NCBI GenBank assembly: GCA_029959195.1
Contig: CP114118.1
Location: 310,001 to 374,000 of the forward strand
Reading direction: 5' to 3'
DNA length: 64,000 nucleotides
DNA from: Dictyophora rubrovolvata
Taxonomy: Eukaryota; Basidiomycota; Agaricomycetes; Phallales; Phallaceae
A program made the translations under genes and the position numbers. Below are positions 1 through 64,000 of the stretch, piece by piece (within the stretch, counting starts at the first letter, position 1; every line of letters begins with the position of its first letter). A model generated the notes under the pieces. The model did no database searches. It saw nothing but the letters and a program-made list of their open reading frames with translations, and was not told the origin of the DNA.

Positions 1-258
1 CTATATTACAGGTGATGGGGATGGGCAGCACAGTTTCGTCCACGAGGATTTGTCTGGTCTTCAGGATGCCTCGAGCCTTTTTAATACGTATGGAGATGTG
101 TTATACAATGCTGCCTTACTGCCTCTCACCTCATTTATCTCGCCGGTTGCATCGATAGGTACAATATCGGACGCCGAAGCCGAAGACTCTCGACGTGGTG
201 AGGGTAATGCCAAGACGGCATTGAGAAGTATAATCATAAAAGCAAAAATTGACAACAT
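1..258 (-). CDS. A1 aspartic peptidase, 5' part (exons 1-2), runs off the left edge
   Basis: Reading leftward from the ATG at 258, exon 1 (258-130) encodes a signal peptide (MLSIFAFMIILLNAVLA) and the start of a propeptide. A GTGAGA donor at 129 and an acceptor before 76 give exon 2 (76-10), then a GTAATA donor at 9. The same two exons, with the same splice positions, occur in the peptidase-like gene at 28150-30054, which ties this piece to polyporopepsin-type secreted aspartic peptidases. The catalytic part lies outside the window, so activity cannot be judged. No frame break is visible in the part present. The family call rests on the paralog, whose later exons carry the recognisable A1 motifs. 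Confidence 0.6.
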
Positions 259-479
259 TATTAAAAGTGGATAAGATATTGGAGAAGAAGAAAATGATGA
301 TGAATCCGAAGTTGAGTGGCCTTATTATAATCGGAGCTCGTTGCTGTTCTTTTGTGTCGCGTGCCAGCTCATGATACTGCTAGAGCCTGCTACATTGCAG
401 TGTTCATCGATACCGGGTCTTTCAAGACCCGAGGTTCGGAACCTATGCGGTGACCCGCAAGGGAAGGTATGGCCATGTC

Positions 480-640
480 TGGCTGTGGTGCATGCATGGA
501 CGCGCGCGGGCCATTAAGGCCTTAAGGTATTCCATTGTGCAATAGTGCGTACGCGACTTTCATGATATGAAACGACGTAGCTGGGAGTGTATTGCTGAGT
601 CTTGTAGTTTAGGTAGGGATTCCAGTCGATTCGTCTCATT
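480..640 (-). repeat. 5' flank shared with the second aspartic peptidase copy (inverted duplication)
   Basis: Read on the minus strand, this stretch matches 27870-28040 on the plus strand, including shared runs around CTACAAGACTCAGCA, AGCTACGTCG, ATATCATGAAAGT and CTATTGCAC. It is the upstream flank of the exon at 258-130, as 27870-28149 is for the gene at 28150. The duplication therefore includes promoter as well as coding sequence. Interruptions by small indels show it is not recent. Confidence 0.7.
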
Positions 641-1143
641 CGGCTAAACGGGCTGGTGAGACCGGTGCAGGGAAACTCATAATTAGTAATAGCAAAAATA
701 ATGTCAGAATAAATCATTGTCACGCATTTTAGTCTCCGTTCGTTCAGCCGTGCCGTGCCGTTCAACAAATAAAAATAAACTGAAGTATATTATCAGCATT
801 AAAGACTTTGAGTACAAGAGCTAAAAATAAAGGCCGACGGCAAGGCACATTCGCAGAGTTCAGCGGGAAATCATTGGTGATCCAGAGGATATCCATGCTG
901 GTAGTGGATAAGGATTGGAAGGACAAGTCCGGACATTAGGATGAAATGGAGGGCGTTGCGGGAATGGAGGATAAGCATGCTGCGTTGGGAGGGAAGGTCT
1001 GGGGATGGGGTGACGGATAAGGATCATGGTTAGGGTGCTGCAGGAAAGGAGGATAAGCATTGGGGGAACAATTTAGGGATCCTTTATCATGCATCAGATC
1101 ATGACAGCATTGCCTTGTCTCCAACAGAGAGACACGGAATATC

Positions 1144-1398
1144 ATGCGGAATGTACGTTCAATTCATTTCTTTCCTTTCCTATATTTACATTCATTTTTA
1201 CTAGCTACTCCTCAAAGTCATACCGACTGTGACTATAATCAAGCATCTTCTTCAAGTGCCGGCTCGTCCACCACATCTTCCAGAAAAATTACCCACTGGG
1301 AAATATGCCCAGTGTGTGATCACGCGTATGAAGAGGGGACTTACTTTACTCACTTGAGAAATGACTGCAAATCTCCCTTTGCAGCCTCCCCTCCCTAA
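1144..1398 (+). CDS. Short ORF with a possible CxxC...HxxxxC zinc-finger-like motif, unrecognised
   Basis: This 84-residue frame encodes CPVCDHAYEEGTYFTHLRND followed by C, a Cys-x2-Cys then His-x4-Cys spacing that resembles a zinc finger, preceded by a Ser/Thr-rich stretch. It lies inside the inverted-repeat element upstream of the Tc1 insertion, so it may be a remnant of an element protein rather than a host gene. The frame has an ATG and a normal stop, but no supporting homolog is known to me. It could equally be chance. Confidence 0.25.
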   Translation: MRNVRSIHFFPFLYLHSFLLATPQSHTDCDYNQASSSSAGSSTTSSRKITHWEICPVCDHAYEEGTYFTHLRNDCKSPFAASPP

Positions 1399-1427
1399 TA
1401 GAACACTATGTTTACAACCTTTACTTA

Positions 1428-3017
1428 CAGTGACATGCAAAACCGTACATGCATTTGTCACATCTGAAATGTATCTTAAACATCTTTATCAATAAAATAG
1501 TAATAATCCTGAAAATATTTGAGTGTATACCTGAATATGTTGGGAATGGGTTTGCTTAAGGGAACTTGTGCTCAGTGTCACCCGTTCGTCCATGGTATAT
1601 AAATGTGTTGGATGATATCACATGTACAGTTTTGCAGGTGGTGAAGGATGGAAAGTAAAATAAGGTTTGCATCGTTTTTTTTGCATATAAGGTTTGGGTC
1701 ATGTGACTATATACAAGTAGATATATATTATTAGGAACTTTTGAGGCAGAAATCAGCAAGAAATTGAGCATGGTCAAGCTTCCCCAGGAAAGGATAGATA
1801 GTGTCCTCCTCCTCCTCGATTCGGGGGCATCGGTCAGGAAAATAGTCCAAACCATTAATGTTAGTCAGGGGACAGTGACTAATATTAGAAAAGAATATCG
1901 AAATGACTTGCCCCGAGCAGCTGGAGGCCGTCCCCGATCACTTTCTCCTCATGATATCCGGCATGCAATCCGTTATCTCACCTCTGGACAGGCAACTATG
2001 GCAGTAGATGTCCAAAAAATTTTACAATCATCGAGTGAAGTGCCTTTCCATACTAGTACACTGTGGCGATGCCTGAAAAAGGAAGGTCTTAAGTCAACCA
2101 CAAAGGTCAAATGGCCACTTCTTTCTGCCCGGCATAGGAGGGAGAGGCTTGACTGGGCTATTAAGCACCAATTTTGGACGATTGAGGACTGGAAACAGGT
2201 GGTGTGGTCTGATGAAGCAAAAATAAATCGTTTTGGGTGTGACGGATGCAAATGGGTTTGGAAACGGCCGGGGGAAGGCTTAAATGATCGAGTGGTTGAC
2301 AAGACTGTGAAACATGGTGGTGGTAGTATCATGGTGTGGGGGTGTTTCTGTTGGGATGGGATAGGTCAGGCGGGCAAGATAGATGGAAGAATGGATGCAG
2401 ATTTATACTGCAAAATATTGGAGCAATATCTGAGGGGATCTCTAAAGAAACTCAGGAAAAAAATCCGGGACATCCTCTTCCAGCAGGACAATGACCCAAA
2501 ACACACCTCCAAAAAGGCCAAAAACTGGTTTGAAGACAACAGGATTGAAGTTATGAAATGGCCTGCACAATCACCGGACATGAATCCGATAGAACACCTT
2601 TGGAGTATTGTAAAACGGCAGCTTGGTGAATATGACTGGGCCCCAACCAGCATACAAGAGCTCTCGGAAAGAGTTTCAAATATTTGGTCTGGAATAGAAG
2701 TTGGAGTTTGTCAGAATTTGATTGAAAGTATGCCTAGATGAGTAGAGGCACTTCTAAAAGCCAAAGGTGGCTACACAAAATACTAGATTTGTATATTCTC
2801 ATAATGTGAGCAAAACTGTACACCTGAGCTTACCATAAAGTCAGGCTAATCTACTGTAAACAAGTGATTATTATTCTAGCAGATATTAATGAAATTTGTA
2901 GTCAATATATACAACTAATCACACAAATATTTTGACAATTTATAAGAATTTATTGAGCTCTCTATTTAAGTTGCGCACAAAATATTACATTTGCATGTAC
3001 GGTTTTGCGCATCACTG
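1428..3017 (+). mobile_element. Tc1-like DNA transposon with TIRs and TA target sites
   Basis: The ends are inverted repeats: left CAGTGACATGCAAAACCGTA and, reverse-complemented, right CAGTGATGCGCAAAACCGTA, continuing identically through CATGCAT, so about 26 of 29 positions match counting the flanking TA. TA dinucleotides flank both ends (1426-1427 and 3018-3019), as expected for Tc1/mariner insertion. The element is about 1590 bp and holds one transposase frame. It is inserted in the long inverted-repeat element 617-3200. The near-identical TIRs and almost full-length transposase suggest a fairly young copy. Confidence 0.9.
1770..2741 (+). CDS. Tc1-like DD34E transposase with an early stop near the C-terminus
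   Basis: The protein cuts and pastes the surrounding element. The ATG at 1770 is the likely start; a TTG 6 bp upstream is in frame but unlikely. The N-terminus has a helix-turn-helix (SVRKIVQTINVSQGTVTNIR) followed by GRPRSLSPHD, the paired-like DNA-binding region. The catalytic triad is visible: D in WSDEAKINRFG, D in LFQQDNDPKHTS, and E in SPDMNPIEHLW, with 34 residues between the last two (DD34E). A TGA at 2739-2741 stops the frame 15 codons before a natural-looking end (VEALLKAKGGYTKY, TAG at 2784-2786). An Arg CGA codon changed to TGA would explain it. All catalytic residues are present; only a short tail is lost. Confidence 0.9.
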   Translation: MVKLPQERIDSVLLLLDSGASVRKIVQTINVSQGTVTNIRKEYRNDLPRAAGGRPRSLSPHDIRHAIRYLTSGQATMAVDVQKILQSSSEVPFHTSTLWRCLKKEGLKSTTKVKWPLLSARHRRERLDWAIKHQFWTIEDWKQVVWSDEAKINRFGCDGCKWVWKRPGEGLNDRVVDKTVKHGGGSIMVWGCFCWDGIGQAGKIDGRMDADLYCKILEQYLRGSLKKLRKKIRDILFQQDNDPKHTSKKAKNWFEDNRIEVMKWPAQSPDMNPIEHLWSIVKRQLGEYDWAPTSIQELSERVSNIWSGIEVGVCQNLIESMPR

Positions 3018-3267
3018 TATGAATGCTCAAAATATACTCGAGTTTAATTATTGAACGGCATGACACGACTAAACAAATGGGGGCTAAAATACGTGACAAT
3101 GATTTATTCTGACATTATTTTTTCCTATTACTATTTATGAGCTTCCCTGCACCGGTCTCACCAGCCCGTTTAACCGAATGAGACGAATTGACTAGGAACC
3201 CCAGCTTGAGCCAGCTAAACAAGCACTGAGAGATTAGTGCCTTGCGCACATGCTCGGTAAAAAGACT

Positions 3268-3911
3268 GATGGAACCGGTGCAGGGTTGTCCCAAATAAGG
3301 AGAGTCTGTTAGGCAAAAACAAAGAATAAATACAGAGTAGTGATAATTACAATGTAGCAATTGTTATGTACTTTGGGAATAAATTCGAGGCCAGACGAAA
3401 GCTGGATGAAAGTGTCATTGACTGACATTAGTGTTGCCCACGAATGGCTGGTTAACCACCATCCAGCCATTCGGCCGGCAGCCAATAAAACACAGCTCCA
3501 CTTGGCCTACCGCCGAACTCTGAGCCAGGCCAAAGCCAGGCAATGGAATGTTTATTGTAGAATTTTATAAGTGAGCTCCAATGAAATTTTAAGTAAAGAA
3601 ATTACACAATATTTAGGCATGTTCTAATTCTCTGTTTCTATGCCTAGGACTTGTTCTGCGTTCTTTATCGGGTGTCGCTTGCATCACATTGAGCGCTTGT
3701 GGGACGGCGGCTCTATTCCCTTCACGCTCCGACTCGAGCTCCACCAAACTTCCGGGGCTTGTGCCGAACCCAGGCTCTCAGAATTCATCCTAAGCTTCTT
3801 AAACTATTTATGTACAGGAATCAAACACGAAAACCTTTCAAGACACATACAGCCTCCAGCTTTGCGTGACAGACTCTCCTTATTTGGGATAACCCTGCAC
3901 CGGTCCCATCA
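3268..3911. mobile_element. MITE-like element with about 50-bp terminal inverted repeats
   Basis: 3268-3317 (TGATGGAACCGGTGCAGGGT, then TGTCCCAAATAAGGAGAGTC) is matched in reverse complement by 3861-3911. The 644-bp element has no convincing coding frame. Its tip motif ACCGGTGCAGGG is shared with the inverted repeats at 617-804 and 3020-3200, so both may be mobilised by the same unseen transposase. No clear target duplication could be assigned. Confidence 0.6.
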
Positions 3912-5445
3912 AATCTTACACGCCCGATTGTCGAGTGTGCACAAGGCACTGTGAGCAAGCACTACTGCCGTGACAAAGTCAGTCAACTGGAGAGGAGTAC
4001 AATTTTCGGCTTTGTCAAATCCTGAAAATGAAAAGAAAATAGGCACATGGGTGGGTGCAAAAGTGATGAGTGAGAGCGAATGGTGAGGAAAGGCTCGTGT
4101 TGCGTTGAAGTCGTTCAACTTTGCGAGCAAGACGAGGCGGTGTGGGCGGTGTGGCACCTAGCGCGCTGTTGGACTGCTAAGGAATGCTTCGGTGGTGCCG
4201 GTGAGCTCTCATGAACACTTAATATAATGCTTTCGAGCTCGGCAACAAGTACTCTAGGGCTTTTCGAAAGGGCGCATTCCTATCGTAACGGAAACTGCGG
4301 GATATACAACAATTATGGCCTCAACGGTCGTGTTTACTAGTGAAGTCAGTTCGAGAACCTCGTCACAGATTGCTATGTTGTTGATTCAATCAACAAATAA
4401 AAAATGAAAGCCGAACTCACCTTTTATCCCTGCGACGAGATAGGATCGATCCGGTCTCAATTACATGCAATAACAAAGTGCCGGGCACGGCACTAGTTCA
4501 GCAGAGCAGGTAAGCGCCGTCGCCGCGACACCTAGTGTTTAGTCTAACTCTCATCCTCTGCCCATCACGACAGAGATCCAGACACTCCTTGAGCCCCATC
4601 CTTCACTTTCTTTTCTTTCCCACCCACCCATCCCAGCCCATCCCCTATACATACACATAGATCTATGCATAGATAACGGACTCTTTCATTTCTCATGTAC
4701 ATACACAGCCTGGAATAGCACAGTGATACCCGGTCCTAAGCATTCAGCGAACGGAATTGCATGGAGGGCCCAGTCACGGGGAGGAGTGCCCGCCCACCCG
4801 AGCGGTCACCTCCCTCCACGCACCGAACCCGTAGGTCCAGCCTTACTCGCAGGGTCCTCCAGGAATCCCACCAGCGACGAAGCGTCTGACGAAGCTGGAT
4901 GTTACTATATAGAGTGTAATAGCTATCGTTCAATGTTACGTAAGTCCACAATTTTGGCGGGTGATTACCGCTGGTTACCCCGATTGGACAAGTAACTATA
5001 TATTTGAGGTTCTTCATCATTGACAAAATCAGGTGCATCAGTAACCTTCGGAGATGTGACCGCCAATTGGAATAAAAGGCTCTTAGTCGAAAAAAATGGG
5101 GAATCGTCTGGAAAATAATCTTGTATTATTTGGTGCGACAACTGTATTGAGCTAGAGGAAATGTCATATCGTATGACTAATCGAGAAAAGCCCCTCTCGC
5201 GTCATCTGTCACGTATGCATGTCACGTTGGACACGATCAAACAATAAACGCAGGAACAACAAGCGTTGCGAAGGAAGCTAAAAATAAAACAATATAAGTG
5301 AACCAACGCAAGAAAATGGTGGCTCTAAATTTTTGGTCTCACGAAGTCAGCAACCGTTTCGTCTGTATAACTTTCTGTACAACTTCATCCATTTTTCACA
5401 TTCTTTTTGTCAGCCACATTCTTTGTTCCATAGAAAACCCAGAAT
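3912..5445. other. Intergenic, no gene recognised
   Basis: Frames here are short and lack recognisable motifs. 4720-4880 is noticeably richer in G and C than its surroundings and is unexplained. The last 150 bp before 5446 presumably hold the promoter of the PR-1-like gene. Confidence 0.5.
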
Positions 5446-6916
5446 ATGGCTCGGGCTCTGTTGGCAGTAACATTGCTCGTTGTGGCATTCCTGGCTCCTG
5501 GTGGACAGGCTTCTTCTTTACGGAGCAGGAGAATTCATGCCAGAAATCCGGGCGTTGCCGATAGTTTTCGTAAAAATTTTGGATGGCCTGGGTTCAACTT
5601 TCCAGCTGATAGATGGGGTGTTGTCATAGACTCTCCAGAGGCTGAGAAAGCTGCTGCCGCAGAAGCATCTTCCACTATTGTCCCACCCAACCTGGGCACC
5701 GCACCCGTCAATATTGCACCATCCCCGTCTTCAGATTCCCCGTGAGTCAATTGACTTTCGACTGCCCTTTTTTCTGCAGCTGACACCCACATGCTATTAT
5801 TGATATTGCAGTCCGCCTATTTTTTCTGCACTTTCCATTGTTTCATCGGTACCGCAGGCTGTTCCGACTTCCACCGGATTATCCGATATCTCTGTAGCAA
5901 ATTTAACTTCTTCTGCCAGTCAATCTTCAATCCCTGAGCCGACAAATAACTCCGCTACACCTTTGGCAAAATCAACTTCGTCTTCTGCTGTACCCAGCCC
6001 CCCCGTGTCATCTCCAGTCTCTGTGCAACAAAAATCAGTTTCAAGCCACGCCCCTCAATCATCGTCTGTTTCTTCATCCCCTCTCGTCCCTTCTCATTCC
6101 TCTTCACCCCCTTCTGTCCCTTCTCATTCCTCTTCTCCCCCTTCTATAGCCCCTCCTGCCTCCCCATCTCCTTCACCTATCCAGTCTTCCAGCCCAGTTA
6201 ATGTTGGCACCGGAAGCGGGAGCTCTAGCCAGGGGAACAACCAAGGAAATCAAGGGGGTGGCTCAGCCAGCCCCAGTTCCTCCGATTCCGACTCAGGATC
6301 AGGATCAACTTCTCCCGCCGACATTCAAGCCTATTTGACAGCACACAACACCGTCAGAGCCCAACACGGTGCAGTCCCACTGACGTATTCTCAAAGCCTT
6401 GCTGCTAAAGCTCAGCAATGGGCTAACGGTTGCGTTTTCCAACACAGCGGAGGAACTCTTGGTCCACTTGGCGAGAATTTGGCGGCTGGCACTGGAAGTG
6501 GCTATGGAATTCCGCAGGCAATCGGAAGTTGGACTGATGAAGTTTGTGAGTTCATACCAAACAGCTTGATGGGGGTTTTTCTCGTATTGATTATATGTCT
6601 ACAGCTCAGTACAATCCTAACGAGCCTCAAGCTTCTCACTTTACGCAAGTCGTATGGAAGAGTACTACGGAAGTTGGATGTGCCGAACAGGATTGCTCCG
6701 GCATTTTTCCCAGTAGTTTTGGGGTACGCTTCTCAAAAAAAAAAACAACCTTTTTTTAGACATTCCTCATTATTTTTTTCTCAGCTTGCCCATTATTACG
6801 TTTGCGAATACTCACCACAGGGTAATGTTATTGGCGAATTCCCGTACGTTTTTCTTCTAGCAACTATCATCTCCCTAATTTGACCATCCAAAAATAGTGC
6901 CAATGTCCAAGTTTGA
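5446..6916 (+). CDS. Secreted PR-1/CAP (SCP/TAPS) domain protein
   Basis: Five exons (5446-5741, 5812-6545, 6605-6723, 6785-6843, 6898-6916) joined at GT-AG sites give 408 residues. A signal peptide (MARALLAVTLLVVAFLAPGG) is followed by a dibasic RSRR that may be a Kex2-type site, then a Ser/Pro-rich linker of about 180 residues with a repeated PSHSSSPPS unit. The C-terminal CAP domain starts near AYLTAHNTVRAQHGAVPL and shows NGCVFQHSGG, LGENLAAGTG, HFTQVVWKSTTEVGC, YYVCEYSPQGNVIGEFP and ends ANVQV. This order and the paired cysteines are typical of fungal PRY-type proteins, some of which bind sterols or fatty acids outside the cell. The very short last exon is supported by the conserved family ending. 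The Ser/Pro linker is probably O-glycosylated. Confidence 0.9.
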
Positions 6917-8110
6917 GACACTTTTCAAAGTTATTTTTCCAGTTCATACTCGAAGCACGACGCGCTTTGGAGGTATCAACTTCGCGTTCTCTTCAAATAT
7001 TCCCATTACATTGGCTTGTTTCCTTTGTCTTTTGTCTTTTCTTTTTTCTTCTGTTTTGCTCTGGAAAGCCCAATCTATATTGATTTCTGTCATTGATTTT
7101 TCAAATATATTGCTGTTGAATTTATGCAAGTGCCCGGCGTACCATGGTATTTTATGCAAAAATCTCGCGTCGTCAGAAGGCAGCGGATATTCTGAAGCCT
7201 TTCGCAATAACGCATTCATATTATAATAGCACTATGGGCTCGGTCCTGCCTCTCAGGCTATCCATACGCCCCTACGTACACATTGTCGTGTCTTGACGTC
7301 GTAATCACTCAGATCCGCAGCTTGAAAGTGGGTATCATACTTTATATATAATAACATGAGTGTGTAGGAAGTGTTAGCTGAACTGAGGTTCTGTAAAAAA
7401 TCGCCCTGGAACGCAAATCCTTCCGAAAGTACCAGACTTGAACGCGAAGCCAAGCATTTTACAGTGTACACATTTTTTAAAAAAAAACAAAGCACTGTCT
7501 GCAAAAATAATATTAGACCATCAAGTCGGTAAATTGATAAGGAAGACTTTGATTGAGAGAATGTTATCCGAATTTCCAAAAAGCACTATTCAAAGACACT
7601 CCTTCAGCTTCAGCAACTCGATCATGATGTGCATGATGTGGTGATTTCATTGGGACTATCGGCTAAACGTTTGTGACAGTCACTTTAATCACAAAGCGCG
7701 GCATCGGAGACATATGCCACCGATGTCGTCCTTGTAGGGAACACTCCACTTCACTGTTTCTTTCCAATCATATTTCCCCATCTTGTTCAACTTGAGGTAC
7801 AAACTCGTAGCACTTCATTTTCGGCAGTTCGGAACCACGCGGTTTTGCCAATAGACCGCTGTCAGTCTAGTGACCCACGGTTCTGACTCCGAGCTTTTGT
7901 ATTGGGCTGTGTTCGTTAGCTTTTTCGCCTTTTGTGTTGCCCTTTGACATTCATCCTACTGACAGGGGTTGGGTTGGTTATAATAGCGTATGTACGGTTC
8001 ATATTCTCACCACAAAAAAATAAGCAAAAACTGACGGACATCAAACAGAAAGCTTTGCTCCTGATAAGGACTAGTCCCCACCAATTCGTTTCTAAACTAC
8101 AACCCTCACG
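6917..8110. other. Intergenic between the PR-1 and kinase genes
   Basis: AT-rich stretches and short frames only. Part is expected to be the PR-1 3' UTR and the kinase promoter. Both neighbours are on the plus strand. No repeat or RNA gene was recognised. Confidence 0.5.
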
Positions 8111-10512
8111 ATGCGTTTAACTCTCAAGGAAACACTTCTCCCACAACCACCATCCTTCTCCAAGAAGAAAAACTACGAACTCCACAGCGTCTTGGGTACG
8201 GGGACGTTCGGAAAAGTCATACGTGCCACTTGGTATCCTCCAGAACCCGGTCCTCATCTTGAGCCCAAGCGGTCGAGCTCTCACAGCAGATTTTCATTCA
8301 TGTCGCATTCGTCAGTCCCGGGTCGCATTGCGCAGGGCGACGGTTACTTTGTCTCGCCTGGTTCTACTCCTGGTACTGACCACTCCACTCCATCTACGGG
8401 TTTATCCATGTCCCGGACCTCCACGTCCACTTCTTCTTCGTCAGATGTGAAGAAAGAGCGCAACGGCGTCGAAGTTGCTTTAAAAGTCATTCCCAAGAAA
8501 CGAGTGAAGGGAAATGAGAGCGTAGTTTGGGGTGAGATGGAGGTACTCAAAGGGCTTGATCATCCCCACATTGCAAGTTTCTTTCTTTCTTTTGTTGATT
8601 CTTTGTTAATTATGGGTTTAGGTTAAATTTTACGAATGGTTTGAGTCGCGTTCGAAGTATTATCTGGCCTTTGAACTCGCCACTGGCGGAGAGCTGTTCG
8701 ATCGCATAAGCAAAACGGGCAAATTCACCGAAAAAGATGCTGTCGTCTGCGTCAAGTACGTACCGTTGCGAATAGAATGCATCTTTCATCATGTCTTACT
8801 TTGACATATCAGAGCTATTTTATCCGCCATACAATACTTGCACGAACACGACATCGTGCACCGTGATCTAAAGTAATGCATACGCCTGCCTTCCAAACTT
8901 ATCTGACCTGACTAATCGCCCACCCATTTTCAGACCGGAAAACATCCTCTACAGAACCAAAGATCCTGATTCAAGCATCGTCATTGCCGACTTCGGAATG
9001 TAAGTCCCCTTGATTGGCGGTCGCTTTTCGGTCATGTTGCTGACGCGTTTTGTAGAGCCAAGCATCTCCATTCACCAGACCAACAACTATTTTCATTGGC
9101 TGGAAGTTTTGGATATGTTGCACCTGGTAATTGCCCTATCCAATCCCGTGAAAAAAAGAGAAAGTCTCACCTCTCTTTCAGAAGTGCTTAATCTACAAGG
9201 CCACGGCAAGCCTGTCGATATTTGGTCAACAGGGTAATGAGGCGTTCTTCCTTTATCCAATGAAATATAATCCGACCTTCTTTCTGACGACAGAATAATC
9301 ACCTACGTCCTCCTTTGTGGATACACCCCATTCCGTTCGCAAGACCCTGCCGATCTCCAGCGCGAGACGACAGCAGCCAAAGTCGAATTCCACGACCGCT
9401 ATTGGCAAAACGTCAGTGAAGAAGGCAAGTCTCACTTCCATAACGCATTATACATACTCTAACGCTAATGTTTCTTCTGTGGATAGCTAAACACTTCATT
9501 CGCTGCCTTCTCAATCCCGACCCGCTAAAACGACCCACGGCCACTGAAGCCTTACAAGATCCCGTAATCCATTTCTTCTAATCTATTCAACAGCATGCTG
9601 ATGCCTTTTTGCTAGTGGTTGACAACCCACACTCCATCTGCTGAACACGAGTTAACGGGTCTTCGGGAGAACTTCAAACCAGCTGCGCGGTGGCGGAAAG
9701 CAATAAACACTGCACGAGCCATCAATAGACTGAACAGTGGTAGGAAACCAACAGAAACAGAGGTACCGACGACTGCGGCTGCGGCTGCGGGTGATGAGAT
9801 AGATGGGGAGGAGGAGGAATTGGTGATGGACAGTAGTGGTAGTGGTAGTCCTCCCAGTGCGAGTGCGAGTGCGAATCCTAGTCGGAGCGCTAGCATAAGC
9901 AGGAGGATCAATAAGGGTGAATTTGCGGGCGACGATGATGCTGGAAATGGTGGCGGTTTGAAAGACAAGGGTCAATCTCCCGTTATTAAAGGGAAGGAGG
10001 AATCAGAAGGCAAAGTATTTGAAGCGCCGGAGAAAGAAGTCAGTACGGGACGGGTTGAGGAACCTTCTCTTCTTCTTCTACAATTGGACTCCGAGGGAAC
10101 GATAAAAGCAAAACCAAAGCAACAATATCAAGCTCCGCCGAGAATTGAAATATCACAAGCCAATTCCAATCCCGCTTCACCGTCTTCGCCATCGAATCGT
10201 CATTCTCCACCGGAACACAAAGCGGAGTTTACACAAGGGCAGAATGCTGCGGGGGATATCGATAAGGACACGCGCGTGCATAGCCCGAGTGGCTCAGCTA
10301 ATCAAACTACGGAAAATGTTCAGTCGCACTCGAACGCAAAGGACAGTTACCATGTTCATATGCACAGTCACACTGATCGTGACGATGAAAGTGAAGAGAT
10401 GTATATTCCTGGATCCTTTGGCATTCATAATGGTCACCGAAACGGACATTATCAGCATCATCACGGTGGAGGTTGGACTGCGTTACTGAGAAAACTCAGC
10501 TTGAGATCGTAG
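8111..10512 (+). CDS. Calcium/calmodulin-dependent-type Ser/Thr protein kinase
   Basis: Nine exons (8111-8572, 8622-8755, 8813-8872, 8934-8999, 9056-9126, 9182-9233, 9294-9424, 9487-9563, 9616-10512) sum to 649 residues in frame. Kinase motifs run in order: Gly-rich loop GTGTFGKV, Lys in [36 protein letters not shown] and [19 protein letters not shown]. The segment after the kinase core, [20 protein letters not shown], resembles the autoinhibitory and calmodulin-binding helix of CaMK-family kinases. Between the Gly loop and the Lys sits a Ser/Thr-rich insert of about 75 residues not usual for the family. The C-terminal 250 residues are low complexity, acidic and then His-rich. Two introns (8573-8621 and 9425-9486) use GC donors (GCAAGT). 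Fungal CMK kinases act in calcium signalling in the cytosol; the substrate cannot be read from sequence. Confidence 0.9.
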
Positions 10513-11747
10513 AACCGCTTCCATTTGCCCCAGGAGAGCTACTGGATAGGTCTCTCAATTCCATTCACTGCGTGTACGTCTGTATTCGTTAGTTTCAGTT
10601 GTCTTTTATCGCTCTGTTGTTGTTGTTGTTGTTCTTTTTTTCATATACCATGTCTCATCTTTATCTTGTTTACATAACTACTACCGATGCTGTAAATCTT
10701 TCGCGTGTGTTTGTATTATATGTTTAATTTTATTCTTACTCTTTGTACATGTTTACATATTTAGGATCTACATTGTCGTATGTATTTTTCATAGTTTAAT
10801 TTACTTATATGGCAGAAAATGAACTGGAATGTCGTTCGCGTCAAAGTAAATCGGAAGGAATACTCAAGAACTCACCCTTTACCGCTTCAGTTCAATACAA
10901 CTGATACAGTGTCATTCTTTGTACATAAATAGACATAAATTGTTCTGACTGACTCGTATTGCTCACACCATAGCCGCTAATTAAATAAGAAGAGTCAATT
11001 AACCTAAGACATCGCCGACATCCAGCTCAATTTGAGGCATTGATGTGAGTCTCAAATCCTCCTCATACTCTCTTAGAATATGGTGACTGAAAAGACCGGA
11101 TCACCTTTTTTTTAAAAAATGCTCAATGAAATTGATCAAACGGGATTAAGAAAAACTTGGACCGGATGAGGGACAAAACAGCTCCCAATTCGGTGTAGCT
11201 GGTAAGTCGAGCAATCCATCTGACTTGGGTCGTTCAACTCACAACTGCCGGCTGAACCCGTCAGTGCATCTCAATGACATTGGGAGAGACAATTTCTGTC
11301 AATGAGGTATTTGAAGCTGAAAAGAATGCGTTCCAGCCGGTAAATCGAGGGATCGGGGCCCTGGACCCCCACCGGAGGACATCCCTCGATACAGTAGGTT
11401 TGCCAATAAAACGACATCCAGTTTACTTGCGTGGTTTGTCGTCCAAGATGTTGTCACCCAAAAAATTGAAAAACGGTATATGATATATCCAATATGAAAG
11501 AAGAAAAAACTAGAATCTTGAGGTAGAAAATAATATTTATCGCGGGTATCCAATGCTATTTCCCTAAAATAGCTACAAACATATCTACATCAACACAACC
11601 AAAACACACAAGATAACATACCGACAAGGATACAAATTCAGCGTAATATCCAGATATATGTATAAATACTCAACCTCAAACGGAGGGAACCAATGAAAAT
11701 GATATGAGCAGGTTGTTTTTGAATAATTTATGAGGCGACATTGTCAA
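10513..11747. other. Convergent intergenic region
   Basis: This lies between the 3' ends of the kinase (+) and the Ser-rich protein gene (-), so it should carry both 3' UTRs. A short TTG microsatellite is near 10617. An 8-bp inverted pair, TCGAGGGA and TCCCTCGA, brackets about 45 bp near 11350-11395. No gene was recognised. Confidence 0.5.
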
Positions 11748-13385
11748 TCAGAAAAAGAAAAAGGAATTCGCGGAAACAGTCAAGACGACAGTGAAAGCAA
11801 GACCGAAGATATCTTTGGCTGAGAGATTTTTGCTGGTGGCAAAGTTCCCTTTGTGGGTGGCAATGGGACTGTTCGACGACGGGGTTTGAGTGGTGTCGGT
11901 GGTGTCAGTGCTATCTGCAGAATTTGATGGGGAAACGACTTCTCCTTTATCGGTAGGGGATGGAGATAGGGGGGAGGATGGGGATGAGGATGGAGATAGA
12001 AGGGAGGATGGAGATGAGCCGGACGGAGATGGGGATGGAGATGAAGAGGACGGAGATGCACGAGGCGCGGTTGAGGAGGCCACTGGCTGTGCTGGGTTTG
12101 CAGGTTGAGATGCGGAGTTAGAGTCAGTGTGGTCACTGTCACCGCTGTTGTTAATGCCACTGTCACTGTCGCTGCTGGCACTGTCACTGCCGACACTGCC
12201 ATCGCTGCTTCCAATGCTAGTACTAGCACTACTGTTACGCCCGCCGCTGTTAATAAAACTGCTGCGACTGCCACTGCTTCCAATGCTAGCGTCGCTGCTA
12301 CTTCCGCCGCTGTTGCCCCCACTGTTGCTTCCACTACTGCTTCCACTACTGCTTCCATTGCTACTTCCACTGCTACTTCCACTATTGCTTCTACTGCCGC
12401 TTCCACTGCTGTTTCCAATGTTGCTTCCAATGTTTCTGCTACTGCTGATATCGTCGATATTGCTGCTCCCACTGCCAGAACCCGAGGAAAAGGAAGCGAC
12501 AGAAACGGACGAAATAACATTAACCGGAGCAGGACCTTGAGAGGGACTTGCGGCGGGGGAGGTTGTGACAGTGGGATTCGGGGAGCTGGAAGGGGGGTTA
12601 GGCGAAGGGGGGACAGGCGCAGATGAACTTTTGAGCGGGGAAGGGGATGAAGGTGGGGGAGCGCTAGTAGAGACCGGGGCTGGAGAGGAGAAGGAGGCGG
12701 AGGCGGAGGCTGGAGGGGAGGAAGAGGATGGAGGTGGGGGAGCGCTGGAAGCGGGGGCTGAAGCAGAAGGGGCTATGGTAGGGTTTGGGGTCGAGGACGG
12801 AGTAGGAGCAGGGGCTGGAGTACTGGATTCCGGAGCGGGCGATTGCGTTGGTGGTAGGATTACAACGGGGAAAGAAGCTAGCGTAGCTTTACCTCCGATT
12901 TCGGTGCTGTGAACTTGTCCCGACGCGTCTGTCGACAGGAATGTTGCATCGCATATGATCAGAGTATTGGGTTCGTCTTTTATACACTCAAATCCCGATT
13001 CCATAGTTGGGTTAGCCTCGAATTCAATGACAGTGGAAGGATCGACAGCCAAAGAGACTAAAAAAATCAACCTATTAACGAAGAAGCGAGTGTGTGTGTG
13101 TGTGAAGACTCACAAACGAATTCGGATTTGGTTCCAATAAAATCGACGACTTCATACATAGTAGTAACCCCGTCAACGCTGACTACAGAACCAGTAAAAC
13201 TCTCTCCAGGTTCTAAGCCTTCGACCAAAACATGGGGTATAGTGATCTCCACAGTCGTCTGGGTATCTGAGTCTTATGTATTTATGAAACTTAGAATCAC
13301 TACAGCCGGTGACGAAGTACGAGGAAAAACACTCACAATGAACGAAATAAATTAGCGACAAAAGGTAAGGAATGACCTTGAACAT
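11748..13385 (-). CDS. Ser-rich (mucin-like) secreted protein, probably GPI-anchored
   Basis: Three exons on the minus strand (13385-13337, 13266-13114, 13057-11748) give 503 residues. The N-terminus MFKVIPYLLSLIYFVH is a signal peptide. It is followed by a small domain of about 115 residues (from TTVEITIPHVLVEGLEPGES to GGKATLASFPVVIL) with two cysteines, of a kind common in Agaricomycete surface proteins of unknown function. About 300 residues of Ser, Pro, Ala, then Gly/Ser/Asn repeats follow, which are likely heavily O-glycosylated. The C-terminus is a short hydrophobic tail (IFGLAFTVVLTVSANSFFFF), compatible with a GPI signal. The repeat DNA (about 12120-12480) is a degenerate trinucleotide array that opens long shadow frames on both strands. 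A decayed fragment of a related gene lies at 27418-27690. Function is unknown; cell-wall surface location is inferred. Confidence 0.75.
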
Positions 13386-13977
13386 TTTCTTTTCTTTTGT
13401 TTTCACTTGGGAGGAGAGGAGTGAAAAAGAGGTGGGCATCCATGGGGGGGTTTTATATATGGATGGGTAAGTACTGGCACGGGGGAATCGTGACCGTAAG
13501 CCGTAACCGTAAACATTTTTATTTTTTTCCTGGAAAAAGTCCCGGGTTCAACACGACGAGCGATTCAAATGAATGACTTGATAATCGTCAAGAGATGATA
13601 TCTGTGCTTGTATCACTGAAAGAAAATTATGTCCATTGCGAAGGAAGTCAACCTTGCTTGGGATAGGTAGTCGGGAAATAGCCTTTTTTCAGCGCCCTGC
13701 CGCAGCGCCATCGCCGCGACGTATTAGTAACGACAGTAACGCGGAACGGTCATTTTACACGGTTTATCTGATATGATGACGTTTAACATCAGCCAAGTTC
13801 AACTTCACTGTCTAAATCTACACTCGATCCGCGATTCAATGAATCTCTTATCACAAAACGTATTACAATTATATGTAGCTCGTGGATGTAACATGATACA
13901 ATAGTTAGGAGTCACGCTAATAAACTTTACGGTCTTGATTATAAACCGTAATCGTGAAAAAAAGACAGAGACAGGTC
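13386..13977. other. Intergenic region upstream of the Ser-rich gene
   Basis: This is the promoter side of the Ser-rich gene and the 3' side of the FMO gene, both on the minus strand. A TATATATGG stretch near 13454 could be a TATA element about 70 bp upstream of the ATG. Nothing else was recognised. Confidence 0.45.
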
Positions 13978-16511
13978 TCAGGGGCTTTCATATTCAACAC
14001 CATCATCATAAACATCCGTGAAGAGTCCTTCTTCCTTCGCTTTGATCGCTGAGTTATATATATATATCAGTTTCGAATCTGCCCCTTTAACGTGGAGAAA
14101 TACATACCCAGTGCAATGTGGTTAGAATGAAAACGACATAAACGCGTGTTACCGATATGGACGAAAAGATTTCTCAAACCAGTTTCTCGCCAAGCGCCTT
14201 GAAGCTCTCCCTCATTGGATATCCCATACGGCTTCAACTTTGAAGTCAATTCTTTTCCTAGGATACGTTCGATGGGACTGTGAATTCCACTAAGACTAAA
14301 AAAATCACCGATCCAAAAAAAAAGTGGGTTTTTTTTTAGTCGATGGGAATGAACTTTTTTTTTTTTTTGGTAGTTACTTACCCAGTTGCATAAACAATGA
14401 TGTCAGCATCCAATTCGGTGCCGTCTTCAAGGGCGAGTCCAGTAGGGGTTAAGCGCTTGACGCTTCCATGCTTCATCTTTATCTTCCCGTCGATGATCAG
14501 CTGACTGGCACCGACATCTTATAGCAAAAATGTTAGCCCTTCCGTGTAGAAGATACACCATCTGAACACATACCGAGATAATATCCTCCCAATCGTAGAG
14601 TAGCCAAGAATAGCCAGCCCGAATTATCGATACCCCAATCAAGCTGAAAGCCTGCTTTCTTCAGTCCCTCATGCAAATCCCTAAAAGCAATGTCAATAAC
14701 TTAAACGAATGGAGTCATTTAAAAGTCGGTCAAAACATACCTGTCGACTTCCATAACGCGTTTCATGCCAAATTGGTGAATTCTCTTAGATATCAGAAGA
14801 GGGTATGCTGCTGAAAGCCGATCTTTAATTTCGATAGGAACATCAGTGTCGGCAAAAAGAGCTATATATATATATATATCCAAGCATGCTTTTAGATGTC
14901 TCGTTATTATCCAAGAAAAAAGATTTGACATACGTCCTAACAGAGCTCCTGTCCCTTTAGGAGCGGAAATGACCAAAGTTGGACCTCGTTGAACCTGAGT
15001 ACGTTCAAGTTAGACAAAGGAGTTAGCCGTGTCCACATGAGGATGATTATACTCGCCATAGTAACATCTGCTCCATGGTTGCAATAATCACGAGATACAT
15101 CATGAGCTGCGCGAAAACGTGGTCTACATCTTGTGTAATTCAACTTGAACATGACCATAGCACTTACCGGCAGTCGCCGAACCAATGATGACAACCTTTT
15201 TACCAGCACCATGACTTCCTTCCTTATACGAATAAGCATGCATCAGGGTACCCTTGAATGTTTCCTATTGAACTCTTAATCAGCTTCTCTCAAAAAAAGG
15301 GGGGGGACCTGCGCAGATGTGTGATCAAAAGTACTAACCGCTCCTGGAATACAAGGAACGGCAGGGTCACCGAAACCCGTTCCCAAAACGACGTATTTAG
15401 GCCGCATGACACGCTCTGTTCCGTCTGCTTTGCGGATAGTGACGACCCATTCATCTTTAACGTCATCGCGCTCGACGTGTCGGACCTCCGTAGACATCCA
15501 GACGTTCAGCTCCAGCATCTGAGCGTAGAATTCTAGCCAGTCACCGTACTAGATATGTATGTTCAGTGTCCGCTCTGCAGGAGTGATAACGAGAAGAATT
15601 CACCTTTTGTCCGGGGGTGAACGTTGACCAAGTAGGAGGGAAGCTGATCGATAAAGTAGGTCTATAGTGCTTCGATCATCAGAGACGGACCTGACTCACT
15701 TGAGGTATGGTAAATGTGCCATCCCTAATAAACTTTTCTTCAAGGACTGCAATCAAGTCAAAAGTTATGCGTACTTACAACTGGAGTCATGGAGACTAAG
15801 CGTATTATACCGACCTCTCCAATTATCCCCTACTCGAGCATTTTTATCCACGATTAGACACGAAATGCCTTTAACCTTCAGCCGACTTGCAACGCCTAAA
15901 CCAGCTTGACCAGCACCGATGACTATCACTTTAGGATCGACACCTTCAAAAGCCAGTTCTTGCGCACGTTCATCGGCCCAGGAGACGTTGCTGCGAAGGG
16001 TACGATGCACGCCGACTTTATCAGGACAGCTCCCTACCTCCTCTAAATTGGTGTAGAGAATAAACGCCTTCCAGTCGCCATTTGCGGTGGGAACGAGACA
16101 CACCATCCCGCTACACTTTCCAACAGCCGTCTCGAAGCAGAGCGATGCCTGAATCCAAAATACACCAGGTACAGGCGTACATTTGCAAGGTTGCTGATCT
16201 CTATGCGAAGATAATTGAATCTTGGAAGGTTTTGTCTTTTGCAATCGGGCTTGCAGGAACTTTTTGATCGTGCACGTCCTGTAGAACGTCCGGAATTCCC
16301 AGGTAAAAGCTAGCATGTCTCGCCAGAATCCGTCCGGAATGAAGAGCGAGACTATCAGATCGGGACAGCCGGATTCCATGGCTTTTGAGAACTTGTGCGT
16401 CCATTGTTCGGCGATTTTGACGATATCGAGGTCTTCTGGAATGGACTCGGAGGCACCGAGTCGCTCCAAGGTTGGAAGAGAGATTTCATCATCTAAAGGT
16501 GTAACACCCAT
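13978..16511 (-). CDS. Flavin-containing monooxygenase with an NTF2/SnoaL-like N-terminal domain
   Basis: The first exon (from 16511) encodes about 130 residues resembling an NTF2/SnoaL-like fold (AEQWTHKFSKAMESGCPDLI to FRTFYRTCTIKKFLQ). Then comes the FAD-binding Rossmann motif VIVIGAGQAGLGVASRLKVK, with VGDNWR downstream. Later exons carry FPPTWSTFTPGQK, WLEFYAQMLELNVW, a second nucleotide-binding region (KVVIIGSATAAHDVSRDYCN), VVLGTGFGDPAVP and IIVYATG, and the protein ends GVEYESP. This is the layout of YUCCA/FMO-like NAD(P)H-dependent monooxygenases common in basidiomycetes. About ten introns are present. The splice between LSLHDSS and FPPTW (about 15840-15650) is uncertain because more than one acceptor fits. 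The substrate cannot be inferred. Confidence 0.85.
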
Positions 16512-17556
16512 AGTAAGTAGTAGTAAGATAACACGGCGAAAAAAAGCTAGATGAAGAGAAGAGGGGGGAAAAAGGAAGTGTTTCCGTTCAAAAGTCGTCC
16601 GATTCTTATATATCAGGGGACGGAGTGGGGTGTGGCAAACGTGGCGTTAATTATAGTTTGACAGGACGAAGATATAGAGATGTAATATCTCGCCTCTTTT
16701 TTACGTGTGTTATTTCTGTATGTAGTCAAATCATTAATTCGGAATCGCAAGGGCTGGTTTGAGGGTACGCGAGGCCGACCGCAACTTTTGGGGGTCCGGA
16801 GATGAACAGAAGTGAAAAAACCAATAGAAATCGAATTAAACGCTTTTTTTATGTATAGTCTGATTCGCCTTTCTGCTTTTTCCTGAGAAAAAGCCAGGTC
16901 AAGATTTGTCGCCCCAATTTGTTTGATTTCTATAAAAACGGCGCTGCGCTGTATACAGGGAAAACCGGAATAATGTCACGGTGTTCAAGAACGCCCGTTT
17001 TTACGGTTTACATTTGTGACCGCGTCATCCGCTCGGCAAAGAGTGAACACAACGTTTTATATATTTCAAATCGGGACCAGATATCACATTTCTTTGATAT
17101 ATCTAAGTTGGATAACAAAAAAAGGCAAAGATACAGATACAGATACAGATAAAGAAGTGGCTCATTTTGAATTTGAACAGGTGCCTTGATATGAGCATGC
17201 GCCTTTTTTGCTGCCGGTAGAATGAACCGAAGGCGTCGGTTAAATAGGGAATAATATTGGAAACAACGGAACAACGCTGGTTCAGCCACAAACGCCCTTT
17301 TATTGGAATTGAGAGGACGCATGTCACATGCGTACGATATGTGGCCCAATTCACGCGATCCTCTATGGGCGGACGAGAAAAAAAGTCGACTCTTTCTGAT
17401 GTTTGGGGATTGGGGTTTAGAACTTCAAGACATATATAACATACCAGCCCTGTCTTGAATGTCTGCGCAAAATCGCTTTGAGTGCTAATACACACATGAC
17501 ACGAGCATTATTACTTGAGACAACCTACAGTTCTATGATATAAGTACACCCGCTAA
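16512..17556. other. Intergenic between the FMO and tRNase Z genes
   Basis: Holds the FMO promoter and tRNase Z 3' UTR. A short AGATAC hexanucleotide array lies at about 17128-17152. No gene was recognised. Confidence 0.5.
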
Positions 17557-19165
17557 TCACCAGATATCAGAGTCTTCTAAATTGACGGTATTATTATCCG
17601 GAGATGGAATGTTGACGATCATTAGATCGCTTGCAGCGACAGCTTTTCCTAGTGTCCAAGCACGAGTGGCTTGACGTTCGATCTCGCGAATGACCCTTGC
17701 CCATCTTCCATTTCCATTTCTCGCATACTCGCCTGGATCCGGGAACCTTGTCAAAACGAAAAGAAGAAATTTAAAATTAAAATTAAAACGGGATGGTCGT
17801 TGTTTGAACACACTTTGCACTGAAATGATTCAGGTAGAGTCCCTTCGCTCCTATCAGCTTTGCAAAGTTTCCAGCCATATCCGGTGTAGAATGACCACGA
17901 CTGATAGCTCGTGACCTAACCTCTGCAGGTGTCATAGAATAAGAGTTCTTCTCCAAATCAGGAGGAAGCCACGCGTTCGTCGCCTCGTGGACCAACAATG
18001 TGGCACCTTGAGCGAGAGGAGCAATCGCCGACGGGTCAGAAGTGTCCCCAAGCACAACGATCTTCCGACCTGGGACATCTCTAGCCGGAGGGTCAATCAC
18101 AGTGTTGTTGTCGTTTAGAGTAATCGATGTTGGATTTTGAATATCGGCAAGCCGCTGGAGAAGCTGTCTTGGTTGTTGATATTCGGCTGGAAGGAGTGAT
18201 GGAGGAATCTTGTCAAGCCGGTGAAGATAGTCAGGGGTAATCCGGAATTGGGGTGATTCGGCGAAGACGTAACCAAGACACGGTGCTGTCATGGGGTGAT
18301 ATTTTTATGTCATTGAGATTGTGAGATATTGTAACCATACCAAACGAACCACGAGCTTACCTCGATGCACGATCGGCGCAGCGTGTATTTCAAACCCATC
18401 TGATTGCTCAAACCCACGCCATAACCCATCCTCGCCAGCTCTGATATCCCGACCTGGTATTTCATTTTCATGTAATGCGTCTTCCTCACAGCTTGCGCTA
18501 GAGGTCTCGTTCTCAAATAGTAGCTCATGTGCTGCGTACTTCCCTCTTAGCGCTAGCTGGGTAATTTGCAAGTTTGTTCGTATCAGCTTTCGTAGCCCAG
18601 AAGGCCCATAGAGCTCAAGCCTTAGCTGAAGATGGAAAGAGTAGTAATTAATAACCGACAAAAAGGCAAGATTAAGTGCTCAAAGGGACGACATACGACG
18701 TTGTCCAGTGGCGACGGTTTTCCAGGATTCCGAGCACTAGACATAGCCGTGCCCATAAAAGGGATAACTCCAGAACAATGATCAACTAAATTAAGGTGCT
18801 TTAAATGAAAACGTAAAAGCGTAGGGATAAGAAGAGACATGCCATGGAGGTGTGTTATGAAGATTTTATTAATGTTCCTAAGCTTCGGAGCTTCCACTTT
18901 TTGAATCTGAAGCTGTGTTCCCTCAGCGCAGTCTACAACTTATCTAGCCCAAAGGACCAAGGTTTAGCTAATAACAATTTACTCGATGTAGAAGTGAGAC
19001 TTACGCCAGCTTGTGGTTTCCATGTTAAGGCACAAAGAGGAACAAATCCGGTTCACGGTTGGTCCACCACCTGAGCATGTTCCTAAAAGAAAATAACTAA
19101 ATCTCTCTCATTGTTAAACCAGAATCAGATTTACCCAGAAATGTTAACGATAGAGGTTTAGGCAT
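17557..19165 (-). CDS. tRNase Z-type metallo-beta-lactamase endonuclease
   Basis: The ATG at 19165 gives MPKPLSLTFL, and splicing yields the family start FLGTCSGGGPTVNRICSSL. DCAEGTQLQIQK and the metal-binding HxHxDH box follow: exon 1b ends ITHLH plus one base and continues VDHCSGVIPF across intron 18842-18786, which uses a GC donor (GCATGT). Further motifs are LELYGPSGLRKLIR, PCLGYVFAESP, KIVVLGDTSDP, LLVHEATNA, SRGHST and LYLNHFSAK, all in the order expected of RNase Z. The enzyme removes 3' trailers from precursor tRNAs. The overall size matches the short (ELAC1-like) form, although a Glu/Ser-rich insert lies between LRGKYAAHELL and the later exons. The gene ends DSDIW at 17557. Confidence 0.88.
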
Positions 19166-19948
19166 GTCGTTCGTTTGGGTGGAACGTCAAAGATGCCCTT
19201 TTTTTAAACCTCCGTGTGATTAGTCAGCTTTGTCATCTTCAGAAAATCCCAACCATTTTGCGTCACATATGAAAAAAACGAGGCGATGATTTACAGAGTT
19301 GGTCTAAAGAAATTCCAAGAGGTTTGGAAATGACACTTGAGGTTTGGAACTTCCAAGCTAGTTTTAAGCTTCAATTTGATGTCTTACTGAACAGCTGCAG
19401 ATTGCACAGAACTACGTTTGCAAACTACGAAATACGACTTATACACCCAGAAACCTTGCAGAAACCGTGTCTTTTCTCTCCACTCGACCCTGGATAGGGT
19501 CTGTCGGACTTACATCCTACGGTGGAGAACCCTCAAGACCATGTGCTTTACTATCTTCTTCTCGCTCGGCGCTGCTGAACTCCGCTATGTGTATCATCCC
19601 GCTGTATCTCAGTGATGACTTGCCAGAGCCTCATAGTACGCCGCACAACATTGTATGCGGTTTATGCAGCCAAACAAATAGACAAGCATGACCTCATCGC
19701 AGATCGAAATTGAGTTGTCAACGTCGTCCGGATGCCGGATGAATCATTTTTCTCATCGATGCGTGAGAAGGAGGGACGCACTTCTTATTGGTTTTGGCAA
19801 AATTTTGAACCAAAAAAACCAAAAAAAAAAAAACCTTAGACGTGGGAGAAGAAGCTTTAGGTCGTGTATTTAAACCGATGGATCATATGGGAGAGATGAG
19901 CTAGATAACACTAACGTGGTTCTTACCCCCCATTTCCTATAATCACTA
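19166..19948. other. Divergent promoter region between tRNase Z and aldo-keto reductase
   Basis: The two flanking genes start outward from this 783-bp gap, so it should carry both promoters. A poly-A run lies at about 19805-19832. No repeat or additional gene was recognised. Confidence 0.5.
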
Positions 19949-21839
19949 TGGCCGCCACTCGTAAGACTAACATGCCCTATGGTAAGTCCAGTGCGTGTCT
20001 ACACGACAGATAACCTTCCCTCTTCTTTTTCAGTCAAACTTGGCAGTTCGGGTTTGAAGGTATCAAAGATCATCCTCGGATGCATGCAGTATGGTGATTC
20101 CAGGAGCGCCTCTTGGTACCTTGATGAAGCAGAGGCTATCAAACATATAAAAACAGCGTACGTCAGGGATGGCATCAAGCAAATCAATATCTAACACTTT
20201 CTTAATTCTCCAGATATGATGCGGGTATTCAAACTTTTGACACGGGTAAATACTTGTAGTAATCTCATCTCCTCCATCATTGATGGCTGATCTTTTTCAA
20301 CTAGCCAATGTCTATTCGCATGGTGAAAGGTATCTACAATCCTTTTTTACCACAGAACTAAAAGAGAAGAATAATTCAATTAGTGAGCGGATTCTCGGGA
20401 AAGCCATTAAAGCGCTCAACTTGCCTCGGGACGAGATTGTTGTTCTGACCAAGGTAAAACAAAACTCTCTTCTTTCCAGCACAAGCATACAACTTCTTTA
20501 GGTCTTCGGTGTTGTGGCCCGCGATCCTAGTATTAATTTCAACACCGCTTCCCCGGGCGACGGACCGGACCAAAATGGATACATCAACCAACACGGTCTT
20601 AGTCGCAAGGTATTTATTGCGCCACGTAGTCTGGCGAACAACTCGGCTAACTAACGATGGGTTTTGAAAGCATATATTCGAAAGCGTCAAGCATAGTTTG
20701 GAAAGGCTTCAACTAGACTACGTCGATGTTTTGCAATGTCAGTGATGGTTCTACTTCAAGTACTTGCGCGTAGCGGTAATAATTGTTTTTTTTTGTAGGT
20801 CACAGGTTCGATTATGATACTCCCATCGCTGAAACCGTAAGTTCTCATTCACATCTCGATAATCGATGAATTTCTTCTTAAATAATTCTCAAAAAAGATG
20901 CAAGCATTGCATGACGTTGTCAAAGCGGGTTACGTGCGCTACATCGGCATGAGTTCTTGTTTCGCCTATCAATGTAAGCCATATCATCGTTCACTATACA
21001 AACCATTTTTAACAATATCCACAGTCCACGCCATGCAAAGTGCGTAAATTCCTCTAGATATCTCGTCGCTTCGCCCATTGAGTCAATCACACCAACACTT
21101 AGACTACGCCATAAACAACAACCTCACGCCCTTTATCTCCATGCAAAACCACTATTCACTCATTTATCGTGAGGAAGAACGCGAAATGATGCCAACCCTT
21201 AAGGTGGGGAATATATCTATACTTTTTGATGATAGAAAGCTCATACACTTGTGACAGCACTTCGGTGTTGGATCCATTCCTTGGTCCCCCTTGGCGAGAG
21301 GCTTACTCACCCGACCTTTGACTGAACAAACCAAACGAGGAGAGACTGATTGGTACGTACACGGTGTGGATATCATATCCTCCAAAAACAATGAGCACTT
21401 ATATCTCTAAGGTTTTTGAAACATGGTTTCAAAGGCGCTGGAAATGCAGACATAATCAGCCGGTCAGTCACTAGCTTTAAGCTCACTACGGTCGTAGTTC
21501 TAACCACAGACATAGTGTCCAAGAAGTAGCTAACAAGAAAGGGCTAACGATGGCTCAGGTTGCCTTGGCATGGTGTCTTTCTAAACCTGGTACGTTGACC
21601 TTCCACTATGTCTGTTGCCTTAATCACAATCTGTAAAATTAGCTGTCACTGCACCTATAGTTGGCACTACTAGCTTGCAAAACCTCAAAGAATTAATTGG
21701 CAAGTAGATTTTTAATTTAATTTTTTCCTTCATGATTTCTGAGATGCGTACAGAAGCGATAAATGTAACCCTGACCGACGAGGAGGTGAAATACCTCGAA
21801 GAACCATACCAACCTCAAAGCCTTATCGGGCACGCTTGA
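19949..21839 (+). CDS. Aldo-keto reductase
   Basis: Starts MAATRKTNMPY, then after a short intron VKLGSSGLKVSKIILGCMQY. About ten short introns break the gene. The active-site tetrad can be followed: Asp and Tyr in TFDTANVYSHGE, Lys in IVVLTKVF, and His in YVDVLQCHRFDYDTP. A cofactor region TAPIVGTTSLQNLKELI lies near the end, which reads EEPYQPQSLIGHA. The AKR family reduces aldehydes and ketones with NADPH in the cytosol; this sequence resembles fungal members annotated as aryl-alcohol or versiconal-type reductases, but the substrate cannot be assigned. The frame appears intact through all exons. Confidence 0.88.
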
Positions 21840-22375
21840 ATAGTTCATAATACATAAAACATAAAACTTTTGAAGAAAATGTTTCGGAAGAATTAACGTT
21901 TGTTGTTTTGTAAATTAGTTAGATTGAAGAAGTAGCTATGACGCGATTATTAGCCTTTCAATAGCATTGTTGCATGAAACCCCGCCAGTTGCGAATACTT
22001 ACTAGCGTCGTACATGGTTCGAAAGAATACTATTTTCCAAGAATGTACACCAAAACTAAAATTTATAGGTGAACGTGTTTTTAGTAAATCATGCGCATAT
22101 CAGTAAAATTTGAACGAGGCCCCTTTGAAAATTAGTCATTATTTTGTGGTCCCCAAAGTGAGGCAACGTGATTTGCGAATTTTAAACACGATTAAGATCC
22201 CCGTTGAACTTGCGATGTTTTTGGAGACGAGTTCGGTCAGTCATCATAGTTCCTTATGGATAATCATCAATTTTTAGAACGCTATCCGCTATCGTACCTA
22301 GTAATAGAGCATAAGTTACATAAATTTCAACAACGTACAAATTCCCTTACAAATTTACCCTCAACCAAATAAAAA
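21840..22375. other. Convergent intergenic region
   Basis: Lies between the 3' ends of the aldo-keto reductase (+) and GH79 (-) genes. AT-rich, no features recognised. Confidence 0.5.
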
Positions 22376-24569
22376 TTAGAAGATGACAAGAACGGCTTCG
22401 CTCCCTCGAACAACAACTTTATTACCCTCAGAAAGAGTCTCCAAAACCTCCGTTCCACTCGCAGTCCCATTAGTAAACGCCTGACCGGCCCAAGTAGCAG
22501 AATCAGAATCCTTCGAATCAAGTCCCGAAGCTGTCAATCTTTTAACAACAGGACCGGTTTCGCGGCTGGATGTTGGCGAGCTAGAGCTCTGAACCTCCAT
22601 AGACCGCCTCCCACTTTTTGGGATAAAAGGGCTTAAATCAAAGCTGACACTCCCATCGTCTTGTGTGGGGGTTGTGATGTTGCGAATGGCGGTATTGATG
22701 ATAGCAAGTCGCGCGATACCGTCCCGTCGTACAGTGTCGTCCCAGACGGCGTATACCGCAACGCTAGGTGCTTCGGGGATGTTGATGAGCTGGAGACGGG
22801 AGAGGCCGGACGATCCTACTGTTTCGGTTATGAGGAGGTAGGCTACGAAACTGGGTGATGCGCGGGCGGTGCCGTATCGTGCTGAGGGGATGGGATACCA
22901 TAAGTCATACTGCCACCGTGGTAATGTCAACCATTGGTGAAAGAATGAGAAAGAAAGGAGATGGTCTATATACCCAGGAGAAACCGACTGTGTTTGCTTG
23001 ATCTGAACTTTGGAAGACTAGTGTAGCGCCTTGGTGGAGATACATTCGGGATATGTTCAAGGATGCGCCGTAGAGCACAGCTAAGAAAAAGAACAGTTTA
23101 TAGTTCCGTTCCAAGTTTTCAGCAGTAAAAAACGTACTATCGGCTAACCAAATAGCTTGTCCGAATGTATCCGTTACATTTTCTTTCCCGCTACATGAAA
23201 TTGAGTTATATTCTCCTATAACGAATTCTTGACCTCGAGCTCGGGCGGCCGAGATTTGTGGGATCCATAGATCCAAATATGCCTATATATATTTCAATAT
23301 TACTGAAGGTAGTCTGGATATAATGTATGTTAACTGTGATATTTTGATGGTTTACCAAGGCTGGAAGAGTCGCCAAAGCATTTCGGACGGGATCGCAGGT
23401 AGAATATTGATATCTTCACGATGATGCATGACGTTTATAAGTGTAAAATTTAAAAGGGACGTACGCATGCTGGTCGAACAGTTTGACAACACCGGTTGAA
23501 TCTATCCCTTCTTCAATAGTTGAAACTGTGGTCATAGGAGCCGAAGAAGTAGGATTTATGGCGAAAGCACCGGATTGGAAGATGTGTTTGAAAAGTTTGA
23601 GTTCCTCTGACAAAGCTGATGTCCAATTCTAGGATAAAATTTTTCCAGTGAAATGTTTTCTTTTCGCGTTAATGGGAAGAACTAACGAGAAATTGATCAG
23701 TGTAATCCAGCGACGTCCAATTTTCGGGACGAAGATTTCCTGCGTATTGATCGGGCTCGTTACCCACTACAAATCCAAGAAAAAAGATCCCAAAACACGA
23801 AAATAGTCAGTAATATATCTCACGTTCTAAAGAATAAATCCTGTCCCATCCCAAATGCTCGATTGCAGCCACGATTTCCCCTTGAGCTATCTCCACGGAG
23901 TTATTACCAAGGTTCGCGTCAACTACGAAAAGAGATGTATTTGGAAAGTTGTGATGGGATTGGAAGAAGTCAGGACCGCTGAATAGTTTTTTTTTATTCC
24001 AATGTTTGTTTTTTGCGAAATGTGATGAAAGACGAACTATGTTGTACGGTAAACGCCACCTGTCTATATATCATTATATTATTGAGTTACTTGTAAAGAA
24101 TATGAAGAAACATAACGACGTACGGGACTCAGATCATTTACTAGAGCGGGGGCATTTGGATCAAAAATAGAGCTGTCACTGGTAAACGTATTCGTGAATT
24201 AACAGCAGTGCAATCATAAGTTTTTCGGTTTCCCATACACGGTTATTCCCCCGGGACGAATACCCGGTCCTAAGCCTGTTCGCTCAACAAGGCGATTCAT
24301 GAGCTCTTGTGTCAGGGTATTAGGATTGGTAGCATTTCCTGCAAAATCGGGGAAATAGGCAAGCTCAAAGGAGAAGGATGCCAAGCGGCGGTCCAGATAT
24401 TGGGAAGCGGCGTTGCCAGGGGCTGCGATAGTGATTTTAAGTTAAACACATTATAGTCAAAACACTGACTATTGGAAACATCGCGCAGAGAAACAGCGTC
24501 GCGACCGCTTTGACTGGCTCGCGTAAGACCAGAGAAAAGTAAGAAAGACACAAAGCTACGGATGAACAT
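22376..24569 (-). CDS. Secreted GH79-type glycoside hydrolase (beta-glucuronidase-like)
   Basis: Minus-strand gene with about nine exons. A signal peptide (MFIRSFVSFLLFSGLTRASQ) starts at 24569. The catalytic barrel shows SLELGNEPDQYAGNLRPENW (likely acid/base Glu) and EFVIGEYNSISCSGK (likely nucleophile Glu), followed by DTFGQAIWLAD, YGASLNISRMYLHQGATLVF and WYDLWYPIPSARYGTARASP. The last exon forms a beta-sandwich C-terminal domain (AVYAVWDDTVRRDGIARLAI to GNKVVVRGSEAVLVIF), as in the fungal GH79 group acting on glucuronic acid residues of arabinogalactan. The frame is intact in the parts read, and the enzyme is predicted to act outside the cell on plant or wall polysaccharides. Exact substrate is inferred from family only. 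Confidence 0.85.
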
Positions 24570-25693
24570 GATACGACGACTTTCGACGAGTTGGACGAAT
24601 GATACGTTCACATGTATACATTATATATAATACGAGTTCTAGCTTGTTGAACCAGATGATTTCGGAGAAAACCATCACGTGTAAACTGAACGGACCGCGA
24701 TGATCGAAGCCACATCAGAATGACGACGTGGCTATAGTTTATGGTTTTTTTTATGGCCAGTCACCGTGACTGAGGCTACGACGAATGAATACGTATTGTG
24801 CCAAATTAAAGAGAGGATTTTGAGATTTTCAAGTTAGAGAATAAATGGGTCATTTAAGATGAGAATACCATTGTACATTCATGTAATTCACTCACGTCAT
24901 GCATCCAACCACCCAGCCATTGGTTTAAATTTAATTACTAATATTCACAGCTTGCCGAGAATTCTTGAAGAATAGAATATAAGCCGGGATAGCGTACGTG
25001 TAAGTGCTAAAAGTTGAAACGGTAGAGAAAAGAATGCAAATTGGGCGCCCACATTTAGCTCCCTGGGCGTCTTGAGATAAAGCTGAGAGAACGAATTTAC
25101 TCCGACCAAATTTCGACCAAATTTCGCACTAATATTGTGGGGCTCACATTGTATTAGTGAATATCAATGTTGAAATATTCTTCACTCAAGCTTAAACCAA
25201 CCTTTTCTCACTAAATAAATTAGTCTTCATCGGGTTTAGATCACCCCGACTCGGATACACATTGACAATTCATGGTCTCTGTTCGAGTAATACTGCGAGG
25301 GATCCGCAACTTAGACAATCACGGACTTCTAAGTTTTCAGGTAAACCGGAGGGGTGATTTACATGTAAATTGATCGATTGTGCGTCCGATCGCGATGCAG
25401 AATAATTTATTCACTGTTGTGTTTCACATCTTCAAGTTGTGCCAGCTTTCTCTTGACCATATGTGTGCGTAGGGTGGTCGACCAGTCAGCCATTTCTTTT
25501 TCGTGCGCGCGGCGCTGTCTGGATATCGTCCCTCGAGTTAATAAGATGGTGATATTAGTATACTTATATTCAAAACGCAAGTAAAGTTTCGTTACGAAAA
25601 ACTGGTACAATAAATAAATGCAATAATTCCGAGGTATACAACGATGAGGTGAAGTCGGTTTCATGGCGAATTGCTTGATAATTGCTGGCATGA
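24570..25693. other. Intergenic, no gene recognised
   Basis: AT-rich stretch between the GH79 promoter and the 3' end of the GDT1-type gene. A TATATATAATA run at about 24622-24632 lies 55-60 bp upstream of the GH79 ATG and may be its TATA element. Confidence 0.45.
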
Positions 25694-26648
25694 TCATGAG
25701 TCATGAAGGTACGATAATGCGCTGTCTTGTGTCCACGCCTCGTAGAAATAGATTAAACCGAAAAGCAAGAAGAGCACGGAACCACCTAATGTGACTGTCG
25801 TACCAGGATTGAGAAAGGTTGGTTGAATATATCACATAGGTTTAACGAACGAATAAAACATACCGTGCTTTACTGAGATTTTGGTAGATAACCATCTTCC
25901 TCCGATTACAGCTACGGCTGTACAGCAGGAATGTCCGAGGCTAGTTCCAAGAGCAACAACATATAGGTTCTGGGCAAGGTAGAGGATGATCAATTTTTTA
26001 AGTCAACCACGTTTAAATATTACGTACATGTGCTGCAGCCAACGCAATGGTCGCAATCTGGCTACGATCACCCCATTCACCCAAAAAAGTAAGGATAAAA
26101 GCTTGCACGAAAACAGGGCCGAAAAGTAATGAAAAGAAGTTACGGGCGCCCTCTCTTAAGGTTGAGGAGGAACCATCACGTTTGGGCTTGGACCTTCTTG
26201 AACCAGATTCAAGAGCTTCTAAAGGGATGACTTCACCATCCACCCCTCGGGCACCCGTCCCATCAAGCTTGGCTTCCTCCTCTTCAAGCTCCTCCTCTAC
26301 CTCCTTCAATTCTTCCTGTATATGATCGCTACCAGCTTTCATCTCTCTTCCTTCGCGCAACATTTTAAATCCAAAAACGAGGAACAACACCCCAGCGGCA
26401 GCTTGTGTCCATCTCCGTGGAATGAGCGCGGGTAAAATATGACCCATGGCTGCTGAAAGACACGACATGACAACTAGCGAGCCGAATGCGCCCGCAAAGA
26501 CTACTCCTCGAGGATGTCGCATCGCCATGATTGCTGCGATGAGGAAGGTTTTGTCGCCTATCTCGGAGGCTAGAATCATTACGAAGGACTGGGCGAAGGC
26601 ACCGTGCGCTAGAGCGTTTAGCTCGTCTTTTGCAAGCATGTTTTCCAT
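25694..26648 (-). CDS. GDT1/TMEM165-family (UPF0016) cation transporter
   Basis: Starts MENMLAKDELNALAHGAFAQ at 26648 (the frame is open to 26810, but the shorter start fits better) and ends DSALSYLHDS. Both signature motifs of the family are present: LASEIGDKTFLIAAIMAMRH in the first half and FLGEWGDRSQIATIAL in the second, each followed by hydrophobic helices, giving about six membrane spans. The central loop is acidic, with a Glu-rich coiled-coil-like stretch (EELKEVEEELEEEEAKL). Two introns interrupt the second half. Family members exchange Ca2+ or Mn2+ for protons in Golgi-type membranes and support glycosylation; that role is inferred. Confidence 0.9.
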
Positions 26649-27417
26649 GAGTCTGATCTTATTTGAGTTCCTTTTAAGAGATCTAGGCAAGACAGTATAA
26701 TGATAAAGGGAGATTAGGAAAAGAGGACGCAGAAGGTAAACGGGCGGAGGAAACGAATTAGTGGTTATAGCTTGGACCGGGACGGAGTTGGAAATTTGGG
26801 AGTCAATCACTTGATCCAGGTGCCCTCATCCTGTGACTTTCTTCAATTTACTCCAACCTACCCAAAAATACAGAAATCTTCCAGGTTTGAGCAATACTAT
26901 TCTTCCGACTCGGACTGTCCGTAATTAGCAGGAACTTCGGATTGACGTCGACCCGGTATATTTATAATCTGTATGTCATAAATACTACGGATCCGGAGGA
27001 TTTGGCCAGGGAACGCGCTCATGTCTTGGGCTCATGAAAATTCGATTGTACATATTCAATTGATCGAGGAACCAGGTTGCCACGATAGCGTCGTCGACCT
27101 TAAAATAAACAAGCGAAGAGGCCATACTTGAGTTATGACAGCCCGCCTTTGACGAAACTCCTGCAGTGGTCTTACCGACAAACCTTCGACGAAAGCGAGA
27201 ACGTTGAAGTCACAATCCTATTGTATTAGTTACTGTGACGACGGAAATGCGCTCTTGCGATTTTGCGAAACATAATCTCGATTTCTCGCGGAATAAAAGG
27301 AGATACAAGCACAGATATCATGTTAAAAGCAAATATGACAGCGATTAACAAGCCATTCACTCGAGTCATCCATCGTGTTGAACCTGGGACTTTTTTCAGG
27401 GAGAGAGGGAGAGATAG
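26649..27417. other. Intergenic, possible small unrecognised frames
   Basis: On the minus strand 27290-26990 has short open pieces (MFRKIARAHFRRHS, then DDAIVATWFLDQLNMYNRIF), but no splice pattern joins them convincingly. Nothing else was recognised. Confidence 0.4.
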
Positions 27418-27690
27418 ATATTGTGAGTGTTTTTTCTCGTACTCCCTCACTGGCTGTAATTGTTCTCAGTTCACTTGCGGGCAGCAAGCGCTCACAACCG
27501 TCGTAGAATTTACTTCCATCTGACACTTGTTTGTACATGTTTTTCATGTGCTTTTATTTGCAGACCGCTTACAAGTTGTCATCTAGTTTCGTAAGTACAT
27601 GAGACTCATGTGCCCAGACGACTACGGCGATCCCTATACCTCATTTTTTTTCGAAGGCTTAGAGTCTGGAGAGAATTTTTTTGGTTCTGT
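27418..27690 (+). pseudogene. Fragment of the Ser-rich surface protein gene
   Basis: 27418-27475 matches intron 1 of the Ser-rich gene at 11748-13385 (shared ATTGTGAGTGTTTTT, then CTCGTACT and GGCTGTA). After about 115 bp of unrelated sequence, 27594-27690 matches the start of exon 2 (shared CCCAGACGACT, CGAAGGCTTAGA, CTGGAGAGA, TTGGTTCTGTA). In the exon-2 frame a stop appears and one indel is evident, so this is a decayed piece with no start or 3' part. It lies immediately upstream of the duplicated peptidase copy. Confidence 0.75.
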
Positions 27691-27869
27691 ACACCCATCC
27701 GCCTTCCCGGCCCCCGCCCCTCATCCTCCCTCATCGCGCGTCCCGGATGATCAACTGCATCAGTTTTTCTGGTACGTGTTACATTCGGGCTCGCACAGGA
27801 CCGCAGGCTCGCACGGACGAGCATTTATACCCGAAACCTATAGTACCCGCAGGGTCGACTTCCATCAGG

Positions 27870-28149
27870 AAACCGTGTCAGCGAAACTATCTAAACTTCA
27901 AGACTCAGCATACAGCTACGTCGGTTCGTATCATGAAAGTTCTGTAGGCGCTATTGCACTATGGAATGTGTGGAATAAGACCTTAAGTTGACATATCACA
28001 CGTGCGCATGCATGAATCACAGCCGTATATTCCGTCGCCGCATGCTATACAAAGAAACGGCGACGAGCTCCCATTTAAATAGGGCTACTCAACCCCGACT
28101 TCATCACCTTCTTCTTCTTCTCCTCCAATATCCTACCCACTTTCAAAAA
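27870..28149 (+). promoter_or_regulatory. Upstream region of the peptidase pseudogene, shared with the left-edge copy
   Basis: 27885-28040 aligns with 640-480 read on the minus strand. 28041-28149 lies immediately 5' of the ATG and contains CATTTAAATAGG and a CTTCTTCTTCTTCTCC tract, plausible core promoter and pyrimidine-rich start region. This was probably the promoter before the coding part decayed. Confidence 0.4.
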
Positions 28150-30054
28150 ATGTCGTCAATTTTTGCTTTTATTTTACTTCTCAATGCCGTCTTGGCATCA
28201 CCTTCAGTACATCATTCCCAAGTAACAGAATCGTCGGTTTCGGTGTCCGATAGTGGCCGTATCCATGCAACTGGCGAAATTGATGCAGATGAGGTGAGAG
28301 GCAGAGAGCTAGCATTGTATGAACATCTTAACGTGTATTAAAATTGACAACCAAATGCAAAGGCTCGAGGCAACCTAATGGCTAGACAAACGATCATAGA
28401 GAACACTATCCCCATGCCCATGACTTGTAATAAAGTAAAGTTATGTTTTTTTCTCGTTTCTACTGTCTTTTTAACTCGAATGCGTACCGTTCCACCAAGG
28501 TTCTATGCTTTGTTGTTGTTGGCATCGGTACACTCCCTAATAACTATAGCCTTATGGTGGACACGTAAATACTCGCGATGTTTAAATTATTGAGCAGCTA
28601 TTAATGCTGCCCTTGCTAATACAGGCTTCACCCCAAACCTTTGTAGGGGCCAAGAAACCTTTCGTTTCAACTTCATCCACATCTCCAACTGGCCAAAACA
28701 TATCAATTGTTTACAACGGTAACACATTTGTAAGTATTAATTTCTCTTTACCGAGTATATCGTCTGATTCTGTAAAAGTCCGGACACGAAGGTATGCCCC
28801 GTCATCTAGGTTCTACAGACTACGATTAGCAATACCCTCTCCAAGTTCTTGATATAGTTACCCTTGCACCGGACTTTGTCGTCAACCCACAAAGCATTCT
28901 GATCGTGAGCGATACTGCAGATTTTGTGGGTAAGCCCTGCCGGTTTCTTAATACCTGAAAACATTGGATGCATTAATCGGAAGGTCTCGATGGAGCTCTT
29001 GGTTTAGGCTCGTGACCAGTGAAAAGTTTACATCTGATTCACCGACCAATATATAGCACGTTTTCCCATCATCTCCGGTATTCCTACTGAGGTTCAGGTA
29101 AGTATTCAAATAATCCCAAGTTGATCGGAAGTTAATACTACCACGCAGAATCTCCAAACACAAGGTCTCCATTATAACCTCGTCAAACTGCCAACATCAA
29201 TAACGTTGAGTTTCTATAGGTCTCATTCAGTCCCGCACTTTTGGCATTCTCTCCCAACCACCTGGCCTGTCTGACGCTGTTCCTGGTACAATCTTCTTTG
29301 GCGGCACCGATTCAAGTAACCTTACGTCTGAAATTGAGTTTTTCCCCATCACTCAATCAACAGTTGGGGGAGCAAATAGAACATGGGCGTTAGAAATGGA
29401 CGTCACGTGCGTAATATGAGACAACTTTCTCAGCATCAACGTTCTGATTCCTGAATAGGTATGGCACGACCGATCTCCTGTCAAACGGGGTTGTTTTAAT
29501 GAGTAAGAACTAGTAAGAACTATATTTGTTATTCTGATGTAATATTTCTGAAGATCCTAGTAAAACCGGTATTGTAATGGCTGCTGATGTATTTCAGCAT
29601 TATCAGGAAGCAACGGGAGCTGACTTCGGTGATGAAAGCGGGCTTCTGGTGGTCACGCTTGACCAGACCGGAGCCCTCCTACCTCTCAATTTCACAGTCT
29701 TAGGGGCGAGTATTCCTTTTTTTTCTTTTTGTATCTCATCATTCAGCTGGACTATCCTAAAGCATTCGTACTCTTTGTCAGCAAATGCGCAAATAAGGCC
29801 ACGTGCACCTGATCAGGACTTCGACAGAGTGTTCTTGATCCCAACCCCCAACCAAGCTTCCAGCAAAGAAACCTTTGGCGTCGTCCTAGGTACCGCTTTC
29901 GCGTACGACAACATTTATATTCATAACATTTTATATTACTCAAATTTATCTATACGCGTTTCTTTTTAGTTCGTACTTCTTTACTGCTTACGACGACCAG
30001 AATGGTCTTGTTGGAATAGCTACGACCACGTTTACGGATTCTGCTGTTAATTGA
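28150..30054 (+). pseudogene. Decayed polyporopepsin-like A1 aspartic peptidase
   Basis: Exon 1 (28150-28293) encodes a signal peptide (MSSIFAFILLLNAVLA) and propeptide start, exon 2 is 28363-28426. Later pieces are recognisable: GIGTLPNNYSLMVDT (first catalytic Asp), SPQTFVGAKKPF, TLAPDFVVNPQSILIVSDTA, GLDGALGLG, SRTFGILSQPPGLSDAVPGT, IFFGGTDSSNLTSEIEFFPI and SYFTAYDDQNGLVGIATTTF. At the second active site the protein reads TGIVMAADVF where active enzymes have GIVDTGTTL-type residues before the ADVF-like segment, so the second catalytic Asp block is missing. Several joins (after VDT, before TLAPD, after GLG) cannot be made in frame with GT-AG splices. It is therefore a probable pseudogene, though unusual splicing cannot be excluded. 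Confidence 0.7.
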
Positions 30055-30189
30055 CGTCCCAACTACCAAATTGTCATTCTTGGTGTAAAAACGCCTATTG
30101 GAACATCATTTATTTATGTACAAAGAATGACCAAGTTGCATTGACTGTATCGAATTGAAGCGGTATGAGTGTTCACATATGCTGATCGG

Positions 30190-30269
30190 GACAGACGTTT
30201 CTTTCATTCCCCACCGCTCACCCTTCTAATCATACAACTCGATATCCTTCACCACCAGCGAGCTGACAA
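30190..30269 (-). pseudogene. 3' fragment of an MFS transporter gene
   Basis: On the minus strand this encodes LVVKDIELYD, a stop, then KGERWGMKE, matching FVMKEIELHDEKDERWGMKE at the end of the intact MFS gene (31321-33479). DNA identity with 31355-31430 is clear by eye, and both copies are in the same orientation about 1.1 kb apart. The copy stops exactly where the solo LTR at 30270 begins. Confidence 0.75.
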
Positions 30270-30484
30270 TGTGAAGTCTCCAAGATTTGTAGACTACACA
30301 AGCTTCAAAGAGACTTAACGGTTCGGACAATAGAGTGTTCCAATGTCTCGTCAATTCGAAACCGGGGCCACTAAATACAAAAGGCAGTCGTTTATATATC
30401 TTTCGAGCTTGAATGATTAAGTAAGAAAGGGAGAAAGAAAGCTTAAGTAAATGGGATTGAGTAAGGGGAATTAACTAAGTAACA
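30270..30484 (-). mobile_element. Solo-LTR-like element related to the one at 47623-47890
   Basis: Begins TGTGAAGTCT and ends AAGTAACA. Read in reverse it matches the element at 47623-47890 along its length, including TTTATATATCTTT, GTAGACTACACAAGCTT and AAGGGGAATT. No target duplication is visible, which suggests later rearrangement. It separates an MFS fragment from a P450 fragment. It is a non-coding fossil, older than or more rearranged than its relative. Confidence 0.7.
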
Positions 30485-30519
30485 TCGAATAGAGTCGACG
30501 CTGTCAAATTTCATATTTT

Positions 30520-30867
30520 CGTTGTACCAATGCCCGACCACCTGGGTTGAAGTTGAAACTTTCCAAATTAGGGTTTGTCCCGGTCGACAGCTCGCTGAAG
30601 CCGCTCTCTTCATTTCGATGGCAACGATCGTGTCTTGTTTCGATATATCATCAAAAGGCGCTGATCCGCTGCCCGAGTTGAAGTTTACGTCTGGTTTCGT
30701 CAGGTATTGTTTAAGAAATTTAACTATCGTCATTTATTCAACAATGTTATAGACGTCCAATATTATTCCCAGTAAACATCACTCCTCGAAGTCCGAAATG
30801 GAAGGAAATAATCGAACGCGAAGCCTTATTTGATGGAAATAATCTGCCCTTAGCTGAGCGTGTATAA
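30520..30867 (+). pseudogene. 3' fragment of a cytochrome P450 gene
   Basis: The frame 30522-30703 encodes TTWVEVETFQIRVCPGRQLA followed by EAALFISMATIVSCFDISSK, which is the haem-binding cysteine region (RxCPGR) and the helix after it. A 49-bp GT-AG intron (30704-30752) leads to the last exon (RRPILFPVNITPRSPKWKEI), ending at 30867. These are the last about 100 residues of a fungal P450 of roughly 500. The rest, including the I-helix and ExxR motif, is absent; upstream lies the solo LTR. The remaining exons are open, so the truncation may be fairly recent. Confidence 0.8.
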
Positions 30868-30875
30868 TTTATAAT

Positions 30876-30935
30876 CAATCTATAACTTCTCCCAGTCGAA
30901 AAAATCAATTTATAATTTATCCCGGTCGAAAAAGA
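30876..30935. repeat. Two-unit 30-bp tandem repeat
   Basis: Units at 30876-30905 and 30906-30935 share CAATYTATAAYTT and TCCCRGTCGAAAAA. It lies just after the P450 fragment. No function is evident. Confidence 0.6.
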
Positions 30936-31320
30936 TAATAAAAACAATAATTCAAACCGAGTTAGTGAGCAGAATTTCTGAATTTTTAGTTTGATCAGGG
31001 CCTTCACTTGAAACATAGAAGTGTATGCATTCCCTTTAAACCCGGAGTAGCTACTACAATAAGGATCGCGGACCTTCCTTAGGAACACGAGCGACGCAAA
31101 TGAATATTGGTTGTAGGCCATGACGAACGATGCGGGTGGGAGGATGTATGAGGGCCCCTGGGCACGCATCTCCTAGTACATATTGGAATTTTTAATAAAT
31201 TAAGGCGAAACTGTCGCCACCCATGATACACCAATTGTAAGATCTAGGAAGTCTTTCCTAAATTAAACTAACAGAATTGCATAATTATTAGAAGCTTAAA
31301 AAAAAGTTCAAGTCATCACA

Positions 31321-33479
31321 TCAAGCATCTTGACCATCAGCAGGCTTTGATGTGGCAGCTTCCTTCATTCCCCATCGCTCATCTTTCTCATCATGCAACT
31401 CAATCTCCTTCATCACAAACGAACTGAATAGACCTAAAACAGAAATGCCCAACAAAACAAACCACAATATTCTAAGAGATTGTGCAAAGGCGTTTTGTAC
31501 CTCGAAACGTATGCCATCAGGTAAGCTCGAGATTTGGGGAATAGAAGAATAGGCCAAGTCGACGCCAGCTGAGACATTTTGGAGAAATTGTTGAGGAAGG
31601 CGGGATTTTAGCTGGTTTTGCAGGACGGTGCCGCCGATGGTTATACCCCATGCCTAGATGATGTTTTTTTTTAAGTTTCCGAACAGATAGTCTAGAATGG
31701 TATGGTATTACCTGGAAGAAGGACCGGAGGAATATAAATACTGCGAGGGCCGTGCCATTGTCTGAAACGGGAAGGGGGGAAAGGATAGGGAACGTAGTAG
31801 CGGTGAACTTCGAAAAATGTAATAAGAGCCCGTGTCAAAATTTTGTCCTCTGACAAACTTACCAAAAGGCCCAAGCCCATACCGGTAAGTAATTGAAAAC
31901 CAACCCAGTTCCGGACGGCGCTCGTGACGTGAAGCGTCGTTTCTAGTCCTAAACCGAATATAATAAAACACCAGGCGATTACATTTTGAATGCGATATTT
32001 TTTCGTCGCAGCCGCGGTTGCCCCAGCAACAATGGCCATTGGGGCGATAGACAAGCTATAAGGAAGGATGTCTACACCACTTCGGACGGGCGAAGCTCCT
32101 TTACACGCCTGAAAATAGACAGGGAAATAAACTGTCAATGAAAAATTGGTGTTAGAAAATTTGAATAATTACTGATATGAGCAGGGCTTACACAATATTG
32201 CGGACACAACCAAACCATGAATTGACGTTCCGATATAGCTGGGGGGGGTTCCAGCCAAACAACGGAAATGTAAAGATTTTGTCACTCACCCGCTGACAGT
32301 AGTTCGGTTGGTAAACAGTCGTGGTATTAGGAATGGTTGCGCGGCTATAAGACTTTCATACAGAATCCAAGCGAGAACCCCAAAAAGTCCGAGAATGAGA
32401 GGGACCAAAACACGTGCTGAAGACCAGGAGAACTGGACACCTCCCCAAGTCAAGCCTATTAATGTAGAGGTTACAGAGGCGGTAACGATTAAATTTCCTC
32501 TATTTTTTTCTGTTAGTAAAGATATAGAGAGAAGACTGGCTCAAAGTGGGGCGTACATCCAATCGATCCGGCGAAGCTTTTCCGCGACACTAAGCTCTGG
32601 TACCTTCAAATTCAGACAGAATATGCAGGAAAATATGGCAATGCCAGTCAAAGGCAGGTTGAGATCTGAATTAAGATTTTCAGTGAATTGTTTGAGAATT
32701 CAAAAAACTGTGAAATACAAAATAAACCACGCCATGTCCAATCTTTCCTTGATGCAAATGCACCTCCCTGGATCAATTTAGATCAACCATCATGTGATAA
32801 AAATATGAACATACGACGGGGGGGCCCAGACAGGATGCTATTGACCAGACAAGACCGATCATTCCTTGATAGTTCCCCCTGGCCCGAAGCGGAATCATGT
32901 CCGAAAGAATCATCTCGGTCACCGTGAAAATTCCACCTGAACCTGCACCCTGCACGGCTATTATGGTATAAAATTAAATCACATCGCATCACTGAAAAGG
33001 AAAAACAAAATCAACTTCGTCCGGCGATGAGCATATTCAAGGACTGCGCGCCACCGCATACTGCACTCCCGGCTGCAAAGAAAAGAAGACAAACGAGCAA
33101 CACCGAGCGTCGCCCAAAATAATTTGCCAAATTTCCAGTGAATGGAATAGTGGCCACAGACGCTAGTGTATACGCAGACCCAACCCAAGAAAACTGCTCG
33201 CCATGAAATGAAGCGACAATGGTAGGTAAAGCGGTGGCCACGGCGGTCTAAAATATCAAAGAATATGAAAGGTAGTTGCGGCGCGCTCATTGAAAATTTA
33301 AAATTTACAGTATCAAGAGCAGCCAGAAATGTGCTGAGCATTATGCAGAACATTGCCATCCAAAAGCGGAAACCGCGATCGAAATCGGGTGTCGGTGATG
33401 CTTTGTCTGCCTCTAGTTTGGACACATCCGTGTTGGACGAGCCTTCTTCAGAGGTAACTGGCTTGGGTTCTTCAGACAT
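31321..33479 (-). CDS. MFS multidrug-type transporter (DHA2-like, 14 membrane spans)
   Basis: Starts MSEEPKPVTSEEGSSNTDVS with an acidic cytosolic tail, then the first span containing the antiporter motif LAALDTTAVATALPTIVASF (spliced), and NLANYFGRRSVLLVCLLFF, the loop 2-3 signature. Later exons give QGAGSGGIFTVTEMILSDMI, GMIGLVWSIASCLGPPVV, YYFPVYFQACKGASPVRSGV and GFQLLTGMGLGLL, and the protein ends KPADGQDA. Length (about 550-570 residues) and motifs fit fungal H+-driven exporters of drugs or secondary metabolites in the plasma membrane. About eight introns. A P450 fragment sits next door, but because it is truncated a working metabolite cluster is not supported. Confidence 0.87.
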
Positions 33480-35243
33480 TGGTTTCGAATAACGAGGGGT
33501 GGCGAAGCTTCTCGAGGAAGAAGGGAAGAAAGAGCACGGCTAGGACGGGGATTCGCGGTGTTGTTATGTAAGAGATCTTTTAAGCTCTTTATATTCTCGG
33601 AGTCGGAGGTACAAATCAAAAAAAGAGTGCCCACCCGGAACTGCAGTGATGTTGTACTTCAAGGAACAGAGCTAGGTACATGTATGAATCAAAGATATAT
33701 AAAAGAGATTAAACTAAATAAAGGATTCGGCGTATCGAGGAATAAGCGCTGTACCTAGCTGTAACTAACTGCAACTAGTTCCTCGATACGCCGAATCCTT
33801 TATTAATCTCTTTTATATCTTTGATTCATACATGTAACTAATAACTGAACTTTGAATTTGATGCACAATATGTTAGTATAATTAAAAAACCACCACATAC
33901 ACTGAAAGCAACCAGATTTCAAATTAGTTGAAACTTGCGTTTGAATTCTAACTTGAATTTCGTCCTCTGAATCCGGAGTTGAGGTCAGATTTCAAGTGCC
34001 AGAACTACTTTCGCACTTTGATTCAAACATGGCGAGGTGATGATCTCATATTAGCGGATGCATAGAACGTCAATTGGCACCGGTACCGCTCTGTTTGTGC
34101 AGTTACTCATTATTGTATTATAACGCATGCCAACTTATATCAAACTGTTAAATACAACATAACATCAGATAACACGCTGACTGTTGTACGCTGAAAGTCA
34201 ACCCACGCCCCCTTCTCATTCAAAAACTATTGACAAGCAATGTACTCCTCATACATCATCAGTGATATTCGGCGGTGTGGAAGTGCTTCAGAGCCTTCCG
34301 AACCGCCTAATGTCCTCCGGATCACAAACCCAGATATATAGCCCCCAATTACATAAATTTAAGACCTGAGTGGTCAGAAACTAAGATTGATGGTACACCA
34401 CTCAAAACTCACGACACTCGGACGACGTACAGAATGATCGGTATTTACGAAGCTTTCGACAACTTCTATGCACATGTTGAATGTGTTTAAAATTTTCGTT
34501 AGGGAGACGTTAGGGTTAGATAAGGCTTTTAAAGCTGCTCCTGCGACAGTGGGTAAGGGCCGCAGAAGGTTTCAGAAGAATCGACATGCTAAGCGGACAG
34601 CTTCAAGCGGTTTATGAATCGTACCGTATAATTTTGATGACACGGATACAGCATACTTTTTTTTGTGATAAACTGTGCGTCAAATTCTTGTAGGGTTTGA
34701 CACAGCGTGTTGAATCACGTAAAGCGTATTATGTATTGCATTCCAAAGGCCTTGTGCACAACTTCAATTGTGCATAATTAGCGATGAATTTCATTAAATT
34801 CCGCCTAATATACCTACACTAGCTCCTAGTTATGAAATGACCACATATACCCAGTTTTCAAATCAAAAGGGAATTGCAAAGCAGATAACCAATCGTATCG
34901 AAAGATATAAAGAAGAGAAAGGAAAAATTGATTTCTAGAATACACCATGGCTTTGTTGAATGAATAGCGGAAAAGACAGCAAAGACGAAAGGAAAAAAAA
35001 AACAATTGCGTTGCGTGAAGGAAATATATAAACAAGAAGTCCGTCGGTTTCTGGTAAAATCGAATTCAAAATAAAGCCGGAAATAACGGCGTTTCATATC
35101 GAGCATTAAGTAAAATAATGAAACATTCTTTCACCACCAGTGATGTCTTCGTTCAAAGGAAATTAAAAAGAAAAGGGGAAAATGGGTGTGCGAAGAAACG
35201 GAAGGAATTCGAAATTGTAGTTGGTATGGATGATGTGGGTGGT
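33480..35243. other. Intergenic with one foldback repeat
   Basis: 1.76 kb between the MFS start and the 3' end of the TBC gene. Apart from the hairpin at 33677-33836 it holds AT-rich sequence and short frames without motifs. Confidence 0.5.
33677..33836. repeat. Foldback repeat with about 60-bp arms and a 40-bp loop
   Basis: 33677-33740 and 33781-33836 are reverse complements, broken only by small indels (AAACTAAATAAAGG against AATAAAGG). The arms start TACATGTATGAATCAAAGAT and end near GGATTCGGCGTATCGAGG. No target duplication was found. It may be a small MITE or an inverted duplication; if transcribed it would form a long hairpin RNA. Confidence 0.8.
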
Positions 35244-38200
35244 CTACCGGCCATGCAAATGAGGATGGACCGGTGTATGATTCGATGAGGCTATTTTACT
35301 GCGTTGTTGCTGTTTAGCCGATGCTTCCATCTTGACGCGCGATTTACGTATGTCATCATCCTTCAGCTTCATACTGTACGCCAATGCAATAAATTGGTCG
35401 GGATCAGATGGTAAAATTTCCGGTGGTGGGCGTAAAAGGTATTGTAAAGGTGGTACTTCGTTGCTCGAATTGCTCCCCATGAAATGTCGCCGCGATGATG
35501 AAAGAATCGCCAATCCAACTCTAAATAGGAATGGGATGCCTGAAAAGAAAATTAAATATTTATCGATGAAGATACCATAGACAGTTTCAGCCTACCCTCA
35601 TAGAAAAAAAGGTCCCAGACACGGTGTAAATGAGGTAATGGGAGTGATCCAGCAAACATAGACGAAAACCTGATCAACCAAAACGTCAGTTTTGTTGTCG
35701 TGAAAGAAACGCATATCGCGCACCAAACACCACACAATTCCAGTGGGCGGACATTAAGCTCAGCGAACAGACGCGTGGCTAACACGCTATCCATGGCTTC
35801 TACGGCTTTTACAAATAACGTGGTATCCACATTCATAAAAGAAGAAGTTGGCATGAAGTATGGACGTAAGTATACGTCCATCATAGCCAAGAATGTCCAA
35901 AATGCATCCTCCTCTGGTGATTGAAGTAATAGATGACCAGCGATGATCGTCAGACCTGCAGCAACAATTACTACGTATACTCTTCTCAAACACACAAGCA
36001 CATACCTCGATGATACTTCAAATCCGGAACCATCGCGATAAACGCAAACAAAACCGATACCAAGCTTCCCTTCGGATCAGACAGTTGGGGATTATCAGGG
36101 TATAACCTAAAAAAAAAAACAATGTCAAGTCACAGTCTTCAATCCACATTCATTACAAGGACATACTCTCGAACATCTCTCTCAATCTCACCCGCAAATG
36201 GCGGACGACGCTTGCTCAGCCGACCATAAACATTCGCGATCTTCTTCGACCCACTATTGATAACATGCGCCCAGACGAGGTACCGCACACTCGAAGGCAC
36301 GCCTTCCAACAACAGTTTTTTAACCTTCTTATTCTTCCTCGCCTGTGCAGGATCAGTAGAATTAATAAGGGATATCCACTTTAGCTCCCGATCTCGATGA
36401 GCTTGTACAACGAGATTGGGATCGTGTCCTTTATTCCTCTTTGTCGCGGAATCCAAAGATGCTGAAGAAGTCATACCTCCAGCACGATCACTTGAAGGTG
36501 TAGATGGACCCAAATGTCTCTCGCCGTTTGAATCAGACCGCATATCCGTCACGAGAGAAAGAGCGTCTTTAGAGCTAGCGCTTTCATCGGCGTAGTGGAA
36601 CTCTGAAGAAGCAAGAGTCGGCATAGGCTTAACCAGCTCGAATTCGGTGTCTTTGATCTGAACCGTATCTTCTTCCACACCCGCATTAGGAGTCATAGGC
36701 GAGCTATTACTTTCATGACGTGATTTACTAGACCGAAGAGTGGGTATAGAGATTTTCGGTCGAAGAGAAATGTGACGATTCAATGAAGAAACGGGACTAT
36801 GGTTGGTTAACGAGAGAGGCGACATAGCATCGGAACCAGAACCGGTCCGCTCGCTCTCATTCGAATGTCTCAGAATCGGCGGCCTGAGAGATGACGCAGG
36901 TCCCGGAGAGCTAGAATCTTCTTCGGAAAGATGTCCAGAGGCTCTTTGGTGGCGTTGAACGTTACTATCCCCCCTTTGAATAGGGAAACTGATTGAAGAA
37001 GGAGATACTGCGACGGGAGATTGAGGACCTCGGGTTCCTCCTAAAGGCGACTGCCGTTGGGTGCTGTTGCTAGTGTTGTTATTACGCTTAGACTGCGGTT
37101 CCTGAACATCAGATGGAGGTGATGATGATGACGATGATGGTGGCAATTTGTTTCCAAAAGGATGAATTCGTGACAACGGATTCGAAGACAGCTGTAACGG
37201 TGTTGGCGAGTTTGGTGCCGACTGGACGACGACACTGGTAGTAGGAGGTAGTGAAAGAGGGGACGGCCCATGGGTCGGTCGAGGTTTACCCCGAATGGTA
37301 CCAAATATCGATGGTGAATTGGAGCGATACATGCCGTCTATAGCGTTACCAGTTACAACATTAACCTCATCCTGACTAGTAAACAAAGTTTAGTAACTTC
37401 GTAGACCAAAAAAAGAAGAAAAAGAAAAAGTGAAAGAGGAAAGGAGGTGGGGAAAAGCCTCTTTTTAAAACGAGACATACCTGCGAGGTTTATCTAGCGA
37501 TCGGGCAACTCTATCCGTAATTTCAGAAGTGAAGTCCGAAAAGGATCTCGAACGAGGCCTCGGTTGTCCAACCTTAGGGAAAAAATTAGCACGAGGTAAA
37601 GGTTGTGAAGCAGCATTGGAAGCGTCTCGCTCTTCCGGCCGGGTAGAACCAGAACCAAATTGTGATTGTGCTGAATTAGATCGCGTGGCAACGCCTTGTT
37701 GGTTATGTACAGGCTGCTGATTCTGCTGCCCGGGTCCATGAAATACTTGTTGCGAAGATAATGGTAACAATGCAGGCGATGTGGTAATTGAAACCTGATT
37801 AGGCAGAACGCCGCCAGCGGTATTTGTATTTTGAGGGGTCAAAGATCGTTGATCTTGTACTACCGGAACACCATAAGGACCGTATTGGGTAGCAGGATGA
37901 GGGCGAGGTAAAGCAGGCATGAGAGAAGGAGGTTGCATCCCTGGTAAAATGAATGAAATGAGCACAGGTCCCGTCGAGCTAGCGAGATCCGTTAGCGTAT
38001 GGCCCTGAATAGTCGGAGCGCGTTGTTGGATAGCCATGTGCATAATCGAGGGAATAGAATCTATCCCGTGTCTATAAGGTTGTTGGAATTGTGGTGGCAA
38101 TTGACCACCTTGCTGGAATTGTTGCATGTGTGCTGGCGGTAAACCCGGAGGCAAGGTACTTTTGAAAGGTATAGCCGGTGGCGCAATGGGACTATGAGCG

Positions 38201-40996
38201 GAGGATGTTGGAGAGGAAGCAGTCGCAGGGATCAATGAAGTCGGAATACCCGAGGAAGTAAGAGGTTTGGAAGTATGAAATGAACCCGAAGTCTGAAACG
38301 TCATAGCGGAAGGTGAAGGAGGGAAACCAGGCTGAAGGGGCGAGGGTGGGGCGGAACTCGAATGACTATTAGGTGTATCAATGCGAAGATGGCTTTCCGC
38401 ATTGGGAGATGGTGGTTGAGGTTGTTGTGCCAAGTCAACAGACGTCTGGCTCCGTTCACCAGATGTATTTGCACCGTCCCGATGAGCTGTCACATCGATA
38501 CGAAATGTAGGTGGTGTAACACGTGTCAGATTCTCGGAAGTAGGACTTCTCGATTGCCTTTTGCTTTCGATCTTCTCACGAGGAGAGGAGGAAGCAGACT
38601 CTGCATCTTCCGATTTCGACTTCGACCTCGAGAGGCTTGCTCTAACACCAGCAAGCTGTGGTGTGAGATTGGTCCTAGTTAAAGTATCCCTGCGACCGTC
38701 CCTTTCATCATCACCGCTTTCACCTTCTGAATACTTCGATTCCATACTATTACGGAATGCTCGAGTTAACGGCGATATCACACTTTGCGTATTGGCTGCA
38801 GACCCTGCTATTGACAAGACCTGGACAGGAGACGGCGTACGTGTTTTCTTCTCCTTCTCGGCATTAGGTGACGATGAAACCACTACTAAAGAAGCTGGAA
38901 TATCCTTGGCAGACGGAAGCACGGGAGACGCAGCTCTCTGACTCCCGCTCGCGGACGCGGAGGCAGACGCCCCTCTATCTGATAAATATTTACTAAATAG
39001 CGAATCCTCGTCCGCCTCGGTACTCAATAACGCTTTTTTCCAGGATTCTTCGTCCGGCATAGGCGGTCGCTCGCTTGCCTTGGACGACCATCCGCTCTTC
39101 GTGCTCGCCCGACTAGCCCGTTTCGAGTTAGATTGCGCAGGAGACGACGAATATGTGGAATACCGCGAGTAACGGTAGTCGTCATATATATCTGCATCAG
39201 ACTCCCAATTCTCGTCTTCGGTGCGTACAATGGAAGAAGCTCTACTTCGGCGTATGTCATCCTGCGTAGTAGTTGGGGGTCGAGGAAAGACATATTTATC
39301 CAAAACCATTCCGGACTTAAGGGACCCGTTCGGCGAGTGAGGAACAGCTAGCGACGTAGACTGTGTTGCGGTGGTATTAGCGACACTGTCTTCCTCCTCA
39401 GCTATGTCTTCATCGCTGGAACTACTATCGTCGGCATTCAAAATCCTGATTAACGTCTGTTGCATGGTGGTACCCTGAGTTAACATACCCGTAGCATCGG
39501 TGGATACGGCATTTGAGAAACTTTCTTCTTCTTCTTGATCGTCTTCTGAATCGGTATCCTCTTTCAGCAATTGCAAACCGATCTCATATCCAGGATCCGA
39601 AAGGTTATCCGGACTAGTGGTCAAGGCTTTGGGAGCAGCAATATCATAATCACTATCCTCCACCAAAACTGAACTACCGATCTGGAACTGGGACTGCCTT
39701 TTGGTTGGTGAGGATAAATCGCGTTTATGAATTTCGGCACTGGGTTCCGAGTATACGCTGGCAAGACTTGTTTCAAGAGCGTCGATCATTAGCATCGGAT
39801 CCTGAGAAAGAGGCTCATCATGTTCCTGGCGTTTCATTTGATCAAAATCATCATTGTTAGACCATACATTAGATGCCTGTTGGGCATATGAACTACTTGC
39901 GGCGCGGTTGATGGTCTCCCAAGGTTCTGTTTGGGGAATAAGTTTTTCCGATGTAGCCCTGTTCCGGGAGATGAAAAGTGGAGAAACGCTTTTCTTTAAA
40001 GCAGTCTGAGGAAATGAAGATATTGTAGAGGGTGGAGAGGAAGGATGAAATGAAGATGGAAAGGATGGTCCATCCGAGCCTGAAAGCGACAATGGTGGTG
40101 GTTGAGAGCCTGGCGAGTTCAGAATAGGGGATAAAGCCGCTACACGATCCGTGAAAGTTTCTTCAGAACCTGTAGCTGGATAAGATTCTGCTCGTGAAGA
40201 TGTGCGACTCGGAGCATGAGAAGAATACGCGGAATGGGACGATGTAACGCTGACGGTCCGACCGTGAAGTACGTGTGGCGGGATTGCGGTAAGAGGGGAG
40301 GTTGTATCATGAGCAATGGGTTGCGATGGTTTCCGATTATGGGATTGGTTACTATAATGAGATACAGATGAGGAGGAAGAAGGAATGCGATTGTGGTCTG
40401 TGGCGTGAGGATGGGCAATGGTGAAGGGGGTTGAATGGTTGGAAAAGGGTGCACCATTTCGGGAATCTGATCTGACGGTTGGAGATAGGGAAAAGCCCAA
40501 AGGCGAGGGAGATGAAACTTGTCTTGAAACACTAATGGTGGGGCTCTGGGCATCACTTTGTGGGGAACGAGATGACAGGGAGACTGGACGAGAAGACGAT
40601 GAAGCAGCGGCTCCAGACTGACGTTTTGCAAGGACGGGTCTTTTTAATTTGCCATGGAACTGAACGGCAGATGCATTGAAGCGACCAACAACACCTTCGC
40701 AGAATCCCTTGAAATGGTTGTCAGAAACCTTGAACAACTGTAATAGTAGTCAACGTACGAGAAATTCACTTTCTTCAGGTAACTGCAATAGTACAATAAT
40801 CTCGTCGTCCTAAAACAAAGACAGGGCGATTTCAGCCATTCATTCACGAGAAAGATGTGACACAAATGGGTCAACTCGCCTTCAAAAACATAAGATCCTC
40901 CAGACGCTCAGCGACACAGTCTTGAAGGGCTGTACATTTTCCAATGCCACCTTTTGCAGCAAATCTTGTCCAGCGAGCCAAGTCTGTCGCATCCAT
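35244..40996 (-). CDS. Large SH3-TBC domain protein (probable Rab GTPase-activating protein)
   Basis: The start at 40996 gives exon 1 (40996-40880, MDATDLARWTRFAAKGGIGK), exon 2 (40809-40759) and exon 3 (40707-37481). Joined, they read LEDLMFLKDDEIIVLLQLPE and then EFLGFCEGVVGRF, which looks like an SH3 fold. About 1400 residues of Ser/Pro-rich low-complexity sequence follow. The TBC domain begins near KKLLLEGVPSSVRYLVWAHV (exon 4, 37375-36167) and continues with LTIIAGHLLLQSPEEDAFWT, LPLPHLHRVWDLFFYEG and GLAILSSSRRHFM, ending VHPHLHGR. TBC domains stimulate GTP hydrolysis by Rabs in vesicle traffic. The usual IxxDxxR arginine finger box could not be located with confidence. Intron 1 (40879-40810) uses a GC donor. 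Total length is about 1800 residues; the splice near 35740-35660 is uncertain. Confidence 0.82.
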
Positions 40997-42652
40997 ACGC
41001 AACCAACCCTTTTCTTTGACCTGATCGAACTAAAGCAGGCGCGGCTGCGACCCGAAAGGAAGCCCCGAAAGAGAGGAAAGGGGAGGGATTTAGTTTGTCA
41101 ATAGGGTGGCGGTGTTATGGCCGTGAAAGAGAGGAAATAAAGAGTGAAACCGGAAAGATAAAACAGTAAACAGTAACAGCGTAGGAAAGGAAAAGGGAAC
41201 GAAACTGGGCCAAAAAATAAAATCAATTGAGCGTCTATCGCTTCTCGGGCTGGAGTCGGCACCAACCAGCACCCACAAACGACTGGCGTCGTGGTTTGCC
41301 CAAGTGAGAATCAAAGCTTGTCGAGCCAACACCTGGCAAATTAACCAGTCTAATGGCTTTTGTGCAAAGGAATTGTTTTTTTCTGAAATAAGGCAAGTCC
41401 GTAGTCTTCGGGCGTGCCACACTGCTCCGCTTTTGCCCTAAGACCAGGTTATTTTTTTATTTTTTTTTTGCAGTGGAATTCATATGCCTGGCTACGACGT
41501 GAAATTTGAAATGCAGACGTGCTAATGTGGAATGGAATTCCGTTTCATATTTTTTTCTTTTATATTGTCTGTCTTCTTTTTGACATGATCTTGACAGCTT
41601 CTTCGGCCTTCCTCCGACATCAAGACCCTTCCAGAAGCGGGTCTCTACTTAATCTAGTAGATGTCAGCTCCAACAAGTGAGGTGATACTAACAAAAATCA
41701 AGTTTGTTATACAGGTAAACATTTCATATTGTCTTCAGCAACGGGATAACAGACTACCCGGACGCATGCCTCCAAAAATCTCAACAGAGATTTGTTCCCA
41801 TCGTGTGATGGCTCAGATTCATCGTCCGCCAACGTACCTATGCACTGTGCATCTAAGGAGGCAGTTGATCCATCATTTACGGCTTACAATTGCCCAACTT
41901 GCCCAATTCTCCCCCCATATCATGGATCGCGAGAGACCCATCAATAAGTCAACAAAAACGGACAGTGAGATCACATCCGCGATCATCGTTTTCGTCGCAA
42001 AAAGTATATATTTCTAGATTTACGACCCCTCTTTAGATCGTTCCTGACGGAAAAACGTGTGTTTCGCGTTTTTTTGATTGCCTACTGTTATCCATTTCAC
42101 ATGTCGGATATGAAGATGCCTAGATCTACCACCTCATAGGCCGGTATACTTAGCCACGCGCATACCGTGTGTTATACGTACATATGAAAGGGAATTAATT
42201 GTTTTCGCAGATCCCACGAAATGATACCGTCATTGATCGTGCTGGGTGCATTTAATTAAGCTAGACCAGGTGGAGCCCGTCACGGGAAGCAATATATGCA
42301 CATCCACGTTTTAATAGATAATCGGACTAAACGAGAGATTGTTCCCTTATATGCTGAAACCCTCGAGACGAAGGTGCTTGAGGTCATGTGTGGTAATCTA
42401 ATATGTGTTACTATCTTTTGATACGGTTTATGATTGCCCTAAAAATATAACCAAGCGCATCAAATCAGATCCAGGAATATTTGATGAGAAGTTCTTTGTT
42501 TATTATATCAAGATTTTGTACATGTAGTGCGAATGATACAGAAAAAAATAGATGTGAGAATTGAAAAATGCCTACAAATTATAACGCCAATTGCCATTCA
42601 AGCCCGTCGTTGTTTGAAGTTGAACAACCATTAAAGAAACCACATTTAGCCT
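40997..42652. other. Intergenic, no gene recognised
   Basis: Promoter side of the TBC gene and 3' side of the next minus-strand gene. T-rich runs near 41451-41475. No repeats or RNA genes recognised. Confidence 0.5.
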
Positions 42653-43570
42653 TTAGGCTCGAACATAAGTATTGAACACATTCGCTAACTCCCAATCGGA
42701 AGGTTCCTGCGATCTTTGATAATTCGTCCGAACCACTTCATTATGGCGATTCCAAAATAGTCCTTCTGCTTGCTCTCCTAACCACCTGATTTCGCGGTCT
42801 CTGTCTCGCGTCGTCCCAAGTAGCCAATGTTCCTTTTTGAAAGGGGCTGTTGGATAACCCGGCTTACGCTTCACGGTCGCGTGAAAGAAAGAAAGATAAT
42901 GCTTGATTTGTTCCGGAGTGGCGTATTCACGTGGCAAGCGTCCCTCCTTTATTGCTTCGGCAAGAACATGAACAAGAGCGGCGCAGAAATCAAGCTTTAT
43001 CTTGTCAATAGGAACGCCTGCTTCAAAAGCTCGTAATCCGGTGTAGATAGCTCCTTGTGGAACATATCCCAATCCTTTTTCCCAGTACTGAAGGATATTT
43101 TCTACCTGTCTTTCATCCAACGCCAGCGGGATATAAAACCCTCCCTCTTGAAAACGGGGCGCTGTCGATCCATATAGTGAAAGTTGCTCATGGAGCTTAA
43201 TTTGCTGATGATTCGCCCGCTGATATTCATCAACATACGCATCGGAGGACAAATGTTCTTCCTCGTGCGCTCTCGAAGAAACAACAGGATTCTCCGCATA
43301 AAAGTTTAAATTGGGGAGAAAGGGGGAAACACTCCGCGAGGTGGTGGGCGAGAAAACAAGCGAGGGGGGCGAGTCCGACGGCGATGGCGCCTTTGAAATT
43401 GAATGAGAGGATTGAGACGACCTGCCTGAGTGTGATCTCAAACTTTGTGAATTCGCATTACGATAATCCGGTATCGTTGATGACTTGTTGTTTTTAGAGG
43501 AATAGTACTTCATCAGCAGAGCTTCCCGCGCATCCGCTGGTTCTTCATTTCTGATCGTATGGAAATGCAT
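42653..43570 (-). CDS. Single-exon protein of unknown function (305 residues)
   Basis: An uninterrupted frame from ATG 43570 to a TAG at 42653. Residues 1-100 are Ser-rich and probably disordered. The rest is a compact-looking domain (about 130-305) with AAL, Leu and charged residues, containing GGFYIPLALDERQVENILQY, YWEKGLGYVPQG and RDREIRWLGEQAEGLFWNRH. No signal peptide or membrane span is seen. I do not recognise the family. The lack of introns is unlike most neighbours, but codon content looks ordinary and the C-terminal domain looks constrained. Confidence 0.75.
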   Translation of the reverse strand: MHFHTIRNEEPADAREALLMKYYSSKNNKSSTIPDYRNANSQSLRSHSGRSSQSSHSISKAPSPSDSPPSLVFSPTTSRSVSPFLPNLNFYAENPVVSSRAHEEEHLSSDAYVDEYQRANHQQIKLHEQLSLYGSTAPRFQEGGFYIPLALDERQVENILQYWEKGLGYVPQGAIYTGLRAFEAGVPIDKIKLDFCAALVHVLAEAIKEGRLPREYATPEQIKHYLSFFHATVKRKPGYPTAPFKKEHWLLGTTRDRDREIRWLGEQAEGLFWNRHNEVVRTNYQRSQEPSDWELANVFNTYVRA

Positions 43571-44634
43571 CGCCGACGGTCGAATGAAGTGATGAAGGAC
43601 GTAGTAGAAAGAAAGAAAAAAGGTTTAGGGATAAAATGAATGAAGTGTGAGTTGTAGTTAAGGCGTTGAAGGAAGAAAATGGCTGATTTTATAGCGTTTT
43701 GAAAGACGCTACGACTTCGATGGACCCGACGTTGCTTTGTCCGACTTGCAGGACAAAAGATCGTAGACGACATATAAAGGACTGTGACGACAGGACGGTT
43801 TGAAGGCAATAGACTTTGAAAGCGGGATTCTATGTCTCGATGACAAGATTACCATGTACGTTGGACTCGTTTGTCTCTCATGTAATAAAGAAACCTTTTT
43901 AAAGTGCTTTTCAGCAGCCTTTGTTATGGGTGCGAGCGCCAGACCTCATCATGACCCTGCAATCTTGATTTATTACCTACTCGGGTCCAACGCGCTTTAA
44001 GGAAGTAGATGAGAATCTGTGGACATGAAAAATTCCTCTGCACTAACCGAAAAGACACATTACGACGAGGCTTAGTACTAAGTAGGAAGTTATGAAGAAG
44101 TTGAAGCGCCAAAATTCTAGACTCAGGGCCGGGTCCAAACACGAAGCGCGATTGTGTACCCAGTTGTACATGTAATCTGTAAATTCCCGTATTCATAAAA
44201 CTCAACAATAGAGGTAATTCATTGCCAATAAAAGATGATACTCATTTCGTTGGGGATGCATCAGACATAAATGGCTTTTAAATTAATAGTGAGATGTTGG
44301 TCTTCGCTCGGCAATTACAGTGGAAGGCGAATTTTCAATAATTGAGACAAAGTTTAATGGTCTGTTATAAACAATCATCACTGAAAGCAAAGATGCAATG
44401 TTCAAGCGATGAAACAGGATGGAGGGATTTAATCATACAAGGCGATATATACTTTTAACGTAGATGCGAGGAGTGGTGAGTTAAAGAGTTGGCGAGCAAA
44501 AAACGGGTCCATCAAATGGGAAGTCCAAACGTCTCGTTATCAATTTTGTGCTCTGGAATAAAAGGTCAGTTATGAAGCATCGCACAAGCCCGAGAACACA
44601 CGCACGCATAGGCAACGGAGCAATTAAACAATGA
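43571..44634. other. Intergenic, no gene recognised
   Basis: About 1 kb with short frames only. It holds the promoter of the gene at 42653-43570 and the 3' UTR of the small membrane protein gene. Confidence 0.5.
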
Positions 44635-44934
44635 CTAGATATCAGCAACCATTGATTCCCCAAATGTTCTCATTATGGCAATTCCACCAAAAAACAACAG
44701 TGAACTAGTCAGGATATTCAAATTTCCGGGTAACTTGTCGATAGAGAACACCTGAGATATGAGCATTAAGGAAAATACGCTTTCCGGACTCAATGGAGTT
44801 TTAAGGCGTACCTGTTCCCGCAGGAAGCGTTGGAATCGCGATTCGTTAGGATCAACAGCCTGTCGACCTGGAGTTCCATATGAAGGTGGCAGATAAGAAG
44901 GTCCCGAATTTGGTGGGGCTGAGCGGCGTGCCAT
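44635..44934 (-). CDS. Small single-span membrane protein (79 residues), unrecognised
   Basis: Two exons (44934-44812 and 44751-44635) join at GT-AG sites to encode 79 residues. The start MARRSAPPNSGPSYLPPSYG is Pro-rich and basic; FQRFLREQVFSIDKLPGNLN precedes one hydrophobic segment (ILTSSLLFFGGIAIMRTF), and the protein ends GESMVADI. The shape suggests a tail-anchored organelle membrane subunit, for example of a mitochondrial or ER complex, but no family is recognised. An alternative start at 44943 adds three residues. Confidence 0.65.
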   Translation of the reverse strand: MARRSAPPNSGPSYLPPSYGTPGRQAVDPNESRFQRFLREQVRLKTPLSPESVFSLMLISQVFSIDKLPGNLNILTSSLLFFGGIAIMRTFGESMVADI

Positions 44935-45247
44935 AGGGAGCACTTGAGGTCGAAGGAGGCAAGGGGAATAAAATTTAGAGGCGCTTGTTCCGTGACTTGC
45001 GCGTCACGATTGCGTTCCTGCCGACGGCATCGGTGGCTGCCGTGATTGCGAATCCGACGACGGTTGGCGGCGCGGGGCTTACGAGTTACGACGAGCAATT
45101 AGCTGACGCGTTTTGAAGGCAGCATGCGAGGTACTGATCTGATTCAGGTTTTAGTTATTTAACGGGTTGCGAGGGGCTTGTACATGTAAAGTATAAATTC
45201 CTGCTTTGAGTTCTCTTTCAACACATCTGCTCGACATCTTAGCTGCA
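44935..45247. promoter_or_regulatory. Shared divergent promoter
   Basis: The small membrane protein gene (-) and FAD monooxygenase gene (+) start 313 bp apart and diverge. The gap includes AAGTATAAATTC at about 45188-45199, about 55 bp upstream of the monooxygenase ATG, a plausible TATA element. Confidence 0.5.
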
Positions 45248-46535
45248 ATGTCTCTTCGTATCGCTATCATTGGAGGTATGTCTTGCACCGTCTCTATCCT
45301 TTCCTCATCTGACACGTCTTCAGGTGGGCCTGGTGGTACCACTCTTGCCCGTCTACTCCAGATCAACAACGTGCCTTGTACCATCTTTGACCTCGACAAC
45401 TCTGCACTAGCTCGTTCTCAAGGTGGAAGTCTCGATCTTCACACCGACTCTGGTCAAAAAGCTCTTAAAGAAGCAGGCCTATTCGACGAGTTCACAAAGT
45501 ATGCTCGCGCGGAAGGTTCAGCTTTGCGAATTTTAAATCCAGCCGGAAAGATTCTCTTAGATGCCAAAGGGGAAGGGCCGCGTGCAGACATGCGACCCGA
45601 AATTGATAGACGCGAACTTCGAGACTTGCTCATCAAGTCGTTGGAACCAGACACTATTCAATGGGAGAAGAAACTTGTCAACGTCGAGATCAAGGCCAAT
45701 AACAAATTTGATCTTCACTTCGCAGATGGGACGATTGAAAAGGATTACGATGTGGTTGTCGGCGCAGATGGTGCATGGAGTAAAGTGCGCAACGTTCTTA
45801 CCGATGGCAAACCGTTCTATTCCGGTATATATGGTATTGAAACTCGTATTGAAGATGTGAACAATCGATTCCCCGAGACTGGGGAATTAATTGGAGATGG
45901 ATCGTGTTTCTACCTTGATGAAGGAAGGGGTCTATTGGCGCAACGTAACGGAGATGGATCAGCCCGGATATACGCGATGCTTCGTGCTCCCGAAGACTGG
46001 ATAGACAATTCAGGGATTGACTGGTCAGATCGCAATGCTGCAGTGGAGATGTACCTTAAACAACACTTTGACAATTGGGACGAAAGGGGTAAATTTTGGA
46101 TGAGAAATGGTGACGATATTCTTCAACGCCCGTTGTATATGTTGCCTATAGGTCTCAAATGGCCTTCTAAACCAGGGTCAGTTGATTTCCGTCCATGTCA
46201 TAGTGCGTATCAACCGATTAATGTTGAATTAAATTGTTTTCAGTATAACTCTACTTGGAGATGCCGCTCACTTGATGACTCCATTCGCTGGGGTGGGCGT
46301 CAATCTTGCCATGACAGACGCTCTTGATCTTTCCAAAGCAATAATATCAGCTGCTCGAGGCGAGATTTCTCTGTCAGCCGCAACTGAACAATACGAAACA
46401 ATTATGTTCGAACGATCCGCGGAAAATGCTCAGAAAACGATGAACAATCTGAATCTTATGTTCGGCAAGGATTCAGCCGAGAAGATTGCCAATATGTTTG
46501 GAGACATTATGTCGGGAGGCAGGAATCCTAGTTGA
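45248..46535 (+). CDS. FAD-dependent monooxygenase (aromatic hydroxylase / TetX-like)
   Basis: Three exons (45248-45275, 45324-46176, 46244-46535) give 390 residues. Motifs are complete: MSLRIAIIGGGPGGTTLARL (GxGxxG FAD motif), DVVVGADGAWSKVR (DG motif) and LLGDAAHLMTPFAGVGVNLA (GD motif), with RRELRDLL in the conserved Arg region. The layout matches class A flavoprotein monooxygenases that hydroxylate aromatic or polyketide substrates with NAD(P)H, including TetX-like proteins. No signal peptide; likely cytosolic. The first intron is in frame, so an unspliced frame also stays open. The substrate is unknown. Confidence 0.9.
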
Positions 46536-47035
46536 GGTTTAGTCAAGGGTTTTCTTTGGATATGATAGATGCGTCTAAACACCTTTTTCGTTGACCGATA
46601 ATCAACTTACTTCTCCACCAAAAATTCTTCTTTTTCTTTCGTCCCAATTCAACCGCCCACTTGAAATATATGCACTTTATCACCTGCCACTACTCTCATT
46701 ACCTTCGTCTCACTCCACTATGTTTTATCGTCATATTGTAATTATCCCCATTTAATGTCTAATAACAAAGAAATCGATCTTGTCCTTTAACCTGCAGGAA
46801 TACTTCGCAGTTGAGTAATGGGTTCAGTCGCACTGGCAGCACAGCATTGAATAATGATCATATGTATAATCGCGGGATATATACAATCCGAGTGCAAATG
46901 TATTCATAATCAATTATATACACATAGAGGAAAGTGAATTGACATTTTAAGAGTGCTTGATCTTGATCTCTATTGCGATCTACTTGACAGATGTCTTTGG
47001 CCAGACAGACTTGAACGCTTTTGTTGTCCAATTAG
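46536..47035. other. Convergent intergenic region
   Basis: Between the FAD monooxygenase 3' end and the 3' end of the decayed DUF6535 copy. 46980-47035 matches the 3' flank of the intact DUF6535 gene (for example GATGTCTTTGGCCA), so the duplication extends beyond the stop codon. Confidence 0.55.
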
Positions 47036-47622
47036 CTATGGAGTGAAGGCCTCCTCGCTGTGGATATATGCTTTAGCAGAGGGACTGAAATGAAGAACTT
47101 GCGAAAATACCTCGTCAGTATCAGGCACCTGGGCACGCTCTTCAGTATCGTGATCCTTGTCTGCCGCCGGTGCAGATTGTTCGGTAGCGGACTCGAGTTG
47201 GGGGTGGGACACACCTATGATTTGTCTAAATTCACGCGCAGACGCCTCCAAGGAATAAAGAATGTCTTTGCGACCGCGAAACCAGAGTATCAATTCGATA
47301 TTAAGGCCTCTGGCTTTGTCAGATCGTGCTTGCTCAGTCATGGCGGCATAGAGCTCAATCAACTTCTCCTAGTCAAGCTTCGATTTTACAACAAGAAGAA
47401 ACTTTTTCGCATCCAACCTTTGAAACATAAGCGCCTTCCATAGTTGCACAAGCACGGACGGCTTGTAGAGAACGTTGAACAAAGGCACCTTTGGGTTCAC
47501 AGACTTGAGGATATCCATTAGGTTCGGATACATGTATTTTCTGGAAAAACGGAGACTGCGACAACTCCCTAAGTTTCGAAAACAATTTGTGAAGTGGGAT
47601 ACGGCGTCGGGATCGTGAGAGA

Positions 47623-47890
47623 TGTAAGGGAATCGACTCCTACAAGAGCCTCGGCCCTCCCCTTATTAGTTAATCATTCTTATCCAATTCCCCTTACTTA
47701 ACTTTCCATTCCTTTCTTCGTCTTTCTTTTCTTTATTACTTAATCATTGGGTCTCAAAAGATATATAAAGCGAGTGTTTTTGTATCTAGTTCCAGCAGTT
47801 TTCAATTAACGAGACTTTCATACACTCTGTTTATTGAACGTCTTTGTCTATTATGAAAGCTTGTGTAGTCTACATCACGAAGACTTCACA
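47623..47890 (+). mobile_element. Solo LTR inserted in the decayed DUF6535 copy
   Basis: The 268-bp insert begins TGTAAGGGAATC and ends GACTTCACA. It is flanked by a perfect 5-bp target duplication AGAGA (47618-47622 and 47891-47895); the intact gene has a single AGAGA at the matching site near 53260. TG...CA ends, 5-bp duplication and an internal TATATAAAG identify an LTR without internal region. A relative lies inverted at 30270-30484. Confidence 0.9.
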
Positions 47891-50385
47891 AGAGAGGAGG
47901 GTGCATAGACGATCGCAGTTCTGTGGCATGAGTAACAGTGTGAATATGGGAGTTGTGTGCCATGAGAGATATGAATTGAGATTGTCTCGCGAACACCATT
48001 GATATATGGGAGAGAGGTCGTCGCATTCCGTAAAAGTAAACTGGTTAGCCACGTCGATGTCCATTGAGTTCCAAATCTCGTTCAGACACTGTACTACCTT
48101 CACTCTGCCACCGCCATCCCCAATAGACTCACTCCAGAATGCATCCACGCAGAAAATATCGATGAAGAAGGCAAGGTACTGTTCAGACGAAGGTTGGGGT
48201 TCAGAGGAATCAAGCCAATCAGAAAAGTTGTCAAACAGACTCGACAAGGACTCCCGCCTCTGTTCTTTGTCGGCAATTAGGGGTTGATCAGAGGTGAGGT
48301 CACGATAGATGGTAACAAGGAGGAGATAACGTGTTTCGAAGGTCTTGTCCAGGGAATAGTCCGGGTTGGTGCCACCAAAGAAATAACGGTAAAGGTACCT
48401 AAATTTCCACCATCCCAGTTCTCTATTATCCAAGGATACGACACCCGTGTTACGTATGGATCCGCGAGTGGGATCAGACTTCCATTCAAATAGATCACGG
48501 TGTCCAGGGGTGAGTATATGCGCAGCGATTGTAGCATCTACTGACACCTCTTTGAAGAAAATGTCCCAATGGTCAGTGGAAGCTTGAGATCGTCGTTGAT
48601 GGCATGCTTCATAATTTGGTTATAATTGCAATCTAATACATTCTTGGCAATTCGAGAATAGCTTCAATATTCTGCTTCTTCCAGTCGACTTTCTCTCACA
48701 TCGAGAATAGACCGGAGTAGATGCCAGTGCCCGTATATGTCTGGGTGATCCAGACACAAACCAAAATGCAGAAAAAATGAATACGCACAACGCAAACCTA
48801 GACACAAACCATAACGCCAATCCACAACGTTTGTTTCACTGACCTCCAAAGTCCGCAAGAGATTGTTGCATATAACGAGTCCGAATCTCTCACCGATATT
48901 TGGGTGCACAGCTACACACCGTGCAATAATCCGATGAACACTCCTATTTGGAGAAGTCACATAAAGCCAACGGAGCGCTTGGATATCGAGGAAAGCTGCA
49001 TTTTTGATAGCTTTCTTGATATTTTCTTCTCTCCACTTTGTGAATTTGGGAAACTCCTCGATAAATAGGGTGACCCGGAGTGTACCAAAACACGATGCAT
49101 GACACCAGCTAACTTGAAGATAGGGAAGAATGCGTGTGCTGAAGGAGACGCTGAATAGTCTGACAAACTTGGGAATTTATTCTTCTCCAAACAGCCTGAA
49201 ACCCCTTTGCTGAAGCCCTGCTAACCCAACGGAGAATGGTTTGTATGGAAAAGACAAGAACACCAACGTAAATCGTCAATGAAGTCGTATACAGACATTC
49301 AGGATACCGAATGGGCAATATCACAGAAATAAAGTATAGATATGTGATACCCGTAATTATGATGATCGTCCAGGCGACCCGAATGTCCAATGGAAATAAT
49401 AGTATGATGATGCCTGTGAGGAACATGTCGACAGCAAGATGTAGCAGAATAGGGAGAAGGTCGATGATAGCACCAACGTTCCACAATTCAAACCCGTTAA
49501 ACCGCAGCTGTCTGGCTCTCACTTTTTCATGGGCTGTTCCAGTGATAGAAAACAGATAATAATAGAGCCATTGTTTGGCGAGGACAGCAAATAGCGCAGT
49601 GGATAAAGTGATCGCCAGGCTGGTAAACCACAGACCGTTCACTAAAAACGCAGTTGTCGATGGTGTGAACGGAGAAGTAGGGGTTAGTGGTGAGCTGGGA
49701 ATGTTATTTAACGGTGTTCCGCTAGATTGTGCTCGTAGTAATTGGGTTATTTCATACAATAAGGATGCGGAAACTTGGGTATTATCTTGTTGTAGGCTTT
49801 GTGAAGCCTGTGAGACGAATGTTGTTATAACGCCAGAAAAGAGGCCGGCCTAGTGAGTAATAAGGTTAAAATAATATATCATGCAAAGCATATATTCTGC
49901 CTACAAAAACCAGGAGAACGTCTGCTGTCTCTTTCCACCCATCTACTCTCTCACGATCAAATGATTCAGCTTCATCAAGGTAAGTCAACCAAATCCGAGC
50001 GTTGTCGGCCTCCTCTCCAAATTGATCCCGTGAATATTTCTGTTCGTAATCATATCTATTATTCGCTAATCTACATTACATCTAACGTCCAAAGTAAACG
50101 GAACAACAATACTCACACCCAGTTTCAGATTGTGAACCTTTGGTCAGTCCGAAGAACCTCTTGCGCCTCGCCGTGTTTTGTTGCGTATGAGTAGAATTAG
50201 ATGTTGCTGGGTTGGGCGCGGCCTCTAGAAAGTATGTGAGTGATGAATTTTATACCACAAAACAAGGAACCCGCCAAGAAAATCTCGGAAGAGGGCCACT
50301 AAATTTTCTATCGTTTCATCAGACTGTTTGCCCTTCATGGCGACAGGTTGCTTGCTTTCCTCGCTCAAGGATGTCACTGCGGTGT

Positions 50386-50470
50386 TTATGGATGAAGACT
50401 CGGAATTTATGGATGGAGGCTTGATATTTATGGATGGAGGCTCGAAGTGTATGGATGGAGACTCGGAATT
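50386..50470. repeat. Minisatellite in the 5' exon of the DUF6535 copy
   Basis: About four degenerate 24-27 bp units built on TTTATGGATGGAGGCTCG, encoding on the minus strand repeats like PPSIN and SSSIN. The intact gene has only one such unit (SPSINAAA), so the array expanded in this copy. Confidence 0.75.
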
Positions 50471-50527
50471 TTCAGCAACTGGCGCAGCTCCATGGTCGCC
50501 AGAAGAATCGTTATATCCTACCGTTTC

Positions 50528-50810
50528 CAGTCGAGGAAGATGAATTCGTAGATTCGTTTGCGGGCAGTTGGCTAGGGATTGATTGTTGTTAGGAGTCATT
50601 GAATTGGAACAGTGTAAACACGCAGTACGCACGTATGTAGTGTTGTAACCCTCGTGATTGCCTAATACGAAGAATATCCTTTTAGTTGACGGTAGAAAAA
50701 GTCGAATAGGCCTGCTTAAGTCGTGAGACCGACGCTTCCAAGTAAACCGAGACTGGGAGCTGTGGCTGGGAAGTCGAAGGCTCCTTTTCTTCAGCCGCAT
50801 CATCTTTCGC
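50528..50810 (-). pseudogene. Possible remnant of a calcineurin-like metallophosphoesterase
   Basis: On the minus strand the frame contains KRIFFVLGNHEGYNTTYVRT, in which VLGNHE matches the metal-binding GNHE box of calcineurin-like phosphoesterases. The other motifs (DxH, GDxxD, GHxH) are absent. The frame runs directly into the DUF6535 copy, so two unrelated sequences are joined here. The call rests on one short motif. Confidence 0.35.
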
Positions 50811-51212
50811 TTCTATACTTGTCCATTTGATGCCTGGTTCTTGTTTGCAGACACAAATTCCGATGCGGGTGGGTAAGACTGTGAACGGTTTGTTTGTCGG
50901 GGACGCTATCGTGTTGAAGAGGGTCGAGTCCGAAAGAGCATCTCGAGTCATATCGGGTGTACGAAAGTCGACTGAGAACTAGGTGAGATGGACTAGCGTG
51001 GGTGAAGTTGATATTTGGGTGGAGATGAGGGACATACCAATCTTAAATTCATAAATGAAGACATGTCTTTCTGTCGAACACGTTTGACGATTAGATCGAC
51101 GACGACCTGCTGCAGGTGTTGAGAACGGAAGAAGAGGTGGAGAGATGGTGTTTGTATAGAGATCTGAGGAGAGCCGAGTTGAAGTGGCTAAATAGAGCAT
51201 GAGACATTCCAC
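50682..51212 (-). CDS. Hypothetical two-exon frame, unrecognised
   Basis: From ATG 51212 the frame reads MECLMLYLATSTRLSSDLYT to YEFKIG. A GTATGT donor and a CCTAG acceptor can join it to FSVDFRTPDMTRDALSDSTL and on to a stop at 50682 (about 150 residues). The second part is rich in Glu and Ser and ends YSTFSTVN. It overlaps the phosphoesterase-like remnant in another frame and could belong to the same decayed gene. No family is recognised. Confidence 0.3.
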
Positions 51213-52194
51213 GTTGATTCGAGGTTTTTAACAGATCAATGTCCGAAAGAATAGACTACGCATTGCTCGTTGGTACAGACATTGACGTACATTGCTCCAA
51301 AAAATTCGCTGGGTGAAGTTTATTATGAAATGACCGCAGTAAATTATGTAACGAAGCACAAAACATACTCATACTGATGGATTTCCTTTCCGAAGTCTAA
51401 TTGTCTAAATCATATAGTCTCGTTAGCCTTTACAGATTATCCAGAAAGAAGCATACGGAGTGTCGTGACTTGGTCGGTGCACGCAAGCCAAGATGCCGTA
51501 GCGAAGCTGAGTGTGAAAGCTCGGCTGACATGCTGCCGAGACGAGCTCATTCTACCAGCCGGACTGCGATTATACATATATGCACACTGGGAAAATTCGC
51601 TACACCATCTGTATCCGTAAATCTGGCCTCTTTCGAGATAAAAATCCTCGTCGTAAACGTTGCTCTGCACAGAGTCTTGTACAATGTGAAGATGTTCGGA
51701 GACGAGCACGCCTGTCTTCATCGTAAGTGAACATTCAATATTTATGGCTTGAGCTTACTAACAAGACTGAGCTTGATTTTTAGATTATACTAAAAGATAT
51801 TTAATCCAAGAAAAAAACGACCACCTGGGGTTCGTCGCGACGGACAGGACAATATTTCTGTGATGCGACTACTACTTGTAGCGCACAAGCGAATTTCACC
51901 CGCTGATCTGTTTGTTGTATTGCATGTGATATTAATTTGCTAACATCTACCGGCCTGTTTCTTCTATCTTCGGACTCGGGAGGTGGCTAGTGCAACTCTC
52001 CAAGCTTGCCAAACCAATCTTTTTCATACGGAGTCCACATCCGATCATAGCGTTAGTAGTACATAAATATTTAGGTGAAGACCTGTCAATGCGCCTAGTC
52101 TGCTTACTTCCCGCCTCACTATGGTTTGCTATCTTCCTATATACTGCAGTCTCCGATGAATTTTGGGATAATGGGATAGGAAAACGAAAACAAT
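51213..52194. other. Intergenic, no gene recognised
   Basis: Short frames without motifs between the hypothetical frame and the ORF at 52195. No repeats recognised. Confidence 0.45.
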
Positions 52195-52554
52195 TCAGGG
52201 GATGAAAACGAGAACCATGGGCGAGCACCACCTCGGAACATTCTCAACGCGTCGATATAAACTCTTTTCAATCCGTGTAAGATGCGTAACAACGTCGATA
52301 TTTTCCGGTGTAGATGGGAGAAATAGATGAGGAAAATGTGAACGCAAGGGAGCTACTACTGGACCTCGTTTTACATTAAATGATACCGTCTCTCCGTCAT
52401 TGTCATTGTTTAGGCCTTTCTTGTAAGCAATTGGCTTTGGGATACAATAATACTTGTTACAGATTGCATGATAATTCATGACATATACAATTGGCGTAGG
52501 ATTATATTCAAATACTTTTAATACACAGAGTGAGGAGGGAGGCAGTTCAGTCAC
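52195..52554 (-). CDS. 119-residue ORF, unrecognised
   Basis: An open frame from 52554 to 52195 with ordinary composition (for example NKYYCIPKPIAYKKGLNNDN and LFLPSTPENIDVVTHLTRIE). The lack of low-complexity sequence makes it look more like real coding than a shadow, but no homolog, signal peptide or partner exon is recognised. It may be a fragment of a longer lost gene. Confidence 0.3.
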   Translation of the reverse strand: MTELPPSSLCVLKVFEYNPTPIVYVMNYHAICNKYYCIPKPIAYKKGLNNDNDGETVSFNVKRGPVVAPLRSHFPHLFLPSTPENIDVVTHLTRIEKSLYRRVENVPRWCSPMVLVFIP

Positions 52555-52660
52555 GTTGAAAATTTAAAGTGGTACATACATATGTCCAACTCCTGGCTAT
52601 TGATCTACTTGATGGATGTCTTTGGCCAAACAGACCCGAACGCTTTTTTTGTCCAATCAG

Positions 52661-55600
52661 CTATGGAGTGAAACCCTTTACGCTGTGGATATATGCCTTA
52701 GCAGAGGGACTGAGATGAAAGACTTGTGAAAATACCTCGTTCGCGTCAGGCACATGGGCACGCTCTTCAGTATCATGATCCTTGTCCGCCGCGTGCTCGG
52801 GTGCAGATTGTTGAGTGGTGAATTCGAGTTGTGGGTGGGATACACCTATGATTTGTCCAAACTCACGCGCGGATGCGTCAAGGGCGTCTTGAAAAGCGTG
52901 CGTGTTTTTGTCAAACCCCAATTCCTGGGTAATATAGTCCAAGTCTTCCCAGTTGTTAGATCGTGCTTCAGTCATGGCGGCATAAAGATCATCCAGCCTC
53001 TCCCGGCCAAGCCTCTTTGATTTTACAACAACAAAAAACTTTTTCACATCTAACCTTTGAAGCACAAGCAATTTCCATACTTGCACGAGCACGGACGAGT
53101 TGTATAGAACGTTGAACAAAGGCACCTTCGGGTCCTTCACAGACTTGAGAATATCCATTAGGTTCTGATACATGTATTTTCTTGCAGAAGGAAAATGGGA
53201 ACAATTCCCTGAGTTTCGAAAACAATTTGAGAGGTGGGATACAGCGTCGGGATCGCGAGAGAGGAGGGTGTATAGACTATCGCGGTTCCGTGGCATGAGC
53301 AACAGTGTGAATATAGGGGCTGTGTGCCATGAGAGAATTGAACGGAGATCTCGCGAACACCATTGATATATGAGAGAGAGGTCGTGACATTCCGTAAAAT
53401 GGAAGCGTTCAGCCACATCGGTGTCCATTGAGTCCCAAATCCCTTGCAGACACAGTACTGCCATTGATCTGCCTCTGTCCGGCACAGACTCGTTCCAGAA
53501 TGCATCTGCGCAGCAAACATCGATGAAGAAGGTAAAGTACTGCTCGGAAGTGACACGGGGTTTGGAATCAAGCCAAATATTGAAGTTGATAAACAGATTC
53601 CACAAGGACTCCCGCCTCTGTTCTTTGTCGGCAATAAGCGGTTGATCGGAGATAAGGTTACGATAGATGGTGATAAAGAGGAGATAACGTGTTTCAAAGG
53701 TCTTGTCCAGGGAATAGTCCGGGTTGGTGCCACCAAAGAAATAACGGTAAAGGTACCTAAATTTCCACCATCCCAGTTCTTCACTCTCCGAGGATACAAT
53801 ACCCGCGTTACGTATGGATCCGCGAGTGGGATCAGACTTCCATTCAAATAGATCACGTTGTCGAGGGGTGAGTAGTATATGCGCAGCGATTGTAACATCA
53901 ACTGACGCCCTTTTGAAGAAAATGACCCACATGGCCAGTGGGAGTTTGAGATTGTTGTTGATGGCTTTCTGAATAATTTGGGCATAATTGTAAGTGTAAT
54001 GTGTTACATTTTTGGCAATACGAGAATAGCTTCGATACTCCGCTTCTTCCAGTTGACTTTCTTCCAAATCGGGAATAGATCGGAGTAGATACCAGTGGTT
54101 GCGCTCAGTAACAGTCAGGAGATCCAGACACAAGCCATAACGCAAATCCATGACATTTGTTTCACTGACCTCCAAAGTCCGCAAGAGATTGCCGCAAAAA
54201 CCGTATCCGAATCTCTGACCGATACTTGGATGCACAGCTACACAACGTGCAATAATTCGATGAACACTCCTATTTGGAGAAGTCGCATAAAGCCAATCCA
54301 GCGCCTCGAAATCGAGGGAAGCCACATTCTCGACAGCTTTCTTTAGATTCTCTTCTCTCCACTTTGTGAATTTGGGAAACTCCTCGGTAAATAGGGTGAC
54401 CCGGAGCATACCAAAACCTCGACGCATGACGCCAGCTAACTTGGAGATAGAGATGAATCCATGATGAAAGATGCTGTAGGTGTGCCGAACTTGGAGACGC
54501 CGAATAGTCTGACGAACTTGGGAGTTTATTTTTCTCCCAACTACATGGGAAATGCTTCTCAAAGATGCGCTAATCCAGCTGACAATTGTCTTCAGGAAAA
54601 AGACGAGAACACCAACATAAATCGTCAAAGAAGTCGTATACGGACATTCGGGATACCGAATGGGCAATATCACAGAAATAAAGTATAGGAAATATGTGAT
54701 ACCCGTAATTGTGACAATCGTCCAGGCGGCCTGAATGTCCAACGGAAATAATAGTATGATGATGCCTGTGAGGAACATGCCGACAGCAAGATGTAGCAGG
54801 ATAGGGAGGAGGTCGATGATAGCACCAACGTTCCACAATTCAAACCCGTTAAACCGCAGCTGTCTGGCCCTCACTTTTTCATGGGCTGTTCCAGTGATAG
54901 AAGACAGATAATAATAGAGCCATTGTTTGGCAAGGACAGCAAATAGCGCAGTGGATAAAGTGATAGCCAAACTGGTAAACCATAGACCGTTTACTAAAAA
55001 CGCATTCGTCGATGGTGTGAACGAGGAGATAGGAGTTAGTGTTGAGCTGGGAATGTTATTGACCGGCGTTCCGCTAGATTGTGCTCGTAGTAATTGGGCT
55101 ATTTCGAATAATAAAGACGCAGAGACTTGAGTATTATCTCGCTGAAGGCTTTGCGAAGCCTGTGAGACGAATGTCGTTATAACCCCAGAAAAGAGACCGG
55201 CCTGACGAATAGTAAGCTTCAAAAGCATGAATACAAAAAGATTTTGCCTACGAAAACTAGGAGAACATCTGCGGTCTCTTTCCACCCATCTACTCTCTCA
55301 CGATCAAACGATTCAGCTTCATCAAGGTAAGTCAACCAAACACGCGCGTTGTCGGCGGCCTCCTCTCCAAACCGATCCCGTGGATATTTCTGTTCATAGT
55401 CATATCTATTATTTGCTAATATCGTTCATTTTTAGTACTCAAAATAAACAGAACAACAGTACTCACACCCAGTTTCGGGTTGTGAACCTTTGCTCAGTCC
55501 GAAAAACCTTTTGCGCCCCGCCGTGTTTCGTTGCGTATGAGTAGAATTAGATGTTGCTGGGTTGGGCGCGGCCTCTGGAAAATATATGAGTGATCGATTT

Positions 55601-55908
55601 TTATATCACAAAACAAGGAACCCACCAAGAAAATCTCGGAAGAGGGCCACTAAATTTTCTATCGTTTCATCAGACTGTTTGCCCTTCGCGGCCGCCTGAG
55701 GTTGCTCGCTTTCCTCGTTCAGGGGGGTCGCTGCAGCGTTTATGGATGGAGATTTGGAATTCTCAGCAACTGGTACAGCTCCTCGGTCACAAGAAGAATC
55801 GTTATTATCCTGTGAAGATCCTTCCACGACCCTTCCAGAACTTTCGCCATCTTCATTTGGAGCCTCAAAGTGCACTGTTTTCTTGTTCAAACCAGCTGTT
55901 TCGGACAT
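52661..55908 (-). CDS. DUF6535-type multi-span membrane protein, intact copy
   Basis: Four exons (55908-55626, 55574-55469, 55405-55252, 55201-52661) join in frame at GT-AG sites to give 1027 residues. Exon 1 is hydrophilic and disordered (MSETAGLNKKTVHFEAPNED). Exons 3-4 give the family core: YDYEQKYPRDRFGEEAADNA, WLTYLDEAESFDRERVDGW, then LLVFAGLFSGVITTFVSQAS, and spans at GLWFTSLAITLSTALFAVLA, AIIDLLPILLHLAVGMFLTG, IIILLFPLDI, and YFLYFISVILPI. The C-terminal about 550 residues are soluble-looking, with many Trp and Cys (for example LYRYFFGGTNPDYSLDKTFE), ending AKAYIHSVKGFTP. DUF6535 proteins are expanded in Agaricomycetes and have no known function. Two further copies lie in the window. 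Confidence 0.85.
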
Positions 55909-57956
55909 GGTAAGTGTCGATTGCGATATGATGTTAAGAGGATAAGGTCACTGATAATGCCACAGAAATGAGCCGAGGGGAATGAAAGCCTGGGGCGTGG
56001 TGCATGAACATGCCGGCATCACCCAAAAACGTATGTAACCTGTCGCTTCGTTACATGTCAACTGCGTGTGACACTGTGCAGATTCGACCCGTTGAATAAT
56101 AAAAAAATTAGAAACCAATAATATTTCAGTAACTCTATTATTAATGGACCGTCAACTTCGCGTTCCTGTGTTGATGTGACAAATTAAGTTACCTCAAAAT
56201 AGAATCGTATACTGGTTCAACGAAGCGTAGTTGAGCATTGTGGTTTTTCAATAGTCTATAATAAGCAACAGTCAGTACCATTACTGAGCGTTGCTCTGAT
56301 ACCTTAGAGTTATGAATCCCAACTCGAGTTTCGAGGAATGCCCAGTGAATGACGGGCGGCGGGCGCGAATCTTTTGGCACAGAAATGGAGAGCAGACGAC
56401 ACCGCTTCCACGTCTCTTCTCTTCTCTTCTCATCTTCGATTTTGGCACTGTCATCTGGGCCATGCCCGTCATTTCATTTTTACCTGAATTTGGCTGTCAG
56501 CGAGTTTGAGCATTTGTGGTTACCGGTACCCACGGTAAATGCGAGCCAATCCGAATTATCAACTCGTCCGCGTCATCCCTGAAACCTGTGGAAACTTGAC
56601 GTCCCACCAGCCAAAATTTCGAGAGCACGTTAAACTGGAACAAAAAAAAAACTGCTAGTATATTTTCCGCGTCCAAGTTCATAACAGTATAATACACAAT
56701 ATGCTGCAGTTGAGGTAAATCATCAACCTAAGAAACCGGTAAATCCATACAATCATAGAGGAATACTAAGCTCGACCTACCACGAGAGATTTAAATGCAA
56801 ACACAGCGAGGTTGAGCATAATTAGCGTAAATTCATGCAGAACGTGAGAAGAGTGCTGTTATCACAACTGCTGCATTTGCTAGCGCTTTGACTCGTTTGT
56901 TGATTTTGGCATCCATTTAGAGTATTTCACGCTTACACGAATTTGGACACGTCACTAGTTCAAGGTCGACAGGGAAAAGACGGTCTGGAAACAATTAATT
57001 CAGCATTGAAGTTCGACCTAGAGTGAAAGAACGCGAACCTTAAGTAAATATTAATGAATTTCTCATAAAACAACTTCGTTGTCTTGTCATTGTGATTTTC
57101 GTCGAGAACCATGCAGAAGTATCATGGCGCCAGCATACCTGAAAATGTTTAATTCAGCCCAAATCATGTTGCGCAGACCCTGATACGATAATGAAGCTGA
57201 AAAGTTCAAATAGATCGCCTAAAAAAAACGGATGATGTCCCAGATTAGACTTTCCAAGTTATCTAGCGATTTGGCGCACCTTATCATCCCGTATTGCCAG
57301 CTCTAGCTCAATTTCACTGAGAGATTGTCTCCAAAATAACATTGCGTCATTCACCGATATTGAAGTTCTTTTGTACGAGACATTGAAAACTCAGAGCTGC
57401 ATGCGGGTCAATGTGATCGCCGGCGGCCGTGCTGCAGCCTTACATAATCCGAATGTGTCACGACACCACTTCTGCTCCCAGTTCATTTGCGTAGGAAAAA
57501 ACTCAAAAAAGTGACGACGATGATTCAATTTCTTATCAACTTCACCAAAAAATATATAACACGACCGTAACACGTATAAATACCCAGCAATACACCGTTC
57601 AATCTCTCTTTCCAGTCGCTTTTGACAACCGTTTATAGGGACATGAAGCTTGACAAGCTTGAAGAGCCGGGACTCCTTCCTGCATAGATGGTAATAAGCT
57701 TAGCAGACTGAAGAACGCACTCCTAGCAGACTCAAATATCTCGATCTCGGCGTTCTTTCCCTCAACACAACGCTGTGCATGTGGCTCATATGCCAACAAC
57801 TTGAAGTTTCCACCAACACGGCTGCGAACACATCTTCGTCACAAATGCCCAACCAAGCTCTGTAATCTCTACACAATCGGTAGTCGTCTCGAGACCCGCT
57901 GCTGTTGAGTTACAGTCACAGTGTATATAGTTACATACGTGCACCGTGCCTATTTC
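55909..57956. other. Gene-poor region
   Basis: Promoter side of the intact DUF6535 gene, then about 2 kb of AT-rich sequence with only short frames lacking motifs. No repeat was recognised. Confidence 0.45.
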
Positions 57957-58107
57957 CTCACTCGTGTTGAGTACACGTAGTGAGGTACGTTCCTTTTATA
58001 GTTTAGCTGTTCTTTCTATTATTAATTACTGTACCTAGCAATATTCTTTAGGTATGCTAATATTCTATCACTCGTGTTGAGTACACGTAGTGAGCAATAT
58101 TCTTTAG
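57957..58107. repeat. Duplicated hairpin motif
   Basis: TCACTCGTGTTGAGTACACG followed by TAGTGAG occurs identically at 57958-57984 and 58068-58094; each copy is an imperfect palindrome (CTCACTCGTGT against ACACGTAGTGAG). AGCAATATTCTTTAG is also repeated (58038-58052 and 58093-58107). The block could be part of an unrecognised element. No coding sequence is present. Confidence 0.6.
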
Positions 58108-59027
58108 CTGCCGACTTATCTACATACCTATTACACCGACATTAGACTTGTCTTGCGCCTAGTCTATCAAAGCTTATTCATTCAATTTCATCTTTTGAAA
58201 CAAGGCGCGGGTCCATAAACCCTTTAAAAGGACATTCCCGACAGACGAAAATGAGACTCACATGGACAAGCAGCGTCTCGAGTTGTCTATAGGGTTGGTA
58301 GCTCGTGAGATAGAAGATGCTCGTGCCAGTCTTTGTCGCCTGAGAGATCCAGAGTGAATCAGTGACACGCGCCCGATGTACAAGTTGGTACGTGAATATT
58401 CAATGTTCAACCATTTGTCTATCATTTTCGGTTTTCTTACTGTCTTCAAAAGTGGCCGTCGGTAGTCTTGTGTCCACTAGATCCTGTGAGAATATTTCAA
58501 ATTTGAGGCTGATGGCTTCAGTCTCAGCATAGTACATATTAACGGTTGCTGAACAATGTGCATAATGTGATTCGAGCCCAATTATATTTGTCAATTACAT
58601 ACATATAGTAGAGAAAGCAGATCAATTGTGTTGACGTTTGTTAAGTACCGATTCTCGGGTATCGATGATGAATGTATATGTGTTAGAATCCGTGTCTAAT
58701 AGTAATACAAACTTCACCGGGTTGGCATAGAGCGTGGTCTCAACCTGAGTGGGTTGTACCACGACAGTCCTCTGAGCATTAGCTCTACTTGTCTTGATGA
58801 CGTTCGGGACCTTCGAGTCTGCGGAGGATATCATTGAGCCAAAGCTCTAAGAAATCTAGAACAATCTGTAGGAATAGATTGTCAACAAGGAAGCAGAAAA
58901 AGAGTAGGTTAAAGAAGTAGCAGATCCAATGCCGGAACAGCGTTGTCACTACAGACGGTTTAGATTTGGAGCATTTAGAAATGACTGAAGCGGTAATGAG
59001 TAAGAAAGACTATATTGAGATATCGAA
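58108..59027. other. Gene-poor region before the nested LTR block
   Basis: Only short frames. 58834-58622 on the minus strand is open for 70 residues (for example KFVLLLDTDSNTYTFIIDTR) but has no recognised homology. Confidence 0.4.
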
Positions 59028-59593
59028 CTAGGTGTCACACTCCATGTGTGTAAAAGTCTTCTGACTTTTACACAAGAACTTCGGATAAAACGAGGATCAG
59101 ACAACAATGAGCGTAGTAACCTTCGTAGAATTAGAAGCTAAAGAATAAAATATCTATATCTCGAGTATTTATAAGAAAAAGAAAGATTATCTAATAAGAA
59201 ATAAAAGGAAACTTATGGAAAGAAACTATTAATAAAGACAAAGAATAAATGAAAGTAAGACAAGCTGACTATGTCTGTAGTCTCCGACTCGGGAAACTTG
59301 GATAAGAGTCCAGACTCTTACAGTGTGCCACACCTTCCTAATTTGGAAGTCTGATCCCATTCTAGTTATTTCTGTACTCACCCCGCATCTCCATAGCAAT
59401 CCCATCCCATACTTGTCAGTACTCTGTCCAGACGTTGTCTGGACTTCGAATCTGTCACCTTCCTTATGGGGAAACCGGCCCCTGACTCTTAGTAATAAGG
59501 AACGAAGATTTTATAATCATCATCCCTAGCTGTGTTCAACCATATGCTACCTTTCCTTATTTTGTCTTATCTCCATTCCCGTAGTTCTGCTCC

Positions 59594-60000
59594 TGTCAGG
59601 GCTACTCACTCAGACTAGAGGGAGGGAATCCTAAGCAAAATGTATTTTGGAAAAATACTAACTCACCTAGAGTGAGGGGATTCTAAGAGAACAAACTTAG
59701 GGATCCCTCCTCTAGGGCTACTAACTATATACTATGAAAAAACAGTGAAGGCCATACGCGGCCTTCGGTTCATAGACTGGGCGCGGATACGCACCAGTCC
59801 CGGATCTTTAGCCGTGGCCTAGGCCATGGCTCTGATGGGAATAGGCACTCAGCGCCCATTGGAGGGAAAGAAGGGAATACGGAAGGAAGGGGGAATGCAG
59901 GAAATGGGATAAAATATGAGAAATAAGGAAATGAATAAAATAAACCAGAACCGAAGATAAATGAAGGAAAATAAGGGGACAACGCTAGCGTACTCTGACA
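59594..60000 (+). mobile_element. Solo LTR, 407 bp, nested in the larger LTR
   Basis: Begins TGTCAGGGCTACTC and ends GTACTCTGACA, with a perfect target duplication GCTCC (59589-59593 and 60001-60005). It is the same family as 61290-61714 (inverted) and 62875-63280. Non-coding; probably a fossil left by recombination between the two LTRs of a full element. Confidence 0.9.
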
Positions 60001-60170
60001 GCTCCTTCCTGTATTTAAACCCCCAGCTTACAGCTGGGGTTCCTCAGTCCGAATATCAGCTTTATTAGTTTCATCTTGTACTCTCTAAGTCCCTGCCACT
60101 CCGAAATTGAGGGACAGATAAAGCTGGGTGAGTGGGCGCAGCTTATAAGCTGAAGCCGAGTCCCTCATCC

Positions 60171-60250
60171 CATACTTCCGTACTCCATCCTCCGTCCGTC
60201 TCTAGTGGTCCATACTTCCGTACTCCATCCTCCGTCCGTCTCTAGTGGTC
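60171..60250. repeat. Perfect 40-bp tandem duplication inside the large LTR
   Basis: The unit starting CATACTTCCGTACTCCATCC occurs at 60171-60210 and 60211-60250 with no differences seen, so the duplication is recent relative to the LTR. Confidence 0.9.
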
Positions 60251-60305
60251 CAGACTTTCTCAGAGACATCCGGAATAGTCCCAGACCACCATATGTAACA
60301 CTAGG

Positions 60306-60778
60306 TTCGATATTAAGTCTAAAGAGAAGTCTAGCTACAATGTATAGAAAGCTTTATATACAAGTACACTAGAGATTTGGATCTCAGTTCGAAATAGATA
60401 ATGAACTTGAGAATGTATACATGTCATAGCAATTCATGAGTATCATACATATATGCAGGGTCGGTTTGCCATGTGGCAAACATGAAGCAACAAGAACAAA
60501 GGGAAACACATACAAGGACCTATGACCATCATAGATGATCTTATGTACAGTTTGGAACTAGAATGTAGACCAAAGGTCTATCCGCGGCTTACTATAAGTC
60601 CTAGGAAGACGATGGCATCTAGGACTTCGTGAAATGGTACTGAAGTCTGGCAAGACTTCCGGTTGTAGCATCTGCAATGTGATTGTGATAAGATAATGTT
60701 TGAATACGATATGATAAGGGAATAAAAGAAGAAATCCGTATCACTAGTGATGTCATGAATTCGGATCATGACAACATT
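60306..60778. other. Gene-poor region between the LTR block and DUF6535 fragment
   Basis: AT-rich. A palindrome GTTTGCCATGTGGCAAAC lies at about 60465-60482. No gene recognised. Confidence 0.45.
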
Positions 60779-61289
60779 TCAGAGTGCTACATACATCCCG
60801 ATCTTGTTAATTTTATTCAACGAATGTCTTCGGGCCAAAGAGACCCGAATGCTTTTTTTGTCCAAATAGCTATAGAGTGAAAACCTTTGGTCTGCGAAGA
60901 TATGTGTTAGCAGACTGGGATGGAGAATTTGCAAAAATACCTCGTTCACACCAGGTACCTGGGCATGCTCTTCAATATCATGGTCCTTGTCCACTGCACA
61001 CTCAGGTGTAGAGTCTTTGGTAGTGAATTCGAGTTGTGGGTGGGATACACCTATAATTTGTCCAAACTCATCCGCAGGTGCCTCAAGAGTGTCAAGAACA
61101 TCTGTGCCTTTGTCAAACTCCAATATTTTGACATAAAAGTTCAAGGCTTCCGAGTCGTCCCTGTCAGATCGTACTTGCTCAGTCATAGCGGCATAGAGCT
61201 CATTCAGCTTCTCCTGATCAAGCTTTGAATTTACAACAAGAAGAAACTTTTTTGCATCCAACTTTTGAAATACAAAAAATTTCCATACT
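60779..61289 (-). pseudogene. 3' fragment of a third DUF6535 family copy
   Basis: On the minus strand it reads MDAKKFLLVVNSKLDQEKLN, ELYAAMTEQ, FGQIIGVSHPQLEFTTKDST and AQVPGVNEVFLQILHPS, matching the last about 150 residues of the intact gene (LDVKKFFVVVKSKRLGRERL and onward). Near the end an extra base shifts the frame so the family ending GFTP is replaced by a longer tail. The 3' flank (GGCCAAAGAGACCCGAA) is shared with the intact copy. The fragment stops where the inverted LTR begins at 61290. Confidence 0.85.
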
Positions 61290-61714
61290 TGTCAGGGTAC
61301 ACTAGCGTCGTCCCCTTATTTTCCTACATTTATCTTCAGTTCTGGTCTATTTTATTTATTTCCATATTTCTTGTATTCTATCCCATCTCTTGCGTTTCCC
61401 TCTCCTTCTGTATTCTCATTTTCCCTTCTGTATTCCCATTTTCCCTCCAACGGGCGCTGAGCACCCGTTCTCATCAGAGCCATGGCCTAGGCCCCGGCTA
61501 AAAGTCCAGGACCGGTGTGGATACATGCCCAGTCCACAAACCGAAGGCCATGTGTGGCCTTCACCGTTTTTCATAGTATATAGTTAGTAGCCCTAGAGGA
61601 GGGATCCCTAAGTTGTTCTCTTAGGATCCCCTACCTCTAGGTGAGTTAGTATTATTCCTAGAATATATTTTGCTTAGGATCCCCTCCCTCTAGTCTGAGT
61701 GAGTAGCCCTGACA
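61290..61714 (-). mobile_element. Solo LTR, inverted copy of the 407-bp family
   Basis: Begins TGTCAGGGTACACTAGCG and ends GTAGCCCTGACA, the reverse complement of the ends of the copies at 59594 and 62875. The flanks are ATACT on the left and GTAGA on the right, so no target duplication is present. The left flank is DUF6535 coding sequence but the right flank is not, which indicates a rearrangement across the element. Confidence 0.88.
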
Positions 61715-62445
61715 GTAGAACAAACTTCCACCCCGGGACCGGTCATTTCTATCAACGTTCACCTTCAGAAAATTGTCCTCAACAATGACTCGTTCCATCT
61801 CGAGTCCTTCCTTGTGCTCTGTCTATAACTTGTGTTGCATGTGAAAACGCCATACAAGGAGAAACAGTAGAAATTGATGCTTCGGGCTTAGTACTACCCG
61901 AGCTGGAATAACCAATACTCGCACAGCCCATCCCTCTTATATGTGCTGACATTGTGTTCCCTAAGACAATTATAAAGGCCATGTCGTGTTTTTTTTCTTG
62001 GTTTCACATTCCATTTTCATGTTTTCTCCCTATTTTACATTTTAATCACTCGGCGAAACCCTTTTCCTTTCTCTTAATTCCAATCCCCCGACCATGCATT
62101 CATTTTCCACATGGTCTTATCTCGTTTTGTTCACATTTAGATCACAAGTGTTCCGTTTTTCACTCGGACACTGAGTTACTCATGTATATAAAATCCGCAG
62201 TTTTAAGACCAAAAATATCATAAAATAAATTCCTTAGTTTTGTATCGCAGCTTTTCCCTCAGTCTGAAATTGAGCAAATAAGCTTTATTTCTACTTCTCT
62301 ATATTTACAATTCCTATCCTATACTATTTTTCCTCGACTCACACTTACCACTTCGTTCCCTTTCCTTCCTGTTCGCTTCTGTTGCATATGTATCACTTGA
62401 CCCTTCCCATCCTTCTTACTGTGCACCTAGGCTATTTTTACTATC
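61715..62445. other. Region upstream of the gag frame
   Basis: Probably partly the leader of the gag-bearing element (a pyrimidine-rich tract precedes the gag start), but its LTR could not be delimited. A minus-strand frame at 61982-61779 has no recognised homology. Confidence 0.4.
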
Positions 62446-64000
62446 ATGGAACCCGACCAGGCTACTCTGAATCTAGAGCAACACCTCGCGGCTATGGAAC
62501 AAAATTTCCTTATGTGCAACACTCGACTTGAACAACTCCTATCTCGTCTCGAACCGTTTCTTCAACCTCAACTCCCATCTGACTCTCCATCAGAACCTCC
62601 AGTAAACCCTCAATCCGCCAATGTTCCCCCTGTCCGAGCATCGGCTCCATCTTCCACACGAGATTCATGAAATTCTCGTAATACCCATCCTGCAGTGCCT
62701 CAGTCCTTTGATGGCGATAGAAACAAAGGATGCATGTTCTGGAACTCTGTCCAGATCTATATGAGCACATGTAGCAAGGATTTCACGACCAACCAAGAAA
62801 TGATCATTTGGACACTATCGTATATGAACGACAGCCGCACCCACATTTTTGCCAATAGCCTGCTACAGAAGTACTGTCAGGGCTACTCTCTCAGACTAGA
62901 GGGAGGGGATCCTAAGCAAGATATATTCTAGGAATAATACTAACTCACCTAGAGGGAGAGGATCCTAAGAGAACAAACTTAGGGATCCCTCCTCTAGGGC
63001 TACTAACTATATACTATGAAAAACGGTAAAGGCCACACGCGGCCTTCGGTTCATGGACTGGGCGTGGATACGTGCCGGTCCCAGACTTTTAGCCGGGGCC
63101 TAGGCCATGGCTCTGATGAGAACGGGTGCTCAGCACCCGTTGGAGGAAAAATGGGAATATGGAAGGAGAGGGAAATGCAAGAGATGGGATAGAATACGAG
63201 AAATATGGAAATAAATAAAATAGACCAGAACCAAAGATAAATGTAGAAAAATAAGGGGACGACGCTAGTGTACCCTGACAAGTACCTCGCAGGTATCATT
63301 CCTTTTGCGACTTGGGGAGAATTCCGACTCAAGTTCGAAGAGGAATTTCTGCCCTTAACTGAACACGATGATGCCCTCAACCTCCTCCTATCCAGCAGAT
63401 ATGCTCAAGGAGGTCGAACTGTAGAGGATTATGTGGACTCCTTCAATGTCCTCATAGAATGTGCTGGCTTCACGGATGGCTTCGCCATCACAACACACTT
63501 TCGACAAGGATTAGACCCGACAATTCAGTCCAAGGTCGCTACCATGCAGAGCCGACCCACATATGAAGATTTCGAAGGCTGGGTCAAGGCTGTGCACATT
63601 TTTGACCAAGATAGAAGAGCAAACAAAGCCTTCAGTACCACTCGATGTCGCCAACTCCCAACCCCGTTGACTCCTAATTCCTTAATGATGGCTCCTATGT
63701 CTTGTCCTAGACTGGCACCCTTCCTGCCTCTAAGACCCACTATCCCCCAGTACCAACCACCTCCATTCCCACCTCCTAGGCCAGTTGCTCCTGGGTTTGC
63801 TGCTACTCCGCCTAGGCCGTCGATTCTGGTTCAACCTCCTCAACAACATCATGACCTGATGGAGGTTGATGCCACACGTCGACAGATGACTGCAGAATCC
63901 ACTAGATGTTACCGTTGTGGACAAGCTGGGCATCTCATGTGTGATTGTCCTCACACACATGACATTCGTTTCGTGAATACAGACGAGATCAACAACCTTG
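62446..64000 (+). mobile_element. LTR retrotransposon (Ty3/gypsy-like) gag region, broken, runs off the right edge
   Basis: Gag-like sequence starts at 62446 (MEPDQATLNLEQHLAAMEQN). Downstream are the capsid-like segment found in basidiomycete gypsy elements (QSFDGDRNKGCMFWNSVQIY; SRYAQGGRTVEDYVDSFNVL) and a CCHC zinc knuckle (CYRCGQAGHLMCDC at about 63910). The element is interrupted by a solo LTR at 62875-63280 and appears to have at least one further break. The pol region lies outside the window. It is treated as a fossil. Confidence 0.85.
62875..63280 (+). mobile_element. Solo LTR inserted in the gag region
   Basis: A 406-bp element beginning TGTCAGGGCTACTC and ending GTACCCTGACA, with a perfect 5-bp target duplication AGTAC (62870-62874 and 63281-63285). 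The ends form an 8-bp inverted pair TGTCAGGG and CCCTGACA. Same family and orientation as 59594-60000, inverted relative to 61290-61714. It is younger than the gag element it interrupts. Confidence 0.92.

Follow-up and report, generated by a model that had tools for sequence, protein, structure and literature searches.

The window, by which we mean the whole 64,000-nucleotide stretch of Dictyophora rubrovolvata DNA that was analyzed (C2:310001-374000, in a genome of 11 contigs and 28.2 Mb), carries an intact DUF6535 gene, a decayed full-length copy and a 3' relic, all on the minus strand and accompanied by repeats. The features discussed below are the following.

52661..55908, minus strand: intact DUF6535 gene (splice model, Pfam PF20153, exon homology in paralogs)
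~54700..55252, minus strand: membrane module of that gene with four predicted spans (hydropathy, averages over 16 paralogs)
52661..54346, minus strand: diversifying C-terminal half of that gene, residues 471-1031, predicted to be cytosolic and helical (site models, periodicity, structure model)
50600..52560, minus strand: intergenic stretch between the intact and decayed copies, parts of which recur at seven other places
47000..50527, minus strand: decayed full-length DUF6535 copy with frameshifts and stops (homology to the intact gene)
47623..47890: 268-bp solo LTR within the decayed copy (TG start, CA end, AGAGA on both sides)
60824..61291, minus strand: 3' relic of a DUF6535 gene (homology to the intact gene, nearest relative C2:386k)
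59593..60001: MITE-like repeat lying 3' of the relic and bounded by short terminal inverted repeats
60300..60773: 474-bp dispersed repeat directly 3' of the relic
61289..61715: second MITE-like repeat, in opposite orientation, cutting the 5' edge of the relic

The intact gene is composed of four exons (55908-55626, 55574-55467, 55415-55252, and 55201-52661) separated by three GT..AG introns of 50-51 nt each. A preliminary description of this DNA had placed the gene at the same position with a product of 1027 residues; the position stands, and the splice model gives 1031 residues. Upstream of the main exon, most paralogs also have tblastn matches to exons 1-3, arranged in the same order. Residues 157-337 matched the DUF6535 family (PF20153) with an E value of 1.5e-57 and 194.7 bits against a curated cut-off of 23.9, and a Pfam search of the intact protein returned this domain alone and no further one. 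The family was matched by all 16 aligned members, and the window protein is a plain member of it, although the Pfam model covers only residues 157-337 and not the selected C-terminal half.

The decayed copy lies where it had been placed earlier and is closest to the intact gene, with 82.9% identity over the C-terminal DNA and 66-97% identity per aligned block from exon 1 to just beyond the stop codon, and its pieces gave profile E values down to 1e-120. The LTR that had been reported within it is a solo LTR with TG...CA ends, flanked by a 5-bp target duplication (AGAGA), and has further copies in the genome with identities of up to 100%. Homology of the decayed copy begins at position 55811 of the intact gene, which lies within exon 1. 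Eight other copies extend further, to 55952-56052, and the 5' end of the decayed copy has therefore been lost or replaced. The 3' flank said to be common to the three copies does exist but is short, since homology ends 64 bp (decayed copy) and 45 bp (relic) past the stop codon of the intact gene. Parts of the stretch between the intact and decayed copies recur at seven other places, six of which adjoin DUF6535 genes. A companion gene in this stretch was considered and rejected: although the stretch recurs beside other copies, its open frames are short and, judged by eye, not conserved.

The relic corresponds to approximately the last 141 codons of the gene. The preliminary description had assigned it to 60779-61289, a location that is correct; its homology covers 60824-61291, and the open frame continues down to 60779 without homology. 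Its best match is the neighboring copy C2:386k (78.5%), followed by the intact gene (76.2%, or 77% over 60824-61291), and its profile match has an E value of 2.9e-47. The three copies are clearly similar in alignment, and these E values for the decayed copy and the relic are beyond chance. We also considered whether the relic was a captured gene inside a long inverted repeat, and rejected this possibility: the two arms are separate dispersed elements of ~410-430 bp that have many other copies, each carries its own short terminal inverted repeats, and the 474-bp repeat adjoins the relic as well.

The preliminary description had called the DUF6535 family expanded in Agaricomycetes. The array that had been described as three copies is real but forms only part of a genome-wide family of 32 places, obtained by grouping 52 PF20153 profile rows, with one place just below the curated cut-off. 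Eleven of the 32 lie on C2, the contig of the window, eight of them within 359k-529k. A long main exon of 789-916 open codons is retained at 17 places; among those read, five copies are broken (C2:359k, C1:220k, C3:566k, C11:522k, and C1:3007k), at nine further places no open frame exceeds 250 codons, and the remaining place is C7:1363k. Three or four of the places lacking a long exon may be genuine intron-split genes. A tandem pair on C11 (intact at 516k, broken at 522k) mirrors the layout of the window, with a related stretch between its members. The close copies form a near-star tree at 79-83% identity. The duplication, decay, and 5' loss proposed earlier are thus borne out by the alignments of the copies, by the fraction of places that keep the long main exon, and by the 5' end of the decayed copy. 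KDZ transposase gave six matches in this genome and none in any of 14 control genomes, as would suit a basidiomycete.

The paralogs also exchange parts, as follows from the mutual rejection of the trees of the membrane module and the C-terminal half (AU p of 5.4e-7 and 4.2e-5). Between the intact and decayed copies, dS is 0.084 at exon-4 residues 81-146 and 0.528 and 0.272 on the flanks of this segment, as local gene conversion would give.

The predicted membrane spans are residues 179-197, 258-276, 319-337, and 346-364, the first of which is split by the third intron. These four hydrophobic spans are conserved in 16 paralogs, whereas conservation does not extend to a fifth hydrophobic stretch at 377-395. 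Averaged over the same paralogs, the K/R content is 3.4% in loop 1, 16% in loop 2, and 17% after span 4. With few positive charges in the first loop and many in the second and beyond the last span, this distribution suggests, with moderate support, that both the N- and the C-terminus are in the cytosol. The C-terminal half is homologous even in C5:2466k, C10:991k, C4:564k, and C3:426k (E values of 2e-15 or better); in C6:1683k and C7:1363k no C-terminal homology was detected, and the membrane module alone is held in common.

A model of residues 687-975 (289 residues) was predicted to be helical, with a pLDDT of 71 and a pTM of 0.62, whereas an 846-residue prediction reached a pLDDT of only 43.7 and was excluded from the fold search. 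The best structural matches of the 289-residue model were ARM/HEAT proteins, and it weakly resembles solenoids such as karyopherin-beta2, PP2A B56, and the ARM domain of SARM1, with scores below the tool's caution level of ~13 for helical repeats. A helical solenoid is predicted for the C-terminal half with moderate support, and the resemblance is too weak to establish it. At the thresholds used, no Pfam family was found in this half, either in the full protein or in the main exons of 16 paralogs. A sequence profile search of the PDB returned one chance-level match (E of 1), and the single NCBIfam match, to a conjugation protein, fell below threshold (E of 0.043, cut-off of 164 bits).

Selection was analyzed with codon models M0, M7, M8a, and M8 in our own implementation, whose M0 likelihood (-10877.90) agrees with that of IQ-TREE (-10878.00). 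Eleven paralogs were used, with 215 codons of the membrane module and 510 of the C-terminal half; one of them, C2:418k, has a stop codon that removes the last ~45 residues, which continue beyond it. Six long-exon paralogs (C5:2466k, C4:564k, C6:1683k, C10:991k, C3:426k, and C3:437k) were left out because they were too divergent or had been retrieved later. The two halves of the protein differed sharply. The membrane module had an M0 omega of 0.193 and a pairwise omega of 0.13, and the 11 paralogs gave no significant selected class for it (M8-M8a of 2.26; one site at P>0.95). The C-terminal half had an M0 omega of 0.847, with 14.9% of its codons at an omega of 3.63 under M8 and 32 sites at P>0.95; 2dlnL was 187.07 for M8-M8a and 221.14 for M8-M7. 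The diversifying pressure suspected earlier is thus upheld for this half and not for the membrane module. Counting against it, omega in the more distant pair C3:426k/C3:437k, where dS is near saturation, was only 0.32 for the C-terminal half and 0.09 for the membrane module.

The selected sites cluster at i, i+3, and i+4, as in 761/764/765/768/771/772/775, and show the 100-degree periodicity of an alpha-helix (z = 7.1). Their phase differs from that of hydrophobicity by 173 degrees, with a resultant of 0.64, which exceeds the random 99th percentile (0.59). The diversifying codons are accordingly predicted from periodicity to lie on the helix face opposite the hydrophobic side. It must be set against this that periodic variable sites are to be expected of helical proteins with a buried face in general.

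Comparison of the paralogs establishes a family with a conserved module of four predicted spans and a diversifying C-terminal half of ~600 residues, subject to duplication, decay, and exchange. A conserved anchor joined to a helical part that appears to vary on one face is what one would expect to see in a recognition protein. We therefore suggest that the DUF6535 proteins are membrane-anchored receptors whose cytosolic part recognizes an ever-changing partner, a reading to which we give somewhat less than an even chance. In such a receptor, the varying helix faces would bind a variable partner, which might be either a parasite molecule or a non-self protein from a different strain; binding would shift the conserved membrane module into another state, clustered or opened for example, and the altered module would send a common, fixed signal. 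The sensor or self/non-self system that the preliminary description had offered as speculation likewise stays a hypothesis. That the family is an immune or allorecognition receptor class of mushroom-forming fungi, undescribed in the open-licence literature searched, in which a conserved four-span output module is joined to a cytosolic solenoid diversifying on one face in the service of non-self recognition, is a narrower and more doubtful proposal, which we put forward tentatively.

It could also be proposed that the members of the family act in the membrane as sensors or carriers of many different steady ligands, such as nutrients, signals, or the secondary metabolites of competitors, with each paralog tuned separately and neither an arms race nor a self/non-self role. 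All selection comparisons were made between paralogs of one genome and are thus compatible with diversification toward distinct steady ligands, and the near-star tree of the close copies would fit a single burst of duplication followed by specialization. However, the membrane module, with its omega of 0.13-0.19, shows little divergence of the kind expected in the substrate path of a carrier, no transporter family was found by Pfam, NCBIfam, or the PDB profile search, and some half of the 32 places carry a broken or short copy. We consider this explanation rather unlikely, although it is the best of those set against a recognition receptor.

Somewhat less likely again is weak constraint of the C-terminal half, with an omega artificially raised above 1 by exchange between paralogs, by local misalignment, or by synonymous rates that differ; the family would then be an ordinary membrane family with a household role that has expanded beside mobile elements. 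Each of these sources has some basis. The exchange between paralogs is real and can inflate site models, an effect that separate trees for segments lessen but do not abolish. Selected sites are enriched close to gaps (25 of the 32 lie within 3 columns of one, compared with 283 of all 510 columns), so misalignment could account for part of the signal. Synonymous rates differ between the halves, dS being mostly lower in the C-terminal half (0.43 versus 0.62 in the membrane module). In addition, M8-M7 reached 8-25 in four simulations under the fitted null, and this statistic should therefore not be quoted alone. Against this explanation, relaxed constraint yields an omega of up to 1 and not of 3-4, and M8-M8a did not exceed 0.89 in any of the same four simulations (0.89, -0.07, 0.03, and -0.19). 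The signal persisted in the 227 gap-distant C-terminal codons (M8-M8a of 49.4), with the nine closest paralogs (170.7), and in all five C-terminal segments, analyzed on separate trees (45.2, 20.4, 58.7, 20.6, and 16.9), whereas the membrane half, which belongs to the same genes and undergoes the same exchange, is without it. A role as a cytosolic restriction receptor on virus-replication membranes, guarding against internal parasites such as mobile elements and mycoviruses, draws on the same sequence evidence as the recognition receptor and suits a variable surface facing the cytosol, but it seems quite improbable. Viral and prokaryotic contigs gave pattern matches alone and no confirmed relative, and PADLOC gave no match; both results carry little weight for a fungal system.

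Among known systems, the recognition receptor that we favor is closest in logic to the fungal NLRs of the HET-D/E/R type. These are likewise multicopy, evolve by birth and death, and join a conserved module to a helical or repeat part with selected surface sites; one study reports positive selection in the TPR and ANK repeats, those sites that fall in the TPR being located on the concave helical side (PMC4986451). The DUF6535 proteins resemble them in having selected sites at the surface of their variable domain, although here the helix face is assigned by periodicity and not from coordinates. The fungal NLRs have a nucleotide-binding domain, in place of which the DUF6535 proteins have four predicted spans. 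Searching the complete window protein at E up to 1 and the main exons of 16 paralogs at E up to 5 gave no Pfam match to NACHT or NB-ARC, and the WD, ANK, and TPR repeat families were likewise without a match in the window protein and 16 members. The genome has 19 NACHT matches, none of them on C2, with a model that is also weakly positive in 11 of 14 control genomes. As for a HeLo or related four-helix domain, Pfam gave no match in 16 members, and MLKL and HeLo were absent from the list of structural matches, an absence that does not argue against such a domain. The best reading by analogy is that a DUF6535 protein may work like a fungal NLR but is not one, as neither a NOD domain nor a repeat family was found in it.

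In the portion of the open-licence literature covered by our search, DUF6535 (PF20153, IPR045338) appears in one table row of a Flammulina transcriptome, among the downregulated genes, and none of the other abstracts retrieved names the family. Somatic incompatibility in basidiomycetes, according to a 2021 review (PMC8229728), is poorly understood, has been modeled on ascomycetes, and seemingly involves three to five loci. The multicopy DUF6535 family provides a concrete set of candidates for basidiomycete incompatibility, with named codons to examine. If the recognition reading is true, it would mean that the logic of an NLR, a fixed output module combined with an evolving helical surface, can be realized without a nucleotide-binding switch.

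The stretch that separates the intact DUF6535 gene from the decayed copy (window 50600-52560) is non-coding in appearance, and parts of it are present again at seven further places. Six of these adjoin DUF6535 copies, and the seventh, at C4:409.8k, has no copy beside it. The recurring stretch may have been left behind by segmental duplication, or it may be an element that is conserved. The other features that accompany the family members are as follows.

45197-46327, open frame of 376 codons, immediately downstream of the decayed copy
59593-60001 and 61289-61715, two copies of a MITE-like dispersed repeat that is ~410-430 bp long and bounded by short terminal inverted repeats, around the 3' relic
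60300-60773, dispersed repeat of 474 bp
L024:887-988 (the locus of the C2:434k gene), small additional relic of the DUF6535 membrane module, ~2 kb upstream of that gene

Judged by eye, the product of the open frame looks like an FAD-dependent monooxygenase. The MITE-like repeat has at least 40 close copies in the genome (40 scored among 382 first-look candidates), and at other sites it is sometimes found as inverted pairs, side by side. The 474-bp repeat is present in at least 40 copies with 88-92% identity.

In exon 4, the main exon, of the 11 paralogs used for the codon-based selection models, synonymous divergence was 0.43 in most of the C-terminal half compared with 0.62 in the membrane part, whereas amino-acid divergence ran in the opposite direction, being higher in the C-terminal half. 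Two paralogs, L013 (C6:1683k) and L014 (C7:1363k), carry the DUF6535 membrane module followed by a C-terminal part in which no similarity to that of the window family was detectable. Based on these sequences, it is possible that the whole C-terminal half has been exchanged in L013 and L014.
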